DNA from: Picosynechococcus sp. PCC 7117
GTDB lineage: Bacteria > Cyanobacteriota > Cyanobacteriia > Cyanobacteriales > MRBY01
NCBI RefSeq assembly: GCF_001693275.1
Contig: NZ_CP016477.1
Coordinates: 1,240,001 to 1,304,000, forward strand
Direction of reading: 5' to 3'
DNA length: 64,000 nucleotides
Shown here: positions 1 to 64,000 of the stretch, in pieces
How positions within the stretch are numbered: position 1 is the stretch's first letter
Layout: the number at the start of each line of letters is the position of its first letter
The notes under the pieces: model-generated
Seen by the model: the letters and a program-made list of their open reading frames with translations, nothing else
What the model was told of the DNA's origin: nothing
Databases searched by the model: none
Program-made: the position numbers and the translations under genes

Positions 1-1200
1 GGAGAAGCAGAGATCAACCCCGAATCCATGGCGGCGATCGCCGTCCCCCTCAGTAACGGTGGCTATAACCTCCTCGTGGTCGAACAGCTCGAACGGGAAG
101 ACCGCAAAGAATGTTGGGCTGAAAGTGGCGCAAATCCGACCAGCATTGATCCCCTGCTGCTGAACTTTGACTTTACTGGCTATTGTCGCCGCAGCACCGA
201 TAGTAATGGCTACTCCATGCGGATCAATGGGCAAGATTTTGGCCAGAGCCACCTATTGCGCATCACTCGCTTCGAAAATGAAATTTTGTTGGTCGCCACT
301 CCCAAAGATAACGATCAAGAAGAAATTGTCATTGGCCGCAGTAATGGTCTCACCGAAGGCTTCCTTAAGTTCAACCTCCTCCCCGGTTGGGAATTTACCC
401 GCCGTACCTTTGAAGAGCGACCCCTGGGCCACTTTTACTTTTCTAACGAGGGCCGCCAGTTCGCCATCCTTAAAAAACCCACCATTGATGACTTAGTTGC
501 GGGCATCACGCAGAGTTCAATTGTGACGGTCGATAGTCTCCCCGGTCTGGCAATCTCCCCACCAGAAATTACAAATCCCTCTGAAACGCCTGATCCCGGC
601 AGTACGGTGGCCCAATTTACTGATATTAGTGGTGATATTTACCGTAACGAAATTGCCCAAGCGGTGAATGTCGGTTTTATCGCTGGTTTTAACGACAATA
701 CCTTCCGCCCCACCGATGTCCTGACCCGCGAACAGTTGGTTTCCATGGCCATTGAAGGTCTCCAAGCTCTTCCTAATGCTTCCCTAGCTGTGCCCACCCA
801 AGTTGCGAATGCCCCCTATCCTGATGTGGCTGCCGACCGTTGGAGTGCGGCGAAAATTACCTGGGCCCAGGCGAACAATATTGTCAGTGGCTATCCCGAT
901 GGGACTTTCCAGCCTACTCAACCTGTCACCCGGGCCGAACTATTAGCTGTTCTCCGTCGCACCGCAGAATATGCCAAGGCCGCCCAAGGTCAACCGATGA
1001 CCCTCGTGGCCACCAATGGCCCCATTGCTTTTAGTGATACGGCGGGTCACTGGGCCAATGATTTGGCTGCCCAGATGTCTACTTACTGTCGCGTCGCTTC
1101 TCCTTTGAATGAAAGTGGCGATCGCTTTTTCCCTGATACTGCCTCCCAACGGAACTACGCCGCCGCTGCCACCCTCCGGACACTCCAATGTAGCGTGTGA
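1..1200 (+). CDS. DUF3747 and S-layer-homology domain protein, 5' end cut by window
   Basis: The reading frame is open from base 1, so the true start, and probably a signal peptide, lie outside the window; the ATG at 28 is only the first internal Met. The N-terminal part (to about residue 150 counted from that Met) resembles the cyanobacterial DUF3747 domain. Three S-layer-homology (SLH) repeats follow at about 198-248, 265-312 and 336-388, with the usual F-x-D-x-x-x-H/R-W, G-Y/F-x-D-x-T-F-x-P and T-R-E/A-E/Q-L landmarks. The third repeat is degenerate and ends in a Cys pair region. SLH domains anchor proteins to cell-wall polymers, so an exported, envelope-bound protein is inferred. Its ligand or enzymatic role is unknown. 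Confidence 0.8.
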   Translation, partial: GEAEINPESMAAIAVPLSNGGYNLLVVEQLEREDRKECWAESGANPTSIDPLLLNFDFTGYCRRSTDSNGYSMRINGQDFGQSHLLRITRFENEILLVATPKDNDQEEIVIGRSNGLTEGFLKFNLLPGWEFTRRTFEERPLGHFYFSNEGRQFAILKKPTIDDLVAGITQSSIVTVDSLPGLAISPPEITNPSETPDPGSTVAQFTDISGDIYRNEIAQAVNVGFIAGFNDNTFRPTDVLTREQLVSMAIEGLQALPNASLAVPTQVANAPYPDVAADRWSAAKITWAQANNIVSGYPDGTFQPTQPVTRAELLAVLRRTAEYAKAAQGQPMTLVATNGPIAFSDTAGHWANDLAAQMSTYCRVASPLNESGDRFFPDTASQRNYAAAATLRTLQCSV

Positions 1201-1238
1201 TAAATTTTCCCTTTAAATCTTGGCCATAAAAAGGCCAT

Positions 1239-1275
1239 AAAAAAATAGCCCTGGTGTTTATCCATCGGGGCTATT
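1239..1275 (-). terminator. Intrinsic terminator of the lipoprotein gene
   Basis: Arms AATAGCCC and GGGCTATT (1244-1251 and 1268-1275) flank a 16-nt loop. On the minus strand the hairpin is followed by a run of seven T. It lies just past the minus-strand stop at 1307 and faces the end of the plus-strand SLH gene. Confidence 0.65.
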
Positions 1276-1306
1276 GCTATATCAGGCTTTTTACCAACCG
1301 AAAAGT

Positions 1307-1945
1307 TTAGATAGGCGTAATATTGACAGAATCAAAAAATGCGTTGGCTTCTGGACTGTCCACGCGATCGCCTTCCGTCACCATCAAAATCTGGTGGAGG
1401 GTGGGGCCGTTGGGATCGATGTAAATTTCAGCGCGGGTGGTATAAACTTCGCCATTATCCTGGGCGGCGTTCATCACCAGTTTTTTCCCCGGAATCCCAA
1501 ACTTATCACTTGGCTCATCGGAAACAATCGTTGAACCTGAGTTGCTGGCCGCCCCTTCCTTGGCCGCTTCAAGTCCCTGGGCCGCATCATATTGATCAGG
1601 AGAAACCGGATACGTAACACTACTCACCATAAAAAATTGTGTGTTGGCGTCGTCCGCATAGGAAGTCATTGTGAACTGTAGTTCACCCAGATCAGAGGGG
1701 GTCGTTTGACTTTCCGTTTGAGGCGTGCCTGGAAATTTAACTGCGAGTTTGCCATTTTCCGTTTGAAAATCAACCCAATCCGCCGTGACGTTGGTGGACT
1801 CATTCGTCGCGGTTGATTCACTGGTTGTTTCTTCTGTACCTGAAGTATTTTGCTCACCGGACGTATTATTGCCAACGAGTCCGCAGCCGAATAGAGCAGC
1901 CTGAAGCGTTGCGACACTCAAAAAAAGTAAAAATTTAGATTTCAT
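1307..1945 (-). CDS. Predicted lipoprotein of unknown function
   Basis: The 212-residue product begins with a lipoprotein signal: positive N-terminus (MKSK), hydrophobic stretch, lipobox L-F-G-C with Cys21 as the expected lipidation site. A Ser/Thr/Glu-rich linker runs to about residue 55. The globular part then starts with a W-V-D-F-x-x-E-x-G-K-L-A-V-x-F-P-G-x-P pattern, common in small secreted cyanobacterial proteins of PsbP-like or DUF1795-like fold. That fold assignment is inference. It is convergent with the SLH gene and has its own terminator downstream. Confidence 0.7.
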   Translation of the reverse strand: MKSKFLLFLSVATLQAALFGCGLVGNNTSGEQNTSGTEETTSESTATNESTNVTADWVDFQTENGKLAVKFPGTPQTESQTTPSDLGELQFTMTSYADDANTQFFMVSSVTYPVSPDQYDAAQGLEAAKEGAASNSGSTIVSDEPSDKFGIPGKKLVMNAAQDNGEVYTTRAEIYIDPNGPTLHQILMVTEGDRVDSPEANAFFDSVNITPI

Positions 1946-2138
1946 AAAATTTTAGACCAACATTTTAAATTGAGCCCGTGACCTCCTCCATGCCAAAAAT
2001 AACGAGGCACAAAACGATGGGCCGCTTTCTGCAATCCTAAACATTTAGACTAAGGAGATGCACTTCTTTTAATGTTACTTAATTGAGTCTCGCTGCTGAA
2101 ATATTGATCTACCCTCAGACCCTAGCACAAGACCCAAT

Positions 2139-2173
2139 GAAAAAGGGCTGATCTCTGCGATGAGACCAACCCT
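2139..2173 (-). terminator. Strong intrinsic terminator downstream of ycf35
   Basis: On the minus strand, a 12-bp stem (arms at 2162-2173 and 2144-2155, two G-U pairs) with a 6-nt loop precedes a short T run at 2140-2144. It closes the ycf46-ycf35 transcript. Confidence 0.75.
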
Positions 2174-2200
2174 AGCTCTTCGTGGGAACGCATTTAGTCG

Positions 2201-2554
2201 TTACTTTTGCAATACCAGTTTGACGTTCGCATTGTTGAGACCACGTTGCTTAACTTCAGCGAGGGTCTTGTTGATGGCGTACTTCTGGTTGATGGAATTG
2301 ATCAGTTCAGTTTGGTTGTGCTTCTTCGCGACACCCCATAGGTCAGCGATGAGGTCAAAGCTGCCGTCGGCATTGCGAGTCCAGCCGAGGTCATAATCGC
2401 CTTCGAGAGTAGCCACGATGTCTGCTTGAATCTGTTGGCCGTTGTAGCCACGAACTGCAGCATCGGTATTCACAGAAATTCCGAGGTCTTGCAGGGAAGT
2501 CTTGAGAACTGCGGCATCGGTGATTTTAGTGCGGAGAGTGCTAAAGTGGGACAT
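2201..2554 (-). CDS. ycf35: Ycf35-like protein (DUF1257)
   Basis: A 117-residue protein starting MSHFSTLRTKI, the signature start of the Ycf35/DUF1257 family found in cyanobacteria and red-algal plastids. The open frame extends upstream to 2746, but that extension overlaps the end of the next gene and reads as non-family sequence. The Met at 2554 has a GGAG-type ribosome site about 9 nt before it, so I chose it. The protein is small and soluble without a signal peptide; its biochemical role is not established. It lies 125 bp after ycf46 on the same strand, so the two are probably co-transcribed and end at the hairpin 2139-2173. Confidence 0.85.
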   Translation of the reverse strand: MSHFSTLRTKITDAAVLKTSLQDLGISVNTDAAVRGYNGQQIQADIVATLEGDYDLGWTRNADGSFDLIADLWGVAKKHNQTELINSINQKYAINKTLAEVKQRGLNNANVKLVLQK

Positions 2555-2679
2555 TGGAATAATTCTCCAAAAACAACAACATTTGAGTTTTTTTGTGTAA
2601 AGACCACTAATAAAGTGGTTTTTTAAATGCCAACAAGCTGGGAATCTTGTTGACCTTAATCCGGGACAGATTAAGCCTG

Positions 2680-4179
2680 TTAGAACTCCAATCGCTGGTA
2701 TTCGGCGACGGAGGCTGAAGCAGGTCGGGCGCGCTGTCTGGCCCAATCGCGGAGACTATTGACCTGTTCAGTCATGGTGCGGGAAAGGGGCAAGGTTGCC
2801 TTGATCGCGGCGATAATGTCGAGTTGGGTGAACTCGCGAGCTTGGGCAAAGGCCTCGTACATGGCGGCAATGATCGCCTGTTCGATTTCCGCACCGGAAA
2901 AACCTTCTGAAATCTTTGCCAGTTGTTCTGTGTCGAAGCGATCGCCGACTGGCCGACGTTTGTGGAGATGGATATTAAAGATCGCTTCTCGTTCGCTGGG
3001 GTTGGGGAGATCCACGAAAAAGATTTCGTCGAATCGTCCTTTTCGGAGAAATTCCCCTGGTAGCCGATCCACTCGGTTCGCGGTGGCCATCACAAAAACG
3101 GGGGATTCTTTTTCTTGCATCCAAGTGAGGAACGAACCAAAGATGCGGCTGGAGGTGCCTCCATCGGAATCCGCAGATCCAGAGGAGCCCGCAAAAGCCT
3201 TATCCAATTCGTCGATAAAAAGGATTGCCGGAGAAATGGACTCGGCGGTTTTAAGGGCACTGCGGAGGTTCGCTTCGGATTTGCCCACGGTGGAGCCATC
3301 ATATACTCGGCCCATATCAAGGCGGAGGAGTGGTAGACCCCACAACCGAGAAGTGGTTTTGGCAAGGAGTGATTTACCACAACCCGGTACACCAAGAATC
3401 AACATCCCCTTGGGTTGGGGTAGGCCATATTCCCGCGCAGCTTCGGTAAAGGCATTGGAGCGTTGTTTAAGCCAGCGCTTAAGTTCCTCCAAACCGCCGA
3501 TGGCGTCAATGGTTTCGTCTTCTTCGATAAATTCGAGAATACCGTTACGGCGAATCAGTTGTTTTTTCTCGGAGAGGACAATTTCTACTTCCGAAGCGGT
3601 CAGTTTTTTCGCCTTAACCTGGGCCTTGCGATAGACTTTCTCGGCTTCGTCCTTGGTCAACCCCAGGGCTGCCTTGAGGAGTTTTTCTCGCACGACAGGG
3701 GAGATGGGGTGCCGGGGATTAAGGTACTGGGTGAGCACTTGATCGAGTTCGTCAAGGGTCGGGAAAGGAAAATCGAGGACAACAATGTCTTTTTCGAGTT
3801 CGAGGGGCACCTTTTGGTAGGGGGACATTAAAATAATGTGCTTCTGCTGGCCCTTAAAGCTGGCGATCGCATCCCGTAACCAGCGGACGGTGCTGGGATC
3901 GTCTAAAAATGGATGCAGATCCTTAAAGATAAAAATGCCAGAGTCGTTGTGGTGAATGACTTCACGAATGGCCGCTTCTGCTGAGAGGGTGCGAGTTTGG
4001 GGCTTGCGGTCGGAACCGTATTCCACCAAGCCATGGGTCATCGTCCAGACGAAAACATTCTGATACTCACACAGTTGCGCAATGTGGGCGATCGCCGCCT
4101 CGGCCCGTTCCTCCTCGGGGGTGATGAGGTAGATCAGGGGGTATTGAGCTTGAATGAGGGTATTGAGCTCTTCTTTCAT
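2680..4179 (-). CDS. ycf46: Ycf46-like AAA+ ATPase
   Basis: 499 residues. The N-terminal half (1-210) carries a divergent, P-loop-free ATPase-like region. The C-terminal half is a canonical AAA module: Walker A GVPGCGKS at 263-270, Walker B ILFIDE at 319-324, sensor-1 ATANR near 365-369, and the RKGRFDE arginine-finger region at about 379-385. This layout matches Ycf46, kept in red-algal plastid genomes and in cyanobacteria, where mutants point to a role in photosynthetic carbon use. The precise substrate is unknown. It precedes ycf35 on the same strand. Both are plastid ycf genes, which supports a shared function. Confidence 0.88.
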   Translation of the reverse strand: MKEELNTLIQAQYPLIYLITPEEERAEAAIAHIAQLCEYQNVFVWTMTHGLVEYGSDRKPQTRTLSAEAAIREVIHHNDSGIFIFKDLHPFLDDPSTVRWLRDAIASFKGQQKHIILMSPYQKVPLELEKDIVVLDFPFPTLDELDQVLTQYLNPRHPISPVVREKLLKAALGLTKDEAEKVYRKAQVKAKKLTASEVEIVLSEKKQLIRRNGILEFIEEDETIDAIGGLEELKRWLKQRSNAFTEAAREYGLPQPKGMLILGVPGCGKSLLAKTTSRLWGLPLLRLDMGRVYDGSTVGKSEANLRSALKTAESISPAILFIDELDKAFAGSSGSADSDGGTSSRIFGSFLTWMQEKESPVFVMATANRVDRLPGEFLRKGRFDEIFFVDLPNPSEREAIFNIHLHKRRPVGDRFDTEQLAKISEGFSGAEIEQAIIAAMYEAFAQAREFTQLDIIAAIKATLPLSRTMTEQVNSLRDWARQRARPASASVAEYQRLEF

Positions 4180-4282
4180 GGGTTTAGTTCTGACGTTCTA
4201 AAAGGGGGAATTAGGCGGCACCACATCGACCAGAGTGGAGGTAAATCGGGAGAAAAATAAACGGCGATCGCCAATCGGACAG

Positions 4283-4621
4283 CTAGCAAGTGACTAGTTC
4301 TGCCCCATCCGCAGCACCCTTTGCACTTTGCAGATCCTGTGCAATCTCTTCATCAAGGAGTACCGTTGGCTGCCTCTTGAGGGAAACCAGTTGTCCATCC
4401 CGGAGTACCACCGCCCCTTCGCAATCGGGACAAATGTGGACACGGTGGGTCTGGCCATAGGTTTCTTGTACTTCTTCTACCACTTCAGGGTGTTGTAGAT
4501 AGAAGGCCACGGCTTTTTCCACTAAAGCAGACATGGAATCTGCATCGAGGGCTGCCTTGATTTTGAGCTGACGATGGATCGCCGCAGGCAGATAGAGGGT
4601 GACTTTTTGCTTATCTTGCAT
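4283..4621 (-). CDS. Ribbon-helix-helix-type small protein, possible regulator
   Basis: 112 residues from the Met at 4621 (the upstream frame to 4690 is probably not translated). Residues 3-45 read as a ribbon-helix-helix fold: a short beta strand KVTLYLP, then two helices with IHRQLKIKAA and SMSALVEKAVAFYL. This is the DNA-binding form of many CopG/Arc-like repressors and antitoxins. The C-terminal part has one C-P-D-C pair and a final Cys, too few for an obvious zinc ribbon. No toxin gene is adjacent. It is divergent from the FIST gene, and a TTTTGTAA palindrome lies between them. DNA binding is inferred from fold only. Confidence 0.6.
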   Translation of the reverse strand: MQDKQKVTLYLPAAIHRQLKIKAALDADSMSALVEKAVAFYLQHPEVVEEVQETYGQTHRVHICPDCEGAVVLRDGQLVSLKRQPTVLLDEEIAQDLQSAKGAADGAELVTC

Positions 4622-4714
4622 ACAACTAATGGAAGCTTTACCCGATGGGGTATACCGCCCTACTGTACCCAGCCCACCGGAGACCGTCAAGCTGCTATAG
4701 CGTTATGCCGTCTT

Positions 4715-4737
4715 TTTTGTAATATTCTGTTACAAAA
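4715..4737. promoter_or_regulatory. Perfect inverted repeat between divergent RHH and FIST genes
   Basis: Arms TTTTGTAA and TTACAAAA (8 bp, perfect) are separated by 7 nt. This is the geometry of a dimeric repressor site. It lies 94 bp upstream of the RHH start and 133 bp upstream of the FIST start. Which protein binds is unknown; self-regulation by the RHH protein is a guess. Confidence 0.4.
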
Positions 4738-4869
4738 TCCAGGCGATCGCCACTGTGAGGAAATTGCCATCTGTCTGGGGGGAGACCCTGGTTTTCTCTG
4801 GCCTTTTCCCTGTAAGCTAAAGACTTTGGGAGAATCTCAAAAACCGCAACCGATTCAAGATGTGTCAGT

Positions 4870-6168
4870 ATGCTCAAGGCATTGTGGAAAAAATTAGGAA
4901 TCACTGGGGCACAACCCGCAGTCGATACCCATCCTTTTCAATGGCTAAATGCCCTCTCGACCCAAGCGTCCCTAGAAGGAGCCATTGATGAAGCCGTTGC
5001 CCAAATCCAAGAAAATCTCTCTGGTAGTGCAGATCTGGCCATTCTCTTCATTTCAGCCGCGTTTGCCAGCGAATATGCCCGGATCTTGCCGCTATTGACT
5101 GAAAAATTAGCCTGCAAAGTGGTGATTGGTTGCGGTGGCGTGAGTATTATTGGCACCGACGCAACCGGAGAAACCCAAGAATGTGAAGGACAACCCGCCC
5201 TTAGTTTAACGGTGGCTCATTTGCCAGATGTGGAAGTCGTGCCTTTCCATGTCACCGAGAAAGATTTACCCGATTTAGATAGCGCCCCAGACCCTTGGAT
5301 CGACATTTTTGGGGTTAGTCCCGAGGCGGAACCGAATTTTATTTTGCTGGCGGATCCCTTTTCGTCGAGTATTACGGATCTGTTGGCGGGCCTTGATTTT
5401 GCCTATCCGAATGCGGCAAAAGTGGGGGGACTAACAAGCTCCGGTGGCAGAACAGCCAGCGGTTTGTTTTACTACGAAGCAGACCAAGAACCAACCCTGT
5501 TGCGGTCTGGCACAGTGGGGGTGGCTTTGGCTGGAAATATCCAGATGGAGACTGTTGTCGCCCAGGGATGTCGGCCCATCGGTGAGGTGTATCAAATTAC
5601 CCAATGCGATCGCAATATCATTACGGAATTGTCGGTGGCCGAGGGTGAACAGCTCCGCCATGGCTCTCCCCTACGATTTTTGCAGGAGTTGATCGCCGAG
5701 TTGGATGAAGAAGATCAAGCCCTCGCCCAGGATTCTCTTTTTATCGGCATTGCGATGGATGCCTTTAAACAAAAGCTTATCCACGGGGACTTTCTCATTC
5801 GCAATTTGCTTGGGGTGGATCCCAGGGCTGGGGCGATCGCCGTAGGTGATCGCATTCGGGCGGGCCAAAGGGTACAGTTTCACCTGCGGGATGCAGAGAC
5901 TTCAGCGGAAGATCTTTCGGTGCTGTTACAACAGTTCCAAGCAAATGATCCACTGGAACCTCCTTTTGGAGCCTTGATGTTTGCCTGTCTCGGTCGCGGG
6001 AAGGGACTCTATGGGGAGCCAAATTTTGATTCGACCCTCTTTTCTACGGCCTTGCCAACACCCAATTTAGGGGGATTTTTCTGCAATGGGGAAATTGGCC
6101 CCGTCGGCGATCGCACCTTTTTGCATGGCTACACTTCCGTGTTTGGGATTTTGCACCCGAAGGCATAA
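4870..6168 (+). CDS. FIST N/C domain sensory protein
   Basis: 432 residues with the two-part FIST architecture. An N-terminal alpha/beta domain contains VVIGCGGVSIIG, an acidic stretch and the conserved glycine-rich KVGGLTSSGGR at about 185-195. The C-terminal domain is marked by GCRPIGEVYQIT (about 234-245), GDFLIRNLLGVDP and F-A-C-L-G-R-G near residue 375. FIST domains are thought to sense small ligands such as amino acids and usually accompany signalling modules. Here the protein stands alone with no kinase or cyclase domain, as in many cyanobacteria. It is convergent with the rRNA methyltransferase, with 12 bp between the stops. Confidence 0.82.
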   Translation: MLKALWKKLGITGAQPAVDTHPFQWLNALSTQASLEGAIDEAVAQIQENLSGSADLAILFISAAFASEYARILPLLTEKLACKVVIGCGGVSIIGTDATGETQECEGQPALSLTVAHLPDVEVVPFHVTEKDLPDLDSAPDPWIDIFGVSPEAEPNFILLADPFSSSITDLLAGLDFAYPNAAKVGGLTSSGGRTASGLFYYEADQEPTLLRSGTVGVALAGNIQMETVVAQGCRPIGEVYQITQCDRNIITELSVAEGEQLRHGSPLRFLQELIAELDEEDQALAQDSLFIGIAMDAFKQKLIHGDFLIRNLLGVDPRAGAIAVGDRIRAGQRVQFHLRDAETSAEDLSVLLQQFQANDPLEPPFGALMFACLGRGKGLYGEPNFDSTLFSTALPTPNLGGFFCNGEIGPVGDRTFLHGYTSVFGILHPKA

Positions 6169-6180
6169 ATTGAATCATCG

Positions 6181-7371
6181 CTAAATAATCGGGCTGACCT
6201 TCGCAACAACAAATTTTAAATAGCGTCCCTCTGGAAAAGCGGCTGGCACCGGATGATCGCAGGGTTGTCCGGCCTCGTGAATAATTTGCAGGTAATAATT
6301 GGCGGCGGCAGCGGCACTGGCAAGCATCTCTCGGAAGGCTTCGGGGCTGACTTGGCTGGTGCAACTGGCAGAAACCAATAATCCATTAGGGGCGACGCAT
6401 TGGAGGGCGAGGGCATTGAGTTTGGTGTAGGCACGGATAGCGGCAAACCGATTTTTCTTGCTTTTAGCGAAACTGGGTGGATCGAGGATTACAAGATCGA
6501 AGGTTTGTTTTGCTTGGGCGTAGCGGTTGAGAACATCAAAGCAGTCGGCGGTGACAAAGGTGTGTTTGCCTGGATCAAACTGATTGAGGCGTACATTGGT
6601 GTTGGCGACTTCCGCTAATTGCTTGCCCACATCGACATTGGTCACTTGGCTGGCACCACCGCGCAGGGCATAGAGAGAAAAGGCTCCGGTGTAAGAAAAA
6701 CAGTTGAGAACGGTTTTATCGCGGCTAATTTCGCCAATAAATTTGCGATTTTCCCGATGGTCGAGAAACAAGCCTGTTTTTTGGCCCGTTTGCAAATTCA
6801 CCTGGAAAACCAGACCATGTTCGGTCACGGTAATATCGCCCTTGGGTTCCTTGCCCCAGAGCACTTGGGTTTTGCTGTCTGTATCGCGATCTTCTAAATT
6901 TTCTAAATGTTTGGTGCGCCATAAAATTCCCTGTAGTGGGGCGACTTCCCGCAGCGATCGCACGAGCCAATCGAGCAGTACATTGGCCGCTTCCATATAA
7001 GTTTGCACGACGGCGTATTCCCCATACAGATCCACCGTAATTCCTGGCAGGCGATCGCCTTCCCCAAAGAGCCAGCGGTAGGCGGTGCAATTGCTTTGGC
7101 GCAGGGGTTCCCGTAAATCCCAGGCTGTTTGTACCTGCTGTTGTAACCAGCGACGGTCAGGCAGATGCCGTTGGGAAAAAATCCGGACAGCAATGGGACT
7201 TTTGTTATCCCAAAGGCCGAATCCCGTCCAGTTGCCACATTTAACTCGCAACCATTCCCCCGTTTCAAAGCGGAGACTCTTCGGCAATTTATCGCGATAG
7301 ATCCAGGGATGACCTTGCACGAGATGCTTTTTCAGTTGGGGGGAAACGGTGATTTCGCGGAGTTTTGCCAT
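6181..7371 (-). CDS. rlmI: Class I rRNA m5C methyltransferase, RlmI-like
   Basis: 396 residues. An N-terminal PUA RNA-binding domain (about 1-75, with GHPWIYRDKLP) is followed by a Rossmann methyltransferase. The SAM-binding motif NCFSYTGAF is at 223-231, motif IV DPPSF at 297-301, and a SASC motif with Cys337 as candidate nucleophile. This is the architecture of E. coli RlmI (YccW), which makes 5-methylcytosine at 23S rRNA position 1962. The family also holds close relatives, so the exact target base is inferred. It is divergent from the VapBC-like pair, separated by about 130 bp. Confidence 0.85.
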   Translation of the reverse strand: MAKLREITVSPQLKKHLVQGHPWIYRDKLPKSLRFETGEWLRVKCGNWTGFGLWDNKSPIAVRIFSQRHLPDRRWLQQQVQTAWDLREPLRQSNCTAYRWLFGEGDRLPGITVDLYGEYAVVQTYMEAANVLLDWLVRSLREVAPLQGILWRTKHLENLEDRDTDSKTQVLWGKEPKGDITVTEHGLVFQVNLQTGQKTGLFLDHRENRKFIGEISRDKTVLNCFSYTGAFSLYALRGGASQVTNVDVGKQLAEVANTNVRLNQFDPGKHTFVTADCFDVLNRYAQAKQTFDLVILDPPSFAKSKKNRFAAIRAYTKLNALALQCVAPNGLLVSASCTSQVSPEAFREMLASAAAAANYYLQIIHEAGQPCDHPVPAAFPEGRYLKFVVAKVSPII

Positions 7372-7504
7372 GGGAATCGTAGAATGGGCAGCCTTCTATT
7401 ATTGATCGTTCCCGTCGGCGATCGCCCACCATCAAGATGTAGATAAAAGTCGCTTGTCAAAGGTTTGGCATAATTGTGGGTATATCTTTGTAGAGCTATC
7501 TTTT

Positions 7505-7759
7505 ATGAATCAACGCACGATTGAAGGAACTTGGGAAGAGATCTTACAGCATGCATCTGAGTTGACTGGACAGCAAGTAAGGTTAACGGTTTTATCTCCT
7601 AAAGCATTACAGCCTCAGCAGCCAATGACCTTAGAACAGACACTACAAGATAGAATTGGCCGAGTTCAGTTTCAGCCCTCTGATCTATCTGCACGGACAA
7701 AGGACGCTTTTGCGGATATGTTGGCAGATAAAAATCAGTCATGGGGTCATCGTTCATGA
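7505..7759 (+). CDS. Probable antitoxin of a VapBC-like pair
   Basis: 84 residues from the Met at 7505; an upstream in-frame Met at 7454 gives an unlikely extension. The N-terminus (about 1-35) has the form T-I-E-G-T-W-E-E-I, and the C-terminal half is charged and probably unstructured until it binds the toxin. I do not recognise a standard AbrB, RHH or Phd/YefM signature. The antitoxin call rests on size and on the ATGA stop/start overlap with the PIN-domain gene, which implies translational coupling. This is typical of type II toxin-antitoxin operons. Confidence 0.6.
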   Translation: MNQRTIEGTWEEILQHASELTGQQVRLTVLSPKALQPQQPMTLEQTLQDRIGRVQFQPSDLSARTKDAFADMLADKNQSWGHRS

Positions 7760-8163
7760 CTCTATGCGATGCTTCGGCTTTGATTGCCCTGATTAACCGG
7801 AACGATAACAATCAAAGTCGTTGTGCGGCTGTACTTTCAAGACTTCAAGCTCCATTGGTCACAACTTGGTCTTGTTTTACTGAGGCGATGCATTTGCTAG
7901 GTCGGTATGGTGGATGGCTCGCGCAGCAGGAGTTATGGAGTTATATTGCCGACGAGCTTCTTGTATTGCACGTATCTAACGGGGCAGAACAGAGACGAAT
8001 GCAACAGCTAATGGAACAGTATCGGGATGTGCCGATGGATTTGGCGGATGCTTCCTTAGTCACTGCGGCTGAAGTTTTGAATCAAAAGACAATTTTTACC
8101 CTTGACCGAGATTTTTACATTTATCGCCTTCCCGGAAATCAACCTTTTGATGTTGTTCCTTGA
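7756..8163 (+). CDS. PIN-domain ribonuclease toxin, VapC-like
   Basis: 135 residues from the ATG at 7756, which overlaps the upstream stop as ATGA. The PIN fold is clear: Asp5 in LCDASALI, Glu43 in FTEAMHLL, Asp95/Asp98 in MDLADASL and Asp117 in FTLDRDF. These form the expected four-acid Mg-binding site. VapC toxins cleave tRNA or rRNA loops, but the target here cannot be read from sequence. The pair contains no HIP1 site, unlike most neighbours, which fits mobile accessory DNA but is weak evidence over 0.7 kb. Confidence 0.8.
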   Translation: MTLCDASALIALINRNDNNQSRCAAVLSRLQAPLVTTWSCFTEAMHLLGRYGGWLAQQELWSYIADELLVLHVSNGAEQRRMQQLMEQYRDVPMDLADASLVTAAEVLNQKTIFTLDRDFYIYRLPGNQPFDVVP

Positions 8164-8250
8164 AATTTCCTTGAATTCTTTACTCCGGCGGGCAATTGGG
8201 TCAGGGCGATCGCCTTCTGAAACAGGCGAAATTGTGCCGCCATCTGATCG

Positions 8251-8287
8251 CAACTCCCTACGACTCAGAGCCAGACCGAGGGAGTTG
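8251..8287. repeat. Inverted repeat downstream of the PIN gene
   Basis: Perfect 9-bp arms CAACTCCCT and AGGGAGTTG enclose 19 nt. There is no clear T run on either strand, so it may be a weak terminator, an RNA structure or a remnant of a mobile end. Confidence 0.4.
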
Positions 8288-8342
8288 TTCCTCGCCAGTA
8301 ATGGCAATGTATAAAACACTGCACATCAGATAAGCGGTTCTG

Positions 8343-8360
8343 TAGAGTTCTGTAACTCTA
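8343..8360. promoter_or_regulatory. Short hairpin or operator upstream of gltS
   Basis: TAGAGTT and AACTCTA, 7-bp perfect arms with a CTGT loop, overlapping the direct repeat GTTCTGTA (8337-8344 and 8347-8354). It is about 190 bp before the carrier gene. A regulatory role is inferred only from symmetry. Confidence 0.3.
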
Positions 8361-8549
8361 ATCACTCCGTAATTCCAAACTTTCTCTATGATGCAAGTCA
8401 GTCCTATTCAGGTCAGTGAAACAGTAAGTTAGCGCACAACTCATCCATGGAATCAAGGAAAAACAGGATGAATTTTGTTGTACTCATGCCTGTTGCACAG
8501 TCTATTACTTTCCTGTCCAGGATATTTATTTAGTGGACGAAACGGGGTC

Positions 8550-9992
8550 ATGTTTACTCTCAGAGATGTTTTTTTTGCCTTTATCCTAATTGCGTTACTG
8601 GTTTTAGCGGGGCGGTATGTTAAGCAAAAAGTGCGCTGGATCCAGAGGCTTTATTTACCTGAATCCATTGTGGCTGGTGTATTAGCACTGCTGCTGGGGC
8701 CTCAAGTTTTGGGGGCGATCGCCACTGCTATTTCTGGGGGAACCTCGATCCTATCAGATGGGCTTTTTTCAGAACCGATTCGCGCCGTTTGGTCACAATC
8801 GCCAGGGATCTTTATCAATATTGTCTTTGCGGCCCTATTCCTTGGGGAAGCTATTCCACGACCAAAAGATATTTGGACAAAAACGGCTCCTCAAGTCGTC
8901 TTTGGTCAAACATTGGCCTGGGGTCAATATGTGGTGGGAATCCTGGTAACCCTGCTGATTTTGATGCCGCTATTTGGCGTAAATCCCATTGCTGCTTGCT
9001 TGATCGAAATTGGCTTTGAAGGAGGGCATGGCACCGCTGGCGGGATGGCTGAGACGTTTACTGAACTGGGCTTTGAGGCGGGTGCGGATCTAGCCTTGGG
9101 CATTGCCACGGTGGGCATTGTTGGCGGAATTATTGCGGGTACAGCGCTAGCGGATTGGGGCCGGCGTAAGGGCCATGTCACATCTTTTCAGAAAGCTGTA
9201 GAAGATTTAGACGGTGTGCCAGAACTGACGGAAACGGAATCCCCTGAGGTGCGCCGTCGTCGCGCCCAACTCATGCGTAATCTACTGATTGATCCTCTGT
9301 CGATTAATTTTGGCATTGTCGGCGCAGCGATTGTGATTGGTTGGCTTATTTTAGAAGCACTGGTTTGGGTGGAGTCGGTTGCCTGGGGCCAAACGGGATT
9401 TGAAGTCATCTCCTATGTGCCGTTATTCCCGATGGCTCTGATTGGCGGCATCATTGTGCAGTTGGTAATGGAACGTCTGGGGTTAGCGCCTTTGATTATT
9501 CGCTCGCTGATGAGTAACATTGCGGGTTTAGCTCTGGATGTGGTGGTGGTGACAGCATTGGCATCCATTTCCCTGAGTGTAATTGGTTCCAACTTGGGTG
9601 TATTTACCATTTTGAGTGTCGTAGGCATCACCTGGAATGTGGTGATGTTTCTTTATTTCGCCCCACGCATTTTTCCGAGTCATTGGTTTGAAAAAGGAAT
9701 CGGCGATATGGGTCAGTCGATGGGGGTGACGGCTACGGGAATTTTATTATTGAGAATGGTCGATCCGGAGAACCGCACCGGTGCGTTTGAGAGTTTTGCT
9801 TACAAACAACTATTCTTTGAGCCGATTGTCGGGGGTGGATTATTCACAGCGGCAGCTCCGGCGCTTGTTGTTCGGTTTGGCCTGGTACCAGTGCTATTAC
9901 TCACGGGCGGGCTGTTGATCTTTTGGTTGGCGATGGGATTCTTGATTATCCGCCAAAACAAGCAGCAAAGACGGCGATCGCCTTCCCTTTGA
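8550..9992 (+). CDS. gltS: Sodium/glutamate symporter, GltS (ESS) family
   Basis: 480 residues from the Met at 8550 (MFTLRDVFFAF); the longer frame from 8475 adds a non-family leader. The protein is almost wholly hydrophobic, with roughly ten or more membrane spans. The family hallmark G-F-E-G-G-H-G-T-A-G-G occurs in the first half, near residue 160, and a charged cytoplasmic loop with an Arg-rich patch (about 205-250) splits the two halves. GltS proteins import glutamate with Na+. This member is longer than the approximately 400-residue E. coli protein, so substrate range may differ. It ends 8 bp before the convergent gene. Confidence 0.82.
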   Translation: MFTLRDVFFAFILIALLVLAGRYVKQKVRWIQRLYLPESIVAGVLALLLGPQVLGAIATAISGGTSILSDGLFSEPIRAVWSQSPGIFINIVFAALFLGEAIPRPKDIWTKTAPQVVFGQTLAWGQYVVGILVTLLILMPLFGVNPIAACLIEIGFEGGHGTAGGMAETFTELGFEAGADLALGIATVGIVGGIIAGTALADWGRRKGHVTSFQKAVEDLDGVPELTETESPEVRRRRAQLMRNLLIDPLSINFGIVGAAIVIGWLILEALVWVESVAWGQTGFEVISYVPLFPMALIGGIIVQLVMERLGLAPLIIRSLMSNIAGLALDVVVVTALASISLSVIGSNLGVFTILSVVGITWNVVMFLYFAPRIFPSHWFEKGIGDMGQSMGVTATGILLLRMVDPENRTGAFESFAYKQLFFEPIVGGGLFTAAAPALVVRFGLVPVLLLTGGLLIFWLAMGFLIIRQNKQQRRRSPSL

Positions 9993-10000
9993 GATTGTAT

Positions 10001-10750
10001 TTATTGAGGCGATCGCCCTTTCCACCATTTCACTAAGGCTTCATAAAGAGCACGATCGGCGCGGTCATCGGTATGTCCATGGTTGGAATACCCCAGATCT
10101 ACGATGCGACCTTCTAGGGTGAGCCAGTGCTTTTTCCCTTTGGCGGAAACATAGCAGATGCGCGTTCGATTCACCCAGTAGGATCGTTTCGCTCCTTCTT
10201 CGCGCATTCGGTGCCAAGCAATATCGGCGATCGCCTGGCGCGGTAACCACAGACAATTATGTCGCCCTAGATTATCAATCAAGCGGCCCACCAGCCCATG
10301 GGACAACAACACAATCCCGTAGCCTTCTTCTTTCCGTTTGCGCAGTCGAGAGCAATGCCAGGTGCGGTAGAACGATTGAGCCAGATCCCAGGCCATATAG
10401 GTGCAATAGCCGATCAAAACCGCCAAGATTAGGAAGAATAGAAGCGTAAACCCCAGTTCCGGTAAGCTCTGTTGGGTCAGGGTTTGCCAAAGTCGCCCAT
10501 AGCTGGCGGGTTTACGAATGGCCTGGGAAATTAAAGCTGGCACCAGTCCCAGAATGGGCAATGCATACATAACCATAAAGGGCAGTAAGCAAATTTGGAT
10601 AAACCAATCTGTTTGTGCGGGTAAAAACTGACCTGGCAGATGGTGAGCGCTCCCCAAGCGAAAAGCGGTTTGATAGGGTTCTGGCAGTGCGATCAGGGGA
10701 TATAGCCCTGCCGGGGGAAATGAATTGGATGAAGACCTTAGTTGCTGCAC
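10001..10750 (-). CDS. Two-span membrane protein of unknown function
   Basis: 249 residues. Two hydrophobic stretches at about 50-72 and 98-122 suggest a pair of membrane spans. The C-terminal 120 residues are polar and basic, with an RKRKEEGYGIVLLS start and aromatic strands that look like a small cytoplasmic beta-rich domain (TRICYVSAKGKKHWLTLEG). I do not recognise the family. It is convergent with gltS and divergent from the AquI genes. Confidence 0.6.
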   Translation of the reverse strand: MQQLRSSSNSFPPAGLYPLIALPEPYQTAFRLGSAHHLPGQFLPAQTDWFIQICLLPFMVMYALPILGLVPALISQAIRKPASYGRLWQTLTQQSLPELGFTLLFFLILAVLIGYCTYMAWDLAQSFYRTWHCSRLRKRKEEGYGIVLLSHGLVGRLIDNLGRHNCLWLPRQAIADIAWHRMREEGAKRSYWVNRTRICYVSAKGKKHWLTLEGRIVDLGYSNHGHTDDRADRALYEALVKWWKGRSPQ

Positions 10751-10906
10751 AAGTCAGGCTCTGTCGCTATGGTTAGAGGAGCAGATAGCATTGAGTGTAC
10801 TGTACCGGAATAGCTTACCTACCGTTATCCCATCTGCAATATCCATAAAAGGCGATCGCCTACCCTTCGAGAGACTTGATCCACTCAAGGTAGTATTGTC
10901 CTGATC

Positions 10907-10939
10907 CCTAAGAGATAATCTTTAGGTGAGCTGTACAAT
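10907..10939 (+). promoter_or_regulatory. Candidate promoter and imperfect palindrome before aquI
   Basis: A CCTAA-N10-TTAGG inverted repeat (10907-10926) sits just upstream of a TACAAT -10-like box at 10934-10939, about 16 bp before the methyltransferase start. The arrangement would suit a repressor site, but no controller-protein gene is seen. Confidence 0.35.
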
Positions 10940-10954
10940 AACACAAAATTCATA

Positions 10955-11701
10955 ATGGAAAAAAAACTGATAAGCCTATTTGCCGGAGCTGGTGGCATGG
11001 ACATCGGCTTTCACGCTGCTGGCTTCAGTACGGCGGTAGCTGTGGAACAAGATCCGTCTTGCTGCAATACTCTAAGGCTTAATATGCCGGACACTCCAGT
11101 CATTGAAGGCGACATCACCTCAATTACAACACAGGCTATCTTAGAAGCGGCAAAGGTCAATCCTCTTGAAATTGACCTAGTTATTGGTGGCCCCCCTTGC
11201 CAAAGTTTCAGCCTAGCAGGTAGACGTATGGGAATGGATGATCCGAGAGGAATGCTGGTACTTGAGTTTCTACGTGTAGTCAGGGAGGCATTGCCAAAGT
11301 GTTTTGTTATGGAGAATGTCAAAGGAATGATCAATTGGTCAAAGGGAAAGGCTCTTGAGGCTATCATGACAGAAGCATCGCAGCCTATAAAATACGCTGG
11401 AAAAGAATATAAATACGCTGTTTCGTATCATGTCCTAAATGCTGCTGATTTTGGTGTTCCGCAATTTAGAGAAAGAGTATTCATCGTAGGTAATCGTTTG
11501 GGCAAAACATTCCAATTTCCTGAACCAACTCATGGGCCTAGCAACCAAGCGAGACAGATAGATCTTTTTGGCAAGCAGCTAAAACCTTACAAAACTGTTC
11601 AAGATGCAATTAGCACTCTCCCCCCTGCAACCCCTCCTTCAGCGATGGCACTAAGAGTTTCGCAGACTATAAAAGATAGGATAAAGAATCATGGATATTA
11701 A
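10955..11701 (+). CDS. aquIMA: AquI-type DNA cytosine-5 methyltransferase, alpha subunit
   Basis: 248 residues carrying the N-terminal motifs of a C5-cytosine methyltransferase: SAM-binding FAGAGGMDIGF (9-19), catalytic GPPCQS with Cys82, ENV at 120-122, and QFRER at 170-174. It lacks motifs IX and X, which are in the next, overlapping frame. From literature knowledge, M.AquI of Agmenellum quadruplicatum (Synechococcus PCC 7002) is a two-polypeptide enzyme with subunits of these lengths, recognising CYCGRG. I therefore read this as a natural split, not a broken gene. The stop at 11701 overlaps the beta start by 11 nt. Confidence 0.92.
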   Translation: MEKKLISLFAGAGGMDIGFHAAGFSTAVAVEQDPSCCNTLRLNMPDTPVIEGDITSITTQAILEAAKVNPLEIDLVIGGPPCQSFSLAGRRMGMDDPRGMLVLEFLRVVREALPKCFVMENVKGMINWSKGKALEAIMTEASQPIKYAGKEYKYAVSYHVLNAADFGVPQFRERVFIVGNRLGKTFQFPEPTHGPSNQARQIDLFGKQLKPYKTVQDAISTLPPATPPSAMALRVSQTIKDRIKNHGY

Positions 11702-12110
11702 AAACGTTCATATCAAAAATCACGAACAAACAGCTCATGCACCTTCCACTCTAGAAAAAATTCGTAAAGTCAAACAAGGGGGTAAACTCTCAGAACAGAC
11801 AAAGACATTTGGTTCAACCTACCGCAGGTTAGATCCGAACCAGCCATCTCCTACAGTGACCCGTAGTGGTTATCGAGATTTTATTCATCCTTTTGAAGAT
11901 CGAATGCTCACAGTTCGTGAACTGGCTTGTTTGCAAACCTTTCCCCTTGATTGGGAGTTTACCGGAACTCGACTTGATTCTTATAGTAGTAAACGTAAAG
12001 TGGCGATGACTCAGTTTGGACAAGTGGGTAATGCAGTACCACCGTTACTTGCTGAAGCTGTTGCTAAAGCGGTTAGCGAACAGCTTCTGGATGTCATTGA
12101 TGAAAAATAA
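11691..12110 (+). CDS. aquIMB: AquI-type DNA cytosine-5 methyltransferase, beta subunit
   Basis: 139 residues in the +1 frame relative to alpha. It supplies the missing C-terminal half: motif IX, RRLDPNQPSPTVTRSG at about 45-60, followed by R-x-L-T-V-R-E-x-A-x-L-Q-x-F-P, and motif X GNAVPP at 113-118. Variable sequence at the end of alpha and the start of beta corresponds to the target-recognition region. Alone it has no SAM site or catalytic Cys, so it must pair with alpha. Its end overlaps the endonuclease start by 11 nt, so translation of all three genes is probably coupled. Confidence 0.92.
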   Translation: MDIKNVHIKNHEQTAHAPSTLEKIRKVKQGGKLSEQTKTFGSTYRRLDPNQPSPTVTRSGYRDFIHPFEDRMLTVRELACLQTFPLDWEFTGTRLDSYSSKRKVAMTQFGQVGNAVPPLLAEAVAKAVSEQLLDVIDEK

Positions 12111-13050
12111 TCAGTTTGTAAACAATTTCAGTGACCTTGTGACGACAAAAGATGCTCGCAGAAGTGGTTTTCTTGAATATGCTCTTCGTCGCAATAAAGA
12201 GTCTATTCCATTTATCGATAAGGCGAAAGCTCTACAAGTATCTCTTCAGAAGAATACAAAGTGTGCAGAGGATATTCTCAAACTCTATGACATCCGAGAA
12301 ACACTCATTGAGGCAGCGGGTGTATCTGTCAAGGCGAAGGCTCACCTCGATGACATGGACAAAAATGAAATTCTTGCAGGCTTTGTTAAGGAGGTTCTTG
12401 CACCTTGTGGCAAAAAGTATATCGATGAGATTGTCTATCGTTACTTGCTCACACTTGGAGATGCTCTTGGTGGTAAAATGCGCAACATTGTTGGTTCTAT
12501 CGCAGAAGAGAAATTCGTCAGATTTATCGTTGCCCAGTTACAGGTGCATGATATTGAATTTGAACTATTTCCAAAACGTTCGCAATGGATTTCAAACAAA
12601 AACTATAGAGCTGAGATGGCTGCACGAACGAAAGCCTTAAGATGGAAAAATAAAACAACTTATCGATCTCTAATTTTCAACATTAATGTTCCACAGGTCA
12701 AAAAGAATATTGATATCGTGCTGCTAAATGACAAGATTGAAGGAGTAACCTCGTCTATTTTGGCTAATATCCTTAACGATAAGAATAAGTATCTTGCCAT
12801 CGGTGAGTTAAAGGGCGGAATTGATCCAGCCGGGGCAGATGAACATTGGAAAACGGCAAATACAGCTCTTAGTAGAGTAAGAGATTCTTTCAAGAACAAA
12901 ATCCACTTATTTTTCATTGGGGCTGCGATAGAAACCAGTATGTCGGCAGAGATTTACGAACAATGCCAGACAGGTGAACTTAGTAACGCAGCAAATCTCA
13001 CTGTTGATAATCAATTATCTGCATTGTGTGAGTGGCTAATAACGCAATAA
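12100..13050 (+). CDS. aquIR: Type II restriction endonuclease AquI, AvaI/BsoBI family
   Basis: 316 residues from the ATG at 12100, overlapping the methyltransferase end. The C-terminal third has the AvaI/BsoBI signature ELKGGIDPAGADEHWKTA at 236-253. Together with Asp205 this gives a D-...-E236-x-K238 catalytic site of the PD-(D/E)XK type. BsoBI and AvaI cut C^YCGRG, consistent with the adjacent AquI methyltransferase. The length matches the roughly 315-323 residues of its relatives. The frame advances +1 again. The longer frame from 12016 is not needed. The gene ends 44 bp before the U32 start chosen here. Confidence 0.92.
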   Translation: MKNNQFVNNFSDLVTTKDARRSGFLEYALRRNKESIPFIDKAKALQVSLQKNTKCAEDILKLYDIRETLIEAAGVSVKAKAHLDDMDKNEILAGFVKEVLAPCGKKYIDEIVYRYLLTLGDALGGKMRNIVGSIAEEKFVRFIVAQLQVHDIEFELFPKRSQWISNKNYRAEMAARTKALRWKNKTTYRSLIFNINVPQVKKNIDIVLLNDKIEGVTSSILANILNDKNKYLAIGELKGGIDPAGADEHWKTANTALSRVRDSFKNKIHLFFIGAAIETSMSAEIYEQCQTGELSNAANLTVDNQLSALCEWLITQ

Positions 13051-13094
13051 CTTTACAAAATCAAACCCGATCGCCTCTCTATTTTGATAAATCT

Positions 13095-15596
13095 ATGTCT
13101 ACTCCCTCTGTTACCCCTGTAGAATCTAGCACCCTAATCAAAACCCCTGAACTGCTGGCTCCAGCGGGAAATTGGGACTGTGCGATCGCCGCCGTAGAAA
13201 ATGGAGCCGATGCGATTTATTTTGGGCTGGATAAATTTAATGCCCGGATGCGATCGCAAAACTTTGTCGAGTCAGATTTGCCGGAGTTAATGGCATACTT
13301 ACATCGGCGCGGCGTGAAGGGTTATGTGACGTTAAATACGCTGATTTTCACCTCGGAATTGGCGGCAGTCGAACAATATTTGCGGTCGATTATTGCGGCA
13401 GGAGTCGATGCGGCGATTGTCCAGGATGTGGGGCTGTGCCAATTAATTCGGCAATTGTCTCCCGATTTTCCGATCCATGGTTCCACGCAAATGACCGTCA
13501 CCAGTGCTGCCGGGGTCGAATTTGCGCAAAATTTGGGTTGTGATTTGGTGGTATTGGCGCGGGAATGTTCGATCAAGGAAATCGAAAAAATTCAACAGGA
13601 ATTAGGGCAACAAAAGATCTCGATGCCGCTGGAGGTGTTTGTCCATGGGGCGTTATGCGTCGCCTATTCCGGGCAATGTCTAACCAGTGAATCCCTCGGC
13701 GGACGGTCGGCCAATCGCGGAGAATGCGCCCAAGCTTGCCGGATGCCCTACGAAATGATTGTCGATGGTAAGCCATTTGATCTGGGTGACAGACGTTACC
13801 TACTAAGCCCCCAAGATTTGGCGGGATTGCCTGTTTTGCCGGACTTAATTAAAGCGGGCGTCGTGTCGCTAAAAATCGAAGGACGCTTAAAACAGCCGGA
13901 ATATGTGGCCAGTGTCACCCAAGTGTATCGCCAGGCCATCGATCGGGCAGTGCAGGGGATTGAGCAAGAGGTTTCAGACCAGGAAAAATATCAATTGGAA
14001 ATGGCCTTTTCGCGTGGGTTGTACACAGGTTGGCTCGACGGCATCGATAATCAAAGCCTTGTTCATGGTCGCTTTGGCAAGAAAAGAGGCGTATTTCTTG
14101 GTGAAATCAAGCAAATTCGTGATGGTCGCGATAAACAAGTGATTTTGCACTTAGAAGCGCCCCTAAAGGCTGGGGATGGGGTGGTCTTTGATCAGGGGAA
14201 ACCCGCAGATCGTGAACAAGGGGGGCGAGTTTACGCCGTTGAAACCCAGGGAAAAGATACGATTGTTACTTTTGGGCGGCGGGATGTGGACTTGCGCAGG
14301 GTGCGGGTCGGCGATCGCCTCTGGAAAACCAGCGATCCAGAACTGGATAAAAAATTACGTCAAACCTTTACCAGTGAAAAAATTCAGTTCCAGCGGCCGA
14401 TTACAATAGAAATTCACGGAGAAATTGGTGAAAAATTGACGGCGATCGCCCGTGATGGGCAGGGCAATATTGTCCAAGTCACATCAGAAATTCTTCTCGA
14501 CACCGCAATCAAGAAACCCCTAACAACGGAACGTTTAACGGAACAATTTGGCCGCTTAGGAAATACCCCTTTTTATCTCCAGCATTTAGAGAATAATCTG
14601 CTTGGTGAGGCCATTCTCCCTGTGAGTGAACTAAATCGAATGCGGCGGGAAATAGTAGCGCAATTGGAAGCTTTACGCGGTCAGCCAAAACGTTGGCAGC
14701 TAAATGGTAACGCATCCCATCAAAATCTTTTACCTCATTTAGAAAAAGCAGCGAACCAATCAACGCAAATCATTGTTTTAGTGCGCAATTTATCACAACT
14801 CAAAGCTGTTTTAGGGACAAATATCCAGACCATTTATTGTGAGTTTGAAAATCCGATTAACTACCGTGAAGCAGTGAAACTGACGAAACAAACTGAGCAG
14901 CAACCAGAAATTTGGGTGGCACCGCCCCGAATCACCAAACCCAAGGAACAATACATTCTCAAGCAAGTGCTGTCTAGTCAAGCAGATGGCTATTTGATTC
15001 GGAACTATGACCAGCTAAACTTTTTTAAAAATGAACGGATTACCGCTGATTTTTCTTTAAATATTTCCAACCCAATCAGTGCCAATTATTTTAAACAAAC
15101 TTTTCCCCTAGAACGTCTCACGGCCTCCTATGACCTCAATATTCACCAGTTAGAATCGCTCCTTAAAAAAGCTCCCCCCAATTGGTTTGAAATCACGATC
15201 CACCAACATATGCCGATGTTTCACATGGAACATTGTGTTTTCTGCGCGTTTCTCTCCGATGGAACCGATTTCACTAATTGTGGTCGCCCCTGCGAAAGTC
15301 ATGAAGTGAAATTAGGCGATCGCACGGGTATTGAGCATGTTTTAGTTGCTGATGCGGGCTGTCGGAATACGGTGTTTAATGGCACCGCCCAGACTGGCGC
15401 AGAATATATGCAGCATTTTATGGATTTGGGAGTGCAGCACTTCCGCGTTGAATTTGTGGATGAATCTCCCGCAGAGATTACCAAAACCATTGATCTTTAC
15501 CAAAAATTACTCACAGGAAAAATTTCTGGGGCACAGCTTTGGCAAACCCTCAAGCTCCAAAATCAATTAGGGGTGACCCGTGGTTCGCTAGAATAA
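13095..15596 (+). CDS. Peptidase U32 family protein with C-terminal DUF3656
   Basis: 833 residues from the Met at 13095; an in-frame Met at 13032 would overlap aquIR and adds a non-conserved leader. The N-terminal part begins ELLAPAGNWDCAIAAV and contains the U32 signature E-x-F-x-H-G-A-L-C-x-x-x-S-G-x-C-x-x-S near 200-220, followed by C-x-x-x-C within RGECAQACRMPY. More cysteines occur late in the protein (HCVFC and CGRPCESH). RlhA (YdcP) of E. coli, from the same family, is needed for hydroxylation of C2501 in 23S rRNA. A similar RNA-modification role is more likely than proteolysis, but this is inference. Confidence 0.82.
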   Translation: MSTPSVTPVESSTLIKTPELLAPAGNWDCAIAAVENGADAIYFGLDKFNARMRSQNFVESDLPELMAYLHRRGVKGYVTLNTLIFTSELAAVEQYLRSIIAAGVDAAIVQDVGLCQLIRQLSPDFPIHGSTQMTVTSAAGVEFAQNLGCDLVVLARECSIKEIEKIQQELGQQKISMPLEVFVHGALCVAYSGQCLTSESLGGRSANRGECAQACRMPYEMIVDGKPFDLGDRRYLLSPQDLAGLPVLPDLIKAGVVSLKIEGRLKQPEYVASVTQVYRQAIDRAVQGIEQEVSDQEKYQLEMAFSRGLYTGWLDGIDNQSLVHGRFGKKRGVFLGEIKQIRDGRDKQVILHLEAPLKAGDGVVFDQGKPADREQGGRVYAVETQGKDTIVTFGRRDVDLRRVRVGDRLWKTSDPELDKKLRQTFTSEKIQFQRPITIEIHGEIGEKLTAIARDGQGNIVQVTSEILLDTAIKKPLTTERLTEQFGRLGNTPFYLQHLENNLLGEAILPVSELNRMRREIVAQLEALRGQPKRWQLNGNASHQNLLPHLEKAANQSTQIIVLVRNLSQLKAVLGTNIQTIYCEFENPINYREAVKLTKQTEQQPEIWVAPPRITKPKEQYILKQVLSSQADGYLIRNYDQLNFFKNERITADFSLNISNPISANYFKQTFPLERLTASYDLNIHQLESLLKKAPPNWFEITIHQHMPMFHMEHCVFCAFLSDGTDFTNCGRPCESHEVKLGDRTGIEHVLVADAGCRNTVFNGTAQTGAEYMQHFMDLGVQHFRVEFVDESPAEITKTIDLYQKLLTGKISGAQLWQTLKLQNQLGVTRGSLE

Positions 15597-15755
15597 AAAG
15601 GCGATCGCCCTGCTTCCTCCAAATCCAAGCAAAACTGTCACAGATCATCGTCAGCAATGGGCCGCACCACAATTATGGGTCGTTAAACAGACTGACCATA
15701 GTCATCTCCCCCAAGACGCCACAATCAATCACATCAACGTTCCAGATAAAATTTT

Positions 15756-16823
15756 ATGACTCTACCCTTTAATGCGGCCCCTACCGAAGCACGGGTCAAG
15801 CAATTTTGGCAACTCGCCGCCAGTTTCGGGATGGAGCGTAATGCCTACCATAATTACCTGAACGAAATCGTCAGCGATCGCTATGCCCTGATCAGCGGCC
15901 TCCAGATTTTGCGGGATGAATTGCAATTTGTTGCCTCCGATTCAACGGATATTAAAGCTTGTGGGGCCGATATGAGTTTGCCCAGTGTGGTGACTACCCT
16001 CGCCTACACCAACTGCGGCGATCGCATTCACCAGGGGGAAGCCACAAAACGTTATCGAGATGTCGTTGCTTCCCGTTTTGCCACCCTCTCGGAAATTGGC
16101 GAATTAAAATTAGAGGCGTTTTTCCCGGCGGGTGGGGGCACCGATGACGGCGAAACCTTAGCCCATGTCACCGTGGCCCACGAGCTAGATGAATCTTTAA
16201 AGCGGCGTGTGTACGCAGGCAATCCCCAATCCATTTCCCTTGTGGCCATTGATCTCAAAACCCATGTGGGACGGTTGCGTCAGGATGGCAAGCAGGTCTA
16301 TGGCAAAACCCGTGAATCGCCATGGCGTGAACCCCGCAACGCCTGTGGTGCAATTGTCGGTACCTTGAAAAATTACAACGCCCACAATCCAATCCATCGC
16401 CGCATTCGCAATGATTTAGGGGAAGAAAATTTTCATTTTTTAGCCCACAATGCCGTCCTGACGGATACCAAAAAAATTGACATTACGATGGCGGTGGCGG
16501 CCAATATTGTGGCGATTCGCGGCATTCGCAATACAGCGGTGGCGATCGCCCAAGAATTAGACGAACGGGGTTTAGCCCACCTCACTGCCAGTACCACGGT
16601 CAATCGCCCTTCCCGCGACGATTTGGTGATTTATCTCGCCCGGGCCACGGTCTTTAACGGCAGCATCAAAATCCAAAGCCTCGGCACCGATGCCCGTTTA
16701 TATGGCGGCAAAATCGTTGAATATGCTGGCGAAAAACGCCTCCAATTACATTACGCCGACTGGAATTTAGACAATCTCCCCATCGAAGAAATCCCCTATC
16801 AAGTCCGCTCTTCGGGATTGTAA
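15756..16823 (+). CDS. Conserved-looking protein of unknown function
   Basis: 355 residues, soluble, with no signal peptide or membrane span. I do not recognise the family. It is rich in paired features typical of a real enzyme or structural protein: a GGGTDDGETLAHVTVAHELDE segment at about 128-148, NAVLTDTKKIDITMAVAAN near 230-248, and TASTTVNRPSRDDLVIYLAR near 274-293. Codon use and embedded HIP1 sites match the neighbours, so it is native. It is convergent with the cobA-hemD gene. Confidence 0.65.
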   Translation: MTLPFNAAPTEARVKQFWQLAASFGMERNAYHNYLNEIVSDRYALISGLQILRDELQFVASDSTDIKACGADMSLPSVVTTLAYTNCGDRIHQGEATKRYRDVVASRFATLSEIGELKLEAFFPAGGGTDDGETLAHVTVAHELDESLKRRVYAGNPQSISLVAIDLKTHVGRLRQDGKQVYGKTRESPWREPRNACGAIVGTLKNYNAHNPIHRRIRNDLGEENFHFLAHNAVLTDTKKIDITMAVAANIVAIRGIRNTAVAIAQELDERGLAHLTASTTVNRPSRDDLVIYLARATVFNGSIKIQSLGTDARLYGGKIVEYAGEKRLQLHYADWNLDNLPIEEIPYQVRSSGL

Positions 16824-16865
16824 ACGGCAAAGGCGATCACCGCTAAAACTGCTGATGATGGTGAA

Positions 16866-18356
16866 TTACACGCAATTAGTCAGAATGGCATCCCGTAAGC
16901 CTTCTAGGGTGTAGACCTCGGCTTCGAGATCAACTCGCTGGAAAAGGTCTAAACAAGTCTGGGAAGTTTGGGGGCCAATGGAGGCAATTTTCAGCGGTTT
17001 TAATAACGCTAAATCCCCCCCCTGCTGCTGAATTAGCTGCCAAAAGTTGCGCACTGTTTTAGAACTCGCAAAGGTTACTAGATCAATGGTTTGTGCTTCG
17101 AGAGCTTGCCAGACCGCCGTCGGAATTTGCCGTGGACAACCCGATTCATAGGCGGGCACTTCAACCACCTGGGCACCCTGTTGGGCGAGTTCTTGCACCA
17201 GGATTTTTCGCCCCCCTGTTTCGACCCGGGGAAAAAGGATTTTTTGATTTTGCAGCGGATCGGGAAAGTTTTCCACCAAAGAATCCGCAATGAAATCAGG
17301 GGGAATATAGTCTGCTTTTAGGCCGTGTTGGCGCAAGAATTTTTCTGTTTTTTTACCGACGACGGCAATTTTGAGCTTGCCTAGGGCCCGCACATCTTTG
17401 CCCAGGGTTGCGAGTCGCTGGAAAAAATATTCAACGCCGTTGGCCGAGGTGAGAATCAGCCAGTCAAAGGTTTCTAGGGTGGCGATCACCTGGTCGAGGG
17501 GTTCCCAGGTGGAGGGCTCACGAATCTCTAAAGCGGGCATTTCCAAGACCTTTGCGCCAGTTTCCGCCAAAAGTTTGGTAAATTCGCTCGATTGCGACGC
17601 AGCGCGGGTAATCAGAATTGTTTTGCCACCCAATGGAGCCCGATCCATGTAATCCTCCCGGAGACTAACCACCTGACCCACAATGATCACACAGGGCGAA
17701 AGTTTTTGAACCGTCGCCGTTTGTTTCGTAATGGTCTGTAATGTTCCCGTCCAGACCTGCTGCTCTGGCAATCCCGCCGCCCGCACAATGGCCACTGGTA
17801 AATGAGGCGATCGCCCCGCTGCCATCAAGCGCCGACAAATGTCTTCTAAATTGCGTCCCCCCATCAAAAAAACCAAAGTTTCCAAGCGGGCTAGGGCTGT
17901 CCAATCAAAGGCCTCCAAATCATGGGCTGTCCCCACAAAAAAGCCGCGCCCCAAATCCTTATGAGTCAAGGGAATGCCTGCTAGCAAAGGTGCTGCTAAG
18001 GCCGATGAAATGCCAGGGATCACCTCAAAATCACAGCCCGCCCCTTGGAGTGCCAAAATCTCTGGGTGCGATCGCCCAAAAATATACGGATCTCCCCCCT
18101 TCAGGCGCACCACCCGTTTTGGCGATTGTCCATGCTCAACCAAAAGACGATTAATTTCTTCTTGGGGTGTACTCTTTTGGCCGCCTCGCTTGCCGACGAA
18201 TAACCGCAAACAGTCCTGGGGCAGCAGATCCAACAGTTCTTGGGAACCCAGGGCATCGTAAATCACCACTTCTGCCCGTTGGAGGATCTCCCAACCCCGC
18301 ACCATTAAATAGTCCTTTGTCCCTAAACCCGCTCCCAGCAAAAATACTTTTCCCAT
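16866..18356 (-). CDS. cobA-hemD: Uroporphyrinogen-III C-methyltransferase/synthase fusion (CobA-HemD)
   Basis: 496 residues from the Met at 18356. Residues 1-245 are a SUMT domain (RLKGGDPYIFGR near 93-104, then PGISSALAAP), which methylates uroporphyrinogen III toward sirohaem and cobalamin. Residues 255-496 are a HemD-type synthase domain (KTILITRAASQS, then LTSANGVEYFF), which closes hydroxymethylbilane to uroporphyrinogen III. The fusion therefore covers two consecutive steps. Odd point: the usual N-terminal GxGPGD loop reads GAGLGTKD. It is divergent from clpR with about 120 bp between. Confidence 0.88.
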   Translation of the reverse strand: MGKVFLLGAGLGTKDYLMVRGWEILQRAEVVIYDALGSQELLDLLPQDCLRLFVGKRGGQKSTPQEEINRLLVEHGQSPKRVVRLKGGDPYIFGRSHPEILALQGAGCDFEVIPGISSALAAPLLAGIPLTHKDLGRGFFVGTAHDLEAFDWTALARLETLVFLMGGRNLEDICRRLMAAGRSPHLPVAIVRAAGLPEQQVWTGTLQTITKQTATVQKLSPCVIIVGQVVSLREDYMDRAPLGGKTILITRAASQSSEFTKLLAETGAKVLEMPALEIREPSTWEPLDQVIATLETFDWLILTSANGVEYFFQRLATLGKDVRALGKLKIAVVGKKTEKFLRQHGLKADYIPPDFIADSLVENFPDPLQNQKILFPRVETGGRKILVQELAQQGAQVVEVPAYESGCPRQIPTAVWQALEAQTIDLVTFASSKTVRNFWQLIQQQGGDLALLKPLKIASIGPQTSQTCLDLFQRVDLEAEVYTLEGLRDAILTNCV

Positions 18357-18475
18357 GTGCGATCGCCCTAAACCACCGTCAAACCTTGCGTTAAAATTAG
18401 ATGCTAAGACAAAATCAGACAAAAACACCCCGCAACCGTAACGCCAACACGTTACCCAACGCATTATAAAGATCT

Positions 18476-19162
18476 ATGAACTCACCGATTCAGGCTGTAC
18501 AAGCACCCTACAGAGGTGGCGGCTCCACCTACAGGACACCACCGCCAGATCTCCCTTCCCTACTGCTAAAAGAACGCATCGTTTATCTCGGCCTTCCCCT
18601 GGTCTCTCCCGACGAGTATAAAGATCAAATTGGCGTCGATGTGACCGAACTGATCATCGCCCAACTGTTATTTTTACAGTTTGATGATCCCGATAAACCG
18701 ATTTATATGTACATCAACTCCACCGGGACTTCTTGGTACGGTGGTGATTCCATTGGGTTTGAAACAGAAGCCTTTGCCATCTGCGATACCCTCAACTACA
18801 TCACGCCGCCAGTGCACACCATTTGCCTCGGTCAAGCGATGGGAACAGCGGCCATGATCCTTGCTGCTGGCACGAAGGGCTGCCGCGCGAGCCTACCCCA
18901 CTCGACGATTATTCTTCACCAAGCGCGCCAAGGAGCCCAGGGCCAAGCTTCCGATATTCAAATTCGGGCGAAGGAAGTGATCGAAAACAAACGGACAATC
19001 CTGCAAATGATGTCTAAATATACTGGTCAACCCCTCGAAAAACTCGAAAAGGACACTGACCGGATGTTTTACATGACACCCCAGCAGGCCCTCGAATACG
19101 GCATTATCGATAAAGTGCTCGAAAGTTCGAAGGATTTGCCGTCCCCCGTACCGGCTATGTAG
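18476..19162 (+). CDS. clpR: ClpR, inactive ClpP-like subunit
   Basis: 228 residues, aligned by eye with the ClpP3 encoded next. The nucleophile motif G-x-A-A-S-M-G is replaced by GQAMGTAAM, so the catalytic Ser position is Gly123. His148 is kept (LHQA). The Asp position is Met197 (DTDRMFYM). Loss of Ser and Asp with retention of the fold defines cyanobacterial ClpR, which joins ClpP3 in a mixed core working with ClpC. It is followed by clpP3 after 64 bp on the same strand, the usual cyanobacterial pair. Confidence 0.92.
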   Translation: MNSPIQAVQAPYRGGGSTYRTPPPDLPSLLLKERIVYLGLPLVSPDEYKDQIGVDVTELIIAQLLFLQFDDPDKPIYMYINSTGTSWYGGDSIGFETEAFAICDTLNYITPPVHTICLGQAMGTAAMILAAGTKGCRASLPHSTIILHQARQGAQGQASDIQIRAKEVIENKRTILQMMSKYTGQPLEKLEKDTDRMFYMTPQQALEYGIIDKVLESSKDLPSPVPAM

Positions 19163-19226
19163 CCTTCGTGATTGCTTAAAATCACCCCATTTTTTCCCGT
19201 TGTTCAGATCAAGGTAAACAAAATCC

Positions 19227-19826
19227 ATGCCCATCGGTGTACCCAAAGTTCCCTATCAAATGCCCGGTCAGCCCTATTCTGACTGGATCAATATCTATGA
19301 CCGTTTGTACCGTGAACGGATTATTTTCCTCGGTCGGGGTGTCAATGATGCTTTGGCAAACCAGATTATTGCCATCATGCTTTACCTCGATTCTGAAGAT
19401 CCCAGCAAGCCGATCTATCTCTACATCAACTCCCCCGGTGGCTCGGTGACGGCGGGTCTGGCGATTTACGACACGATGAAACACATCAAGTCGGAAGTAG
19501 TCACCATTTGTGTGGGCTTAGCGGCTTCTATGGGGGCGTTTTTGTTGTCTGCGGGCACGAAAGGGAAGCGTCTGGCCCTGCCCCACTCCCGGATTATGAT
19601 CCACCAGCCCCTCGGTGGGATTCAAGGCCGTCGTCAAGCGACAGATATTGACATTGAAGCCAAGGAAATTATCCGCATTAAGCATCAACTTAATGAATTG
19701 ATGGCGGCCCACACGGGTCAATCCATCGAAAAAATTGAGAAGGATACGGATCGGGATTACTTTATGTCAGCCCAGGAAGCGTTGGAATATGGCCTGATCG
19801 ATAAGGTAATTGAAGAACGTCCTTAA
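19227..19826 (+). CDS. clpP3: ClpP3 catalytic subunit of the ATP-dependent Clp protease
   Basis: 199 residues with a complete Ser-His-Asp triad: Ser101 in GLAASMGA, His126 in IHQPLGG and Asp177 in TDRDYF. Pairing with clpR identifies it as ClpP3, the active partner in the ClpP3/R ring that degrades proteins unfolded by ClpC. The gene is followed by a strong intrinsic terminator at 19861-19891, so clpR-clpP3 is a closed transcription unit. Confidence 0.92.
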
Positions 19827-19860
19827 TGTTTGTCTGATTTTTCAACCTTAAATTCGTTGA

Positions 19861-19891
19861 AGCATTCTTTCTCGCGAAAGGGTGCTTTTTT
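19861..19891 (+). terminator. Intrinsic terminator of clpR-clpP3
   Basis: An 11-bp stem (19861-19871 with 19876-19886, two G-U pairs) and a TCGC loop are followed by a run of six T. Confidence 0.85.
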
Positions 19892-19913
19892 ATGTGGAAA
19901 ATCTTTCAAATCT

Positions 19914-20810
19914 CTATTGTTGAGTAATGAGATTGAGGGCTTGCTCAAGGAGATCTGGGGCAGTGTTATCGAGCCAGTGAATATCTGGGTTGGCGCGGAA
20001 CCAGGTGCGTTGGCGTTTGGCAAATTGGCGGGTGTGGAGCACGGTATTGGCGATCGCCTCCTCTAATGTCCCTTGACCGCGTACATAATCCCGAAATTCA
20101 GCATAACCCAGGGTATTCAGGAGCGGTAAATCCCAGCCATATTTTTTACCGAGATGTTCAACCTCAGCAACAAAGCCTTGGTCAACCATCTGCTGGGTGC
20201 GTTGACGGATCCGTTGATCGAGGTGGTCGGGAGCGCAATCGAGGCCAATTTCGAGGATCGGATAAGTCGGCGGATTTTCTCCCTGTTGGCGGCTAATCGG
20301 TTCCCCGGTGACATAAAACACCTCTAAGGCACGAAGGGTACGCACTTGGTCATTGGGGTGAATTTTCCGACAAGCTTCTGGGTCAACCTGCTGGAGCAGT
20401 TGGTAGCTATAGGCTTGGCCCAGGTCGGTGAATTGTTGGCGCAGCTCCGGTTGAGGCGCAACCCGGGGAATTTTTAAGCCTTTGGTAATTGCTTTAATGT
20501 AAAGGCCAGTGCCGCCGACGAGTAAAACGGGCTTCTGTTCGGCGTGAAATTGCGCGATTAGTGCTTGGGCCTGGGCTTGGTATTCCGCCAAGGTGAGCGT
20601 TTCTGTCGGTTCACAAATATCGATCAGGTAATGGGGAATTTTCTGCTGCTCTTCAGGGGTTGGTTTCGCTGTACCGATGTCGAATTCTTTGTAAATTTGG
20701 CGCGAATCGGCGCTAAGAATTACCGTGTCCAGTTTTTCGGCAAGTTTTAGGGCTAAACCGGATTTACCCGTCGCGGTGGCACCACAGATGACGATGAGGG
20801 GGGCAGTCAT
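19914..20810 (-). CDS. miaA: tRNA dimethylallyltransferase MiaA
   Basis: 298 residues. The P-loop GATATGKS is at 10-17, followed by the family motif SADSRQIYKEFDIGTAKP at about 35-52 and VGGTGLYIKAI near 100-110. MiaA adds a dimethylallyl group to N6 of A37 in tRNAs reading UNN codons. The length is normal. It lies 7 bp after the thioredoxin-like gene on the same strand, suggesting one transcript. Confidence 0.93.
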   Translation of the reverse strand: MTAPLIVICGATATGKSGLALKLAEKLDTVILSADSRQIYKEFDIGTAKPTPEEQQKIPHYLIDICEPTETLTLAEYQAQAQALIAQFHAEQKPVLLVGGTGLYIKAITKGLKIPRVAPQPELRQQFTDLGQAYSYQLLQQVDPEACRKIHPNDQVRTLRALEVFYVTGEPISRQQGENPPTYPILEIGLDCAPDHLDQRIRQRTQQMVDQGFVAEVEHLGKKYGWDLPLLNTLGYAEFRDYVRGQGTLEEAIANTVLHTRQFAKRQRTWFRANPDIHWLDNTAPDLLEQALNLITQQ

Positions 20811-20817
20811 AGAAAAT

Positions 20818-21153
20818 TTAGGGGATCACCACGCCCTGGAGGAGTTGTTCGAGCTGGGCATTAAGGCGATCGCGGTTTTGGAACTTATCGATGCGCTCAA
20901 CGATCGTGCCATCGTTGAACAAAATTAAAGTCGGGAGGGTTTTGAGGCGATAGGTATTGGCGAGCTTTAGGTTATCGTCGGCATTAACATCGACCAAAAG
21001 AAATTGTCCTTCCCATTCCTTTTGCAACTTCACCAAAAAGGGATGGAGCAAATGACACAAACCACACCAGGGTGCCCAAAAGTTCACCAAAACAGGTTGA
21101 TTGGCTTCTAAAACAGTCTGGGTAAAATCCGCTTCGGTGATTGATAGAACCAT
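20818..21153 (-). CDS. Thioredoxin-like protein with CGLC active site
   Basis: 111 residues with a full thioredoxin fold: WAPWC-G-L-C at 26-33 (Cys30/Cys33) and the cis-Pro loop TLPTL near 73-77. The usual CGPC is changed to CGLC, which should alter the redox potential. It therefore differs from the housekeeping TrxA. No signal peptide, so it acts in the cytoplasm. It lies directly upstream of miaA with a 7-bp gap. Confidence 0.85.
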   Translation of the reverse strand: MVLSITEADFTQTVLEANQPVLVNFWAPWCGLCHLLHPFLVKLQKEWEGQFLLVDVNADDNLKLANTYRLKTLPTLILFNDGTIVERIDKFQNRDRLNAQLEQLLQGVVIP

Positions 21154-21242
21154 AATTGCCTGTTCTTTTCGCTCACATACTCAATATTATCTGTGGTCTC
21201 TTATCTTACCTGTATCGGTCCTGGGGATCATCTTTTTTTCCG

Positions 21243-21959
21243 TTACCAGGGCACTTTAGCCGTCATCATCATCAACCAGGGGTGTCCCCACCAGAGCAGG
21301 GCAATGAAGGCTGTAACACCGACATAGGCAGGCTTGAGGAATTCTTCTAGTTTAAGCTGTTGACGTCCCTGGAGAATCGCCAGAAAGGGAATGATCGAGG
21401 TGCGTTCTTTCACCGCCAGAAACGTCTGCCCATAACGGGATCTCAGACGGCGATCGCCATGCCAAACCGCAAAAATATGGTGGGCCATCAAACCAATGGA
21501 AGTGAGCAACGTAAAAGAACTGCCGATCCAGAGGGTGTGAGCCACGCACCAAATCAACTGACCGACCATCTGGGGGTGACGGGTGATGCGAATAATCCCT
21601 TTTTCGTAGAGATGCACCTGGGGCTGCTTGACCGCCGCAATTTCGAGCAAATTAAATGTCGAAGGATACAAAAAGAAAAACGAAATCGCCGACAACCACC
21701 ACACCGTCGGTTTCACCCAAGCGTCCCCCTGGATTTGCCACAACACTAGGCCATCGTAGCGGTGGTTAAAGAAGTAAATAATCAAACCAGTGGCGAAGGG
21801 AATACTCACCAAGGCAAAGAGCACCCGGTATAGGCGAGAACCGATTCTTTGTTCGCCCCAGGGACGCAACGCCGCCAAACCACTATGGGCGATCGCAAAA
21901 CCAAGCAAAAGACCCGCCATAATCCAGTGACTTGTCGAAAACCAGCTCAAATCCGTCAT
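21243..21959 (-). CDS. NnrU/Z-ISO family membrane protein, likely 15-cis-zeta-carotene isomerase
   Basis: 238 residues from the Met at 21959, with about six or seven membrane spans. Conserved His residues sit at His25 (IAHSGLAAL), His128 (ITRHPQMVG) and His141 (VAHTLW), the type of ligands that bind haem in plant Z-ISO. Z-ISO isomerises the 15-cis bond of zeta-carotene in carotenoid synthesis, and cyanobacterial members have been shown to do this. The bacterial family name NnrU comes from denitrification loci. With no denitrification genes here, the carotenoid role is preferred. It is divergent from rbcR. Confidence 0.75.
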   Translation of the reverse strand: MTDLSWFSTSHWIMAGLLLGFAIAHSGLAALRPWGEQRIGSRLYRVLFALVSIPFATGLIIYFFNHRYDGLVLWQIQGDAWVKPTVWWLSAISFFFLYPSTFNLLEIAAVKQPQVHLYEKGIIRITRHPQMVGQLIWCVAHTLWIGSSFTLLTSIGLMAHHIFAVWHGDRRLRSRYGQTFLAVKERTSIIPFLAILQGRQQLKLEEFLKPAYVGVTAFIALLWWGHPWLMMMTAKVPW

Positions 21960-22101
21960 AATTCCGTCGATCGAAGTATTTTGCTTAAAATTAGTACAGG
22001 CTATATTATCCATGAAAAGAGATACGATCCCCTTATTATGGTACTGTCAATCATAAAACCAGCCGTGATCCCTCTTTGTCGTCCCTTTTTGCCGAGGCTA
22101 T

Positions 22102-23082
22102 ATGTCTGACATTCCATTTACCCTGGATCAACTCCGTATCCTCAAAGCCATCTCCACCGAAGGAAGCTTTAAACGGGCAGCAGATAGTCTCTACGTCTCC
22201 CAACCTGCCGTCAGCCTCCAGGTACAAAACCTCGAAAAACAGCTCAATGTCCCCCTCTTCGACCGGGGTGGACGGCGCGCCCAACTCACCGAAGCCGGCT
22301 ATCTTCTCCTCGATTACGGCGAAAAAATTATTACCCTCTGCCAAGAAACTTGTCGGGCCATCGAAGATTTACAAAATCTCCAAGGAGGCACCCTGATTGT
22401 TGGCGCCTCCCAAACCACGGGTACCTACCTCATTCCCCGGATGATTGGCTGCTTTCGGCAGAAATACCCCGATGTGGCAGTCCAGTTACAAGTACATTCG
22501 ACGCGACGCACTTCCTGGGGAGTGGCTAACGGTCAAGTGGATCTCGCAATCATTGGCGGCGAAGTTCCTTCGGAGTTGCAAGATACGTTGAAAATTGTTC
22601 CCTATGCCGAGGATGAACTGTCCCTGATTTTGCCCGTGAGTCACCCCCTCGCCAAGGCAGAAACCATTTATCGAGATGATTTGTACAAACTAAAATTCAT
22701 TGCCCTCGATTCTCAATCGACGATCCGCAAGGTCATTGATCAAGTCTTAACTCGCTGCGACATCGATACCAAACGGCTCAAGATTGAAATGGAACTTAAT
22801 TCCATCGAGGCAATTAAAAATGCTGTGCAGTCGGGTCTAGGGGCTTCCTTTGTCTCAGTGACGGCCATTGAGAAAGAACTACGGATGGGGGTGCTGCACC
22901 GGGCGCGCATTGAAGATGTGGAAGTGCGGCGTATTTTAAGCGTGATCGTTAATCCAAACCGTTACCGTTCCAAGGCGGCAGAGGCTTTTTGTCTCGAAAT
23001 TTTGCCCCAATTTGCCAATCAGTTGAAAAAGTTTGATTTGAGTGAGCTGATGCCCCAGGGTCTAGAATCCGGTCAAAAATAA
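22102..23082 (+). CDS. rbcR: LysR-type regulator RbcR (Ycf30-like)
   Basis: 326 residues. The N-terminal winged helix (about 6-65, [19 protein letters not shown]) is almost identical to the pattern typical of RbcR/CbbR/CmpR-type LysR proteins. The effector domain includes [14 protein letters not shown] at about 100-113, another hallmark of this clade. RbcR controls RuBisCO and CO2-assimilation genes in cyanobacteria and some plastids (ycf30). The paralogues CmpR and NdhR are similar, so the exact clade is inferred. It is divergent from the Z-ISO-like gene, sharing 142 bp of upstream DNA. Confidence 0.8.
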
Positions 23083-23096
23083 GGGTTTGATGGGGA

Positions 23097-23633
23097 TTAT
23101 TCTCGGCTCAGGTAATGGTAGGGATAACGCCGGGGGGAGCCGGGTTCGGTTTCAAGCTCGAAGTTGACAATCTGCCAGCGGTCTTGGCGATCGCCAGCAT
23201 CATGAAAAAATACAGGCAGGCCGTATAGGTGGGGCACTGAAGGGGTGGTCGCATAATCCGTTGTGGTTATGTCTCCCCGTCCAGGGGCCGATTTAAAATC
23301 GAGGGTGCGCCGCATTAAGGTTTGATAGCGTTGGGCGATGGTAATTTTTGTGGCCCGTAGCCCTTGGGTATAAAGACGATCAAGGGCTTCGTGGATCTCA
23401 AAGCGAATGCCGTCAGGATGGGTATGTTGACGGTACCATTTTTCCTCCCAGCGTTTCCATTGGCGACTGGACTGGAGATGGACTAAGGTTTCCGTTTCTG
23501 GATCTGCTTCAAAAGCACCATGGCGATCGCAGAGATAACTATCCGTCAAAGTTAAAGCTGGAATCATTTGACGACAATGGGGACAGGGAATTTCAGCACC
23601 AAAAATAGGGTAATGTAAGCTAGATTCAACCAT
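23097..23633 (-). CDS. Conserved cyanobacterial protein with CPHC motif (TIGR02652-like)
   Basis: 178 residues, soluble. An N-terminal C-P-H-C pair (about residues 17-20) and later Cys-Asp-Arg-His at about 34-37 could form a metal or zinc-ribbon-like site. The rest has W-rich helices (KRWEEKWYRQH) and ends in a polar beta-rich part. It resembles the cyanobacteria-restricted TIGR02652 proteins of unknown function, from memory only. It is convergent with rbcR (14 bp) and divergent from queA. Confidence 0.6.
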   Translation of the reverse strand: MVESSLHYPIFGAEIPCPHCRQMIPALTLTDSYLCDRHGAFEADPETETLVHLQSSRQWKRWEEKWYRQHTHPDGIRFEIHEALDRLYTQGLRATKITIAQRYQTLMRRTLDFKSAPGRGDITTTDYATTPSVPHLYGLPVFFHDAGDRQDRWQIVNFELETEPGSPRRYPYHYLSRE

Positions 23634-23731
23634 TGCACTTGTGTCGGTATAGTTGGAATAAAAAAATTTTGCTGTGCCGTCCTCAAAGTTGTGTTCATTA
23701 TATCGGAGATTTTTATTCGCTTCAGTGAGCT

Positions 23732-24808
23732 ATGAACCCAGACCAAAGCCTCTCAAGTTATGACTACAACCTGCCGCCGGAACGCATTGCCCAAACCCCT
23801 GTCACTCCCCGTGATCGTTCCCGTCTGTTAGTGCTTGATTCTGCCGATAGCATCCAGCATCAGCATTTTTACCACCTGGTTGATTGGCTACAGCCCAATG
23901 ATTTGTTGGTGATGAACAATACGAAAGTGATCCCGGCACGGCTCCATGGCCGTAAGACAACGGGCGCTCCGGTAGAAGTCCTCCTCTTGGAAGAACGTTT
24001 AGCGGATACTTGGCTGGCTTTAGTGAAACCGGGAAAACGTTTTACCCTAGGGTCAGAAATTTTATTCACTGCGCCCCATGATTTGAGCCAAACCCTGAAA
24101 GCAACGGTGGTTGATCGAGACCCAGAGACAGGGGGGCGCTTACTCGAATTTCAGTTGCGGCCAAACCAAACCCTTTGGTCTGTGTTAGACGATTTTGGGG
24201 AGATCCCTTTCCCTCCCTATGTGACAGATTCTGAAGCAAAGCCCGACCAGTACCAAACGATCTATGCTGATACCCCTGGAGCTGTGGCGGCACCGACAGC
24301 AGGGCTACATTTTACGCCGGAGGTATTTGCAGCACTAGAAGCAAAAGGCATTGAAAAAACCTTTGTGACCCTCCATGTGGGGGTTGGCACATTCCGCCCG
24401 GTGGAAGTAGAAGATATCACCGCCCATGATATGCACTATGAGTGGATTGACGTGCCGGAGGAAACAGTGAAAAAAATCCGGGAAACGAAAGCAAAGGGCG
24501 GTCGGGTCATTGCGGTCGGGACAACGGTTGTGCGATCGCTAGAGGGAATGGCCGCCGCTTCTCCTAGGGAATTACAGTCTTTCCAGGGACAAACCAATTT
24601 ATTTATCTATCCGGGTTACGAATGGCAGGTGGTGGATGGGCTGATCACAAATTTCCATTTACCCAAGTCGAGCTTACTGATGCTAGTTAGTGCGTTGATT
24701 GGGCGCGAAAGATTGCTCGACGTTTACCAGGCGGCGATCGCCCAGGAATATCGTTTCTATTCCTTTGGGGATGCGATGCTCATTTTGCCTGAGGCGAAAG
24801 TCTTTTAG
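23732..24808 (+). CDS. queA: S-adenosylmethionine:tRNA ribosyltransferase-isomerase QueA
   Basis: 358 residues, full length. Family landmarks include [15 protein letters not shown] at the start, [10 protein letters not shown] near 68-77, [19 protein letters not shown] near 186-195, and the C-terminal [13 protein letters not shown]. QueA transfers the ribosyl part of SAM to preQ1 in the tRNA wobble position, giving epoxyqueuosine. Confidence 0.94.
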
Positions 24809-24884
24809 GGACATTAGGATTGAATCGAAAGTTTCCGCTAAGTGGCGTTATTTACAGTTTGTAGGGTATCGGTAGGAAAATTTT

Positions 24885-26168
24885 ATGAGCGATTTTGCCC
24901 AGCAGCTCCTGGATCTAGCACATCAGGGGGGAGCCGAGTTTGCGGAAGTTTACCAGGGAAGTTCCGTTTCCCACCCCGTCACCTTTGAGGCGAATCGTCT
25001 CAAACAATTAGAAACGGCTGAATCCATCGGTACGGCACTGCGGCTTTGGTACCAAGGGCGGCCTGGGCTCGCGGTGGCCTATGGCCATGTCGCACCACAA
25101 CTATTAGTAGAAAAGGCGATCGCCTTGAGCCAACTCCAGGAACCGACGCCCCTAGATGTCTGTGAGCCGCGCCGTGATATTAATCCTCCCATTGGCACTG
25201 CCATGGCCGTGGAAACTTTAGTTGAGAAAGGCAAAGCAGCGATCGCCCAACTGCGTGATCACTATCCCGATATTCTCTGTAGCGGTGTGTTCGACTGCGA
25301 ATCGAGCCATACACTCCTGGTCAATTCCGAAGGTCTCTATTGCACTGCCGCCGATATTTCCCTCAGCTATGGCCTAGAGGTGGAGTGGGTGCGGGGGGAT
25401 GACTTTTTGGGCATTTATGATGGGGATATTACCCAGGATTCCCTCGATCCAGAGGCAACGGTACACAGGATTCTGGAGCGTCTCCACTGGGCGAAGCAAA
25501 ATAGTCCGGCCACCACGGGCAAAATACCAGTAATTTTCACCAGTAATGCTGCGCCCCTGCTGTGGTCAACGGTTGCCGCCGCCCTCAATGGGAAAAATAT
25601 CCTCGAAAAGTCTTCTCCTTGGAGCCAAGCCCTTGGCCAACGGGTCGCCTCATCCCAGATCAGCCTCTACCAAGACCCCACCGCCAAACCTTACATTTGC
25701 CACTTTGATGACGAAGGTACCCTGACTCGCTCTTTGTCCCTGGTGCGGGAAGGTTCTACCCAAGACATCTACGGCGATCGCCAAACAAGTCGAAGCCTTG
25801 GGATGCGACCGACGGGCAACGGATTTCGGGCCAGCCTCGGGCGCTATCCAACCCCAGAGCTTGTTAATTTGATTGTTGCCCCTGGCGTAGGCAGTCTTAA
25901 CACAATTATTTCGCAATTAGATACAGCAATTGTCGTCGATCAAATTCTGGGAGGAGACGCAGACCTTTCGGGAGACTTTTCCGTCAATATTGACCTGGGC
26001 TACCAGGTACGACAAGGGCAGATCACCGGACGGATTAAGGATACGATGGTCACTGGCAACGTTTATGAGGCCCTCAAACAAGTTATTCAAGTGGGAGGCG
26101 ATCGCCGCTGGCAGGGTTCTTGTTATACCCCCTGCATTGCCCTCGAATCTTTGTCTATTGTTGCCTAG
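24885..26168 (+). CDS. pmbA: TldD/PmbA family protein, TldE (PmbA) type
   Basis: 427 residues with the PmbA/TldE layout. The N-terminal half contains GGAEFAEVYQGSS; the C-terminal half has LVREGSTQDIYGDRQTSRSL at about 286-305, LVNLIVAPG and GDADLSGDFSVNIDLGY near 355-371. I see no HExxxH zinc motif, which marks the TldD partner, so this is the TldE-type subunit. TldD/TldE together trim peptides such as modified ribosomal peptide precursors. No tldD lies next to it. Confidence 0.85.
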   Translation: MSDFAQQLLDLAHQGGAEFAEVYQGSSVSHPVTFEANRLKQLETAESIGTALRLWYQGRPGLAVAYGHVAPQLLVEKAIALSQLQEPTPLDVCEPRRDINPPIGTAMAVETLVEKGKAAIAQLRDHYPDILCSGVFDCESSHTLLVNSEGLYCTAADISLSYGLEVEWVRGDDFLGIYDGDITQDSLDPEATVHRILERLHWAKQNSPATTGKIPVIFTSNAAPLLWSTVAAALNGKNILEKSSPWSQALGQRVASSQISLYQDPTAKPYICHFDDEGTLTRSLSLVREGSTQDIYGDRQTSRSLGMRPTGNGFRASLGRYPTPELVNLIVAPGVGSLNTIISQLDTAIVVDQILGGDADLSGDFSVNIDLGYQVRQGQITGRIKDTMVTGNVYEALKQVIQVGGDRRWQGSCYTPCIALESLSIVA

Positions 26169-26230
26169 GAAATCATTCATTGCCTTTGCAAGCGTACCTG
26201 TCAGTGCTGTGTGCTGGCATTTTTGGCAAT

Positions 26231-26252
26231 AAAAAAGGTGGGACCACCCACC
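26231..26252 (-). terminator. Minus-strand intrinsic terminator
   Basis: GGTGGG and CCCACC arms (26237-26242 and 26247-26252) with a 4-nt loop. On the minus strand six T follow. It is the second minus-strand terminator after the sigma gene, about 100 nt beyond the first. Confidence 0.6.
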
Positions 26253-26352
26253 CTGTACATCCTTGAGAGAAAAACACCATCTTTAGAATACCCTTAGTTG
26301 ATAAATTAAGTCAACAATATTAAAAATCTTTTTTATTAGCCGTCCAGATGGA

Positions 26353-26382
26353 CAAAAAAAAGATGGGGAGAATGCCCCATCT
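26353..26382 (-). terminator. Intrinsic terminator of the sigma factor gene
   Basis: Perfect 8-bp stem AGATGGGG/CCCCATCT (26361-26368 and 26375-26382) with a 6-nt loop, followed on the minus strand by eight T. It lies 36 bp past the stop. Confidence 0.9.
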
Positions 26383-26417
26383 CAGAATGCCTAAGTCATG
26401 GTGAAAAGTTAAAAAAT

Positions 26418-27404
26418 TTAGCTGGCAACCAGATATTCACGAATTTGCGATCGCCGACGCCGCAGATGATTCAAAGCCTGGCGTTCTAGCTGGCGTACCC
26501 GTTCCCGGCTGAGGTTCATGCGTTTGCCAATTTTTGCCAGGGATAGTTCTTTGCCATCGTTCAGGCCAAAGCGCAGAATAATCACTTCCTGTTGCTGGGG
26601 GGTCAAATCCGCGATCAGGTCACGCAAATCCTGTTTGAGCAACTCATAGGTGACGTTGTTGTCGGGGGATTCGCCGCTGTCTTCGAGTAAATCCATTAAC
26701 TCGGTATCTTGGTTGTCACCAACCCGGACATCGAGGGAGATTGGGTGCCGGGAAACGCGGAAATATTCACGGATTTGGGCTGGTTCTAATTCGAGGGCTT
26801 CGGCGATTTCAGCGATGGTGGCCGCCCGGCCTAGGTCTTGGGCCAGTTGCCGCTGGGTTTTCTTAATTTTGTTGAGCTTTTCGGTAATGTGGATCGGTAG
26901 TCGAATCGTGCGACCCTGTTGGGCGATCGCCCGGGTGATCGCCTGGCGAATCCACCAGTAGGCATAGGTAGAGAACTTATAGCCTTTTGTGGGGTCAAAC
27001 TTCTCGACACCCCGTTCTAAACCAAGGCTGCCTTCTTGGATCAAATCTAAGAATTCTAGGTTGCGCTTTTGATATTTCTTGGCGATCGCCACCACAAGCC
27101 GGAGATTTGCCTCAATCATCTTGCGCTTTGCCCGTTCCCCGATTTGGAGATCCCGTTGGAGTTGCTTCGGTGTCAGTTGAGCGGCCTCGGCCCATTCTTC
27201 ACGGGTTGCTTCGCGATCAAGGGATTCTTCTAGGGTTTGGCGTTTTTCCTGGAGGGCCATCAGGCGCTGAACCTGTTTCCCATAGACAATTTCTTCTTCG
27301 TGGGTTAACAAGGGCACCCGGCCGATTTCCCGGAGATAGGTACGCACCATATCCGCAGAACTTTTGCCGTTATTGGGGGCTTGTTGAAGATTTACTTTAG
27401 GCAT
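26418..27404 (-). CDS. Group 2 RNA polymerase sigma-70 factor
   Basis: 328 residues, lacking the long region 1.1 of SigA. Region 1.2 is [19 protein letters not shown] (about 20-38). Region 2 includes [22 protein letters not shown] and the promoter-melting [17 protein letters not shown]. Region 3 is [11 protein letters not shown]. Region 4.2 is [20 protein letters not shown] near the C-terminus. Cyanobacteria have several group 2 factors (SigB to SigE) used in stress, nitrogen and light responses. I cannot assign the letter by eye. An unusually long 1-kb leader region lies upstream. Confidence 0.88.
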
Positions 27405-28443
27405 TTACGCTTTAACTCCTTAAATCTAAAGAACGAAGAACTATATGGTGCGGCCCAGGGGGGCAGATACTTTACAAAACAATCATCATGTAGGTCACAA
27501 TCTAGAACACAAAGAATTTTTCTAAAAAATAAACGACATACCCTTTAACTTTCTTACGCTTTATAACTTTTAATTGAGCGCTCACTACTTTAGACGGGCA
27601 ACAATCGAAAAAGGTTCAACGATTCATTAAAATCTCAGGGATGGTGAATTCATCGGCGTTCTATACTTAATTCTCCTTGATTGACCAAGAGATTGAAAAG
27701 GGGAAAAGATGCGGGATTACCGAACTTGGAATATCGACAGACTCAATTGGAAATATAGTGTCGTTGCAATATGTTATTCAATGCGATAAGGGTGGCCCTT
27801 TCGGGGAAAACATCTCTCAAAAATAAGACCTCTATTGCAGTAGAGGTACAGGGAGACGCCCATAAATTAAGACTTTTCACTTCTTATAGTGTATCTTTTC
27901 GCGCGAATAAGATCAAGTTCGGTGGGGTTAACTCCACCCAGGGATAGACTTTTTTGCCCATGGCGGCAGTATCCCTTGTGATGATCACTACCGTTTAAAA
28001 GATTGAAAAAGAATATTTTTTTGACCAATAAGTCTAGTTTATTCAAAAAAAGGCGCTTTGTATACCTTTAGGAAAAAGATAATCTCAACAAAATTAAGGG
28101 CATTTAGGCCAGAAATGAAGAACATAGAAGTATTTTGGCAAGTCAGGGGTTTCACCTAAAAATCAACGGTTGATAATCCTTCTCAAAAATAAAAGAATGT
28201 CCTTGTTAGTCCAGGAAACCGAGGTAGCGATCGCCTTTGGCTCAAGATCCATTCCTAGGGTTGCAGAATTTGTGCCGTGATGGGATGGCGTTTCGGTTTT
28301 TGTAACCCGGTGCGATGGATTAGCCAGGTGAGTAGCGATGGATAATTTTTCTAGCCTCTTCACCCCAAAAAGATCTAGCGGCTTCCCTGGGGCATGGGAT
28401 GATAGGTTAAGCTGTCTTACGGTCTTTTGCCCCTGATTTTTCT
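27405..28443. other. 1.04-kb gene-free region between the sigma factor and dapL
   Basis: No convincing coding frame on either strand. It is AT-rich and contains several small palindromes: ACCTCTA-N6-TAGAGGT at 27828-27847, GGTGGGGTT/AACTCCACC near 27921-27938, and a short TCAACGGTTGA near 28162-28172. It serves as the shared upstream region of two divergent genes. It could hold an extended 5' leader for the sigma gene or a small RNA. Confidence 0.55.
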
Positions 28444-29676
28444 ATGGTTAGAATTAACGAAAATTACCTCAAACTTAAAGCAGGTTATCTCTTTCCCGAA
28501 ATTGCCCGGCGAGTGAATGGGTTTCTAGCAGAAAACCCCAATGCGCCCATTATCAAATTAGGGATTGGTGATGTCACCGAACCATTACCCGCTGCCTGTC
28601 GAGAAGCAATGGCAAAGGCCATTGACGACATGGGCGATCGCGCCAACTTTAAAGGGTATGGCCCAGAACAAGGCTATGCTTGGCTACGGGAAAAAATCGC
28701 TGCCCACGACTTCCAGACCCGTGGTTGTGACATTGACGCCTCTGAAATTTTTGTGTCTGATGGTGCCAAATGCGATACCGGGAACATCCTCGATATCTTT
28801 GGCAAAGACAACACTATTGCCGTCACTGACCCCGTTTATCCCGTTTACGTTGATACCAACGTGATGGCAGGACATACCGGGGAAGCCGACGAGTCTGGTA
28901 AATATGGTGGCCTGACCTACATCCCCATCACCGCTGACAATGACTTTGTCGCCCAAATCCCCACAGAAAAAGTCGATCTGATCTATCTCTGTTTTCCGAA
29001 TAATCCCACCGGGGCAACGGCGACGAAAGAACAGCTCCAAGCTTGGGTGGATTATGCCAAAGCCAATGGTTCGATTATTTTCTTTGACGCTGCCTATGAA
29101 GCGTTCATTACCGACGAAAGCCTACCCCACTCGATCTACGAACTAGAAGGAGCGAAGGATTGCGCCATCGAATTCCGTTCTTTCTCTAAAAATGCAGGCT
29201 TTACGGGGACTCGGTGTGCCTTTACCGTTGTGCCGAAAAATCTGACTGTTACTGCGAGCAATGGCCAAGCCGTGCAACTCTGGAGCCTTTGGAACCGCCG
29301 TCAGTCCACCAAATTTAACGGCGTTTCTTACATCGTCCAGCGGGGGGCAGAGGCCGTTTATTCCGAAGCGGGTCAAGCCCAAATCAAGACACTGATCGAT
29401 TTTTACTTGGAAAATGCGGCCATTATTCGTCGGGAACTCCAAGCGGTTGGTTTTGATGTCTATGGCGGCGTGAATGCGCCCTATGTCTGGGTTAAAACCC
29501 CTGCTGGTTTATCGAGTTGGGACTTTTTTGACAAGCTCTTGATCAACTGCAATGTGGTCGGCACCCCAGGCTCTGGTTTTGGGGCCGCTGGGGAAGGCTA
29601 TTTCCGAATCTCTGCTTTCAATAGTCGCGAAAATGTGCTCGAAGCGATGAAACGGATCACGACAGCATTCCAATAA
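28444..29676 (+). CDS. dapL: LL-diaminopimelate aminotransferase
   Basis: 410 residues, start [20 protein letters not shown], typical of the cyanobacterial/plant DapL clade. It is a PLP aminotransferase of fold type [10 protein letters not shown] at 183-191, DAAYEAF near 215-221, and the PLP Lys249 in [12 protein letters not shown]. DapL converts tetrahydrodipicolinate directly to LL-diaminopimelate for lysine and peptidoglycan synthesis. It ends at an intrinsic terminator. Confidence 0.94.
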
Positions 29677-29728
29677 TGATTCAGTCATTTCTAAACATTG
29701 GGTTTAAAAATTGACTGTTAATCTTCTG

Positions 29729-29754
29729 AGGCGCACCGGAGTGCGTCTTTTTTT
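29729..29754 (+). terminator. Intrinsic terminator of dapL
   Basis: AGGCGCAC and GTGCGTCT arms with a CGGA loop, followed by seven T. It lies about 50 bp after the dapL stop. Confidence 0.88.
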
Positions 29755-29761
29755 GTGACCT

Positions 29762-30388
29762 TTACCAGGACATGGGAGAGTGTGGGCGCAAAATATCGCG
29801 GACAGTCCGCTGGAGAGGCAGGTGATTCATCATAAAAGTGTGCAGTACTGGTAATTGGATCACAGGATCTGCTGGAGAAAGGCGTGTTTCTTCTAGGGCA
29901 ACAATGCCATCATTAAATTCTTCGCCAAAGGGACTTAAGCTCCCCCTGGGACCACCGACGCCAGCAATTACCGTGTAGGGTGCATCTAAATTGGGGAGAG
30001 CCTTGTAAAAAGCCGGATCTGTTAAATTAAACCCACATTGGCCTGTCCACCAGCGAAAAGGAGGCAATTGCCAAGCCCAAGCCGCTAAACGAGGTGGTTG
30101 GTTCGGGGTGCCCAACATCACTACATGTTCTGGGTCTGGGGTTTTCGGGCAAGTGAGGGCAGCCCGCGTCAGGACTCCTCCCAAGGAATGGGCCACGATA
30201 CTGTATTTTCCGGTTTTGGCGATCGCCTGAATTTTTTGGCGGAGCCGCACGACAATCTGCTCAAAACTTTCCGTAGCCGCAAAATAGCTAAACTGCTCCG
30301 TTGCCCAACCATGGCGCTCCAAATATTGAGCTAACCCCAGGAGAGAAAAGGGCGTCCGGCTGAGGCCGTGAATACATAAAATTTTCAT
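29762..30388 (-). CDS. Alpha/beta-hydrolase, lipase or esterase-like
   Basis: 208 residues. The start ILCIHGLSRTPFSL gives the oxyanion-hole HG motif. The nucleophile elbow is A-H-S68-L-G-G, and HTFMMNH near the C-terminus holds the likely catalytic His. The compact size and absence of a signal peptide suggest a cytoplasmic esterase or thioesterase-like enzyme. The substrate is unknown. It is followed in the same direction by pyrE after a small membrane-protein gene upstream. Confidence 0.75.
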   Translation of the reverse strand: MKILCIHGLSRTPFSLLGLAQYLERHGWATEQFSYFAATESFEQIVVRLRQKIQAIAKTGKYSIVAHSLGGVLTRAALTCPKTPDPEHVVMLGTPNQPPRLAAWAWQLPPFRWWTGQCGFNLTDPAFYKALPNLDAPYTVIAGVGGPRGSLSPFGEEFNDGIVALEETRLSPADPVIQLPVLHTFMMNHLPLQRTVRDILRPHSPMSW

Positions 30389-30427
30389 TGATTACACTGC
30401 ACAATCGCCGCTCATAATACAAAAATC

Positions 30428-30856
30428 CTAGGCGGCAGGAATTGTTTTTCTGATCCGATGGTAACGTTTTTGGAGCCACTGGTACGACACCAAATTCAAT
30501 AAAAGACCAATCCCCAGGAGTAACGTCATCAACACAAGCTGATACCAGGGAGCTTGCACCACAATGTCTGCGATCAAATGGCCCATATTTAGCACTGAAT
30601 ATAATACAGTCACCAAAAAATGTAGTCGCCGAAACCCTTTACTGTTGGTGAAAGTCATCAAAATGATCAACACCATGGGGATGGTGAAGAAAAAAAGCAT
30701 AAACCCGAAAACGAGATCTAGGTTGCCTCCAGCATGGGAATGCTCCACCGCCTGGTCATGGAACAGAGGCATCAATCCCAAGTCCGTATGAAACAAGGTT
30801 CCCAAAAGAAAAGCTATCCAAAGGGCGTTGATCTGTGTCGGGTAGCGATTCGCCAT
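30428..30856 (-). CDS. Four-span membrane protein of unknown function
   Basis: 142 residues from the Met at 30856 (an in-frame Met at 30880 is also possible). Four hydrophobic stretches at about 10-28, 48-68, 79-99 and 105-127 suggest four membrane helices, with His residues in the first loop (H-D-Q-A-V-E-H-S-H). A basic C-terminus (QKRYHRIRK) should be cytoplasmic by the positive-inside rule. Family not recognised. Confidence 0.6.
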   Translation of the reverse strand: MANRYPTQINALWIAFLLGTLFHTDLGLMPLFHDQAVEHSHAGGNLDLVFGFMLFFFTIPMVLIILMTFTNSKGFRRLHFLVTVLYSVLNMGHLIADIVVQAPWYQLVLMTLLLGIGLLLNLVSYQWLQKRYHRIRKTIPAA

Positions 30857-31007
30857 TATCCTAAGCTCCACCATGGCCACTTGCCTCAGTCATAGCACTG
30901 CCGCACCAACCTAGCCAAGGGAGCATTTACCAAACATTACGCAGGGGCCAATTCCCAAAGTCCCCACCAGATTGAGTGAGGACTTTGATTAGATTCAATG
31001 TCTGGGA

Positions 31008-31604
31008 CTAAGCATTTAAAGCGCGGTAGACGGCTTGTACTTCGGTGATCGTAAACAAGCTAGAAAATTTGAGATTTTGGCTAGCGTAAAATTCGGCCCC
31101 TCCCTGCTGACGGTCAACAAGGGCAATAATTTCTTCTACTTGGTAACCGGCATCCCGGAGACGCTCAACGGCTTGGGCGGCGGACTGTCCCGTGGTCACA
31201 ACATCTTCAAGGACAACCACTTTCGCGCCTGGGGTAAGGGATGGCCCTTCGATATAGGCTTGGGTGCCGTGGCCCTTTGCTTTTTTGCGAATAATCAGAG
31301 CCGGAATGGGACAATTTTCGTAGGCTGACACAACACTGACGGCGCTAACAATCGGGTCAGCCCCTAGGGTTAAACCAGCGACAGCAGCAACGTCTTGATC
31401 GAGCTGAGCAAGGATGAGACGACCGATGAGGAGCGCTCCCATTGGGGTGAGGGTGACCAATTTACCGTTGATATAGTAGGTGCTTTTTTGTCCGGAAGAG
31501 AGGGTGAAGTCGCCTTCTTTATACGCATCTGTGGCGATTTGATTGAGGAGTGTTTGTCTGAGGGTGGCTTGATCAGCGGTCAGGAGGTCAGAAAGGGCAG
31601 GCAT
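31008..31604 (-). CDS. pyrE: Orotate phosphoribosyltransferase
   Basis: 198 residues. The PRPP-binding motif VVVLEDVVTTGQSA occurs near 130-143, preceded by the flexible-loop region IIRKKAKGHGTQAYIEG. PyrE joins orotate and PRPP to give OMP in pyrimidine synthesis. The minus-strand end is followed by an imperfect inverted repeat at 30957-30986 without a T run. Confidence 0.92.
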   Translation of the reverse strand: MPALSDLLTADQATLRQTLLNQIATDAYKEGDFTLSSGQKSTYYINGKLVTLTPMGALLIGRLILAQLDQDVAAVAGLTLGADPIVSAVSVVSAYENCPIPALIIRKKAKGHGTQAYIEGPSLTPGAKVVVLEDVVTTGQSAAQAVERLRDAGYQVEEIIALVDRQQGGAEFYASQNLKFSSLFTITEVQAVYRALNA

Positions 31605-31698
31605 GGTTGTATATGAAGTTCAGTACAGAGAAAACTTGACCAATTGGGTTTTGTGAGCAAAGATGCTGGTAAAGATTTGACTTTATGGATGTAATGCC

Positions 31699-32115
31699 AT
31701 GAAAAAATGGTTTCATCATTTAACCACAGTTTTTGTGGTAGGTGCGGCGGTACAGGGAATTGGCCAAGGGGCGATCGCCCAAACGTATCTAGAGGGAAGA
31801 TACCCCACTTACCCAGAACATACAAATGATGTATTTACCCGCGCCCTCTACTACGAGTTGCAGGATACCTTTGCGAGCTTTAGCACGGGCCAAGTACTCA
31901 ATGATTATTTTGGTGTTTCTCCCTTTGGCTTGAATGGGGCAGGCTATCCCGAACAACGGGCGAAACGAGATATCAAGAAAATCGATATTCTTTACCGGGA
32001 TATTTTGTTGCAACAGGTAGACAGTGACCCGGTGCTGCGTACCCAAGATTTGCCGAATCCGTTTAACTCTTCCCTGCAAACGGAAGCTGCTTTCGACTAC
32101 AACATGGGTTATTAG
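31699..32115 (+). CDS. Small secreted protein of unknown function
   Basis: 138 residues with a clear signal peptide (MKKWFHHLTTVFVVGAAVQG, probable cleavage after AIAQ near residue 28). The mature part of about 110 residues is polar and lacks Cys. It contains YYELQDTFASFSTGQVLNDYFG and an N-P-F-N-S-S C-terminal region. I do not recognise the family. It is divergent from pyrE and ends at a HIP1-containing hairpin. Confidence 0.65.
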   Translation: MKKWFHHLTTVFVVGAAVQGIGQGAIAQTYLEGRYPTYPEHTNDVFTRALYYELQDTFASFSTGQVLNDYFGVSPFGLNGAGYPEQRAKRDIKKIDILYRDILLQQVDSDPVLRTQDLPNPFNSSLQTEAAFDYNMGY

Positions 32116-32147
32116 GGCGCAATAACATTCACCCAAGCGGCAATGCT

Positions 32148-32184
32148 CCCAAACGAAAGGCGATCGCCTTTGGGGCGTTTTTTT
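32148..32184 (+). terminator. HIP1-containing hairpin terminator
   Basis: The palindrome AAAGGCGATCGCCTTT (32156-32171) extends to AAACG/CGTTT with a short bulge and is followed by seven T. It shows a HIP1 site recruited as a terminator stem. Confidence 0.6.
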
Positions 32185-32232
32185 CGCAACCTTTAAATTG
32201 GTAAATTTGAAGCTCGAAAACTTACCTGAAAG

Positions 32233-32305
32233 TCCAGGGTGCAGGAGTTGAACCTGCCTGGGACGAATTATGAGTTCGTTGCCTAAACCGCTCGGCCAAC
32301 CCTGG
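32233..32305 (-). tRNA. tRNA with CAU anticodon, probably tRNA-Ile(CAU)
   Basis: The 73-nt minus-strand RNA folds as a full cloverleaf: acceptor CCAGGGT/ACCCTGG plus discriminator A, D arm with GCC/GGC, anticodon arm ACGAA-CTCATAA-TTCGT (anticodon CAU), 5-nt variable loop and T arm GCAGG-TTCAACT-CCTGC. CCA is not encoded. It lacks the three G-C pairs in the anticodon stem and the acceptor of an initiator tRNA. The D-arm pattern GGCCGAGCGGTTTAGGC resembles plastid trnI-CAU, so lysidine-modified Ile is favoured over elongator Met. That choice is inference. Confidence 0.9.
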
Positions 32306-32387
32306 CAAATTTGTTGGGGCGATTTTGCCCACAGGCTATCATAGTACAATTTCTTCTCTTCCTTAACTGTTCCCTCGGCGATCGCCC

Positions 32388-33080
32388 ATGAAGTTTCAAA
32401 CGACCCTGGCTTTTACTTTCCTGCTCCTACTGGCGATGTTTGGTGCTGGAACCGTGAGTGCCCTCTATGGCTTTACCGTCGGTTACGAAGCCCTAAAAGG
32501 TGTCAAGCAACCCGAAGGAAATCCGAGTCAGCAACTGATTCGTAGCCGTCAGCCAGACAATAGCGAAGCAGATCCCGCCGAAAATTTAGAATTTGTGTCC
32601 GAGCGATCAATTATTGTGTCTGTTTACGATCAGATCCAGGCCCAAGAAAAGGAACTCCAAAAGGCCACCCCGACAGCAACACCGCAAAAGGACGCCTTTA
32701 TTGAGGAACAACCTGCGGAAACCGCCAACCAAAAAACCTTTCCCCTCAGCACCAGCGCAGACGATGTCACTTTAGAAATTGTAAGCGGCCAACTTTCTGG
32801 CAACGATTGGCTCATGGAAGTAAACCTGCAAAATAATGGCCAGGAAGCGGTGAATTTTTTGTATAACTTCCTTGAAATTAAAACCGAAACGGGACGGTTG
32901 CTAAGTACCCAAATGGATGGCCTCCCCAACGAAATCCCTGCAAATCGGCAAAAGTATGCTGGCACCATTCGGATTCCGGCGGTGATCCTGGATGAGACGC
33001 AAACCCTGTCGCTCCAACTTCAGGACTATCCAGATCGGGAAATTTCCCTAGAACTTTCTCAGATTCCAGTGATACGTTAG
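32388..33080 (+). CDS. Membrane-anchored protein of unknown function
   Basis: 230 residues. One N-terminal hydrophobic segment (about 6-32) is probably an uncleaved anchor. A Pro/Glu/Gln-rich linker runs from about 40 to 125, then a beta-rich C-terminal domain (about 125-228) has VNLQNNGQEAVNFLYNFLEI, like an extracytoplasmic immunoglobulin-like fold. It lies 39 bp upstream of the CNNM-type transporter gene on the same strand, so they may be co-transcribed. Family not recognised. Confidence 0.6.
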   Translation: MKFQTTLAFTFLLLLAMFGAGTVSALYGFTVGYEALKGVKQPEGNPSQQLIRSRQPDNSEADPAENLEFVSERSIIVSVYDQIQAQEKELQKATPTATPQKDAFIEEQPAETANQKTFPLSTSADDVTLEIVSGQLSGNDWLMEVNLQNNGQEAVNFLYNFLEIKTETGRLLSTQMDGLPNEIPANRQKYAGTIRIPAVILDETQTLSLQLQDYPDREISLELSQIPVIR

Positions 33081-33119
33081 GTAGAAACAGTACGCCTGCA
33101 AGGGTTATAGCGCAATTCC

Positions 33120-34559
33120 ATGTTATCGAGCGGTGAAATTTTAGTCCGATTATTGTCTGTGTTGTTGCTGATCGCAATTAATGCTTTTTTTGTGACCGCA
33201 GAATTTTCGATTGTCTCGGTGCGACGATCGCGCATTAGTCAACTAATTGCGGAGGGGGATCTCCAGGCCAAGATGGTACAAGCTCTCCAGTCCCGCTTAG
33301 AACGCCTCCTCTCGACGACCCAATTGGGGATTACCCTCTCTAGTTTGGCCCTGGGCTGGATTGGGGAAGATACCATGGCGACGGTTATTGCTCAATTTTT
33401 GGTGGGATTGCCTCTCCCCGACGACTGGATTCAACCCTTTGCTGTTTCCATTTCGATCCCTTTTGCTTTTTTCTTAATTGCTTATTTGCAGATCGTCTTG
33501 GGGGAACTCTGTCCTAAATCCTTGGCCCTCTCCCATGCCGAAGAAATGGCCCGCTGGTTGGCCCCTCCCAGTTTGGCGATCGCCCGAATTTTTAAACCAT
33601 TTATTTGGATCTTGAATCAATCTAACCGTCTCCTGTTGCGCCTTGGGGGCATTGCGCCGATTCAGCAGGGGCTTTGGTATGACCGACTGACACCAGAGGA
33701 ACTCCAACTAATTATCACCACCGAACAAGAATCCATGGGCCTAGAGGCGGAGGAACGAGAGCTTTTAAGTAATGTCATTGAATTTGGTGATGTGGTTGCC
33801 GAAGAAATTATGACGCCCCGCACAAAAATCCATGCGATCGCCAACGGCGCGACCCTCGGCAAACTGTTGCAAAAAGTCAGCCAGACCAATCACTCCGCCT
33901 ATCCTGTTTATGGAGAATCCATCGATGACATTGTCGGTTTTGTGCGCTTCCGGGATTTTGCCAAACCCCTAGCTGCCGGGGGGATGAATCTCAATACAGC
34001 CATTAATCGCTGGGTAAAGCCTATTCCCTTCGTCGCAGAGGGTACCCCGATCGCCGACCTCTTACCGAAAATGCAGCGCACCAAACAACCGATGGTCATG
34101 GTAGTAGACGAATTTGGTGGTACCGCTGGGCTTGTCACCCTCAAAGATATTATTAATGAAATTATTGGCGATGAACTCGACAGTCATACCAATGCGCCAC
34201 TCCATTTCAAAGCTTTAGATCGACAGACTTTCCTGGTCGATGCCCAAATTGATCTCGAAGAACTCAATGATTTGCTAAATGTTGAATTGCCCTACACCGA
34301 CGATTATCAAACCCTCAGTGGCTTTTTGCTCTACCAATGGCAAAAAATCCCAGAAACGGGTGAAGTCTTTCACTTTGAAGACCTAAAATTTCAAGTGATG
34401 GGTATTGACGGCCCCCGCCTCCAACAGGTCAAGATCACCCGTGACCCCTCTGATATTGAGGCGATCGCCGAATTTGATTTTCCTCCAGAGCCAGAGGATC
34501 ATCCAGACATGGAAGAAATCCTTGGCCCCGACTTTAAACCCAGCGGCGGAACCGACTAA
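33120..34559 (+). CDS. CNNM/DUF21-CBS-CorC_HlyC domain membrane protein
   Basis: 479 residues. A DUF21/CNNM membrane part (about 1-190) begins with several hydrophobic spans. Two CBS repeats follow, starting at VIEFGDVVAEEIMTPRTKI near 220-238. A C-terminal CorC/HlyC domain (about 355-445) includes D-E-F-G-G-T-A-G-L-V-T-L just before it. Proteins of this type, often called haemolysin-like or TlyC, are now thought to export Mg2+ or Na+-coupled divalent cations. It overlaps the convergent small gene by 4 nt. Confidence 0.88.
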   Translation: MLSSGEILVRLLSVLLLIAINAFFVTAEFSIVSVRRSRISQLIAEGDLQAKMVQALQSRLERLLSTTQLGITLSSLALGWIGEDTMATVIAQFLVGLPLPDDWIQPFAVSISIPFAFFLIAYLQIVLGELCPKSLALSHAEEMARWLAPPSLAIARIFKPFIWILNQSNRLLLRLGGIAPIQQGLWYDRLTPEELQLIITTEQESMGLEAEERELLSNVIEFGDVVAEEIMTPRTKIHAIANGATLGKLLQKVSQTNHSAYPVYGESIDDIVGFVRFRDFAKPLAAGGMNLNTAINRWVKPIPFVAEGTPIADLLPKMQRTKQPMVMVVDEFGGTAGLVTLKDIINEIIGDELDSHTNAPLHFKALDRQTFLVDAQIDLEELNDLLNVELPYTDDYQTLSGFLLYQWQKIPETGEVFHFEDLKFQVMGIDGPRLQQVKITRDPSDIEAIAEFDFPPEPEDHPDMEEILGPDFKPSGGTD

Positions 34560-34765
34560 GACTGATCCTGGGACTCTTTTTTCTGCAAATCTGGAATCAG
34601 ATCCGGGCGTTTGGCATCTTCCCAACCCGAAGGCCGCTTGGAATTAAAAAAGGCGATCAGACCAATAGATACCGCCGCCACGAAGCCCACCACGTAAACG
34701 AGGGTGAAGTATAAAGGAAAGGGTTGGCCAGCAACCGCCAAAAAGAGGAAATGAGAATCGGACAT
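34556..34765 (-). CDS. Small single-span membrane protein
   Basis: 69 residues with one strong membrane span (about 18-40, VYVVGFVAAVSIGLIAFF). A conserved-looking polar tail N-S-K-R-P-x-G-W-E follows. The size and shape resemble the small photosystem assembly proteins such as Psb35, but I cannot confirm that. The gene is convergent with the CNNM gene (4-nt overlap) and lies upstream of nothing on its own strand within 50 bp except the PilT gene behind it. Confidence 0.65.
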   Translation of the reverse strand: MSDSHFLFLAVAGQPFPLYFTLVYVVGFVAAVSIGLIAFFNSKRPSGWEDAKRPDLIPDLQKKESQDQS

Positions 34766-34818
34766 AACTTCTTGATCGTTACAATTCGTTACAAGCTTAC
34801 CAAGAAACGGGTCTCCGC

Positions 34819-36177
34819 CTAGATCCGTCCCCGGAGCATCATCGCCATTTCGTTGGGCGTCGGCGATTTTTCTAGGGCGATTTCCTCTGTAATCCGGCCT
34901 TCTTGGTAGAGGTTAAACAACGACTGATTCATGGTGACCATGCCATCAAATTCGCCATTTTGCATCAATTCGAGCATTTTGTCGTACTGACCGCTGACGA
35001 TGTAATCTTTCATGGTTTCGGTATTCACCAAAATGTCATGGTAAGCCGCCCGCTTTCCATCGGTGGTACGGCATAGCCCTTGGGCGATAACAGAAACCAA
35101 GGATTCGGCGATCGCCACCTTCATCGCATTCTGCTCATCTGCACTGTAGAGATTAAGAATCCGTTCAATGGTTTTAATCGCACTGTTGGTATGGAGCGTT
35201 CCCATGACAAGGTGCCCCGTTTGTGCTGCTTTGAGGGCCGTATTAACCGTTTCTTTGTCCCGCATTTCCCCAACCAGGATGATGTCTGGATCTTCCCGGA
35301 GGGCCGCTTTGAGCGCATTATCAAACTTTAGGGTGTGCATCCCCACTTCCCGGTGCTTGATTAGAGATTTCCGACTTTGGTGAACAAATTCAATCGGATC
35401 TTCAATGGTGATGATGTTCTTTGGGTGGGTTTTGTTGATGTAGTCCACCATTGCCGCCATGGTTGTGGATTTACCCGAACCCGTTGGCCCTGTAACCAGA
35501 ACGAGGCCTTTTTCTGCATCAGAAATATTCTTAAAGATGGGTGGTAGGCGCAACTGTTCCATGGTCAAGATTTTGAGCGGAATCAAACGCAAGACCAAAG
35601 AGGGGCCATTTAGAGAGTCAAAAATATTGATCCGCACCCGCGCGAATTCGTATTGGGTGGCACCGTCAAAATCAAGGGTGTCCTTAAAGCGTTGGATTTC
35701 CTGTGGCTTAAGCACTTCATGCAGCCAAGCATAAAACGTATCTTGGTCAGTCACCGGATATTCAGTGATCACCATTTCCCCCCGATCACGATACCGAGGC
35801 ACTTCCCCGACCCCAAGGTGCACATCGGAAAATCCTTCTTTGTGAGCCCTGGTGACCAGTTCTTTTAAACTCGGTTGCCCTGGCCCCCGTTGGGGAATTC
35901 GTTCGGCATTGGCCCCTAAATATTGTCGAGGTGGCGTAGGTAAAGGCGGTGGCGGCGGCATCCGTTGCATCGGCGGAGGCGGCGGTGGGGAGGCTGGGCG
36001 ACGTTGTTGGGGTTGGGTCGTGGGCTGGGGACGCCGCTGTTGGGGCATCACAATTTGTGTTTCATCCGCCGAAACAGCAGGTTGGGGCCGTGCAGAGATA
36101 ATTTGGGTTGCCTCGCTGGCAGGGGGAACGGGAGGACGGGAGCCCGCAGAACGGTTCGGAGGCATGGAATCACTCAT
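34819..36177 (-). CDS. pilT2: Type IV pilus PilT-like ATPase with proline-rich N-terminus
   Basis: 452 residues. The first 100 are low-complexity, rich in Pro, Gln and Arg. The ATPase follows: Walker A GPTGSGKS at 230-237, Asp box near ITIEDPIEF, Walker B DIILVGEMRD, His box GTLHTNSA. PilT proteins drive pilus retraction and motility. I do not see the AIRNLIRE motif common in housekeeping PilT. pilC and pilB are not adjacent. Both points favour the second cyanobacterial paralogue (PilT2), which in relatives affects phototaxis direction. The paralogue assignment is inference. Confidence 0.78.
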   Translation of the reverse strand: MSDSMPPNRSAGSRPPVPPASEATQIISARPQPAVSADETQIVMPQQRRPQPTTQPQQRRPASPPPPPPMQRMPPPPPLPTPPRQYLGANAERIPQRGPGQPSLKELVTRAHKEGFSDVHLGVGEVPRYRDRGEMVITEYPVTDQDTFYAWLHEVLKPQEIQRFKDTLDFDGATQYEFARVRINIFDSLNGPSLVLRLIPLKILTMEQLRLPPIFKNISDAEKGLVLVTGPTGSGKSTTMAAMVDYINKTHPKNIITIEDPIEFVHQSRKSLIKHREVGMHTLKFDNALKAALREDPDIILVGEMRDKETVNTALKAAQTGHLVMGTLHTNSAIKTIERILNLYSADEQNAMKVAIAESLVSVIAQGLCRTTDGKRAAYHDILVNTETMKDYIVSGQYDKMLELMQNGEFDGMVTMNQSLFNLYQEGRITEEIALEKSPTPNEMAMMLRGRI

Positions 36178-36850
36178 AGGTATCTTTCCGCAATGGAGGG
36201 GACTGAAAATGAGGGGACACCCTGGTGTTGTGTGGGTTTAACCGGGGAATTTTGCCTAAATTTATTGGCTGACTTTCCCTATGGTAACTTGAAATCTTCG
36301 CTCTGCTAAAGGGGAAATGCTGTAGGCGATCGCCTTTATCTTGACCCAAAAATCAAAGATCGCGCCCTTCATCTTTAACGATTTGCCACTAACACAATCT
36401 CCAGCTCTATCTAGGGATCTTTTGCCACAACATTTCTAATGTTTTCTGGGGTCGTCCCCAAGGGACAAACAATCTCTTTTAAACCGAGCATAAATACCCA
36501 TGATTTGATGTGAATTAATGTAACAGAATCTCAGGTGCCAGGGCAAAGTTTTAACGACAAAAAAGCGTTCAATAGCAGTCCAGAAACGGCTTTTTATTAC
36601 CTGAGTATAAATAACTATTTCTAATGACCTAGAGGGAGCAAAAGACTTGAATAATCAGTGGTTTCGATATTTTTCCTTGAATTTCTACCATAAAAAAAAG
36701 CTTTAGAAATTAATTTATGTAAAGGGATTCTCATTTTTACCCAATTCCTGTTTATACTATTTACTATCGAAGGGCATCAACACCCAGAAATATTGATGCT
36801 TCCATTTAAGTTTTTTGACAACTAAACATATCCCTGGGAGGGGACAGATT
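36178..36850. other. 673-bp spacer upstream of the small membrane-protein gene
   Basis: AT-rich, no coding frame seen. It has one HIP1 site (near 36328), a TGGGG-tcgt-CCCCA hairpin near 36450, an AGCGTT/AACGGCT hairpin with five T near 36565-36596 (plus-strand terminator-like) and the promoter region described separately. Confidence 0.5.
36753..36799 (+). promoter_or_regulatory. Candidate promoter with 5'-UTR hairpin
   Basis: A TATACT box at 36753-36758 suggests a start near 36765. The leader would then hold a GCATCAA/TTGATGC hairpin (36774-36780 and 36793-36799) about 50 nt before the ATG at 36851. Confidence 0.4.
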
Positions 36851-37222
36851 ATGGACTACTCATCGACGCGCAGTTGGGATTCAGCTTACCTATCTGTACT
36901 ATTAAAAAGCTTTTTGATCTGGAGTTTTACGCTACTGGTTTGCCTTTTGGTTGTCGGTTTTCCAATTGTTGTTTTAATGATGACCATTGGTTCACTCATG
37001 GCCATTGTGCTCCAGTCTATTTTGCCAGTTAGTGCAGTGCTCGTTGTTGCCGGAACGATTATTGGCGGCACCTTGATGGGCATTTTGGTCGCAGCGGCAA
37101 TGCTAACAGCCAAGGGAGTTCACCCCCAAGAGGTGACTTGGTTAACTTGGCTCCATGGAAATGCAGAGGTCGCATCGGATTCTATTTTTGCAGCCTGCCC
37201 TTTAACCTGTGAAGTTAGTTAG
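36851..37222 (+). CDS. Small membrane protein, unknown
   Basis: 123 residues from the Met at 36851, which has a strong GGGAGGGG ribosome site 6-13 nt upstream; the in-frame Met at 36815 is therefore rejected. Two or three hydrophobic segments at about 18-48 and 52-90 suggest a tight membrane bundle. A soluble tail follows (residues 95-123), ending C-P-L-T-C-E-V-S with three Cys. I do not recognise it. It is followed by a terminator. Confidence 0.65.
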   Translation: MDYSSTRSWDSAYLSVLLKSFLIWSFTLLVCLLVVGFPIVVLMMTIGSLMAIVLQSILPVSAVLVVAGTIIGGTLMGILVAAAMLTAKGVHPQEVTWLTWLHGNAEVASDSIFAACPLTCEVS

Positions 37223-37299
37223 AGGCACACCTGTACACTGCCTCGTTGATTAGAGTTTTCCAAAGTTCATAGTGATCTAAAAAAAGATGCTTGTATCTG

Positions 37300-37322
37300 C
37301 CCGGTAATTTGCCGGGTTTTTT
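37300..37322 (+). terminator. Intrinsic terminator
   Basis: CCCGG/CCGGG stem with a 7-nt loop, followed by six T, 78 bp after the stop of the small membrane-protein gene. Confidence 0.7.
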
Positions 37323-37375
37323 CGTGACCGGCAAGGGAATCTGTAGAATGGATAAGATCTTTTGGTGAGTGTTTT

Positions 37376-38488
37376 ATGCCCTCAGTTTGTATCACTCTTG
37401 GTACCCGCCCGGAAGCGATTAAGCTCGCGCCTGTGATCCGGCAATTTTGCCAGCAGTCTGATTTTAAAACCCATGTGATTTTGACGGGGCAGCACCGGGA
37501 AATGGTTGATCAGGTGATGCAGTGGTTTGATCTACGGGCCGATGATGATCTCGAAATTATGCAACCGGGACAAACCTTATCGGACATTACCTGCCGGAGC
37601 TTGGCGGGTTTACAGGCAATTTACCAAAAGTTATCCCCGGATATGGTGCTGGTGCAAGGGGACACAACGACGGCGTTTGCGGCAGCTTTAGCGGCGTTTT
37701 ATCAGCAGATTCCGGTGGGCCATGTGGAAGCGGGCTTACGAACGGATAATTTAATGAATCCTTTCCCAGAGGAAGCCAACCGACGCCTAATTTCTCAGAT
37801 TGCCCAGTTACATTTTGCACCGACTCCCCAGGCGATCGCCAACCTGAAAAAAGCGGACATTTTAGGGGGCACCTATTGCACGGGGAATACGGTAATTGAC
37901 GCTCTTTTAGCCGTCGCGGCGGCAAATCCCCCCTGTGAGATTCCTGGTTTAGATTGGGGGCGGCAACGGGTGATTCTTTCGACGGTGCACCGTCGGGAAA
38001 ATTGGGGCGAACCGCTCCAGGACATTTTGCAGGGGTTACATAAGATTGTTACGGCGTTTCCAGATGTGGCGATTTTATTACCGATGCACCGCAACCCCAC
38101 CGTCCGGGAACCAATTCAGCAAATCCTAGGCCAACATCCGCAAATTTTTCTCACAGAACCCCTAGATTACCCGCAGTTAGTCGGGGCGATGCAACGGAGT
38201 TATCTGGTACTCACGGATTCTGGGGGGCTCCAGGAGGAAGCACCGAGCTTGGGTAAGCCGGTGTTGGTTTTGCGGGAAAATACCGAACGGCCAGAGGCGA
38301 TCGCCGCCGGTACCGCCCAATTAATTGGCACTGCCCAGGACAATATTTTCCAAGCGACCCAACTCTTGCTCACAAACCGGGAAAAGTATGAGCAAATGGC
38401 CAATGCGGTAAATCCCTTTGGAGATGGCACTAGTTCCGCGCAAATCTTGCAAATTGTGCGTGATTTTCTGCAAGCTAGGGCAGTGTAA
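37376..38488 (+). CDS. wecB: UDP-N-acetylglucosamine 2-epimerase (non-hydrolysing)
   Basis: 370 residues. Start GTRPEAIKLAPVI is the WecB hallmark; VEAGLRTDN near 120-128, VHRRENWG near 205-212 and TDSGGLQEEAPSLGKPVLVLR near 281-301 complete the family pattern. It converts UDP-GlcNAc to UDP-ManNAc for surface polysaccharides. It overlaps the convergent gene by 14 nt. Confidence 0.93.
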   Translation: MPSVCITLGTRPEAIKLAPVIRQFCQQSDFKTHVILTGQHREMVDQVMQWFDLRADDDLEIMQPGQTLSDITCRSLAGLQAIYQKLSPDMVLVQGDTTTAFAAALAAFYQQIPVGHVEAGLRTDNLMNPFPEEANRRLISQIAQLHFAPTPQAIANLKKADILGGTYCTGNTVIDALLAVAAANPPCEIPGLDWGRQRVILSTVHRRENWGEPLQDILQGLHKIVTAFPDVAILLPMHRNPTVREPIQQILGQHPQIFLTEPLDYPQLVGAMQRSYLVLTDSGGLQEEAPSLGKPVLVLRENTERPEAIAAGTAQLIGTAQDNIFQATQLLLTNREKYEQMANAVNPFGDGTSSAQILQIVRDFLQARAV

Positions 38489-39083
38489 GATCCCGGGCCG
38501 GAGCGGAGTTCACAAAATCCCGGAGATTGACAGAGCTTGGGGCTTGGATCGTGTCTTGGCCCTGGAAATTAGGATTCTCCTGGGCGGATGTTGCCGGGTC
38601 AGGCTGAAAAGAGTCTGGGGGGGTTTGCGAATCGAGGGTCGGTACGCTGGCGACATTGTTAAGAGGGCGATCGCCTGCTGTTTGTCCACTGGGTTGACCC
38701 GCACTGGGATTGGGGTTTAGGGGCGGACTGGCGAAGTTTGGAATTCTGATATTCGCCCAATAGTTGGGATAGGGCGGCACAGAAGGCTGGTTGGTGGCGT
38801 ACTGGGGAATCGCCGTCGGAATGTTGCGGAGTGCTTCGGGGGAGACCGTTTCGTAATCTTTGAGGATCTGTTCGCGACTGTCGTTTTCGGCAAAGGTGGC
38901 CGTGGTTGGTTCGTCGGTCATAAAACTTGGCTCGGAGTCGCCATTGCCAAAGGTTTCATTAGCGGCTGTTTCCGTTGTTTCAGCGGGGCGATCGCCTTGA
39001 CCGAATAAACCAACTGCCGCTGGCGTCAAAATCGCCCCAGCCAAGAACAAACCACCGTATAAAAAATATTCTTTCTTTGCCAT
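38475..39083 (-). CDS. Membrane-anchored, disordered protein of unknown function
   Basis: 202 residues: one N-terminal span (about 7-27), then a long Pro/Asn/Thr/Gln-rich region with few hydrophobic residues, probably unstructured. It includes a short Y-x-x-N-Q-P-S-V-P-P-Y-P-N-Y-W tract. Likely periplasmic. Codon use and HIP1 content fit the genome. It overlaps the end of wecB and is divergent from valS. Confidence 0.55.
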   Translation of the reverse strand: MAKKEYFLYGGLFLAGAILTPAAVGLFGQGDRPAETTETAANETFGNGDSEPSFMTDEPTTATFAENDSREQILKDYETVSPEALRNIPTAIPQYATNQPSVPPYPNYWANIRIPNFASPPLNPNPSAGQPSGQTAGDRPLNNVASVPTLDSQTPPDSFQPDPATSAQENPNFQGQDTIQAPSSVNLRDFVNSAPARDLTLP

Positions 39084-39290
39084 CTTGTTCAGATATAGTG
39101 CGAACTCATCTTCCTTCTAGCACATTGTTCCGTGTTTCGGTGTCGCGCCAAATTTGCCGATTAACATCCTAGGCGATCGCCGTCCCCAAACAAATTTGAG
39201 GAGAACTAACCCAGCATGGCACAATCTAGGGCGAAGATCGATTTACAATGAAGCAGCTCTCAAGTTTTTTTATTTCTCCAAGACGGCCCA

Positions 39291-42029
39291 ATGACTACCG
39301 ATATCCCCAATCTTCCCAGTCAGTACGATCCCCACAACACCGAGAATAAGTGGCAACAGACTTGGTTTGAACGGTCAGTGTTTCGGGCCGACCCCCAGAA
39401 AAAAGGCGATCCCTTTTGCATCGTGATTCCGCCCCCCAACGTCACGGGCAAGTTGCACATGGGCCACGCTTTCAATACCTCCCTGATCGATACTGTCGTT
39501 CGTTATCACCGCATGAAGGGGGAAAATGTTCTCTGTCTCCCCGGCACAGACCACGCCAGCATCGCTGTTCAAACCCTCGTCGAAAAACAAATTAAAGCCG
39601 AAGGCAAAACCCGTTACGATCTCGGTCGCGAAAAATTCCTTGAAAAAGCCTGGGAATGGAAAGCCGAATCCGGTGGGGCGATCGTCAACCAACTTAAACG
39701 CCTGGGACTCTCCGCCGACTGGACGCGGGAACGTTTTACCCTTGACGAAAATCTCTGCGAAGCCGTTAAAAAAGCCTTTATTACCCTCTACGAAGAAGGT
39801 TTAATTTATCGCGGTAATTATTTAGTCAACTGGTGCCCCGAATCCCAATCCGCCGTCTCCGATCTCGAAGTGGAGAACAAAGAAGTAGACGGACATCTGT
39901 GGCATTTTCGTTATCCATTGAGCGATGGTAGTGGCTATGTGGAAGTAGCAACGACTCGCCCAGAAACGATGCTCGGTGATACGGGCGTTGCCGTTAATCC
40001 CAACGATGAACGCTACAAAGATCTAATTGGGAAGACGTTAACCTTGCCGATTGTCGGGCGGGAAATTCCGGTGTTTGCCGATGAGCACGTAGACCCTGAA
40101 TTTGGGACAGGTTGTGTGAAGGTTACGCCCGCCCATGATCCGAATGATTTTGACATGGGGAAACGCCATAACCTCGAATTTATTAACATCATGAACCGCG
40201 ATGGCACGTTAAATGAAAATGCGGGGATGTTTGCAGGACAGGATCGCTTTGAGGCGCGGAAAAATCTCGTTGCCAAATTAAAAGAGGATGGCGTACTGGT
40301 CAAAACGGAAGACTATCGCCACAGTGTTCCCCACAGCGATCGCGGGAAGGTTCCCGTAGAGCCACTCCTTTCCACCCAGTGGTTTGTCAAAATTGACCCC
40401 CTAGCAGAGAAAACCCTCGCCTTTTTAGACGAAGAAAATCAGCCGAACTATGTGCCGGAACGGTGGCGCAAGGTGTATCGGGATTGGTTAGTGAAGCTGA
40501 ATGATTGGTGTATTTCGCGGCAGTTGTGGTGGGGCCACCAAATTCCGGCGTGGTATGTGGTTAGTGAAACCAATGGCGAAATTCAGGATCACACGCCCTT
40601 TATCGTTGCCCATAATGAAACCGAAGCGAAACAAAAGGCGATCGCCCAGTACGGTGCAGATTGTCAGTTAGAGCAAGACCCCGATGTATTGGATACGTGG
40701 TTTTCCTCTGGCTTGTGGCCCTTCTCGACCTTGGGTTGGCCCGACAATAGCGAAGATTTTCAAAAATATTTCCCCAATAGCGTGCTGGTGACGGGGTTTG
40801 ACATTATCTTTTTCTGGGTGGCGCGGATGACGATGATGTCCAGCCATTTCACGGGCAAAATTCCCTTTAAGGATGTCTACATTCACGGGCTGGTGCGGGA
40901 TGAAAACGGCAAAAAAATGTCGAAATCTGCCAATAACGGCATTGATCCCCTGCTGATGTGCGATCGCTATGGGACGGATGCGTTGCGTTATACCCTGATC
41001 CGTGAAGTCGCTGGAGCCGGACAGGACATCAGTTTGCAATACGACCGCAAAACCGACGAATCCCAGTCTGTAGAAGCGTCTCGAAATTTCGCCAATAAGC
41101 TTTGGAATGCGGCGCGGTTTGTGATGATGAACCTCGATGGGAAAACCCCGACCGATTTGGGTCGTCCTGCGATGGCGGATCTAGAGTTAGGCGATCGCTG
41201 GATTCTCTCCCGTCTGCACCAAGTGATTGCCGATACCCACAAAAACCTCGAAGGGTATGGCTTAGGGGAAGCCGCCAAAGCCCTCTATGAATTTATCTGG
41301 GGCGATTTCTGCGACTGGTATATCGAACTGGTCAAACCCCGTCTCTATGCCAAGGAAGCGCAAGATCAAGCTTCTCGCACCGTTGCCCAACAGATTTTGG
41401 CGTGGGTCTTAGAAGACATTTTGAAATTACTCCATCCCTTTATGCCCCACATCACCGAGGAAATTTGGCAGACCCTCACCCAAGCGGACGGCCAAACATT
41501 CCTCGCGACGCAGCTTTTCCCCGCCGAAAATGACCAGTTAGTTGATCCCTCCCTAGAGGATGAATTTGCCCTGCTCATCGAAGCCATCCGCACGATCCGC
41601 AATCTCCGTGCAGAAGCGGGCATTAAACCGGGGGCAACGGTCACCGTGATCCTCCAAAGTGAAACGGAAACGGAACTCAACACCTTGGCGAAAGGGGAAG
41701 CCTATATTCTCAAATTAGCCAAGGTGGAAACTTTAAAATTGACCAATACCGTCGATAATTCTCTCAAACAGGCGATCGCCGGGGTAGTGGGGACGATTCA
41801 GGTCTTAATTCCCCTCGAAGGCCTTGTCGATATTCCTGCACTGCGGTCAAAATTAGAGAAGAATCTCGCAAAAGTGAATAAGGAAATTCAATCCCTCAGT
41901 GGACGTTTGAATAACCCTGGCTTTGTCAATAAAGCTCCAGCAGAGGTGATCGAAGGTGCCCGGTCTGCCCTTACCGAAGCTGAAGCACAACAATCTATTT
42001 TGACGGAACGTTTACAACGACTTCAGTAA
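39291..42029 (+). CDS. valS: Valyl-tRNA synthetase
   Basis: 912 residues, class I synthetase: HMGH at 56-59 within [20 protein letters not shown] at 542-546, a CP1 editing domain ([13 protein letters not shown]) and a C-terminal coiled-coil arm (about 840-912). It charges tRNA-Val. It is followed by a small gene after 19 bp. Confidence 0.96.
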
Positions 42030-42048
42030 TGCGTTTCCTTTACCTGTG

Positions 42049-42462
42049 ATGCGTCACCTTGCTCAAATTCAACGTCATCCCCAATCGACTCAGCTTCAAC
42101 TTGTGTTTGTGGCGCAAGAGCAGCCTGACGGGAGTTGGCTCATCCATGACCAAGGCGATCGCCCCTCCATGGTTTATTCCCAAACGGAATTTGCTGTGGG
42201 GGCACTGGTTTTAATTCAACTTGATAAACAGCGACAATTGGCCAGCATCCAAGACGCAACGGACTGGCTTTTGAATGTGGTGCACCATTATTTTGTCCCG
42301 GGAAAAATCACCCCGGAGTTTGTCCAGCAAGAACAAAAAAAAATAGAAACTTGGCGGCAAGAAATGACGGCCCAAAGCCAAGACTTTACCCGTCGTCAAC
42401 TCGAACTAGAGGTACGCCGAGAGCAGCTAGAAGCCCTGGAACAGAAACTGTCTGACCCCTAA
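42049..42462 (+). CDS. Conserved-looking protein with C-terminal coiled coil
   Basis: 137 residues from the ATG at 42049 (a GTG at 42046 is also in frame). The first 85 residues look like a small beta-rich domain (LQLVFVAQEQPDGSWLIHDQ). Residues 92-135 form a charged, heptad-like helix ending LEVRREQLEALEQKLS. It lies 19 bp after valS and is probably expressed with it. No family recognised. Confidence 0.6.
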   Translation: MRHLAQIQRHPQSTQLQLVFVAQEQPDGSWLIHDQGDRPSMVYSQTEFAVGALVLIQLDKQRQLASIQDATDWLLNVVHHYFVPGKITPEFVQQEQKKIETWRQEMTAQSQDFTRRQLELEVRREQLEALEQKLSDP

Positions 42463-42485
42463 TTGGTTCGTTCAATGTTGAGCGT

Positions 42486-43682
42486 TTATGTTGGATTTTC
42501 TTGTCGCTGCTGCCGTCGTTCTGCGAGGGAAATGACTGTTGCTTCGCCGTTTTCCCTGGCGATCCGTACCAAAAGTCCCGCCAGCATCAAACTAGAAATA
42601 ATTGAACTGCCACCATAGCTAAAGAGGGGCAAGGGTAAACCCGTTGTTGGTAAAGCCCCCGTTGCTACGCCAATGTTGAGCAAAGATTGACCAATGAGAA
42701 TAAAGGTGGCCCCAATGGCAATCAGTCGGTGACGGAGCACAGGCGATCGCCAAGCCACATAACTCCCCAAAGAGGCATAGGCGAAGAGTAACCCCAATAG
42801 CCCCAAGGAGCCAATTAAACCAAATTCCTCTGCAAAAATCGCGAAAATAAAATCCGTGTGTTGAATAGGCAGAAAGAATAACTTTTGCTGGGATTCGCCA
42901 AAGCCTAAGCCCCAACCACCACCGGAGGAAACCGCCAGCAAACTTTGCACCAACTGATAACCTTCATCCCGTGCAGCGCGGAAAGGATCAAGGAAAAATG
43001 TCAATCGCTCCCGTTGATAACTATTAACACTAATACTCGCTAAGGCCGCCAATCCCCCGACACCAGCGGCTCCCCCCAGCAATAGCCAAGGAATACCTGC
43101 GGCCAAGGCAATAAACCAGATCGTCATACCACAAAGGGCGGTGGTACTTAGGTTGGGTTGCTTCAAAATTGCCAATAAAATCCCAGCAAATAAGCTCAAC
43201 CAAACAGCTCGGTGCCAAATTTTTAACTGACGCCAACGACTAAAGACATTGGCGGCTTCTAAGACCAAAAAAGGCTTTGCAAACTCCGAGGGTTGTAGGG
43301 CAAATCCGGCAATCCCAATCCAACGGGAAGCGCCCCATTCTTCACTGCCCCGACCAAAACCGACAATCGTCAGCAGGATCAATCCAAAGGAAATGATCAG
43401 GCCGCCAAACGAAATCAGGCGAATTTTTTTCAGGGGGACGCGGGCGATCGCCCCAGCACAGATCAAACCGGCGATCGCCCAAACGATTTGCCGCTTGACA
43501 TAGTACCAACCATCACCATAATCAACGGCTGCCACCGGATAAGACGCAGAAAAGAGCGTGACTAATCCAAGCCCAAGCCACAACAAAGTCAACCATCGCA
43601 ACAACCTTGCCTCCAAGGCCCAATGCTTGACCTCAGTAAAATACGTCAAAAAATGGTGGAGGAGATCTTTGTTAGCCAACAC
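42486..43682 (-). CDS. ftsW: FtsW/RodA/SpoVE family lipid II polymerase, FtsW
   Basis: 398 residues, about ten membrane spans. Family motifs SEFAKPFLVLEAANVFSRW (about 137-155), REGYQLVQS-like DEGYQLVQSLLAVSSGGGWG (about 240-259) and GLPLPLFSYGGSS near 348-360 are all present. SEDS proteins polymerise peptidoglycan glycan strands; FtsW works at the septum. The start codon is GTG. It is convergent with the valS-linked gene. Confidence 0.88.
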   Translation of the reverse strand: MLANKDLLHHFLTYFTEVKHWALEARLLRWLTLLWLGLGLVTLFSASYPVAAVDYGDGWYYVKRQIVWAIAGLICAGAIARVPLKKIRLISFGGLIISFGLILLTIVGFGRGSEEWGASRWIGIAGFALQPSEFAKPFLVLEAANVFSRWRQLKIWHRAVWLSLFAGILLAILKQPNLSTTALCGMTIWFIALAAGIPWLLLGGAAGVGGLAALASISVNSYQRERLTFFLDPFRAARDEGYQLVQSLLAVSSGGGWGLGFGESQQKLFFLPIQHTDFIFAIFAEEFGLIGSLGLLGLLFAYASLGSYVAWRSPVLRHRLIAIGATFILIGQSLLNIGVATGALPTTGLPLPLFSYGGSSIISSLMLAGLLVRIARENGEATVISLAERRQQRQENPT

Positions 43683-43845
43683 GTTTTAAGGGTAAAAAAT
43701 GCTTCCCTATTATCGCAAAGGATGCTCGATCCTAGGGTTGCTTCTCCTGGACTTTTTTGCAAACTTATTGATGAATTTTTGATATTGCTTACCGTAGGCT
43801 ATTGGGTGACAAATACCGATTCAAGAGAAATGACTCTTTTTCCTC

Positions 43846-44175
43846 CTAAGCCATTGCCGGAATTTCAACCTCCAAACGTGCCGCTGTGACAGCACTAAAG
43901 GCAAAGGCCATCACCAACGGTAAAGGGCAATGCCAATAATAAGTAAAAATGCCTGAAACTAAGGTCACCCCGGCGGCCAAAGCCAGCCAACGTTTTTCAT
44001 CTTGGGTAAAACCTTTTTCCGATTTAATGAGGCGGAGAATTTCTCCAGGAATGGGTTCGGGCATCACGCCATTTGGCGGAAAAGCCCAATAAAAATTGGT
44101 ACTGACTAACGTTGGATCTGTCCAGCCATTGCCATCACACCACTCTTGAATCCACTCGTCGCAATAATGCCTCAT
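43846..44175 (-). CDS. Conserved small membrane protein, unknown
   Basis: 109 residues from the Met at 44175; the frame opens earlier at 44235 but that leader is unlikely. N-terminus MRHYCDEWIQEWC followed by W-T-D and YWAFPPNGVMPEP is a pattern I have seen repeatedly in cyanobacterial hypothetical proteins. Two hydrophobic stretches near the C-terminus (about 62-80 and 85-103) form a likely hairpin in the membrane. Function unknown. Confidence 0.65.
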   Translation of the reverse strand: MRHYCDEWIQEWCDGNGWTDPTLVSTNFYWAFPPNGVMPEPIPGEILRLIKSEKGFTQDEKRWLALAAGVTLVSGIFTYYWHCPLPLVMAFAFSAVTAARLEVEIPAMA

Positions 44176-44541
44176 ACTTATTTGTTCCTGCTGATTAATT
44201 CTGTAATGTCTATTGATCTGGCAAACAATAAACAATTATTTAAGATTTGATGTTGTTTTATCTGTTCATTCCCAAAGACAATTCCAAACACAGAACGCCT
44301 TGAAGAATGGAATTTTATCCTATCAACTGAAAAACCAAAGGCGATCGCCAAAGAAAGAAAAGTTTAGATAAAATAGCTGGGTATAATTACTTATTCTTCA
44401 GGGCTTAAATATCTGTTCTCACATCAAAAATACAACCACTCATCTTTAAGAGAATCGATTTTTCCGTGATTAATCTTGCTGGCGATCGCCAAATCTGAAA
44501 TCAAGGCCTGGACAAAAAATTACGCCATCTGTAAAGAAATG

Positions 44542-44570
44542 TTGCGAAGTTCGACGGTGCTTGTTACAAT
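44542..44570 (+). promoter_or_regulatory. Sigma-70-like promoter of the candidate small RNA
   Basis: TTGCGA (44542-44547), 17 bp, TACAAT (44565-44570). Spacing is optimal and both boxes are near consensus. Confidence 0.55.
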
Positions 44571-44576
44571 TTTTAA

Positions 44577-44716
44577 CAAAGCTCACTCCAAGATTTTACA
44601 GGTTTCCATTCCAGTGGATCTGTCGGCAAAGTACCATGCGCCGTCTTGACATTGAGTTTCTCCTCTCATACAGCAAGCTCAAACTGACCAGCCCTGAAGC
44701 TTAGGCTGGTTTTTTT
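44577..44716 (+). ncRNA. Candidate non-coding small RNA, about 140 nt
   Basis: The inferred start is about 7 nt after the -10 box and the end is an intrinsic terminator. No reading frame longer than a few codons begins in it. The stretch TTTCTCCTCTCATA at 44658-44671 is a C/U-rich segment complementary to Shine-Dalgarno sequences such as GAGGAG. This is how PsrR1-type cyanobacterial RNAs silence photosynthesis genes. I suggest PsrR1 or a similar regulator on that basis only; identity is not established. Confidence 0.5.
44687..44716 (+). terminator. Intrinsic terminator with no upstream plus-strand gene
   Basis: ACCAGCC/GGCTGGT, a 7-bp perfect stem with a 10-nt loop, followed by seven T. It is oriented against the pentapeptide gene and so terminates a plus-strand RNA. 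Confidence 0.8.
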
Positions 44717-44742
44717 ATGTGTTGGCGTAATTGGTTGTTAGC

Positions 44743-45735
44743 CTAGCGGTGTTCAGAGCCATCGGGCATCATCGCCCCAGTCAGAATGACCCCAGCAAGA
44801 TTTGTACTGCTAATTTCAGCACGGATCAAGTTCGCCCGGGTTAAATCTGCTCCCATCAGATTGGCGCGGGCAAGGTAAGTATCAATCATTTCAGCATCGA
44901 TTAATTTGGCCTGGGAGAGGTTGGTGCGACTGAGATCCGCCCGGTTGAGACGGGCATTGGTCAAATTGGCTTTATTGAGTTTGGCGCGATTGAGGCGGGC
45001 ACCAGGAAGATTAGCCCAGGTAAGATTGGCTAGGCGAAGATCAGCATCCTCCATTAACGCCCGCTCAAATTTCGCATTTTTGAGATTAGCTTTAACGAGG
45101 TTGGCCCCAATCAAATTCGCTTCGGTCAAAATCGCGTTTTCTAAGTTGGCCCCACTGAGATCGGCTTCATGGAGATCGGCCCGTCGGAAATTCACACCCT
45201 TGAGGTTGGCACCACTTAATTCGCCCCGGGCGAGGTCGGCACCTTGGAGGTTCGCCCCCTGTAGATCGGCTTTCCGGAGGATGGTGCCCCGCAGACTGGA
45301 ATTATAAACTCGCTTTTCTTCCCGAAGATTGGCTTCCCGCAAACAGACCCCAGAAAGATTCGCTCCGCTTAGGTCTGCCCCCCGGAGATCTGCTCCCATC
45401 AGGTTGGCATCGAGTAAATTTGCCAGGGTCAGGTCGGCGTTGGTTAAGTTAGCACCAATTAAAACAGCACCATGGAGATCAGCGTTATGAAGTTCTGCCA
45501 AGGTTAAATTGGCTTGGTTGAGGTTAGCGCCGCTGAGGTTGGCATTAATGAAATTGGCTTGTTTTAGATTGGCCCGGCTGAGATAGGCAAAAATCAAAAT
45601 TGCGTTGTGGAGGTCAGCATCCTGGAGATTAATGCCGATGAGATCTGCCCCCCAAAAGTTCGCGCCATCGAGTTGGGCTTCTGGGAAATGGGTTTCTCCA
45701 AGCGCATATTTAGCAATGAGTTCTTGGGGGGTCAT
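44743..45735 (-). CDS. Pentapeptide-repeat protein
   Basis: 330 residues. After an N-terminal cap (MTPQELIAKYALGETHF), nearly the whole chain is A(D/N)LXX repeats. They are predicted to form a right-handed four-sided beta helix of about 14 turns, with a short break at 137-147 (REEKRVYNSS). No signal peptide or membrane span. Related proteins mimic DNA or act as scaffolds, but no ligand is evident. It starts 3 bp after the stop of the upstream repeat protein and is probably translated with it. Confidence 0.88.
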   Translation of the reverse strand: MTPQELIAKYALGETHFPEAQLDGANFWGADLIGINLQDADLHNAILIFAYLSRANLKQANFINANLSGANLNQANLTLAELHNADLHGAVLIGANLTNADLTLANLLDANLMGADLRGADLSGANLSGVCLREANLREEKRVYNSSLRGTILRKADLQGANLQGADLARGELSGANLKGVNFRRADLHEADLSGANLENAILTEANLIGANLVKANLKNAKFERALMEDADLRLANLTWANLPGARLNRAKLNKANLTNARLNRADLSRTNLSQAKLIDAEMIDTYLARANLMGADLTRANLIRAEISSTNLAGVILTGAMMPDGSEHR

Positions 45736-45738
45736 AGG

Positions 45739-47010
45739 TCATGGACGGGGGGGGGGATTGGTGAAAGTCGTCACGGCTTGAACAATGGCTCCGGCGGCCT
45801 GGAGATGTTCGTTGGCGTCAAAGAGTGACCGGGCGATCGCCGAAAGTTTGATTTCCAGAGCCTTGAGACTAGAGGCATCCCGCAGCACTTCGGATAATAA
45901 CTCATCAAAATCACAGGTACGCAACATTGACCAGTCTTTGCCGCTGAGGTCAAAGGGATGATGGACGACGGAAAACAGCAAAATTTTTGTGCGGAGGGGA
46001 TTCGCGTATTTCATCACCTCCAGCTTAAGTTCGTAGATGTTGAGAGCCGCCGCAAAATGCTTTTTTTTCGGTACTGGAGCAGGCGTAGGGGCCGGCATTG
46101 GTCGAGGGGAGCCGGTGTTGAGCAACATCGTCTGGGTCATCTGGGTCTCTGGAGCTAGCGCCAGGGTTTGATTTTCACTGAAATCAAGATCCATCGACTT
46201 GGCAGGCTTGGGAATGGGGAGCTCGTCAATATTAAAAGCCATGGTCTGCTTATAGTTCACAGACTCTGGTGCTGGACTTGGGGCAGGGGGAGGGGGCGGC
46301 ACCACTGGGGTGGGAACTGGCGCTGGGGGGTCAGCGGTGGGTTGGGTTAAACCCGTGGCAGAATCACCAGATTTGTATAGGGGGGCGATCGCCCCAAGGA
46401 TCACATCAGCCAATTGGCCATAGATTTGTTGGCGATTAAGCAGAGAAACTAATTTGCGCAGGATCGTCTCAAATTGGTTACGGGTGGGGTAGTTAACGAC
46501 GACTTGGCGTAACAGGTTAGCCAAACTGTATTCTTCTAAAACCTGAAAACTATTTTCCCAACGCTTAAAACAAAGGGCATAGAGCAATTTTTTGATGCGA
46601 ATATTCTCGCGGTGTTCTTCGAGGGTTTGCACCGCAACTTCTAGGTGAATCTCTGTAATGCTTTGGTGGCTATTCTGGCCAGCAGCAACAATACCCGTCG
46701 AAGGATCTTGATCTTCGCTTTCGTAGAGGGGGCTTAACTGGGTCAAGATGTCGTTGGCAAGGCGACCATAGGTAGCAGGCCGGCTGAGGGTACTGACAGA
46801 GGTACTAAAGGCCCGCTGGAGTTCTTTAAAGCTTAAAAACTGGTCAAGATTTTTTTTGACAATGCGCTCCAGGGAGAGACGTTGGAGTAACTGGGGATTA
46901 CTTTCCCACCGATTGACAGCAGTATAAATTAACAACTTTTTGATGCGTTGGGCATCTGGGTGTTGTTCTAACTCTCGAATGATGGCTTGGAGAGAGACAG
47001 GGGGAGTCAT
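45739..47010 (-). CDS. Protein with three related helical modules and proline-rich linkers
   Basis: 423 residues from the ATG at 47010 (a GTG at 47031 is alternative). Three similar blocks can be aligned by eye at about 8-98, 123-213 and 325-418. Each has R-I/T-K-K/I-L-L in its second helix and a W or F soon after. The third is the most diverged. Between the second and third lies a linker of about 110 residues with Pro runs and repeated Q-T-M/L motifs. No known domain is recognised. It lies 3 bp upstream of the pentapeptide gene, so a shared complex is plausible. Confidence 0.7.
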   Translation of the reverse strand: MTPPVSLQAIIRELEQHPDAQRIKKLLIYTAVNRWESNPQLLQRLSLERIVKKNLDQFLSFKELQRAFSTSVSTLSRPATYGRLANDILTQLSPLYESEDQDPSTGIVAAGQNSHQSITEIHLEVAVQTLEEHRENIRIKKLLYALCFKRWENSFQVLEEYSLANLLRQVVVNYPTRNQFETILRKLVSLLNRQQIYGQLADVILGAIAPLYKSGDSATGLTQPTADPPAPVPTPVVPPPPPAPSPAPESVNYKQTMAFNIDELPIPKPAKSMDLDFSENQTLALAPETQMTQTMLLNTGSPRPMPAPTPAPVPKKKHFAAALNIYELKLEVMKYANPLRTKILLFSVVHHPFDLSGKDWSMLRTCDFDELLSEVLRDASSLKALEIKLSAIARSLFDANEHLQAAGAIVQAVTTFTNPPPRP

Positions 47011-47158
47011 AGGTTGAGAAACAATTCCCACGGGAAACCAGCGTTTAAGGGGACAGGATTAAGGCAGCCAAAGTATTTATGCTTTCGATCTTACTTGTTT
47101 ATGCTAAATATCTAACCGGATACCCCGAAATTCTTTGCCACGGGTGGCCAGTTGTTGG

Positions 47159-48244
47159 TTACTGTGACGCTGCACAGGTAATAATTTGGTTAACGGCTTG
47201 GCGATCGCCAATGACATTGATCACAGTTTGCAAATTTTCTGCGGTAAAACCCTGGGGACAATGGATTAGACAATAGGGGAGCCCTGTTTCCTGGAGCGCT
47301 TCCTGGGGGGCGGTGGTTTGACTCAGGGCAATAATTTGGGGGAAAGGTTCACCGCCATAAACGGCGATCGCCTCGATGGCCAGTTGGAATAACCCCGGCT
47401 GAAAACTGGGATTGAGTTGCCCATCATATTCAAACTTACTGAGCATCAACTGCAACGCATAGACCCGGTCAGCTTGAAATTGCCCCATTTGCGGTACGGA
47501 TTTGGCCCGAAAAACAGGCACAAGCTCGCTAAACGGAATATCCACGCTCAGCCACTGGTCTGCGGTGGTCTCAAAGGAATAACTATAGCCAATGCCATCC
47601 CAACGGTTTTCGCAGCGGGCAATAAATTTGTAGCGTTGGCCATCGCCCTTTACCCGGAGCCGGAACCCCGCATATTTGGATAGATCCCAGGGATTCGCCA
47701 AACTTTTGGTGCGTACCGACGCAAAACCGCCATTGTTATCGGTGGAGACATTACCTGTAAATAGCGCCCCAGCCGGGGTTAACCGCAATTGACTTTGGCT
47801 AACACCTCCCATCACCACGTCGTCCACGGCTCCCCACAGTTGAGCGAGGGCAGGGGTTGCTTGGCGAAAATTAAACAGTTCCCACTGGGGCGATCGCCAT
47901 TGGGGATCTTGACTCACCTGGGCGAGGAGGGAGTCTCTGGTTGTGGCGGCGAGATCAGCACAAAGAATAAGCATGGCCGCGCCATCTAAAGATTCAACAG
48001 AATCTTTCGCCCAATGGGTTTGATAGCCGCGAGCCGAAAGGGCCTGCACAAGGGTTTGATTTTCTGGGCGATCGCCACCCACCACTAAAATTTTCCCCAT
48101 CTGGGCGCTGCCTCCAAATGTTTCATTATCTGCATCTGCTGCCACGTTTTCTTGACCCAACCAAGGCTTAATCAGTTGACTCCCCGGCATAACATCGAAC
48201 TGAATGAGGGTCTGCATAAAACGACCGAAATCCCAAATTGCCAT
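47159..48244 (-). CDS. CIA30-domain protein with remnant SDR flanks
   Basis: 361 residues from the Met at 48244. Residues 122-298 form a CIA30 domain (WGAVDDVVMGGVSQSQ, NNGGFASVRTK, GFRLRVKGDGQRYK). Before it, residues 50-110 look like the first Rossmann strand and helix of an SDR (KILVVGG), without the normal glycine pattern. After it, GLPYCLIHCPQGFT (321-334) resembles the end of an NmrA-like SDR. A CIA30 domain inserted into an SDR is the plan of plant HCF173, needed for psbA translation. A chaperone or assembly role is inferred. Confidence 0.75.
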   Translation of the reverse strand: MAIWDFGRFMQTLIQFDVMPGSQLIKPWLGQENVAADADNETFGGSAQMGKILVVGGDRPENQTLVQALSARGYQTHWAKDSVESLDGAAMLILCADLAATTRDSLLAQVSQDPQWRSPQWELFNFRQATPALAQLWGAVDDVVMGGVSQSQLRLTPAGALFTGNVSTDNNGGFASVRTKSLANPWDLSKYAGFRLRVKGDGQRYKFIARCENRWDGIGYSYSFETTADQWLSVDIPFSELVPVFRAKSVPQMGQFQADRVYALQLMLSKFEYDGQLNPSFQPGLFQLAIEAIAVYGGEPFPQIIALSQTTAPQEALQETGLPYCLIHCPQGFTAENLQTVINVIGDRQAVNQIITCAASQ

Positions 48245-48340
48245 TGTGTTTCCCTCGGTTGCTGATCCGTTAGCCAAAGTGTAACGGGTTTCCCTGGGCG
48301 ATCGCCAAAACGAGGCGATGATTTCCTTTCATTAATGTCA

Positions 48341-48841
48341 TTAATGGCTCGGATGAATATAAGCTTTGAGCTGCGGCCAATGCTCCGGATACAGTTCTTG
48401 GAGCACTGACCCCTGGGCAACTTCCAAATCTTGGTAATCAAATCCTGGGGCCACCGCTTCCCCCAAAAGACCAAATTCGCCCGCTTCTAAAATGGCCGTT
48501 TTCCAGTAGCCCCCTGGTACCAGGAGTTGGGGCACTTCTCCCGCTGCTAAGTCAAAGCCGAGCTTTGTGGTCTGCCACTGGCCTTCCGGAGAAAGGGTAT
48601 GGTAGGTGATCGCCGCACCGCCGTGGAAATAGTGCATGATTGGCGATTGGTTGCAGTGTAGATAGTCCATGGGCCGCGATTGACTGAGCAGGTAGTAAAT
48701 CGAGGTTAGCAATTGGCGATCGCCTCCCGGTCTTTCGGTGGCCATAGAGAGTGTTGAGCGGTAAGTTTCCCGAAAATAGCCCCCTTCCAGATGGGGTTCT
48801 AGGCCCAAATATTCAATTACGGCTGCCGCTGTCAAAATCAT
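48341..48841 (-). CDS. Cupin_5 (DUF985) family protein
   Basis: 166 residues, one cupin barrel of the DUF985 type. Landmarks are LEPHLEGGYFRETYRS at the start, TSIYYLL, HYFHGGAAITYHTLSP near 68-83 (His residues of the metal site) and G-x-F-x-L-L-G-E-A-V-A-P-G-F-D-Y. Function unknown; probably a small-molecule or sugar-binding enzyme. Confidence 0.82.
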   Translation of the reverse strand: MILTAAAVIEYLGLEPHLEGGYFRETYRSTLSMATERPGGDRQLLTSIYYLLSQSRPMDYLHCNQSPIMHYFHGGAAITYHTLSPEGQWQTTKLGFDLAAGEVPQLLVPGGYWKTAILEAGEFGLLGEAVAPGFDYQDLEVAQGSVLQELYPEHWPQLKAYIHPSH

Positions 48842-49374
48842 AAATTAAAAATCCTCTAATGAAAACGAACTCAAAAAATTAGCTCGAATTTTGTTTGACT
48901 TCAAGATAGCGCCCGATCACAGAGATCAAACAAGCTAAAAATATTTTTAATTGATCATTTTAGGCAGTAAGACAAAATACCTAAAAATAAACTCTGATTT
49001 CGATGCAACTCTCAGCAAATCGCAATATTTTTTTAGAAAATCAGTTACAAAACAACAGGCAAGTTAAAAAAAGCAAAATTCATTAAGTTTGCTTCTGGGA
49101 AACCTTAAATGTTCATTAGGGTTTATTTTTTTTAGGCAAGGTCACCTCTATGATCAGTAGCGTAAGCAAGTTAGGTCAACGCTGCAAAATCACTTTTTCT
49201 GCCGTAGCTGTTTCTGCCAAATTTTTCTTGAGCAATCGTATTTTTACTCAGCCAGACCGACCTATTACAACTTTTATTGACTATTGAGATCCGTCGTATT
49301 TTTCCCTGATTTAGGCTCACTAAAGAGTCTTGAATTTTCTCCTCAAAAATCATTGTTTCCCTTGGTGACACATC
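48842..49374. other. 533-bp AT-rich spacer
   Basis: Very AT-rich with no HIP1 site and no credible coding frame. It contains A/T runs of 7-8 nt, and probably upstream control of the response-regulator and cupin genes. Nothing more can be supported. Confidence 0.5.
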
Positions 49375-49743
49375 ATGATTCCGAAAATTTTAGTGATCGA
49401 AGATGAATCTGATCTGCGAGGTAGCTTAGTGATTTCTTTAATCGTTGAAGGCTATGCAGTGACGGGCGTAGGAAATGGTGCCCTGGGGGTTAGTTTAGCG
49501 CGGCGACTAACACCAGACGTGATTATTTGTGATTTTCGCTTGCCCTGTCTCGATGGCCAAGAAATTTTTGGTCAATTGCGCCACGATCAATCCACCGAAA
49601 AAATTCCGTTTATTTTGATCAGTGCCGATGCCTTACCAGAATATTCTGTGCCACAACCCGATTCTTTTCTCCGTAAACCCTTTGGTCGCCCCGAATTAAT
49701 GGCTGCTGTACTGCAGGCGATCGCCAAGCCCCTAGCGTCCTGA
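49375..49743 (+). CDS. Single-domain response regulator
   Basis: 122 residues: a receiver domain alone. Acidic pocket E9-D10-E11, phospho-acceptor Asp53 (IICDFRLP), Ser83 and Lys101 (LRKPF) are all in place. No output domain, so it works in a phosphorelay or by protein contact, like CheY or PatA-type receivers. No kinase is adjacent. Its 3' end overlaps tatC by 12 nt. Confidence 0.88.
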
Positions 49744-50493
49744 AAGTTTCACAATGCCAATGCCGCCAAAATATAAGCCCAGGACGGCCCCAGCTAAGAG
49801 CGATTGGGTCATCGGATCTGTCGAGGGCGTAATCACCGCGCCGAGCACCACTGCCCCCAGAACGACAAAGCGCCACCCCTTCAGCATCAAGCTCGAAGAA
49901 ACAATCCCTAGCCAAGACAAGATCATTTGCACCACAGGCACCTGAAACGCTAGCCCCGTAAAAAACATCAGACCCAGCACCAACTCAAAATATCGCTCAA
50001 TAGACCAGGCCGCCTCTACGACATCAGCACCATAGGTAATGAAAAAATTCAAAGCCGCTGGAATCAGCGCCACGTAGGCAAAGGCCAAGCCCGCAAAAAA
50101 TAGCACACCAGACCCCAAGACAACGGGAGCGAGGAGACGCCGTTCTCCCCTGGTTAGCCCCGGCAAAACAAACTGAATAATTTGGTACAGGATAAAAGGG
50201 CTTGCCAGTAAAGCGCCGGTGTAACCCGCCACCTTAAACGAGAGAAAGAAAAATTCGCCGGGGGCCACCTGGATGAATTTCACCCCAGCAGCCGGCGCTT
50301 CTAAGATCTGGACGATGGGTTTGACAAAAAAGAAACAACCGACCCAACCGACAACAACGGCAATCAGCGAATAAAAAATTCGCCAGCGGAGTTCTTCGAG
50401 GTGATCGAAAAAGGACATTTCTGCTTCATCGGGAATCTCCCGCATGGGATCTGGGGACTCGGTTGGGGGCATTTTACTTTGGGTCGAGGTCAT
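49732..50493 (-). CDS. tatC: Sec-independent translocase subunit TatC
   Basis: 253 residues, six membrane spans. Hallmarks are the N-terminal [14 protein letters not shown], with Glu important for signal-peptide binding, the FxxPF-like loop [16 protein letters not shown], and [13 protein letters not shown] near 190. It is the core of the Tat pathway for folded proteins with twin-arginine signals. tatA is not nearby. Confidence 0.92.
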
Positions 50494-50556
50494 GGTGAAG
50501 AAAGGTGCACAGCAGAGTTTTATTTTAACGGAGGTTTTTGGGGAAGTTAGGGGAAA

Positions 50557-50988
50557 TCAGCCCTTCAGTTGATGCACCCGCAGCCATTGTTCGGGGGTGA
50601 TTTTGAAATTGGTACTGCTGGGCGTGTGGATAACATCGAGATCCCGTAGGATGCCATCAAATCGCAATTCTATCTTGCGTAGGGGTTGACCGAGGAGTTT
50701 GCGAATAAAGCGGATTTGGCTGCGGGGTTTATCGGCCCGGAGTCGCTTGGGATCCGTCCAATAGTCGCGGTCTTGAATGTCTTTGGGGGAAATAACTGTG
50801 GGGAGACTAATGATTTCGGCGATCGCATAAATGCCGGCAGCTTCACCGGCCATCCAAATTAAAACGCCATCACCGACTTGAATTTTATTTTTGTAGCGGG
50901 TCACAAGCCAGGGCATTTCCGTTTGTTCACGGATGGCATCAAGTACACGATGATAGCGGGGGTTCCCTTGAAAAAGCCAATATGCCAT
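50557..50988 (-). CDS. EVE-domain protein
   Basis: 143 residues from the Met at 50988 (MAYWLFQGNP). The EVE fold (YTH/PUA-like) is seen in WLVTRYKNKIQVGDGVLIWMAG and GIYAIAEI, followed by the basic patch RADKPRSQIRFIRKL. EVE domains bind modified bases in DNA or RNA. Such genes occur beside defence systems, but here it is isolated. The upstream Met at 51048 is less likely. Confidence 0.78.
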   Translation of the reverse strand: MAYWLFQGNPRYHRVLDAIREQTEMPWLVTRYKNKIQVGDGVLIWMAGEAAGIYAIAEIISLPTVISPKDIQDRDYWTDPKRLRADKPRSQIRFIRKLLGQPLRKIELRFDGILRDLDVIHTPSSTNFKITPEQWLRVHQLKG

Positions 50989-51134
50989 CTGATCCAGATT
51001 GAGAAAATGTAAAGGATGCTGAGGAATACAATACCGCCATTTCCCCAATGCGGTAAATTCTTAGCAGAATAGTATCGCACCAGTAATACGGTTCATCTGG
51101 ATTTTTTCAGCCCATTACATCGGCAGATATTTTT

Positions 51135-52451
51135 ATGGTTGCTCCCGCTTCAAACACAATTTCCACCAGGCTACTTTATCCGCAAATTGCATCTTTACTG
51201 ATTTTTCAGGGGGTGTTTGCGGATCCAGTTGGTCAGACCTTTTTGGCGTTGTTAGAAAGCTTATATTCAGATCAAGCAGCCCAATCCTCTGGGTCAACGG
51301 CCAGTATTCAGTGCTTGCGACGCTATGGGCGCTGGTTTCAAGCTTTGGCGATCGCCGATGTGAGTTGGCAAGATTGGCTTGTGGGGCGCATTCTCCAGGA
51401 TGATAATCCCTTTAGTCGCCAGGCCCAGGTGAAATCCCTAGGGGAAATGAGCCGTTCCCTCCAGGAAGCGGTACGCCATGACCTGACGATTTTGCACCAA
51501 GTGTATTCGTGCGAACCTGAAACCGTCCGCTATTGGGTCACCGTTGCCACCCAGGTCGCCACAACCCTCACCCCTTGGCGGCGATCGCCCATCAAAGATT
51601 CTGCTTTTCTCCATTCCCACGACGCTTGGCCCGACTCCCTGGAGCAGTTGGCTGGTTATTACCATCGCCATGGCGCAGGCCAGTTTAGCCAATATGGTGC
51701 GTTCCGCTGGGCTGAAGGAAGTTTGCAACCCGTCCTTGATCCCGAATGGCTCCCCCTCGCCGATATTGTGGGCTACCCTGAGCCAAAAACTGCCTTGATC
51801 CGTAATACCGAAGCTTTACTTCAAGGTTTACCGGCGTTGAATGTGCTTTTGTACGGGAGTCGCGGCTCTGGTAAATCTTCCCTGGTAAAAGCCTTGTTAG
51901 GAGCCTACTATGACCAGGGCCTCAGACTAATTGAAGTGGACAAAACAGGTCTAGGAGATTTACCGCAAATTGTGGAAATCCTCCGGCAACAACCCCAAAA
52001 ATTCATTATCTTCGTTGATGATTTGTCCTTTGAAGAGGATGATGAAGTGTTTAAGTCCCTCAAGGTGGTGCTCGAAGGCAGTATCCGGGCTAAGGCAAGT
52101 AATGTGGTCGTCTATGCCACTTCCAATCGCCGTCATCTGGTGCGGGAATTCTTTGAGGATCGGCCCCGACCCAGCCAAGCAGAAGAAATTCACCACTGGG
52201 ATACAGTTCAAGAGAAATTATCCTTTAGCGATCGCTTTGGGTTGACCCTGACCTTTGCCCCGGCTAATCAGGCCACCTATCTAGAAATTGTCCACCATTT
52301 AGCCCAAAGAGCTAGTTTAAATTTGGCTCCGGCTGAGTTGGATTTTCAAGCGAAGCAATGGGCCACCCGCCATAATGGTCGTTCCGGCCGGACAGCTCGC
52401 CAATTTGTTGATTTTTTGGTGGCAGAACAAGCCTTGAATTCGTCCCAATAG
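51135..52451 (+). CDS. AAA-type ATPase of the DUF815 family
   Basis: 438 residues. The N-terminal 200 are helical. The ATPase has Walker A LLYGSRGSGKSS (about 237-248) and Walker B FIIFVDDLSFEEDD (about 293-306), then VVVYATSNRRHLV (sensor 1) and the family tail NGRSGRTARQFVDFL. DUF815 proteins are widespread and of unknown role. Confidence 0.83.
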   Translation: MVAPASNTISTRLLYPQIASLLIFQGVFADPVGQTFLALLESLYSDQAAQSSGSTASIQCLRRYGRWFQALAIADVSWQDWLVGRILQDDNPFSRQAQVKSLGEMSRSLQEAVRHDLTILHQVYSCEPETVRYWVTVATQVATTLTPWRRSPIKDSAFLHSHDAWPDSLEQLAGYYHRHGAGQFSQYGAFRWAEGSLQPVLDPEWLPLADIVGYPEPKTALIRNTEALLQGLPALNVLLYGSRGSGKSSLVKALLGAYYDQGLRLIEVDKTGLGDLPQIVEILRQQPQKFIIFVDDLSFEEDDEVFKSLKVVLEGSIRAKASNVVVYATSNRRHLVREFFEDRPRPSQAEEIHHWDTVQEKLSFSDRFGLTLTFAPANQATYLEIVHHLAQRASLNLAPAELDFQAKQWATRHNGRSGRTARQFVDFLVAEQALNSSQ

Positions 52452-52630
52452 CCTGTGATGAAAAGACCCCAACGATTAAAGAAATCTTAAGGGTAGCGAA
52501 AATCGTCAAACCCAACACAGTTCTGGGCCAATTCTTAGTTAGAATAACAGCACCTTCTTTAACCACTTAATTTTTTAGTTTTTTAAAAACATTGGCTTCC
52601 TAACAATTGTGTTAGCAGGCCCTGACACCT

Positions 52631-52810
52631 ATGGACTCCAGTGGCTCTCCCGGCAAACCTGCCGACCCTTCCCCCCGATGGTCTGATCTGCTTGGTACAG
52701 CGATCGCCCTTTTGACCTTGACCATTCCCCTACTGATTATTGGGTATTACTCCGACCGACCTGTCCAGAACCTCGCACCGGATCTCACCTCCTCTGTGTT
52801 ATTGGAATAA
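52631..52810 (+). CDS. Short single-span membrane protein (59 residues)
   Basis: An ATG at 52631 opens 59 codons ending in TAA. The N-terminal 20 residues are polar and Pro/Ser-rich, followed by one strong hydrophobic span (about 22-40, GTAIALLTLTIPLLIIG, HIP1 codons within it) and a polar tail. The organised N-out-tail pattern and HIP1 site speak for a real gene. Function unknown; small photosynthetic or assembly subunit is possible. Confidence 0.6.
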   Translation: MDSSGSPGKPADPSPRWSDLLGTAIALLTLTIPLLIIGYYSDRPVQNLAPDLTSSVLLE

Positions 52811-52931
52811 TCCTGCGGGCAAAGGAACCGCTTCTGTGTAGAATGCTTGAGGGCGATCGCCTCGCACTTTTTTTAGAGTGTTTTAGGGCCGCCTCAACCC
52901 TTTGTTCTGGATATATTTGGAGAAATTACCC

Positions 52932-53441
52932 GTGGATTTATCTCGGATTCCTGCCCAACCGAAAGCTGGTTTGATTAATGTTTTGATCGAAATCCCCGGC
53001 GGCAGCAAAAACAAGTATGAGTTCGATAAGGATATGAATGCCTTTGCCCTCGACCGGGTGCTCTTTTCTTCGGTGAAATATCCCTACGACTATGGCTTTG
53101 TGCCCAATACCCTCGCCGATGATGGCGACCCCCTCGATGGGATGGTAATTATGGACGAACCGACCTTCCCCGGTTGTGTCATCGCTGCCCGCCCCATTGG
53201 GATGTTGGAAATGATCGACGGTGGCGATCGTGACGAAAAAATTCTCTGTGTTCCCGCCGAAGATCCCCGTTACAACGACATTAAATCCATCAAACAGATC
53301 TCTCAGCACCGCCTAGATGAAATTGCCGAATTCTTTGCCTCCTACAAGAACCTGGAGAAAAAAGAAGTGGAAATTTTAGGCTGGAAAGACATCGATGCCG
53401 TTGCGCCCCTCGTGGAAGAGTGCGTCAAAGCTTACAAATAG
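52932..53441 (+). CDS. ppa: Inorganic pyrophosphatase
   Basis: 169 residues from a GTG at 52932 ([11 protein letters not shown], initiator read as Met). This has a GGAG site 8 nt upstream and matches the family start. The ATG at 52902 would add ten non-family residues. Catalytic [10 protein letters not shown] (Asp cluster) and [12 protein letters not shown] are intact. It splits PPi to drive biosynthesis. Confidence 0.93.
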
Positions 53442-53464
53442 AGTGCTGTAAATTGACAATGTTT

Positions 53465-53499
53465 AAGGGTGGGCGTGTTCTTATTGGGATGCGCCCCTT
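53465..53499. terminator. Hairpin between ppa and tetR
   Basis: AAGGGTGGGCGTG pairs, with a bulge, to ATGCGCCCCTT. The T run is weak. It may act as a bidirectional terminator for the two convergent genes. Confidence 0.35.
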
Positions 53500-53509
53500 G
53501 CTTTGGGTT

Positions 53510-54142
53510 CTAGGCCAAAACACCATGGAGAAAGATGTCAGCGATGCCTTCTGCCATTTCCCGGAGTGATTCTGGGGTGGCGTGGGGGTCAGCGATGGTC
53601 ACATCAGAAAAGCCGGCGATCGCAAACATCCCCAAAAAGACCTGGGCGACAATGTGGGGGTTCATTTTTCGGTAAATGCCCTTTTCCATGGCCGACTCGA
53701 AAAACGCCTCTGCAATACCCGTCATTTTATCGATCACTTCTGCCTGGATTTTTTCCTGGAGTTCTGGGTGGGCTTGGGTTTCAATGAAACAAACCTTGAG
53801 CAGATTTTTATTTTTGTGCATATTCAGCATCCGGTGGCGCATCACCTGGGCGATCGCCTTGTAGCTGCCCATCTCACTCATTTCCGTTAAAAAATCCGTG
53901 AGGAGATCCATCCAGCCGAGGGTCGCCACTTCCACGAGGATGGTTTTTTTGTTGCTAAAGTGACGAAACAAAGTCCCCTCTGCCACCTGGGCCTTGGCGG
54001 CTAATTCCTTCGTTGTGGTTTTTTCGTATCCCTTTTGGGCGAATAACTGTAGTGCCGCCTTTAAAATTCGGTCCCGGGGCTGGTCTGCCGCGCAGTTCTC
54101 TGCTAATCCTGTCTTTGGCGATCGCTGCTGAAACATGACCAT
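53510..54142 (-). CDS. TetR/AcrR family transcriptional regulator
   Basis: 210 residues. The N-terminal HTH reads ILKAALQLFAQKGYEKTTTKELAAKA-x-VAEGTLFRHFSNK over about 27-72, the classic TetR helix set. The C-terminal ligand domain is helical and Met-rich. No adjacent efflux gene suggests its target. It is convergent with ppa. Confidence 0.85.
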   Translation of the reverse strand: MVMFQQRSPKTGLAENCAADQPRDRILKAALQLFAQKGYEKTTTKELAAKAQVAEGTLFRHFSNKKTILVEVATLGWMDLLTDFLTEMSEMGSYKAIAQVMRHRMLNMHKNKNLLKVCFIETQAHPELQEKIQAEVIDKMTGIAEAFFESAMEKGIYRKMNPHIVAQVFLGMFAIAGFSDVTIADPHATPESLREMAEGIADIFLHGVLA

Positions 54143-54296
54143 CTTTCCTACGTCCCATATACAGTATCTAACTACTTTTATTGTGTCTTAGGAGACGAAA
54201 TCTCCTCCCTTAGCCTTCATAAAACTTGAGGTGCTCCCCCAGAAAATATTGAGAAACATTTAGTGACAGAAAAACAAACTAAGCGGGCAATTCATT

Positions 54297-54485
54297 ATGG
54301 AAAATACAGCGAACTATTTTTGTGCCTATTGCGGCGAAGAAAGCATTACTTTTGTGGATCTCAGTGGTGGTTTTTCCCAAAGTTATATCGAAGATTGTCA
54401 AGTCTGTTGTCAGCCGAACCGCCTGTTTATTACGGTCGATGAAGAGACCCTAGAAGTGACCATTGAAACTGACATCACCTATTGA
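54297..54485 (+). CDS. CPXCG-motif cysteine-rich protein
   Basis: 62 residues with C-A-Y-C-G near residues 9-13 and D-C-Q-V-C-C near 34-38: two CxxC knuckles of a small zinc-ribbon. This matches the CPXCG family of short bacterial proteins with no known function. The acidic C-terminal tail is typical. Confidence 0.8.
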   Translation: MENTANYFCAYCGEESITFVDLSGGFSQSYIEDCQVCCQPNRLFITVDEETLEVTIETDITY

Positions 54486-54709
54486 TCCCCCATATTTCCA
54501 AGCAAATGGACGGCCAATTAAACATTAAATTTCCAGTCCCCAGCGATTAATACTGTTTAATTGAAATTTGTCTCCTTTGACCACAAAAAATATTTCAACA
54601 ACAGCAAAAATACCGCTAACTATTACTATCGTTATTTTCCGAGTTTTGGCGGATTGTAGTGGCGAATTATTTCACTATACTGAAGTGGTGTGCCCGTCTT
54701 ATTGCCACT

Positions 54710-55795
54710 ATGGATGTCCCAACCAAAAACCAAAGTTCGATACCATCATCTGTCAAGATCTGCCTTAGCAGTGCCTTATTTTTGAGCCTTCCCCTCGCCA
54801 TTTCCGTGAAAGCCGAAGTTTACCAAGGGATTGATTTTCCCCAGGGGGCCAGCTCCTTTGCAGATCGAGTCGTGAGCTTGGAATACAACGGGGCCACCAA
54901 TGTTAGTGGTGAATATCGTGACGGCTCCCGCGCCCTGGGCATTCCAGATGGTAACCACGTCTCCCTCGGTAATGCCTCAGATGAAATGAATTCTTCTGCG
55001 TTGATTGTGGAGTTTGTAGATAATCGCCTGGTGGACGTGCCAGGGCCAGATCTTTACATTTTTGAAGTGGGGCCAGCGGTGGAGGCCACCAACGTGGCGA
55101 TTTCTACAGATGGACAGCAATGGTACGAGTTGGGGCGTATTCAAGGCGCTACCCGTTCTGTGGATTTAGCAAGGTTTAATGATTTGCCCCCTGGTGCCCA
55201 ATATCGCTTCGTGCGCTTACGTGATTATCCCGACTGGCGAACGAGTGGTAGTCCCTACGGTGGCCCAGATATTGATGCCATTGGTGCTATTGGGTCTGTG
55301 GCGGCATCGCCGGAACCGGTGCGGGTGCCCCCTGGCAATCGTCCCGATTTGTTTCAGCCTGGGCCTGGGGATACGCTTCAACTGGGTAACAATGCCCAAG
55401 CTTGTCGCAACGGCAATGTGACCTTTCAAGCCATTGGCAATCCCCAAGTGTCATTGCGCTTTGAGCCAGCCCAAGGCTTTGTGACTGTCCCCTACATTGG
55501 CGTTATTAACCATCAGCAGCGGGGAGAGGTGGCCCGATTTGAATATTCAATTTCGGTGGGCTATCCCAGAGCTAATCTCATTTTGCAAAACAGTACAACG
55601 CCGACAGATCCCCCTAGCTTTCCCATTTACTTTTTTGATGCTCGTTTAATGCCGACCTATGGGGACGTGAAATCAGAGTATGCGGTAATCTCAGGGTTTG
55701 GCTCCTATGATCATTACTTCAATGTGGAGGGGGGTTCCCGCACAGGAGGCGGAGAAATTGGCGATGTGATGTGGCGTCAACAATGTTCGGGTTAA
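54710..55795 (+). CDS. Secreted protein with beta-sandwich-like domain
   Basis: 361 residues from the Met at 54710; a GTG at 54659 is an alternative start. A signal peptide covers about 1-35 (SSALFLSLPLAISVKA). The mature part has a cell-surface-type beta domain. Its signature is PDLYIFEVGPAVEATNVAIS, STDGQQWYELGRI and YRFVRLRDYPDW, then DIDAIGAIGS. This domain is common in exported proteins and may bind carbohydrate. The second half has a Cys-poor beta-rich region. Likely periplasmic or outer-surface. Confidence 0.65.
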   Translation: MDVPTKNQSSIPSSVKICLSSALFLSLPLAISVKAEVYQGIDFPQGASSFADRVVSLEYNGATNVSGEYRDGSRALGIPDGNHVSLGNASDEMNSSALIVEFVDNRLVDVPGPDLYIFEVGPAVEATNVAISTDGQQWYELGRIQGATRSVDLARFNDLPPGAQYRFVRLRDYPDWRTSGSPYGGPDIDAIGAIGSVAASPEPVRVPPGNRPDLFQPGPGDTLQLGNNAQACRNGNVTFQAIGNPQVSLRFEPAQGFVTVPYIGVINHQQRGEVARFEYSISVGYPRANLILQNSTTPTDPPSFPIYFFDARLMPTYGDVKSEYAVISGFGSYDHYFNVEGGSRTGGGEIGDVMWRQQCSG

Positions 55796-55804
55796 GACAA
55801 GCCG

Positions 55805-56401
55805 CTAAAGTCGAGGCAGGGGGAGGCGATCGCCTTGGGGATTATCTAATAACAAAATGTGGCGATCGCCATCAATTTTTAGCCAGCCTTGCTGTTGAAA
55901 TTCCTTAAAAAGTCGGGTGACAGTGACGCGGGTCGTCCCAATGGTATCGGCGAGGTGCTGGTGCGTGAAACGGTAACGGAGCCGGGTGATGGTTGCCTCT
56001 GATTTGCCCATTTCGTCCTTGAGGAGCAGCAGCAAAGAAATTAAGCGGTCTTCAATGCGTTTGAGACCGGCGATCGCCAAGAGATATTCGGCTTGACGGA
56101 GGCGCTGGAGGGTTTGTTGGAGTAATTCCTGCTGGAGGCTGGGAGACTGTTTCACGGCTTTGGCGGAATGGCGCACCAGACGACTGTCCACAAGGGCGAT
56201 CGCCTCGATCCCTTCCAGTTTGGTCATAAATGATCCCCAAAAACTGCCCTTTTGCAGCCAACCCAATACCGTCACCGTTCCTTCGGGGGTATGGCTCCGG
56301 AGCTGCAACACGCCCCGTTCCACCTGCCAAATATCCTGGGAATAGCGGGGAATCACCTGACCCCGGAGGAAAGAATGGCAAATTTTTTCCGCAGCGTCCA
56401 T
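55805..56401 (-). CDS. Crp/Fnr family transcriptional regulator
   Basis: 198 residues from the ATG at 56401. The N-terminal cNMP-like beta-roll is shortened. The HTH reads THQHLADTIGTTRVTVTRLF (about 149-168), close to the NtcA recognition helix pattern. NtcA itself is longer and has a different N-terminus, so this is a separate Crp-type protein. The effector is unknown. It ends 10 bp from the convergent secreted-protein gene. Confidence 0.8.
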   Translation of the reverse strand: MDAAEKICHSFLRGQVIPRYSQDIWQVERGVLQLRSHTPEGTVTVLGWLQKGSFWGSFMTKLEGIEAIALVDSRLVRHSAKAVKQSPSLQQELLQQTLQRLRQAEYLLAIAGLKRIEDRLISLLLLLKDEMGKSEATITRLRYRFTHQHLADTIGTTRVTVTRLFKEFQQQGWLKIDGDRHILLLDNPQGDRLPLPRL

Positions 56402-56528
56402 GGGCTTACACAAGTCAAAGGTTGGGCCAATAATAATTGCTGAAAAAGATAATTTTGGTTAAGAAATTATTGAAACTTCGCCCAGGATAAAGGAGGTAGT
56501 TAAATAAAATGTAATCGTGAGTTTAAGG

Positions 56529-56702
56529 TTAATCTTCTGCAAAGCACCAAACCACGAAGAGAACCCCGATCCAAAATATTACTTGTTGACTAAGTTGAAC
56601 GAGGGAGTTGAACCCCCAGTAGCCATAAATCACAGCAAATTGAGTTGTGACATAGGTTGTAACCAAAAAGAAAGCACTTAGTCCCAATAATAATCCAATC
56701 AT
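56529..56702 (-). CDS. Small two-span membrane protein (57 residues)
   Basis: An ATG at 56702 opens a 57-codon frame ending in TAA at 56529. Two hydrophobic segments (about 2-25 and 38-54) with a polar turn between suggest a membrane hairpin, ending W-C-F-A-E-D. It is shorter than usual annotation limits. Weak GAG ribosome site at -10. Coding status is supported by composition only. Confidence 0.5.
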   Translation of the reverse strand: MIGLLLGLSAFFLVTTYVTTQFAVIYGYWGFNSLVQLSQQVIFWIGVLFVVWCFAED

Positions 56703-57242
56703 TTTTCTCGAATTTTTATTTTAAGAAAGCCATGGTCATTATTTAGAATGTAGCATTACCTTGGTGAAAATAGGCGCATTGGAACACCAATCATTCCCCC
56801 TAAATTCACAATTAAAATATTGGTAATATCAGAGACAATTTGAGAGACTCGCATCATTTTTGCCCAGAGCCATTAATATTTTTTGCAAAACCCTAAACAG
56901 CACTGGCTCTTGATCTTAATTTCTGGGCTTCGGGGCTGGTGAGAATAAGTAGTTTTACTTATCAATAATTGTTGTTGAGAATTAATAGCAAAAGAATTGG
57001 ATTCGATTTACCAAAACGCTTGTTAAAGCTTTAGCTTAGGTTAGCTCAAAAGATCATGATCCTTTAGGCGGAAAAAACCAGAAAAGCAATAGTGTTTTGA
57101 TTAGCCTTTCTGATGATCAGCTTTATTTTTGTTCAAACCTTTATGGTTCTTGACTTGACGGCTACTCAAGGACAATTTTCCGTCGCTATAATTAGTAGCT
57201 GTTTTAACTTGGTCTTAATTTAGATTAAGGAGTATTTATATT
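56703..57242. other. 540-bp AT-rich spacer upstream of the acidic lipoprotein
   Basis: No convincing gene (a 33-codon frame at 56756-56857 is judged chance). A TATAAT box at 57187-57192 is the likely -10 of the lipoprotein gene, with tandem TTGACT/TTGACG at 57151-57161 too far away for a standard -35. Confidence 0.5.
57187..57192 (+). promoter_or_regulatory. Perfect TATAAT -10 box
   Basis: It is 50 bp before the ATG at 57243 and is followed by an AAGGAG ribosome site at about -14. No proper -35 is present, so an activator may be needed. Confidence 0.5.
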
Positions 57243-57482
57243 ATGTACATCAAACGTTTTCTCTTGGTGGCGATCGCCTCTGTTATGAGCCTTGGCTTCT
57301 TAGGTGCTTGCGGCCCTGAGACCACTGCACCCACCGATGAAACCACCACGGAAGAAGTTCCCGCTGAAGGTGAAGTTACCGAAGAAGCTCCCGTTGACGG
57401 TGAAGTAACTGAAGAAGAAGTTCCCGCTGAAGGTGAAGCGACTGAAGAAGCACCTGCTGAAGGCGAAGAAACCGCTAACTAA
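57243..57482 (+). CDS. Small acidic repeat lipoprotein
   Basis: 79 residues: lipoprotein signal (lipobox L-G-A-C, Cys at 23) and then about four copies of a ten-residue acidic repeat of the type A-E-G-E-V-T-E-E-A-P. The mature part is almost entirely Glu, Thr, Ala, Pro, Val and Gly, so it is unfolded and strongly negative. The nucleotide repeats (GAAGGTGAAG) are also evident and may be prone to slippage. Strong ribosome site and own terminator suggest good expression. Role unknown. Confidence 0.75.
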   Translation: MYIKRFLLVAIASVMSLGFLGACGPETTAPTDETTTEEVPAEGEVTEEAPVDGEVTEEEVPAEGEATEEAPAEGEETAN

Positions 57483-57506
57483 TCATTTGGCGATCGCCTA
57501 GCACTT

Positions 57507-57541
57507 GGCTCCTCAATCCCTAGCTGGTTGGGGGGCTTTTT
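57507..57541 (+). terminator. Intrinsic terminator of the acidic lipoprotein gene
   Basis: Nine-pair stem (57508-57516 with 57528-57536, with G-U pairs), 11-nt loop, then five T. Confidence 0.7.
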
Positions 57542-57583
57542 AATGGGTTCGCAAAAGTCAGGGGCGAAAAATCCTAACGGCGC

Positions 57584-57919
57584 TTAATTGCGGGGAGCAT
57601 ACATCATGACCAAAACCCCGGCGATCGCCAAACCACAGCCCAGCCAATCGTAGTTATCGGGACGAACTTGGTCGATACGCCAGCCCCACAGCAACGACAA
57701 GACAATAAAAATACCGCTGTAAGCCGCATAGACCCGACCAAAGTGAGCCGGTTGCAGGGTCGGAATCACGCCGTAAACCATCAGCAGTAGCCAGCCCAAA
57801 AGGGCGACGGGTAAACTTTTTCCTTCCCTAAGCCAGAGCCAGACGAGATAACCGCCACCAATTTCAAACAGCCCTGCCAGCACAAAATACAGCAAAGATT
57901 TGAGGATGACGCTGGTCAT
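57584..57919 (-). CDS. ynfA: YnfA family small membrane protein
   Basis: 111 residues, four membrane spans, with the family start [19 protein letters not shown] and the internal [12 protein letters not shown]. YnfA proteins are SMR-like and sometimes linked to efflux. Start overlaps the stop of the upstream gene by 4 nt (ATGA), so it is translated with it. Confidence 0.88.
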
Positions 57920-58488
57920 TGGGAAAGCTCCTGGGCAATTTTAATCAGTCGTTTTTCTGTACAAACATAGTCTAAGGGCACGTCCCAGGGATCGTTGGGC
58001 AGGGTTGGCACAAAGCAACATTCAAACACAATGCCCACTGTGATGACGGGTTGGGGTAGGGTGGCAAAAAATCGATCATAAAATCCAGCGCCGTAGCCGA
58101 GGCGATCGCCCGTTTGACTACAAGCAAGGGCTGGTACTAGCACTAGATCAATGGTTGTCAGATCAATTAAAGGAGCCGTGGCTTCCGGTTCGCGGATGCC
58201 AAATTTGCCCGGTATCAGGCGATCGCCCATTTGGTAATGGTGCCAAGCGAGATCGACCCCGACACAACGGGGTAATCCCCAGGTTTTAGGAGCACTCAGT
58301 AAGGCTTGTAAACAGGGCTCGCGGTGGTGGGATAGGTAGCCCAAAACTGTTGTGGAATTTTGCCAGAGCAGGCTGTCCTGGAGCTGTTGACAGATGGCGG
58401 CATTGGCCTGTTGCCAAGTTGATTCAAGCAGCGATCGCCGCCGTTGTTTAAAGGTTTGTCGTAAGTGGGTTTTTTGATCCATATCCAT
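57916..58488 (-). CDS. 5-formyltetrahydrofolate cyclo-ligase
   Basis: 190 residues with the family motif [13 protein letters not shown] (about 128-140) and basic N-terminal helix [13 protein letters not shown]. It converts 5-formyl-THF to methenyl-THF with ATP. It is followed, with a 4-nt overlap, by ynfA. Start at 58488; a second Met is two codons on. Confidence 0.9.
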
Positions 58489-58612
58489 GGATATACCAGA
58501 CCCATCACTACCGCTGCAATAGGGTTCTGATAGGCTAGAAAGCGTTTTTGCGGGGGGATCAATTCTTGCTTAGGAAATTCTGGGTCGTTGTGTTAATGGG
58601 AAAAGTGACGCC

Positions 58613-60133
58613 ATGATGGAAGCACAGGTACACCAAATCCTGGTGGCGATCGCCCGTGAGCAAAATATTAGCCCCTGGCCCCACCATTTAACCCTGGCCC
58701 GGTTAGTGGCGCGGGGATTACGCTTAGGTCGCTCTGCTCTGATTCAAACCAGAACGGGTATCGAAGACTATGCCCTCAGCTATCTGACCCCTGCTCTCTT
58801 GAGTTCGGAGCCTGTCACCATCGTTGTTCCCCAGCTATTGTTAACTTGGCTCCAGGCAGAGGAAATCCCTCGCCTACAGCGTTTACTGGGAACCGAGCGC
58901 CCCATTTCCATCCTTGAAACCGGAGACCAAACCCAGCCCAGCGCCATTACGCTTTTAACCCCTTCCCAATGGTTTGGAAGAATGACTGGCGATCGCCCCC
59001 CGGCCCCCGTGACAACGATTCTTAATCCCGTCGATGAGCTATGGCAGTGGGCCCAAGATTTTTACCGTTGCCAACTGCAACTTGCCGATTGGGAAATGCT
59101 CAAGCAACAAAACCCCGGCCAGCAGGATTTTATTCAGGGCCAATATGACCAATTAAAGGCACAACTACTGCGGCGATCGCCGAATCCCTACCATTGCTAT
59201 CCCCTCGACCCAGACAATCAACGCCGTTTGGCCACCTGTTTTCAACTCCCCCACCTCCCCGCAGCTTGGCGTACCTTTGCGGCTACCTGGCAACACCGTC
59301 ACCAGTCCCCCCTTTGTTGGGCGCACCTCCACCAACGGGACGGCCGATTTTCTCTCCAAGTAGCTCCCCAGACCCTTAACCAAAGCCTTGCACCCCTCTG
59401 GCAACGGCAGCCGACTTTATTGATTGGAAGCTTTCTCGAACCCCAACGAGAAGCCCCCAGCTTTTGTACACAAATTGGCCTCAACCCAGACCAGCTTACT
59501 TGCGTAGACTTTGCGCCCCCCCGTCAACAGGATCAAGTGCGCGTTTATCTGCCAGAACAGCGCCTTCCCTTACCCAATACCCCAGAATTCCAAGGGGAAC
59601 TGTTGCACCAACTGCGTCATCTAATTCGCCGCCACCCTCACCAGAAGCGTCCCATTGTTTTATTGATTAACGACGTGCCCCTCCAGGCACAGATGGGGGC
59701 GGCCCTCGCCGCTGAGTTTGGGTCGCGGGTTAAGGTCGAAACAGCAAATCCCCAGGCCGATAGCATTTTGATCTGTGGTTGGGCTTTTTGGCGACGGCTT
59801 ACGGATCCCTTGTTCTATGGTCAATCCGTGGGCTTCCCGTTACCTCAACTAATGGCGATCGCCACCCTCCCTCTCCCGTCCCTAGAAAATCCTCTAGTGG
59901 CAGCCCGCGTCGCCCAATACAAACAAAAACGCCAAGATTGGTTTCGCCTGTACCTACTCCCCACGGCCCTCCAGGAAATGCAACGGGCTACCTATCCCCT
60001 CCACCAAGAGCAAAGTGTGATCGCCATTCTCGACAACCGCATCAACCACCGTGCCTACGGTCAACAAATCCTCGATGCCCTCCAGCCCTGTTCTGTGTGT
60101 AATTACCTTGAACCCAACTGGTTGGGAAATTAA
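58613..60133 (+). CDS. DinG/XPD-like protein with inactivated ATPase motifs
   Basis: 506 residues. The overall plan matches DinG helicases. The N-terminal block G-R-S-A-L-I-Q-T-R-T-G-I-E-D-Y (39-53) aligns with the DinG walker A segment (normally E-A-G-T-G-T-G-K-T), but the K-T is replaced by D-Y. The DEAH box is missing: the matching region reads ILNPVDELWQWAQ. The C-terminal motif VI-like LDNRINHRAYGQ (473-484) is kept. The protein should fold like a helicase but not hydrolyse ATP by the normal route. A structural or nucleic-acid-binding role is inferred. Confidence 0.7.
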   Translation: MMEAQVHQILVAIAREQNISPWPHHLTLARLVARGLRLGRSALIQTRTGIEDYALSYLTPALLSSEPVTIVVPQLLLTWLQAEEIPRLQRLLGTERPISILETGDQTQPSAITLLTPSQWFGRMTGDRPPAPVTTILNPVDELWQWAQDFYRCQLQLADWEMLKQQNPGQQDFIQGQYDQLKAQLLRRSPNPYHCYPLDPDNQRRLATCFQLPHLPAAWRTFAATWQHRHQSPLCWAHLHQRDGRFSLQVAPQTLNQSLAPLWQRQPTLLIGSFLEPQREAPSFCTQIGLNPDQLTCVDFAPPRQQDQVRVYLPEQRLPLPNTPEFQGELLHQLRHLIRRHPHQKRPIVLLINDVPLQAQMGAALAAEFGSRVKVETANPQADSILICGWAFWRRLTDPLFYGQSVGFPLPQLMAIATLPLPSLENPLVAARVAQYKQKRQDWFRLYLLPTALQEMQRATYPLHQEQSVIAILDNRINHRAYGQQILDALQPCSVCNYLEPNWLGN

Positions 60134-60236
60134 TTTTTGAAGGCTCAAACAAAAGTCAATGCTTTTGTAACGATTTGCAATATTTCGTAAACTTATGTTA
60201 AGATTATTAATGTAGACAAACAAAACAGGCAATTTT

Positions 60237-60485
60237 ATGGTTACCAACTTTAATTACAAACCTGAAAATCTCTTCACCCCCGTTATTTTCCGTAAGGACT
60301 TTAGCAACGCCACCATTTCCGCGACCCAAGCTTGGTCTCTCTTCTTCTCGGCGGGTCAAGAAGAAAACCTCTTTGGCCAAGAAAAAGAAATTGGTTGGTT
60401 CTATAACAATGTGTTGTTAGCCGGTGGTGTCGCCTTTGCCCTCGCCGCAATCTTCTTTAGCGCGCCCCTATCTCCTCTGTTCTAG
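60237..60485 (+). CDS. Small single-span membrane protein, unknown
   Basis: 82 residues. The first 55 are polar and aromatic (FNYKPENLFTPVIF, then ATQAWSLFFSAGQEENLFG). One hydrophobic span at about 58-78 (VLLAGGVAFALAAIFF) ends in APLSPLF. The shape recalls small thylakoid proteins, but no family is recognised. It has its own AT-rich promoter region and a terminator. Confidence 0.65.
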   Translation: MVTNFNYKPENLFTPVIFRKDFSNATISATQAWSLFFSAGQEENLFGQEKEIGWFYNNVLLAGGVAFALAAIFFSAPLSPLF

Positions 60486-60520
60486 ACCTCCCTAGACTTG
60501 TGCTAAAACCTAAACCCCCA

Positions 60521-60545
60521 AGGCAGCCCCGTGGCTGTCTTTTTG
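60521..60545 (+). terminator. Intrinsic terminator
   Basis: AGGCAGCC/GGCTGTCT stem with a CCGT loop, followed by five T. Confidence 0.8.
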
Positions 60546-60586
60546 TTATGGTGAAGGCTTGATTCACAACGTAAAGTTAGGTGGCG

Positions 60587-61648
60587 ATGGCTTCTCCGAT
60601 TCACAGCACGACAAATCCTTGGGATCAGAATTTTCAACCCTACACAGACATTATTGATGTGCGATCGCCAGCGGAATTTGCCGAAGATCATATTCCCGGT
60701 GCTGTCAACTTTCCGGTGTTAAATAACGAAGAGCGGGCCTTGGTGGGCACCATCTACACCCAGCGATCGCCCTTTGAAGCCCGTAAAATTGGGGCCGCCC
60801 TCGTGTCTAAAAATATTGGCCGTCACTTAGAAACGCATTTTTTAGAAAAACCCAAGGAATTTCACCCCCTCATTTACTGTTGGCGCGGTGGCCAGCGTTC
60901 CCACAGTTTCGCGACGGTACTCAGCCAAATCGGTTGGCAAACAACTCTCTTGACCGGGGGCTACAAAACCTATCGCCAGTATGTGCGCCAAGCCCTTGCC
61001 CATCTCGGAACGACCCTGTCTTTGCGGGTACTCTGCGGCTATACGGGCAGCGCCAAAACAAAATTACTCCAGGCATTACAGGCAGCACAGTTTCAGGTTT
61101 TAGATTTAGAAGCCCTCGCCGCCCACCGGGGATCTCTGTTAGGACAAATGTGGCAAGAAACGCCCCAGCAACAGCCTGCGCAAAAGTGGTTTGAGTCACA
61201 ACTGGTGGCCCAGCTCCAAGCCTTTGATCCCAGGCGACCGATTTGGGTTGAGTCAGAAAGTAAGACCATTGGCAAAATCCATGTGCCGAAACCCCTCTGG
61301 GAAAATATGCGGCGATCGCCTGTGGTGGAAGTGGTTTTACCGATGGCCGAACGGGTTAAGTTACTCATCGCGGAATATCCCCACCTCATCGAACATCCAG
61401 CGACCTTGAAACAATTGCTCAGTCACCTCGTACCCAAATATGGCAAGGGCAAAATCCAAGCCTGGTACAACTTAATCGATGCTCAACAATGGCCAGAGTT
61501 TGTGGAGGCAATCCTCGAAGCGCATTATGACCCCACCTATCGGCGATCGCTGCCCCACCATTTTCGCCAACCCCAACAAACCATTCACCTCAATGGGTTA
61601 AACGCCGCTGACATTCAAAGCTTTATCAAGACTCTTGGCTCAAGGTAA
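60587..61648 (+). CDS. mnmH: tRNA 2-selenouridine synthase (MnmH/SelU)
   Basis: 353 residues from the ATG at 60587 (a GTG two codons upstream is also in frame). The N-terminal rhodanese domain holds Cys98 in Y-C-W-R-G-G-Q-R-S-H-S. The C-terminal P-loop domain reads GYTGSAKT (151-158), with Ala in place of the usual Gly before Lys. A conserved L-D-L-E-x-L-A-x-H-R-G-S follows. MnmH swaps sulfur for selenium, via geranyl, at U34 of tRNAs. No selD is adjacent, so activity may be limited by selenium supply. Confidence 0.88.
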   Translation: MASPIHSTTNPWDQNFQPYTDIIDVRSPAEFAEDHIPGAVNFPVLNNEERALVGTIYTQRSPFEARKIGAALVSKNIGRHLETHFLEKPKEFHPLIYCWRGGQRSHSFATVLSQIGWQTTLLTGGYKTYRQYVRQALAHLGTTLSLRVLCGYTGSAKTKLLQALQAAQFQVLDLEALAAHRGSLLGQMWQETPQQQPAQKWFESQLVAQLQAFDPRRPIWVESESKTIGKIHVPKPLWENMRRSPVVEVVLPMAERVKLLIAEYPHLIEHPATLKQLLSHLVPKYGKGKIQAWYNLIDAQQWPEFVEAILEAHYDPTYRRSLPHHFRQPQQTIHLNGLNAADIQSFIKTLGSR

Positions 61649-61665
61649 TAGAGATTTAATACAGC

Positions 61666-61693
61666 TAATAAAAATCCCCTGCTGCGGGGATTT
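61666..61693 (-). terminator. Intrinsic terminator of the ferredoxin gene
   Basis: AAATCCCC/GGGGATTT stem, 6-nt loop. The minus-strand transcript is followed by five T. It may also slow the converging mnmH transcript. Confidence 0.75.
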
Positions 61694-61730
61694 GTCACAT
61701 TTCAAAACGATCTAGATCAAGTCCCAAAAA

Positions 61731-61955
61731 TTAGGGAGTACGCTGTAACGTGGCATTTTCTTCTGGGATAATTGCCCCTTCGACGGGACAAACCTGAATA
61801 CAAATGCCGCAATCGATGCACACATCAAAATCAATCCAGTACCAATCGGTACCTTTGGCATTTTTACCGGGGCCATCGTGGATACAAGCCACAGGGCAAG
61901 CTTCGACACAATCCGCGATGCCTTCGCAAACGTCAGTCACAATGGAATGGGGCAA
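61731..61955 (-). CDS. Small two-cluster ferredoxin
   Basis: 74 residues with eight Cys: Cys10, 16, 20, 24 and Cys46, 49, 52, 56. The second set is a standard CxxCxxCxxxCP. The first lacks the usual second Cys: C-x5-C-x3-C-P in VCEGIADCVEACP. This is as in [3Fe-4S]/[4Fe-4S] ferredoxins of the 7-Fe type, although Cys24 could still ligate. It is an electron carrier in the cytoplasm. Acidic insert HDGPGKNAKGTD is between the cluster halves. Confidence 0.88.
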   Translation of the reverse strand: MPHSIVTDVCEGIADCVEACPVACIHDGPGKNAKGTDWYWIDFDVCIDCGICIQVCPVEGAIIPEENATLQRTP

Positions 61956-62159
61956 GGGTTTTTCCTCAAAGATGTACTGCTTGTTGTTACTGTTTGTAAC
62001 CGATTCCTTGCAAGAAGATCAACGTTTCGCTATTTCTCCCCAAAGGATGCTCCGGAATATTGCTCTTCGCTATGGGGACAGGCGATCGCCCCCAGCCCAA
62101 GCCTCAAATTTATCGACTATGCTTAAAACAGCACGCTTGATGACACAGGACTTTAGACT

Positions 62160-62540
62160 ATGGCAGGCTTCAGTGATTTAGTACAAAAGGCCTTTTACCT
62201 TGGGGTCGGGGCCGCTTCCCTCGCTGCCGAAAAAGCAGGGGCAACGATCCATGATCTGCGCGAACAGGCCCAGGTCATCGCCGATGAGATGGTGCAAAAA
62301 GGGGAGATGAACGCCGAGGAGGCCAAAAAATTTGTCAATGAAATGGTCAAGCAGGCCCAACAGCGAGTGCCCCAAAGCCCAGAAACGACAACAAGCTCCA
62401 ACAGCGAGACCAAAGAGCCGCGCCGCATTGAAATCCTTGACGATGACGAACCTGAAAACACCGACGCCATGGACGAAGCTGAACGGCTCCGGCGGGAAGT
62501 AGAATCTCTCCAAGCAGAGCTGAATAATTTGAAACGGTAA
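62160..62540 (+). CDS. Phasin-like coiled-coil protein
   Basis: 126 residues. The N-terminal amphipathic part (FSDLVQKAFYLGVGAASLAAEKA) and the following helices are of the phasin/PhaI type, as is the charged helix near 40-70. The C-terminal third is acidic and ends in a coiled coil (EAERLRREVESLQAELNNL). Phasins coat polyhydroxyalkanoate granules, but I see no pha genes nearby, so the exact role is uncertain. Confidence 0.65.
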   Translation: MAGFSDLVQKAFYLGVGAASLAAEKAGATIHDLREQAQVIADEMVQKGEMNAEEAKKFVNEMVKQAQQRVPQSPETTTSSNSETKEPRRIEILDDDEPENTDAMDEAERLRREVESLQAELNNLKR

Positions 62541-62562
62541 CTCACAGGAGGCAGTTCTGGGG

Positions 62563-62940
62563 TCATGGGAACGGCACGGGGGCCAAAGATGGGATGACTT
62601 TAAGGGTTTCGAGGCGGGCGATCGCCAATTCTAATCGCTGTTTTTCTAGCAGAAGGTGATCGCGTTCCTGGGGACGATCGGCAATGACCGGATTAATTTT
62701 CACGGTGTCTCCCTCTTTTACCTTGAGGTCATCGAGTTCAGTGAATTTAACTTTGAACGTATAGTGGCTGGGGCTATTGCTGACTTCTTCTACGAGGTCA
62801 ATTTCCCTCTCCTCCTGTTGGGCGATGGAACCGAGGGTCAACAAAAAGGCACCGAAACTCATAAAAATCACTATCACTGAGAACAGATAGCGGACAGGTT
62901 CACTGGGCTTGAGTTTTTGTGCGGCAAAATTCAGCATCAT
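62563..62940 (-). CDS. Membrane-anchored protein with C-terminal helix, unknown
   Basis: 125 residues (Met at 62940 or 62937). One span (about 18-40), then a small beta-rich part with FKVKFTELDDLKVKEGDTVKINPV, like the biotinyl-lipoyl or HlyD-type beta-barrel fragment, and a C-terminal helix of Leu/Glu (LLLEKQRLELAIARLETL). It looks like a shortened membrane-fusion-type protein, but this is a guess. Confidence 0.55.
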   Translation of the reverse strand: MMLNFAAQKLKPSEPVRYLFSVIVIFMSFGAFLLTLGSIAQQEEREIDLVEEVSNSPSHYTFKVKFTELDDLKVKEGDTVKINPVIADRPQERDHLLLEKQRLELAIARLETLKVIPSLAPVPFP

Positions 62941-63065
62941 TTTCTGGTGTAAGACAAAAAATACCCTCTCCGGCTTTCAGCCACCTCCCCCAAGGGAGGA
63001 TAATTGGTCGCAGAGTGTATCAAAAAAGATGCAATAGTCGATGTGGGTAATCTGGAGGCAATAAA

Positions 63066-63374
63066 ATGACGAACAATCAGCATATTGGTTCTTCCTTGGA
63101 TGACCTGTTAGAGGAAGATGGCATTTTGGCTGAAGTCAATGCTTTAGCTCTCAAGCGGGTATTGGCTTGGCAACTGAGCCAGGAAATGGAACGACAAGGT
63201 TTGAGTCGTTCTCAGATGGCAGCTTCGATGAAGACGAGCCGTTCTTCCCTGCAAAGATTACTAGATCCTGAAAATACCTCGGTGACGTTGAAAACCATGG
63301 AAAAAGCAGCGGCGATCGTTGGGAAGCGACTACGGATTGAGTTAGATGATATTCAGGAGCCTGCAAATAGTTGA
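63066..63374 (+). CDS. XRE-type helix-turn-helix protein, orphan antitoxin-like
   Basis: 102 residues. HTH at about 45-68 (SQMAASMKTSRSSLQRLLD), followed by MEKAAAIVGKRLRIEL, as in HigA-type antitoxins. A GGAG ribosome site is 7 nt before the ATG. In relatives a RelE-like toxin gene lies just upstream, but none is seen in 62941-63065 or downstream before the IS element. It may be a remnant or a stand-alone regulator. Confidence 0.75.
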   Translation: MTNNQHIGSSLDDLLEEDGILAEVNALALKRVLAWQLSQEMERQGLSRSQMAASMKTSRSSLQRLLDPENTSVTLKTMEKAAAIVGKRLRIELDDIQEPANS

Positions 63375-63446
63375 TCTGTTACTTGAAGATCAACAAAAAA
63401 TAAGCAGAAAGTTTAGAATTTGATTAATATATTTTTCCCGGTAGTA

Positions 63447-63938
63447 CTAAAGGGGTAATGAGGAATTGTAGTGATGGATGAAATTCCACAATAGTCCAAT
63501 GTGATTAAATACACACTTGGAGAAGGCTAGACTGCGTCTCACAAACCGTGACATCCTTTGCCTCACAGTACAATTAAAGCGCTCAATATAACTGGTTTTA
63601 CCACTCTGTTTGCTAACCACCCGATGACGCTTTGAAGGGAATACGCCACGGTAGGCTTCCCACTCATCCGTGTAGAAGACTCCACATTGCCGATATACCC
63701 CAGGCAATGACGCCCACAGTGCTTTTGCACTCTCTCGACCACGGCAACCAACGTGCAGACCAATAATTTCCCGGGTTTGAACGTCAAGGGCCAGCCAGAC
63801 CCACTGTTTATTGCCTTTGTGGTCAACAAAAGACCAGAGTTCGTCACACTGCACCTTTAAAGACCCCTTTTTTTGGGGACAACCTTGGCCCTTCTTGGTA
63901 CTTGTGCTGCTTTCATATTGACGTAATTTTGCAGCCAT
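63447..63938 (-). CDS. IS1-family transposase, InsB-type catalytic part
   Basis: 163 residues in the -1 frame relative to InsA. DDE-type catalytic motifs are visible: CDELWSFVD, FYTDEWEAYRGVF and IERFNCTVRQRMSRF. It has no strong start of its own; fusion with InsA by slippage on A7 (63868-63874, minus strand) is expected. Confidence 0.85.
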   Translation of the reverse strand: MAAKLRQYESSTSTKKGQGCPQKKGSLKVQCDELWSFVDHKGNKQWVWLALDVQTREIIGLHVGCRGRESAKALWASLPGVYRQCGVFYTDEWEAYRGVFPSKRHRVVSKQSGKTSYIERFNCTVRQRMSRFVRRSLAFSKCVFNHIGLLWNFIHHYNSSLPL

Positions 63939-64000
63939 TGTTCAGAAACTTGAACAGCTCTGGCGATGCCGGCCATCGAAATACGTTCGAAAAGCAGACG
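63857..64000 (-). CDS. IS1-family InsA-like protein, C-terminal part only
   Basis: Frame open from the window end (47 codons) to a TAA at 63857. It contains LLFERISMAGIARAVQVSEQW, the HTH region of IS1 InsA, trimmed by the window edge. The frame crosses the A7 run shortly before its stop, giving the -1 shift into InsB. Confidence 0.78.
   Translation of the reverse strand, partial: RLLFERISMAGIARAVQVSEQWLQNYVNMKAAQVPRRAKVVPKKRGL

Follow-up and report, generated by a model that had tools for sequence, protein, structure and literature searches.

An AquI-type split C5 methyltransferase in Picosynechococcus sp. PCC 7117 and the constant overlap between its two genes

A split methyltransferase and an endonuclease in successive frames

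The window, a 64,000-nt stretch of the 3.43-Mb genome of Picosynechococcus sp. PCC 7117, contains three consecutive genes on the forward strand. The first two, alpha (positions 10955-11701, 248 aa) and beta (11691-12110, 139 aa), match different parts (2-177 and 207-323) of the Pfam C5-methyltransferase profile PF00145, which has a length of 324. The third, R (12100-13050; 316 aa from the ATG at 12100), encodes a type II restriction endonuclease of the BsoBI/AvaI family, which matches PF09194 (BsoBI; E = 3.9e-106) and, over almost its full length, the solved BsoBI structure 1dc1. The three frames are intact and follow each other in successive +1 steps. At the first joint, an 11-nt overlap (11691-11701) comprises the beta start codon and the G-Y-stop of an alpha C-terminus that reads I-K-N-H-G-Y-stop; the second overlap (12100-12110), of 11 nt with the R start at ATG 12100, is kept in another genome of the genus (G209) and is variable elsewhere. 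Alternative in-frame R starts exist at TTG 12097 (14-nt overlap), at ATG 12091 (20 nt) and further up, and the ATG equivalent to 12100 is the sole R start listed in G209. An AGGA within alpha (11678-11681), 9 nt 5' of the beta start, resembles a Shine-Dalgarno sequence and may function as one. The geometry described in the initial annotation, with subunits of 248 and 139 aa and two 11-nt overlaps with +1 steps, agrees with these frames and with the layout in G209.

In PMC3404938, M.AquI, which recognizes CYCGRG, is described as two polypeptides cut in the variable region, with motifs I-VIII apart from motifs IX-X; the enzyme is also named in PMC5944983. By analogy, alpha would contain motifs I-VIII and the first half of the variable region, and beta would contain the second half and motifs IX-X. 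The window shows two features of the AquI type, a two-frame cut in the variable region between the N- and C-terminal motif blocks and a BsoBI/AvaI-like endonuclease adjoining the split methyltransferase. The separate Pfam halves and the family of R thus bear out the assignment to an AquI-type enzyme made from the bare sequence, as well as the remark that the split is already known from this type of restriction-modification system. Our comparison with the AquI system (M.AquI alpha/beta and R.AquI), which has the same cut site and a BsoBI-like R, relies on the published layout; its subunits are presumably of 248 and 139 aa, equal to those found here. Another C5 methyltransferase made of two polypeptides, M.EcoHK31I, is cut differently, because its small subunit has only motif IX (PMC3404938).

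The PF09194 family and the match to 1dc1 also relate the locus to the AvaI/BsoBI systems, whose methyltransferases act on N4. In all ten cyanobacterial PF09194 loci outside the split clade that we inspected, from 13 full-length ones fetched, R lies beside a TSPPY protein of 311-499 aa, and the three of these scanned matched N6_N4_Mtase and not a C5 family. The split C5 unit is, therefore, one of at least two methyltransferase types paired with PF09194 endonucleases. Among 20 stretches around cyanobacterial PF09194 genes, AquI-like alpha/beta genes were present in one, that of G209. The genome of PCC 7117 also contains two more C5-methyltransferase-like matches (G000:C1:893691-894254 and G000:C5:7392-7685, with open frames that span 431 and 338 aa), one of them on a plasmid-like contig; a 140-aa ORF in the window (7741-8163) resembles, by eye, a PIN-domain (VapC-like) protein.

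Among six genomes of the genus, only G209, besides the window's own, contains a close beta (91%). It shows an identical alpha-beta-R layout with both 11-nt overlaps, with protein identities of 89, 91 and 84%, respectively, ca. 83% identity at the DNA level and different flanking DNA. In a further genome, G081, similarity to the left flank extends as far as about window position 10748 and similarity to the right flank sets in again at about 13068, the two matches being ca. 147 kb apart and in opposite orientation; we did not find a clean, precise empty site in a genome of the genus. The stretch in between (10749-13067, approximate extent) was likely acquired, which suggests that alpha-beta-R is a cassette inserted at a rearranged site and probably a mobile one. 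A 3.3-kb stretch from a small plasmid-like contig of the same genome shows 91-95% identity, over 41-99% of its length, to plasmids from Picosynechococcus sp. PCC 8807, 7002, 73109 and 7003.

Distribution, endonuclease partners and phage-contig copies

We scanned named genomes with two peptide patterns and an alignment of beta, a procedure that would miss members with neither pattern, and confirmed 38 relatives from 108 pattern matches, with 73-82% identity in the best segment. Alpha and beta are in different frames in all 38, which belong to the phyla Cyanobacteriota, Pseudomonadota, Bacteroidota, Bacillota, Fibrobacterota and Kiritimatiellota, plus one unassigned record. A window-like R follows in 19 of them, and the two scanned by Pfam were PF09194; three of these loci (L071, L077 and L098) are cyanobacterial. 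In the other 19, the same kind of split alpha/beta precedes an XcyI-like protein from a different Pfam family, which resembles that of locus L067 in every case (blastp, L067 included) and matches PF09571 in the six examples scanned. Two of these six also match PF09194 below the cut-off (E = 0.0045 and 0.031), and the two endonuclease types might possibly share a distant core. The type of endonuclease follows the tree of the split methyltransferases. The loci with XcyI-like partners (positions 6406-7443 in L067, and 18 others) come from Bacteroidota (12), Bacillota (4) and Pseudomonadota (3), many from the rumen according to their titles.

The split type is rare, appearing in 2 of 386 cyanobacterial genomes and in 1 of 395 and 1 of 398 genomes around two other hosts, which in the last two sets are the chosen centres themselves. 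A broader alignment of beta over these three sets, with matches listed at E values up to 1e-15, did not reveal any fused close homologue among the loci and matches listed. Split genes scored 248-265 bits and every other match among those listed scored at most 81.5 bits; these non-split matches occupy open frames of at least 350 aa. Likewise, the cyanobacterial alpha matches outside the clade, among the matches listed, are all but one in open frames of at least 330 aa. A fused relative, named in the initial annotation as evidence that would speak against its reading, was thus not found, with two frames in 38 of 38 loci and no fusion among the matches listed. In collections of isolated phages and plasmids, all beta matches (61 and 276 records) were below 60% identity; Halogranum virus HGTV-1, where the beta match touched two features, was rejected as a split case because it contains a single 314-aa methyltransferase. 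A DNA search of plasmids yielded four partial matches covering 8-9% of the query, three of them to endonuclease genes.

Alpha/beta pairs also occur in six viral contigs, five of which share one joint and are treated as a single type (L103, at 9241-10420), with the sixth as a second type (L104, at 9241-10444). PHROGs comparisons identified four of five proteins in a contig of the first type (terminase large subunit, portal, UvsX-like recombinase and clamp loader) and two of five in the contig of the second (DNA polymerase and a further DNA methyltransferase; none of the five is structural), where a DNA ligase adjoins the alpha/beta pair. The terminase family PF03237 had no match in three phage contigs. 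The phage pair groups in the tree as the sister of both Picosynechococcus copies (support 100/96). We did not find a BsoBI-like R within 1.2 to 10 kb downstream of the viral alpha/beta genes, nor, in either of the two types, an XcyI-like protein encoded by a nearby ORF. This suggests that the phage copies are two-subunit methyltransferases for self-protection.

The sequence CYCGRG appears 14 times in the 64-kb window, versus 49-66 expected, and 9 and 31 times in the sampled phage contigs, versus 63-92 and 57-66 expected, respectively. Such scarcity fits pressure from AquI-type systems, weakly, since GYGCRC is scarcer still in the phage contigs, with no occurrence in either of the two (L103, L104, L136-L143; ca. 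200 kb sampled) and 26 in the window.

The two joints compared

In all 42 distinct loci (the window, G209, the 38 genome loci and the two phage-contig types), alpha and beta overlap by exactly 11 nt; these loci are related by descent and do not represent 42 independent events. They span six bacterial phyla, two endonuclease partners and two phage-contig types with neither endonuclease seen adjoining, and alpha diverges within the split clade down to ca. 50% identity. The beta start codon is ATG in 40 loci and TTG in two; some loci have further starts up- or downstream, and the one giving 11 nt is the only start common to all.

Within the overlap, alpha keeps the tail residues (H/Y/F)-G-(Y/F/H) and its stop codon (TAA in 38, TGA in 3 and TAG in 1), with Gly at position -2 in all 42 loci. 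The third base of codon -3 is always T (CAT in 26, TAT in 14 and TTT in 2), and C was never seen there, versus 14.4 cases expected from own-gene usage in a naive estimate that ignores kinship; at codon -1, the third base is C in eight loci. The Gly codon, for its part, uses all four third bases (GGA 18, GGC 14, GGT 6 and GGG 4), so that beta residue 2 becomes D, A, V or G. The base completing the start is thus fixed and the next third base is free, indicating that the alpha tail and the beta start are kept and that beta residue 2 is not. A Shine-Dalgarno-like core of 4-6 nt precedes the beta start by 7-11 nt in 22 loci, is weak or badly spaced in 11 more and is absent from nine. In 30 of the 42 loci, the beta start is somewhat more accessible than control sites, and no RNA structure concealing it was seen.

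The beta/R joint provides an internal control. We compared 21 operons with a window-like R (those of the window, G209 and 19 loci) and used for R the start closest to its conserved N-terminus. The overlap measures 11 nt in nine of them (the window, G209, L062, L063, L064, L066, L068, L069 and L086), several of which have additional R starts further upstream; it is 8 nt in two, ambiguous (8, 14 or 17 nt) in one and 1 nt in three (or 4 nt in two of these). In the remaining operons the genes abut (three) or are separated by gaps of 1 nt (two) or 6 nt (one), and the frame of R relative to beta is +1 in 14, 0 in four and +2 in three. The beta/R joint has, therefore, drifted, whereas the alpha/beta joint has not. 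The nine operons with 11 nt are scattered over three separate parts of the tree, so this may be the older beta/R state. In this phase an overlap cannot measure 2 or 5 nt (PMC10666635), which leaves 8, 11 and 14 nt as the shortest choices, and since only nine of the 21 operons have 11 nt, its repetition in the window is largely a coincidence. The initial annotation had seen in the two equal overlaps a single device, an idea that does not agree with one joint being invariant in 42 of 42 loci and the other having 11 nt in only 9 of 21.

What holds the alpha/beta joint

Taken together, we consider it highly probable that the locus is a probably mobile AquI-type restriction-modification cassette with a two-chain C5 methyltransferase, whose split is old and whose joint is locked by shared letters. 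Both the stop of alpha and the start of beta would have arisen in a single ancestral event, inside the same 11 nt, and would have been kept in place ever since because the alpha tail (H/Y/F)-G-(Y/F/H) and the beta start codon share letters. Beta would initiate at its own start inside alpha, from a ribosome-binding site also within alpha; an own start, with the spacing locked by the shared letters, is the simplest account of the joint. By analogy with M.AquI, alpha (the catalytic half) and beta (the distal half of target recognition plus motifs IX-X) would assemble into one C5 methyltransferase that protects CYCGRG, with the BsoBI/AvaI-like endonuclease cutting unprotected sites.

Selected translational coupling, in which ribosomes terminating on alpha restart on beta, setting the alpha:beta ratio and never producing beta without alpha, could operate together with the shared letters, and we give it somewhat less than an even chance. 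It agrees with a spacing that is invariant in 42 of 42 loci and with alpha and beta being subunits of one complex; complex subunits are overrepresented among gene pairs spaced by -8 to +10 nt (PMC10666635). According to a review (PMC12548453) and a study (PMC10666635), coupling is efficient between about -4 and +3 nt, or spacings between -8 and +10 nt are taken as predictive of it, so that the spacing of -11 falls outside the range; longer overlaps weaken coupling, including in Escherichia coli tests (PMC12548453), as likewise reported in PMC10666635. Nevertheless, coupling is good at -10 nt in a chloroplast pair cited in PMC12548453, and drops to about half at +2 nt. PMC10666635 also gives the reason why point mutations cannot shorten an overlap of this phase to -4 or -1 nt. 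The shared letters, however, also account for a fixed joint, no structure hiding the start was seen and the adjoining beta/R joint drifts. Coupling may thus exist, yet it is unnecessary to explain the pattern of the joint.

A bolder and rather unlikely extension would make the joint a selected control element, by which beta is produced only on messages of alpha that have just been read and at a low ratio, so that it limits the methyltransferase. Large phages would have taken the unit from an AquI-like system to shield CYCGRG sites of their own, and phage and host subunits might even exchange partners.

The remaining alternatives fare much worse. The initial annotation proposed that the beta/R overlap delays the endonuclease relative to the methyltransferase, and the gene order and the proximity of the R start to the beta stop in all 21 operons are in line with it; however, the overlap is not conserved, and R starts from 17 nt inside beta to 6 nt after its stop, joints so close that they predict co-expression, which makes the delay very improbable. 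Even less credible, by a little, is a programmed +1 frameshift yielding some fused enzyme. Beta is in the +1 frame, a conserved NHxxTAH-like stretch lies within a few codons of the joint and a slip inside the overlap itself is compatible with the sequence; against this, the ATG/TTG start, not needed for frameshifting, is kept in all 42 loci, the beta frame is closed within two codons upstream of that start in 14 of them, and there is no conserved slip site with overlapping open frames, because the last sense codon (TAT, TAC, TTC or CAC) and the stop (TAA, TGA or TAG) vary. Lastly, a sequencing error or the recent decay of a fused gene, conceivable because C5 methyltransferases are normally single-chain, as in the long cyanobacterial frames above, is refuted by the same joint in G209 (ca. 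83% DNA identity) and in every other locus and by the lack of any fused gene near the clade, so that the split is real, as first annotated.

The frozen joint and the phage copies are what this analysis adds; the split itself is known. Among the titles and abstracts listed, from a literature largely without subscription papers, we found no description of a conserved overlap in M.AquI. Split enzymes are usually viewed as accidents or engineered tools. In this family, the length of the alpha/beta overlap is constant to the nucleotide down to ca. 50% alpha identity and across phyla, endonuclease families and phage contigs, and it provides a clean natural test of what fixes an overlapping gene joint, coupling of translation or shared coding letters.
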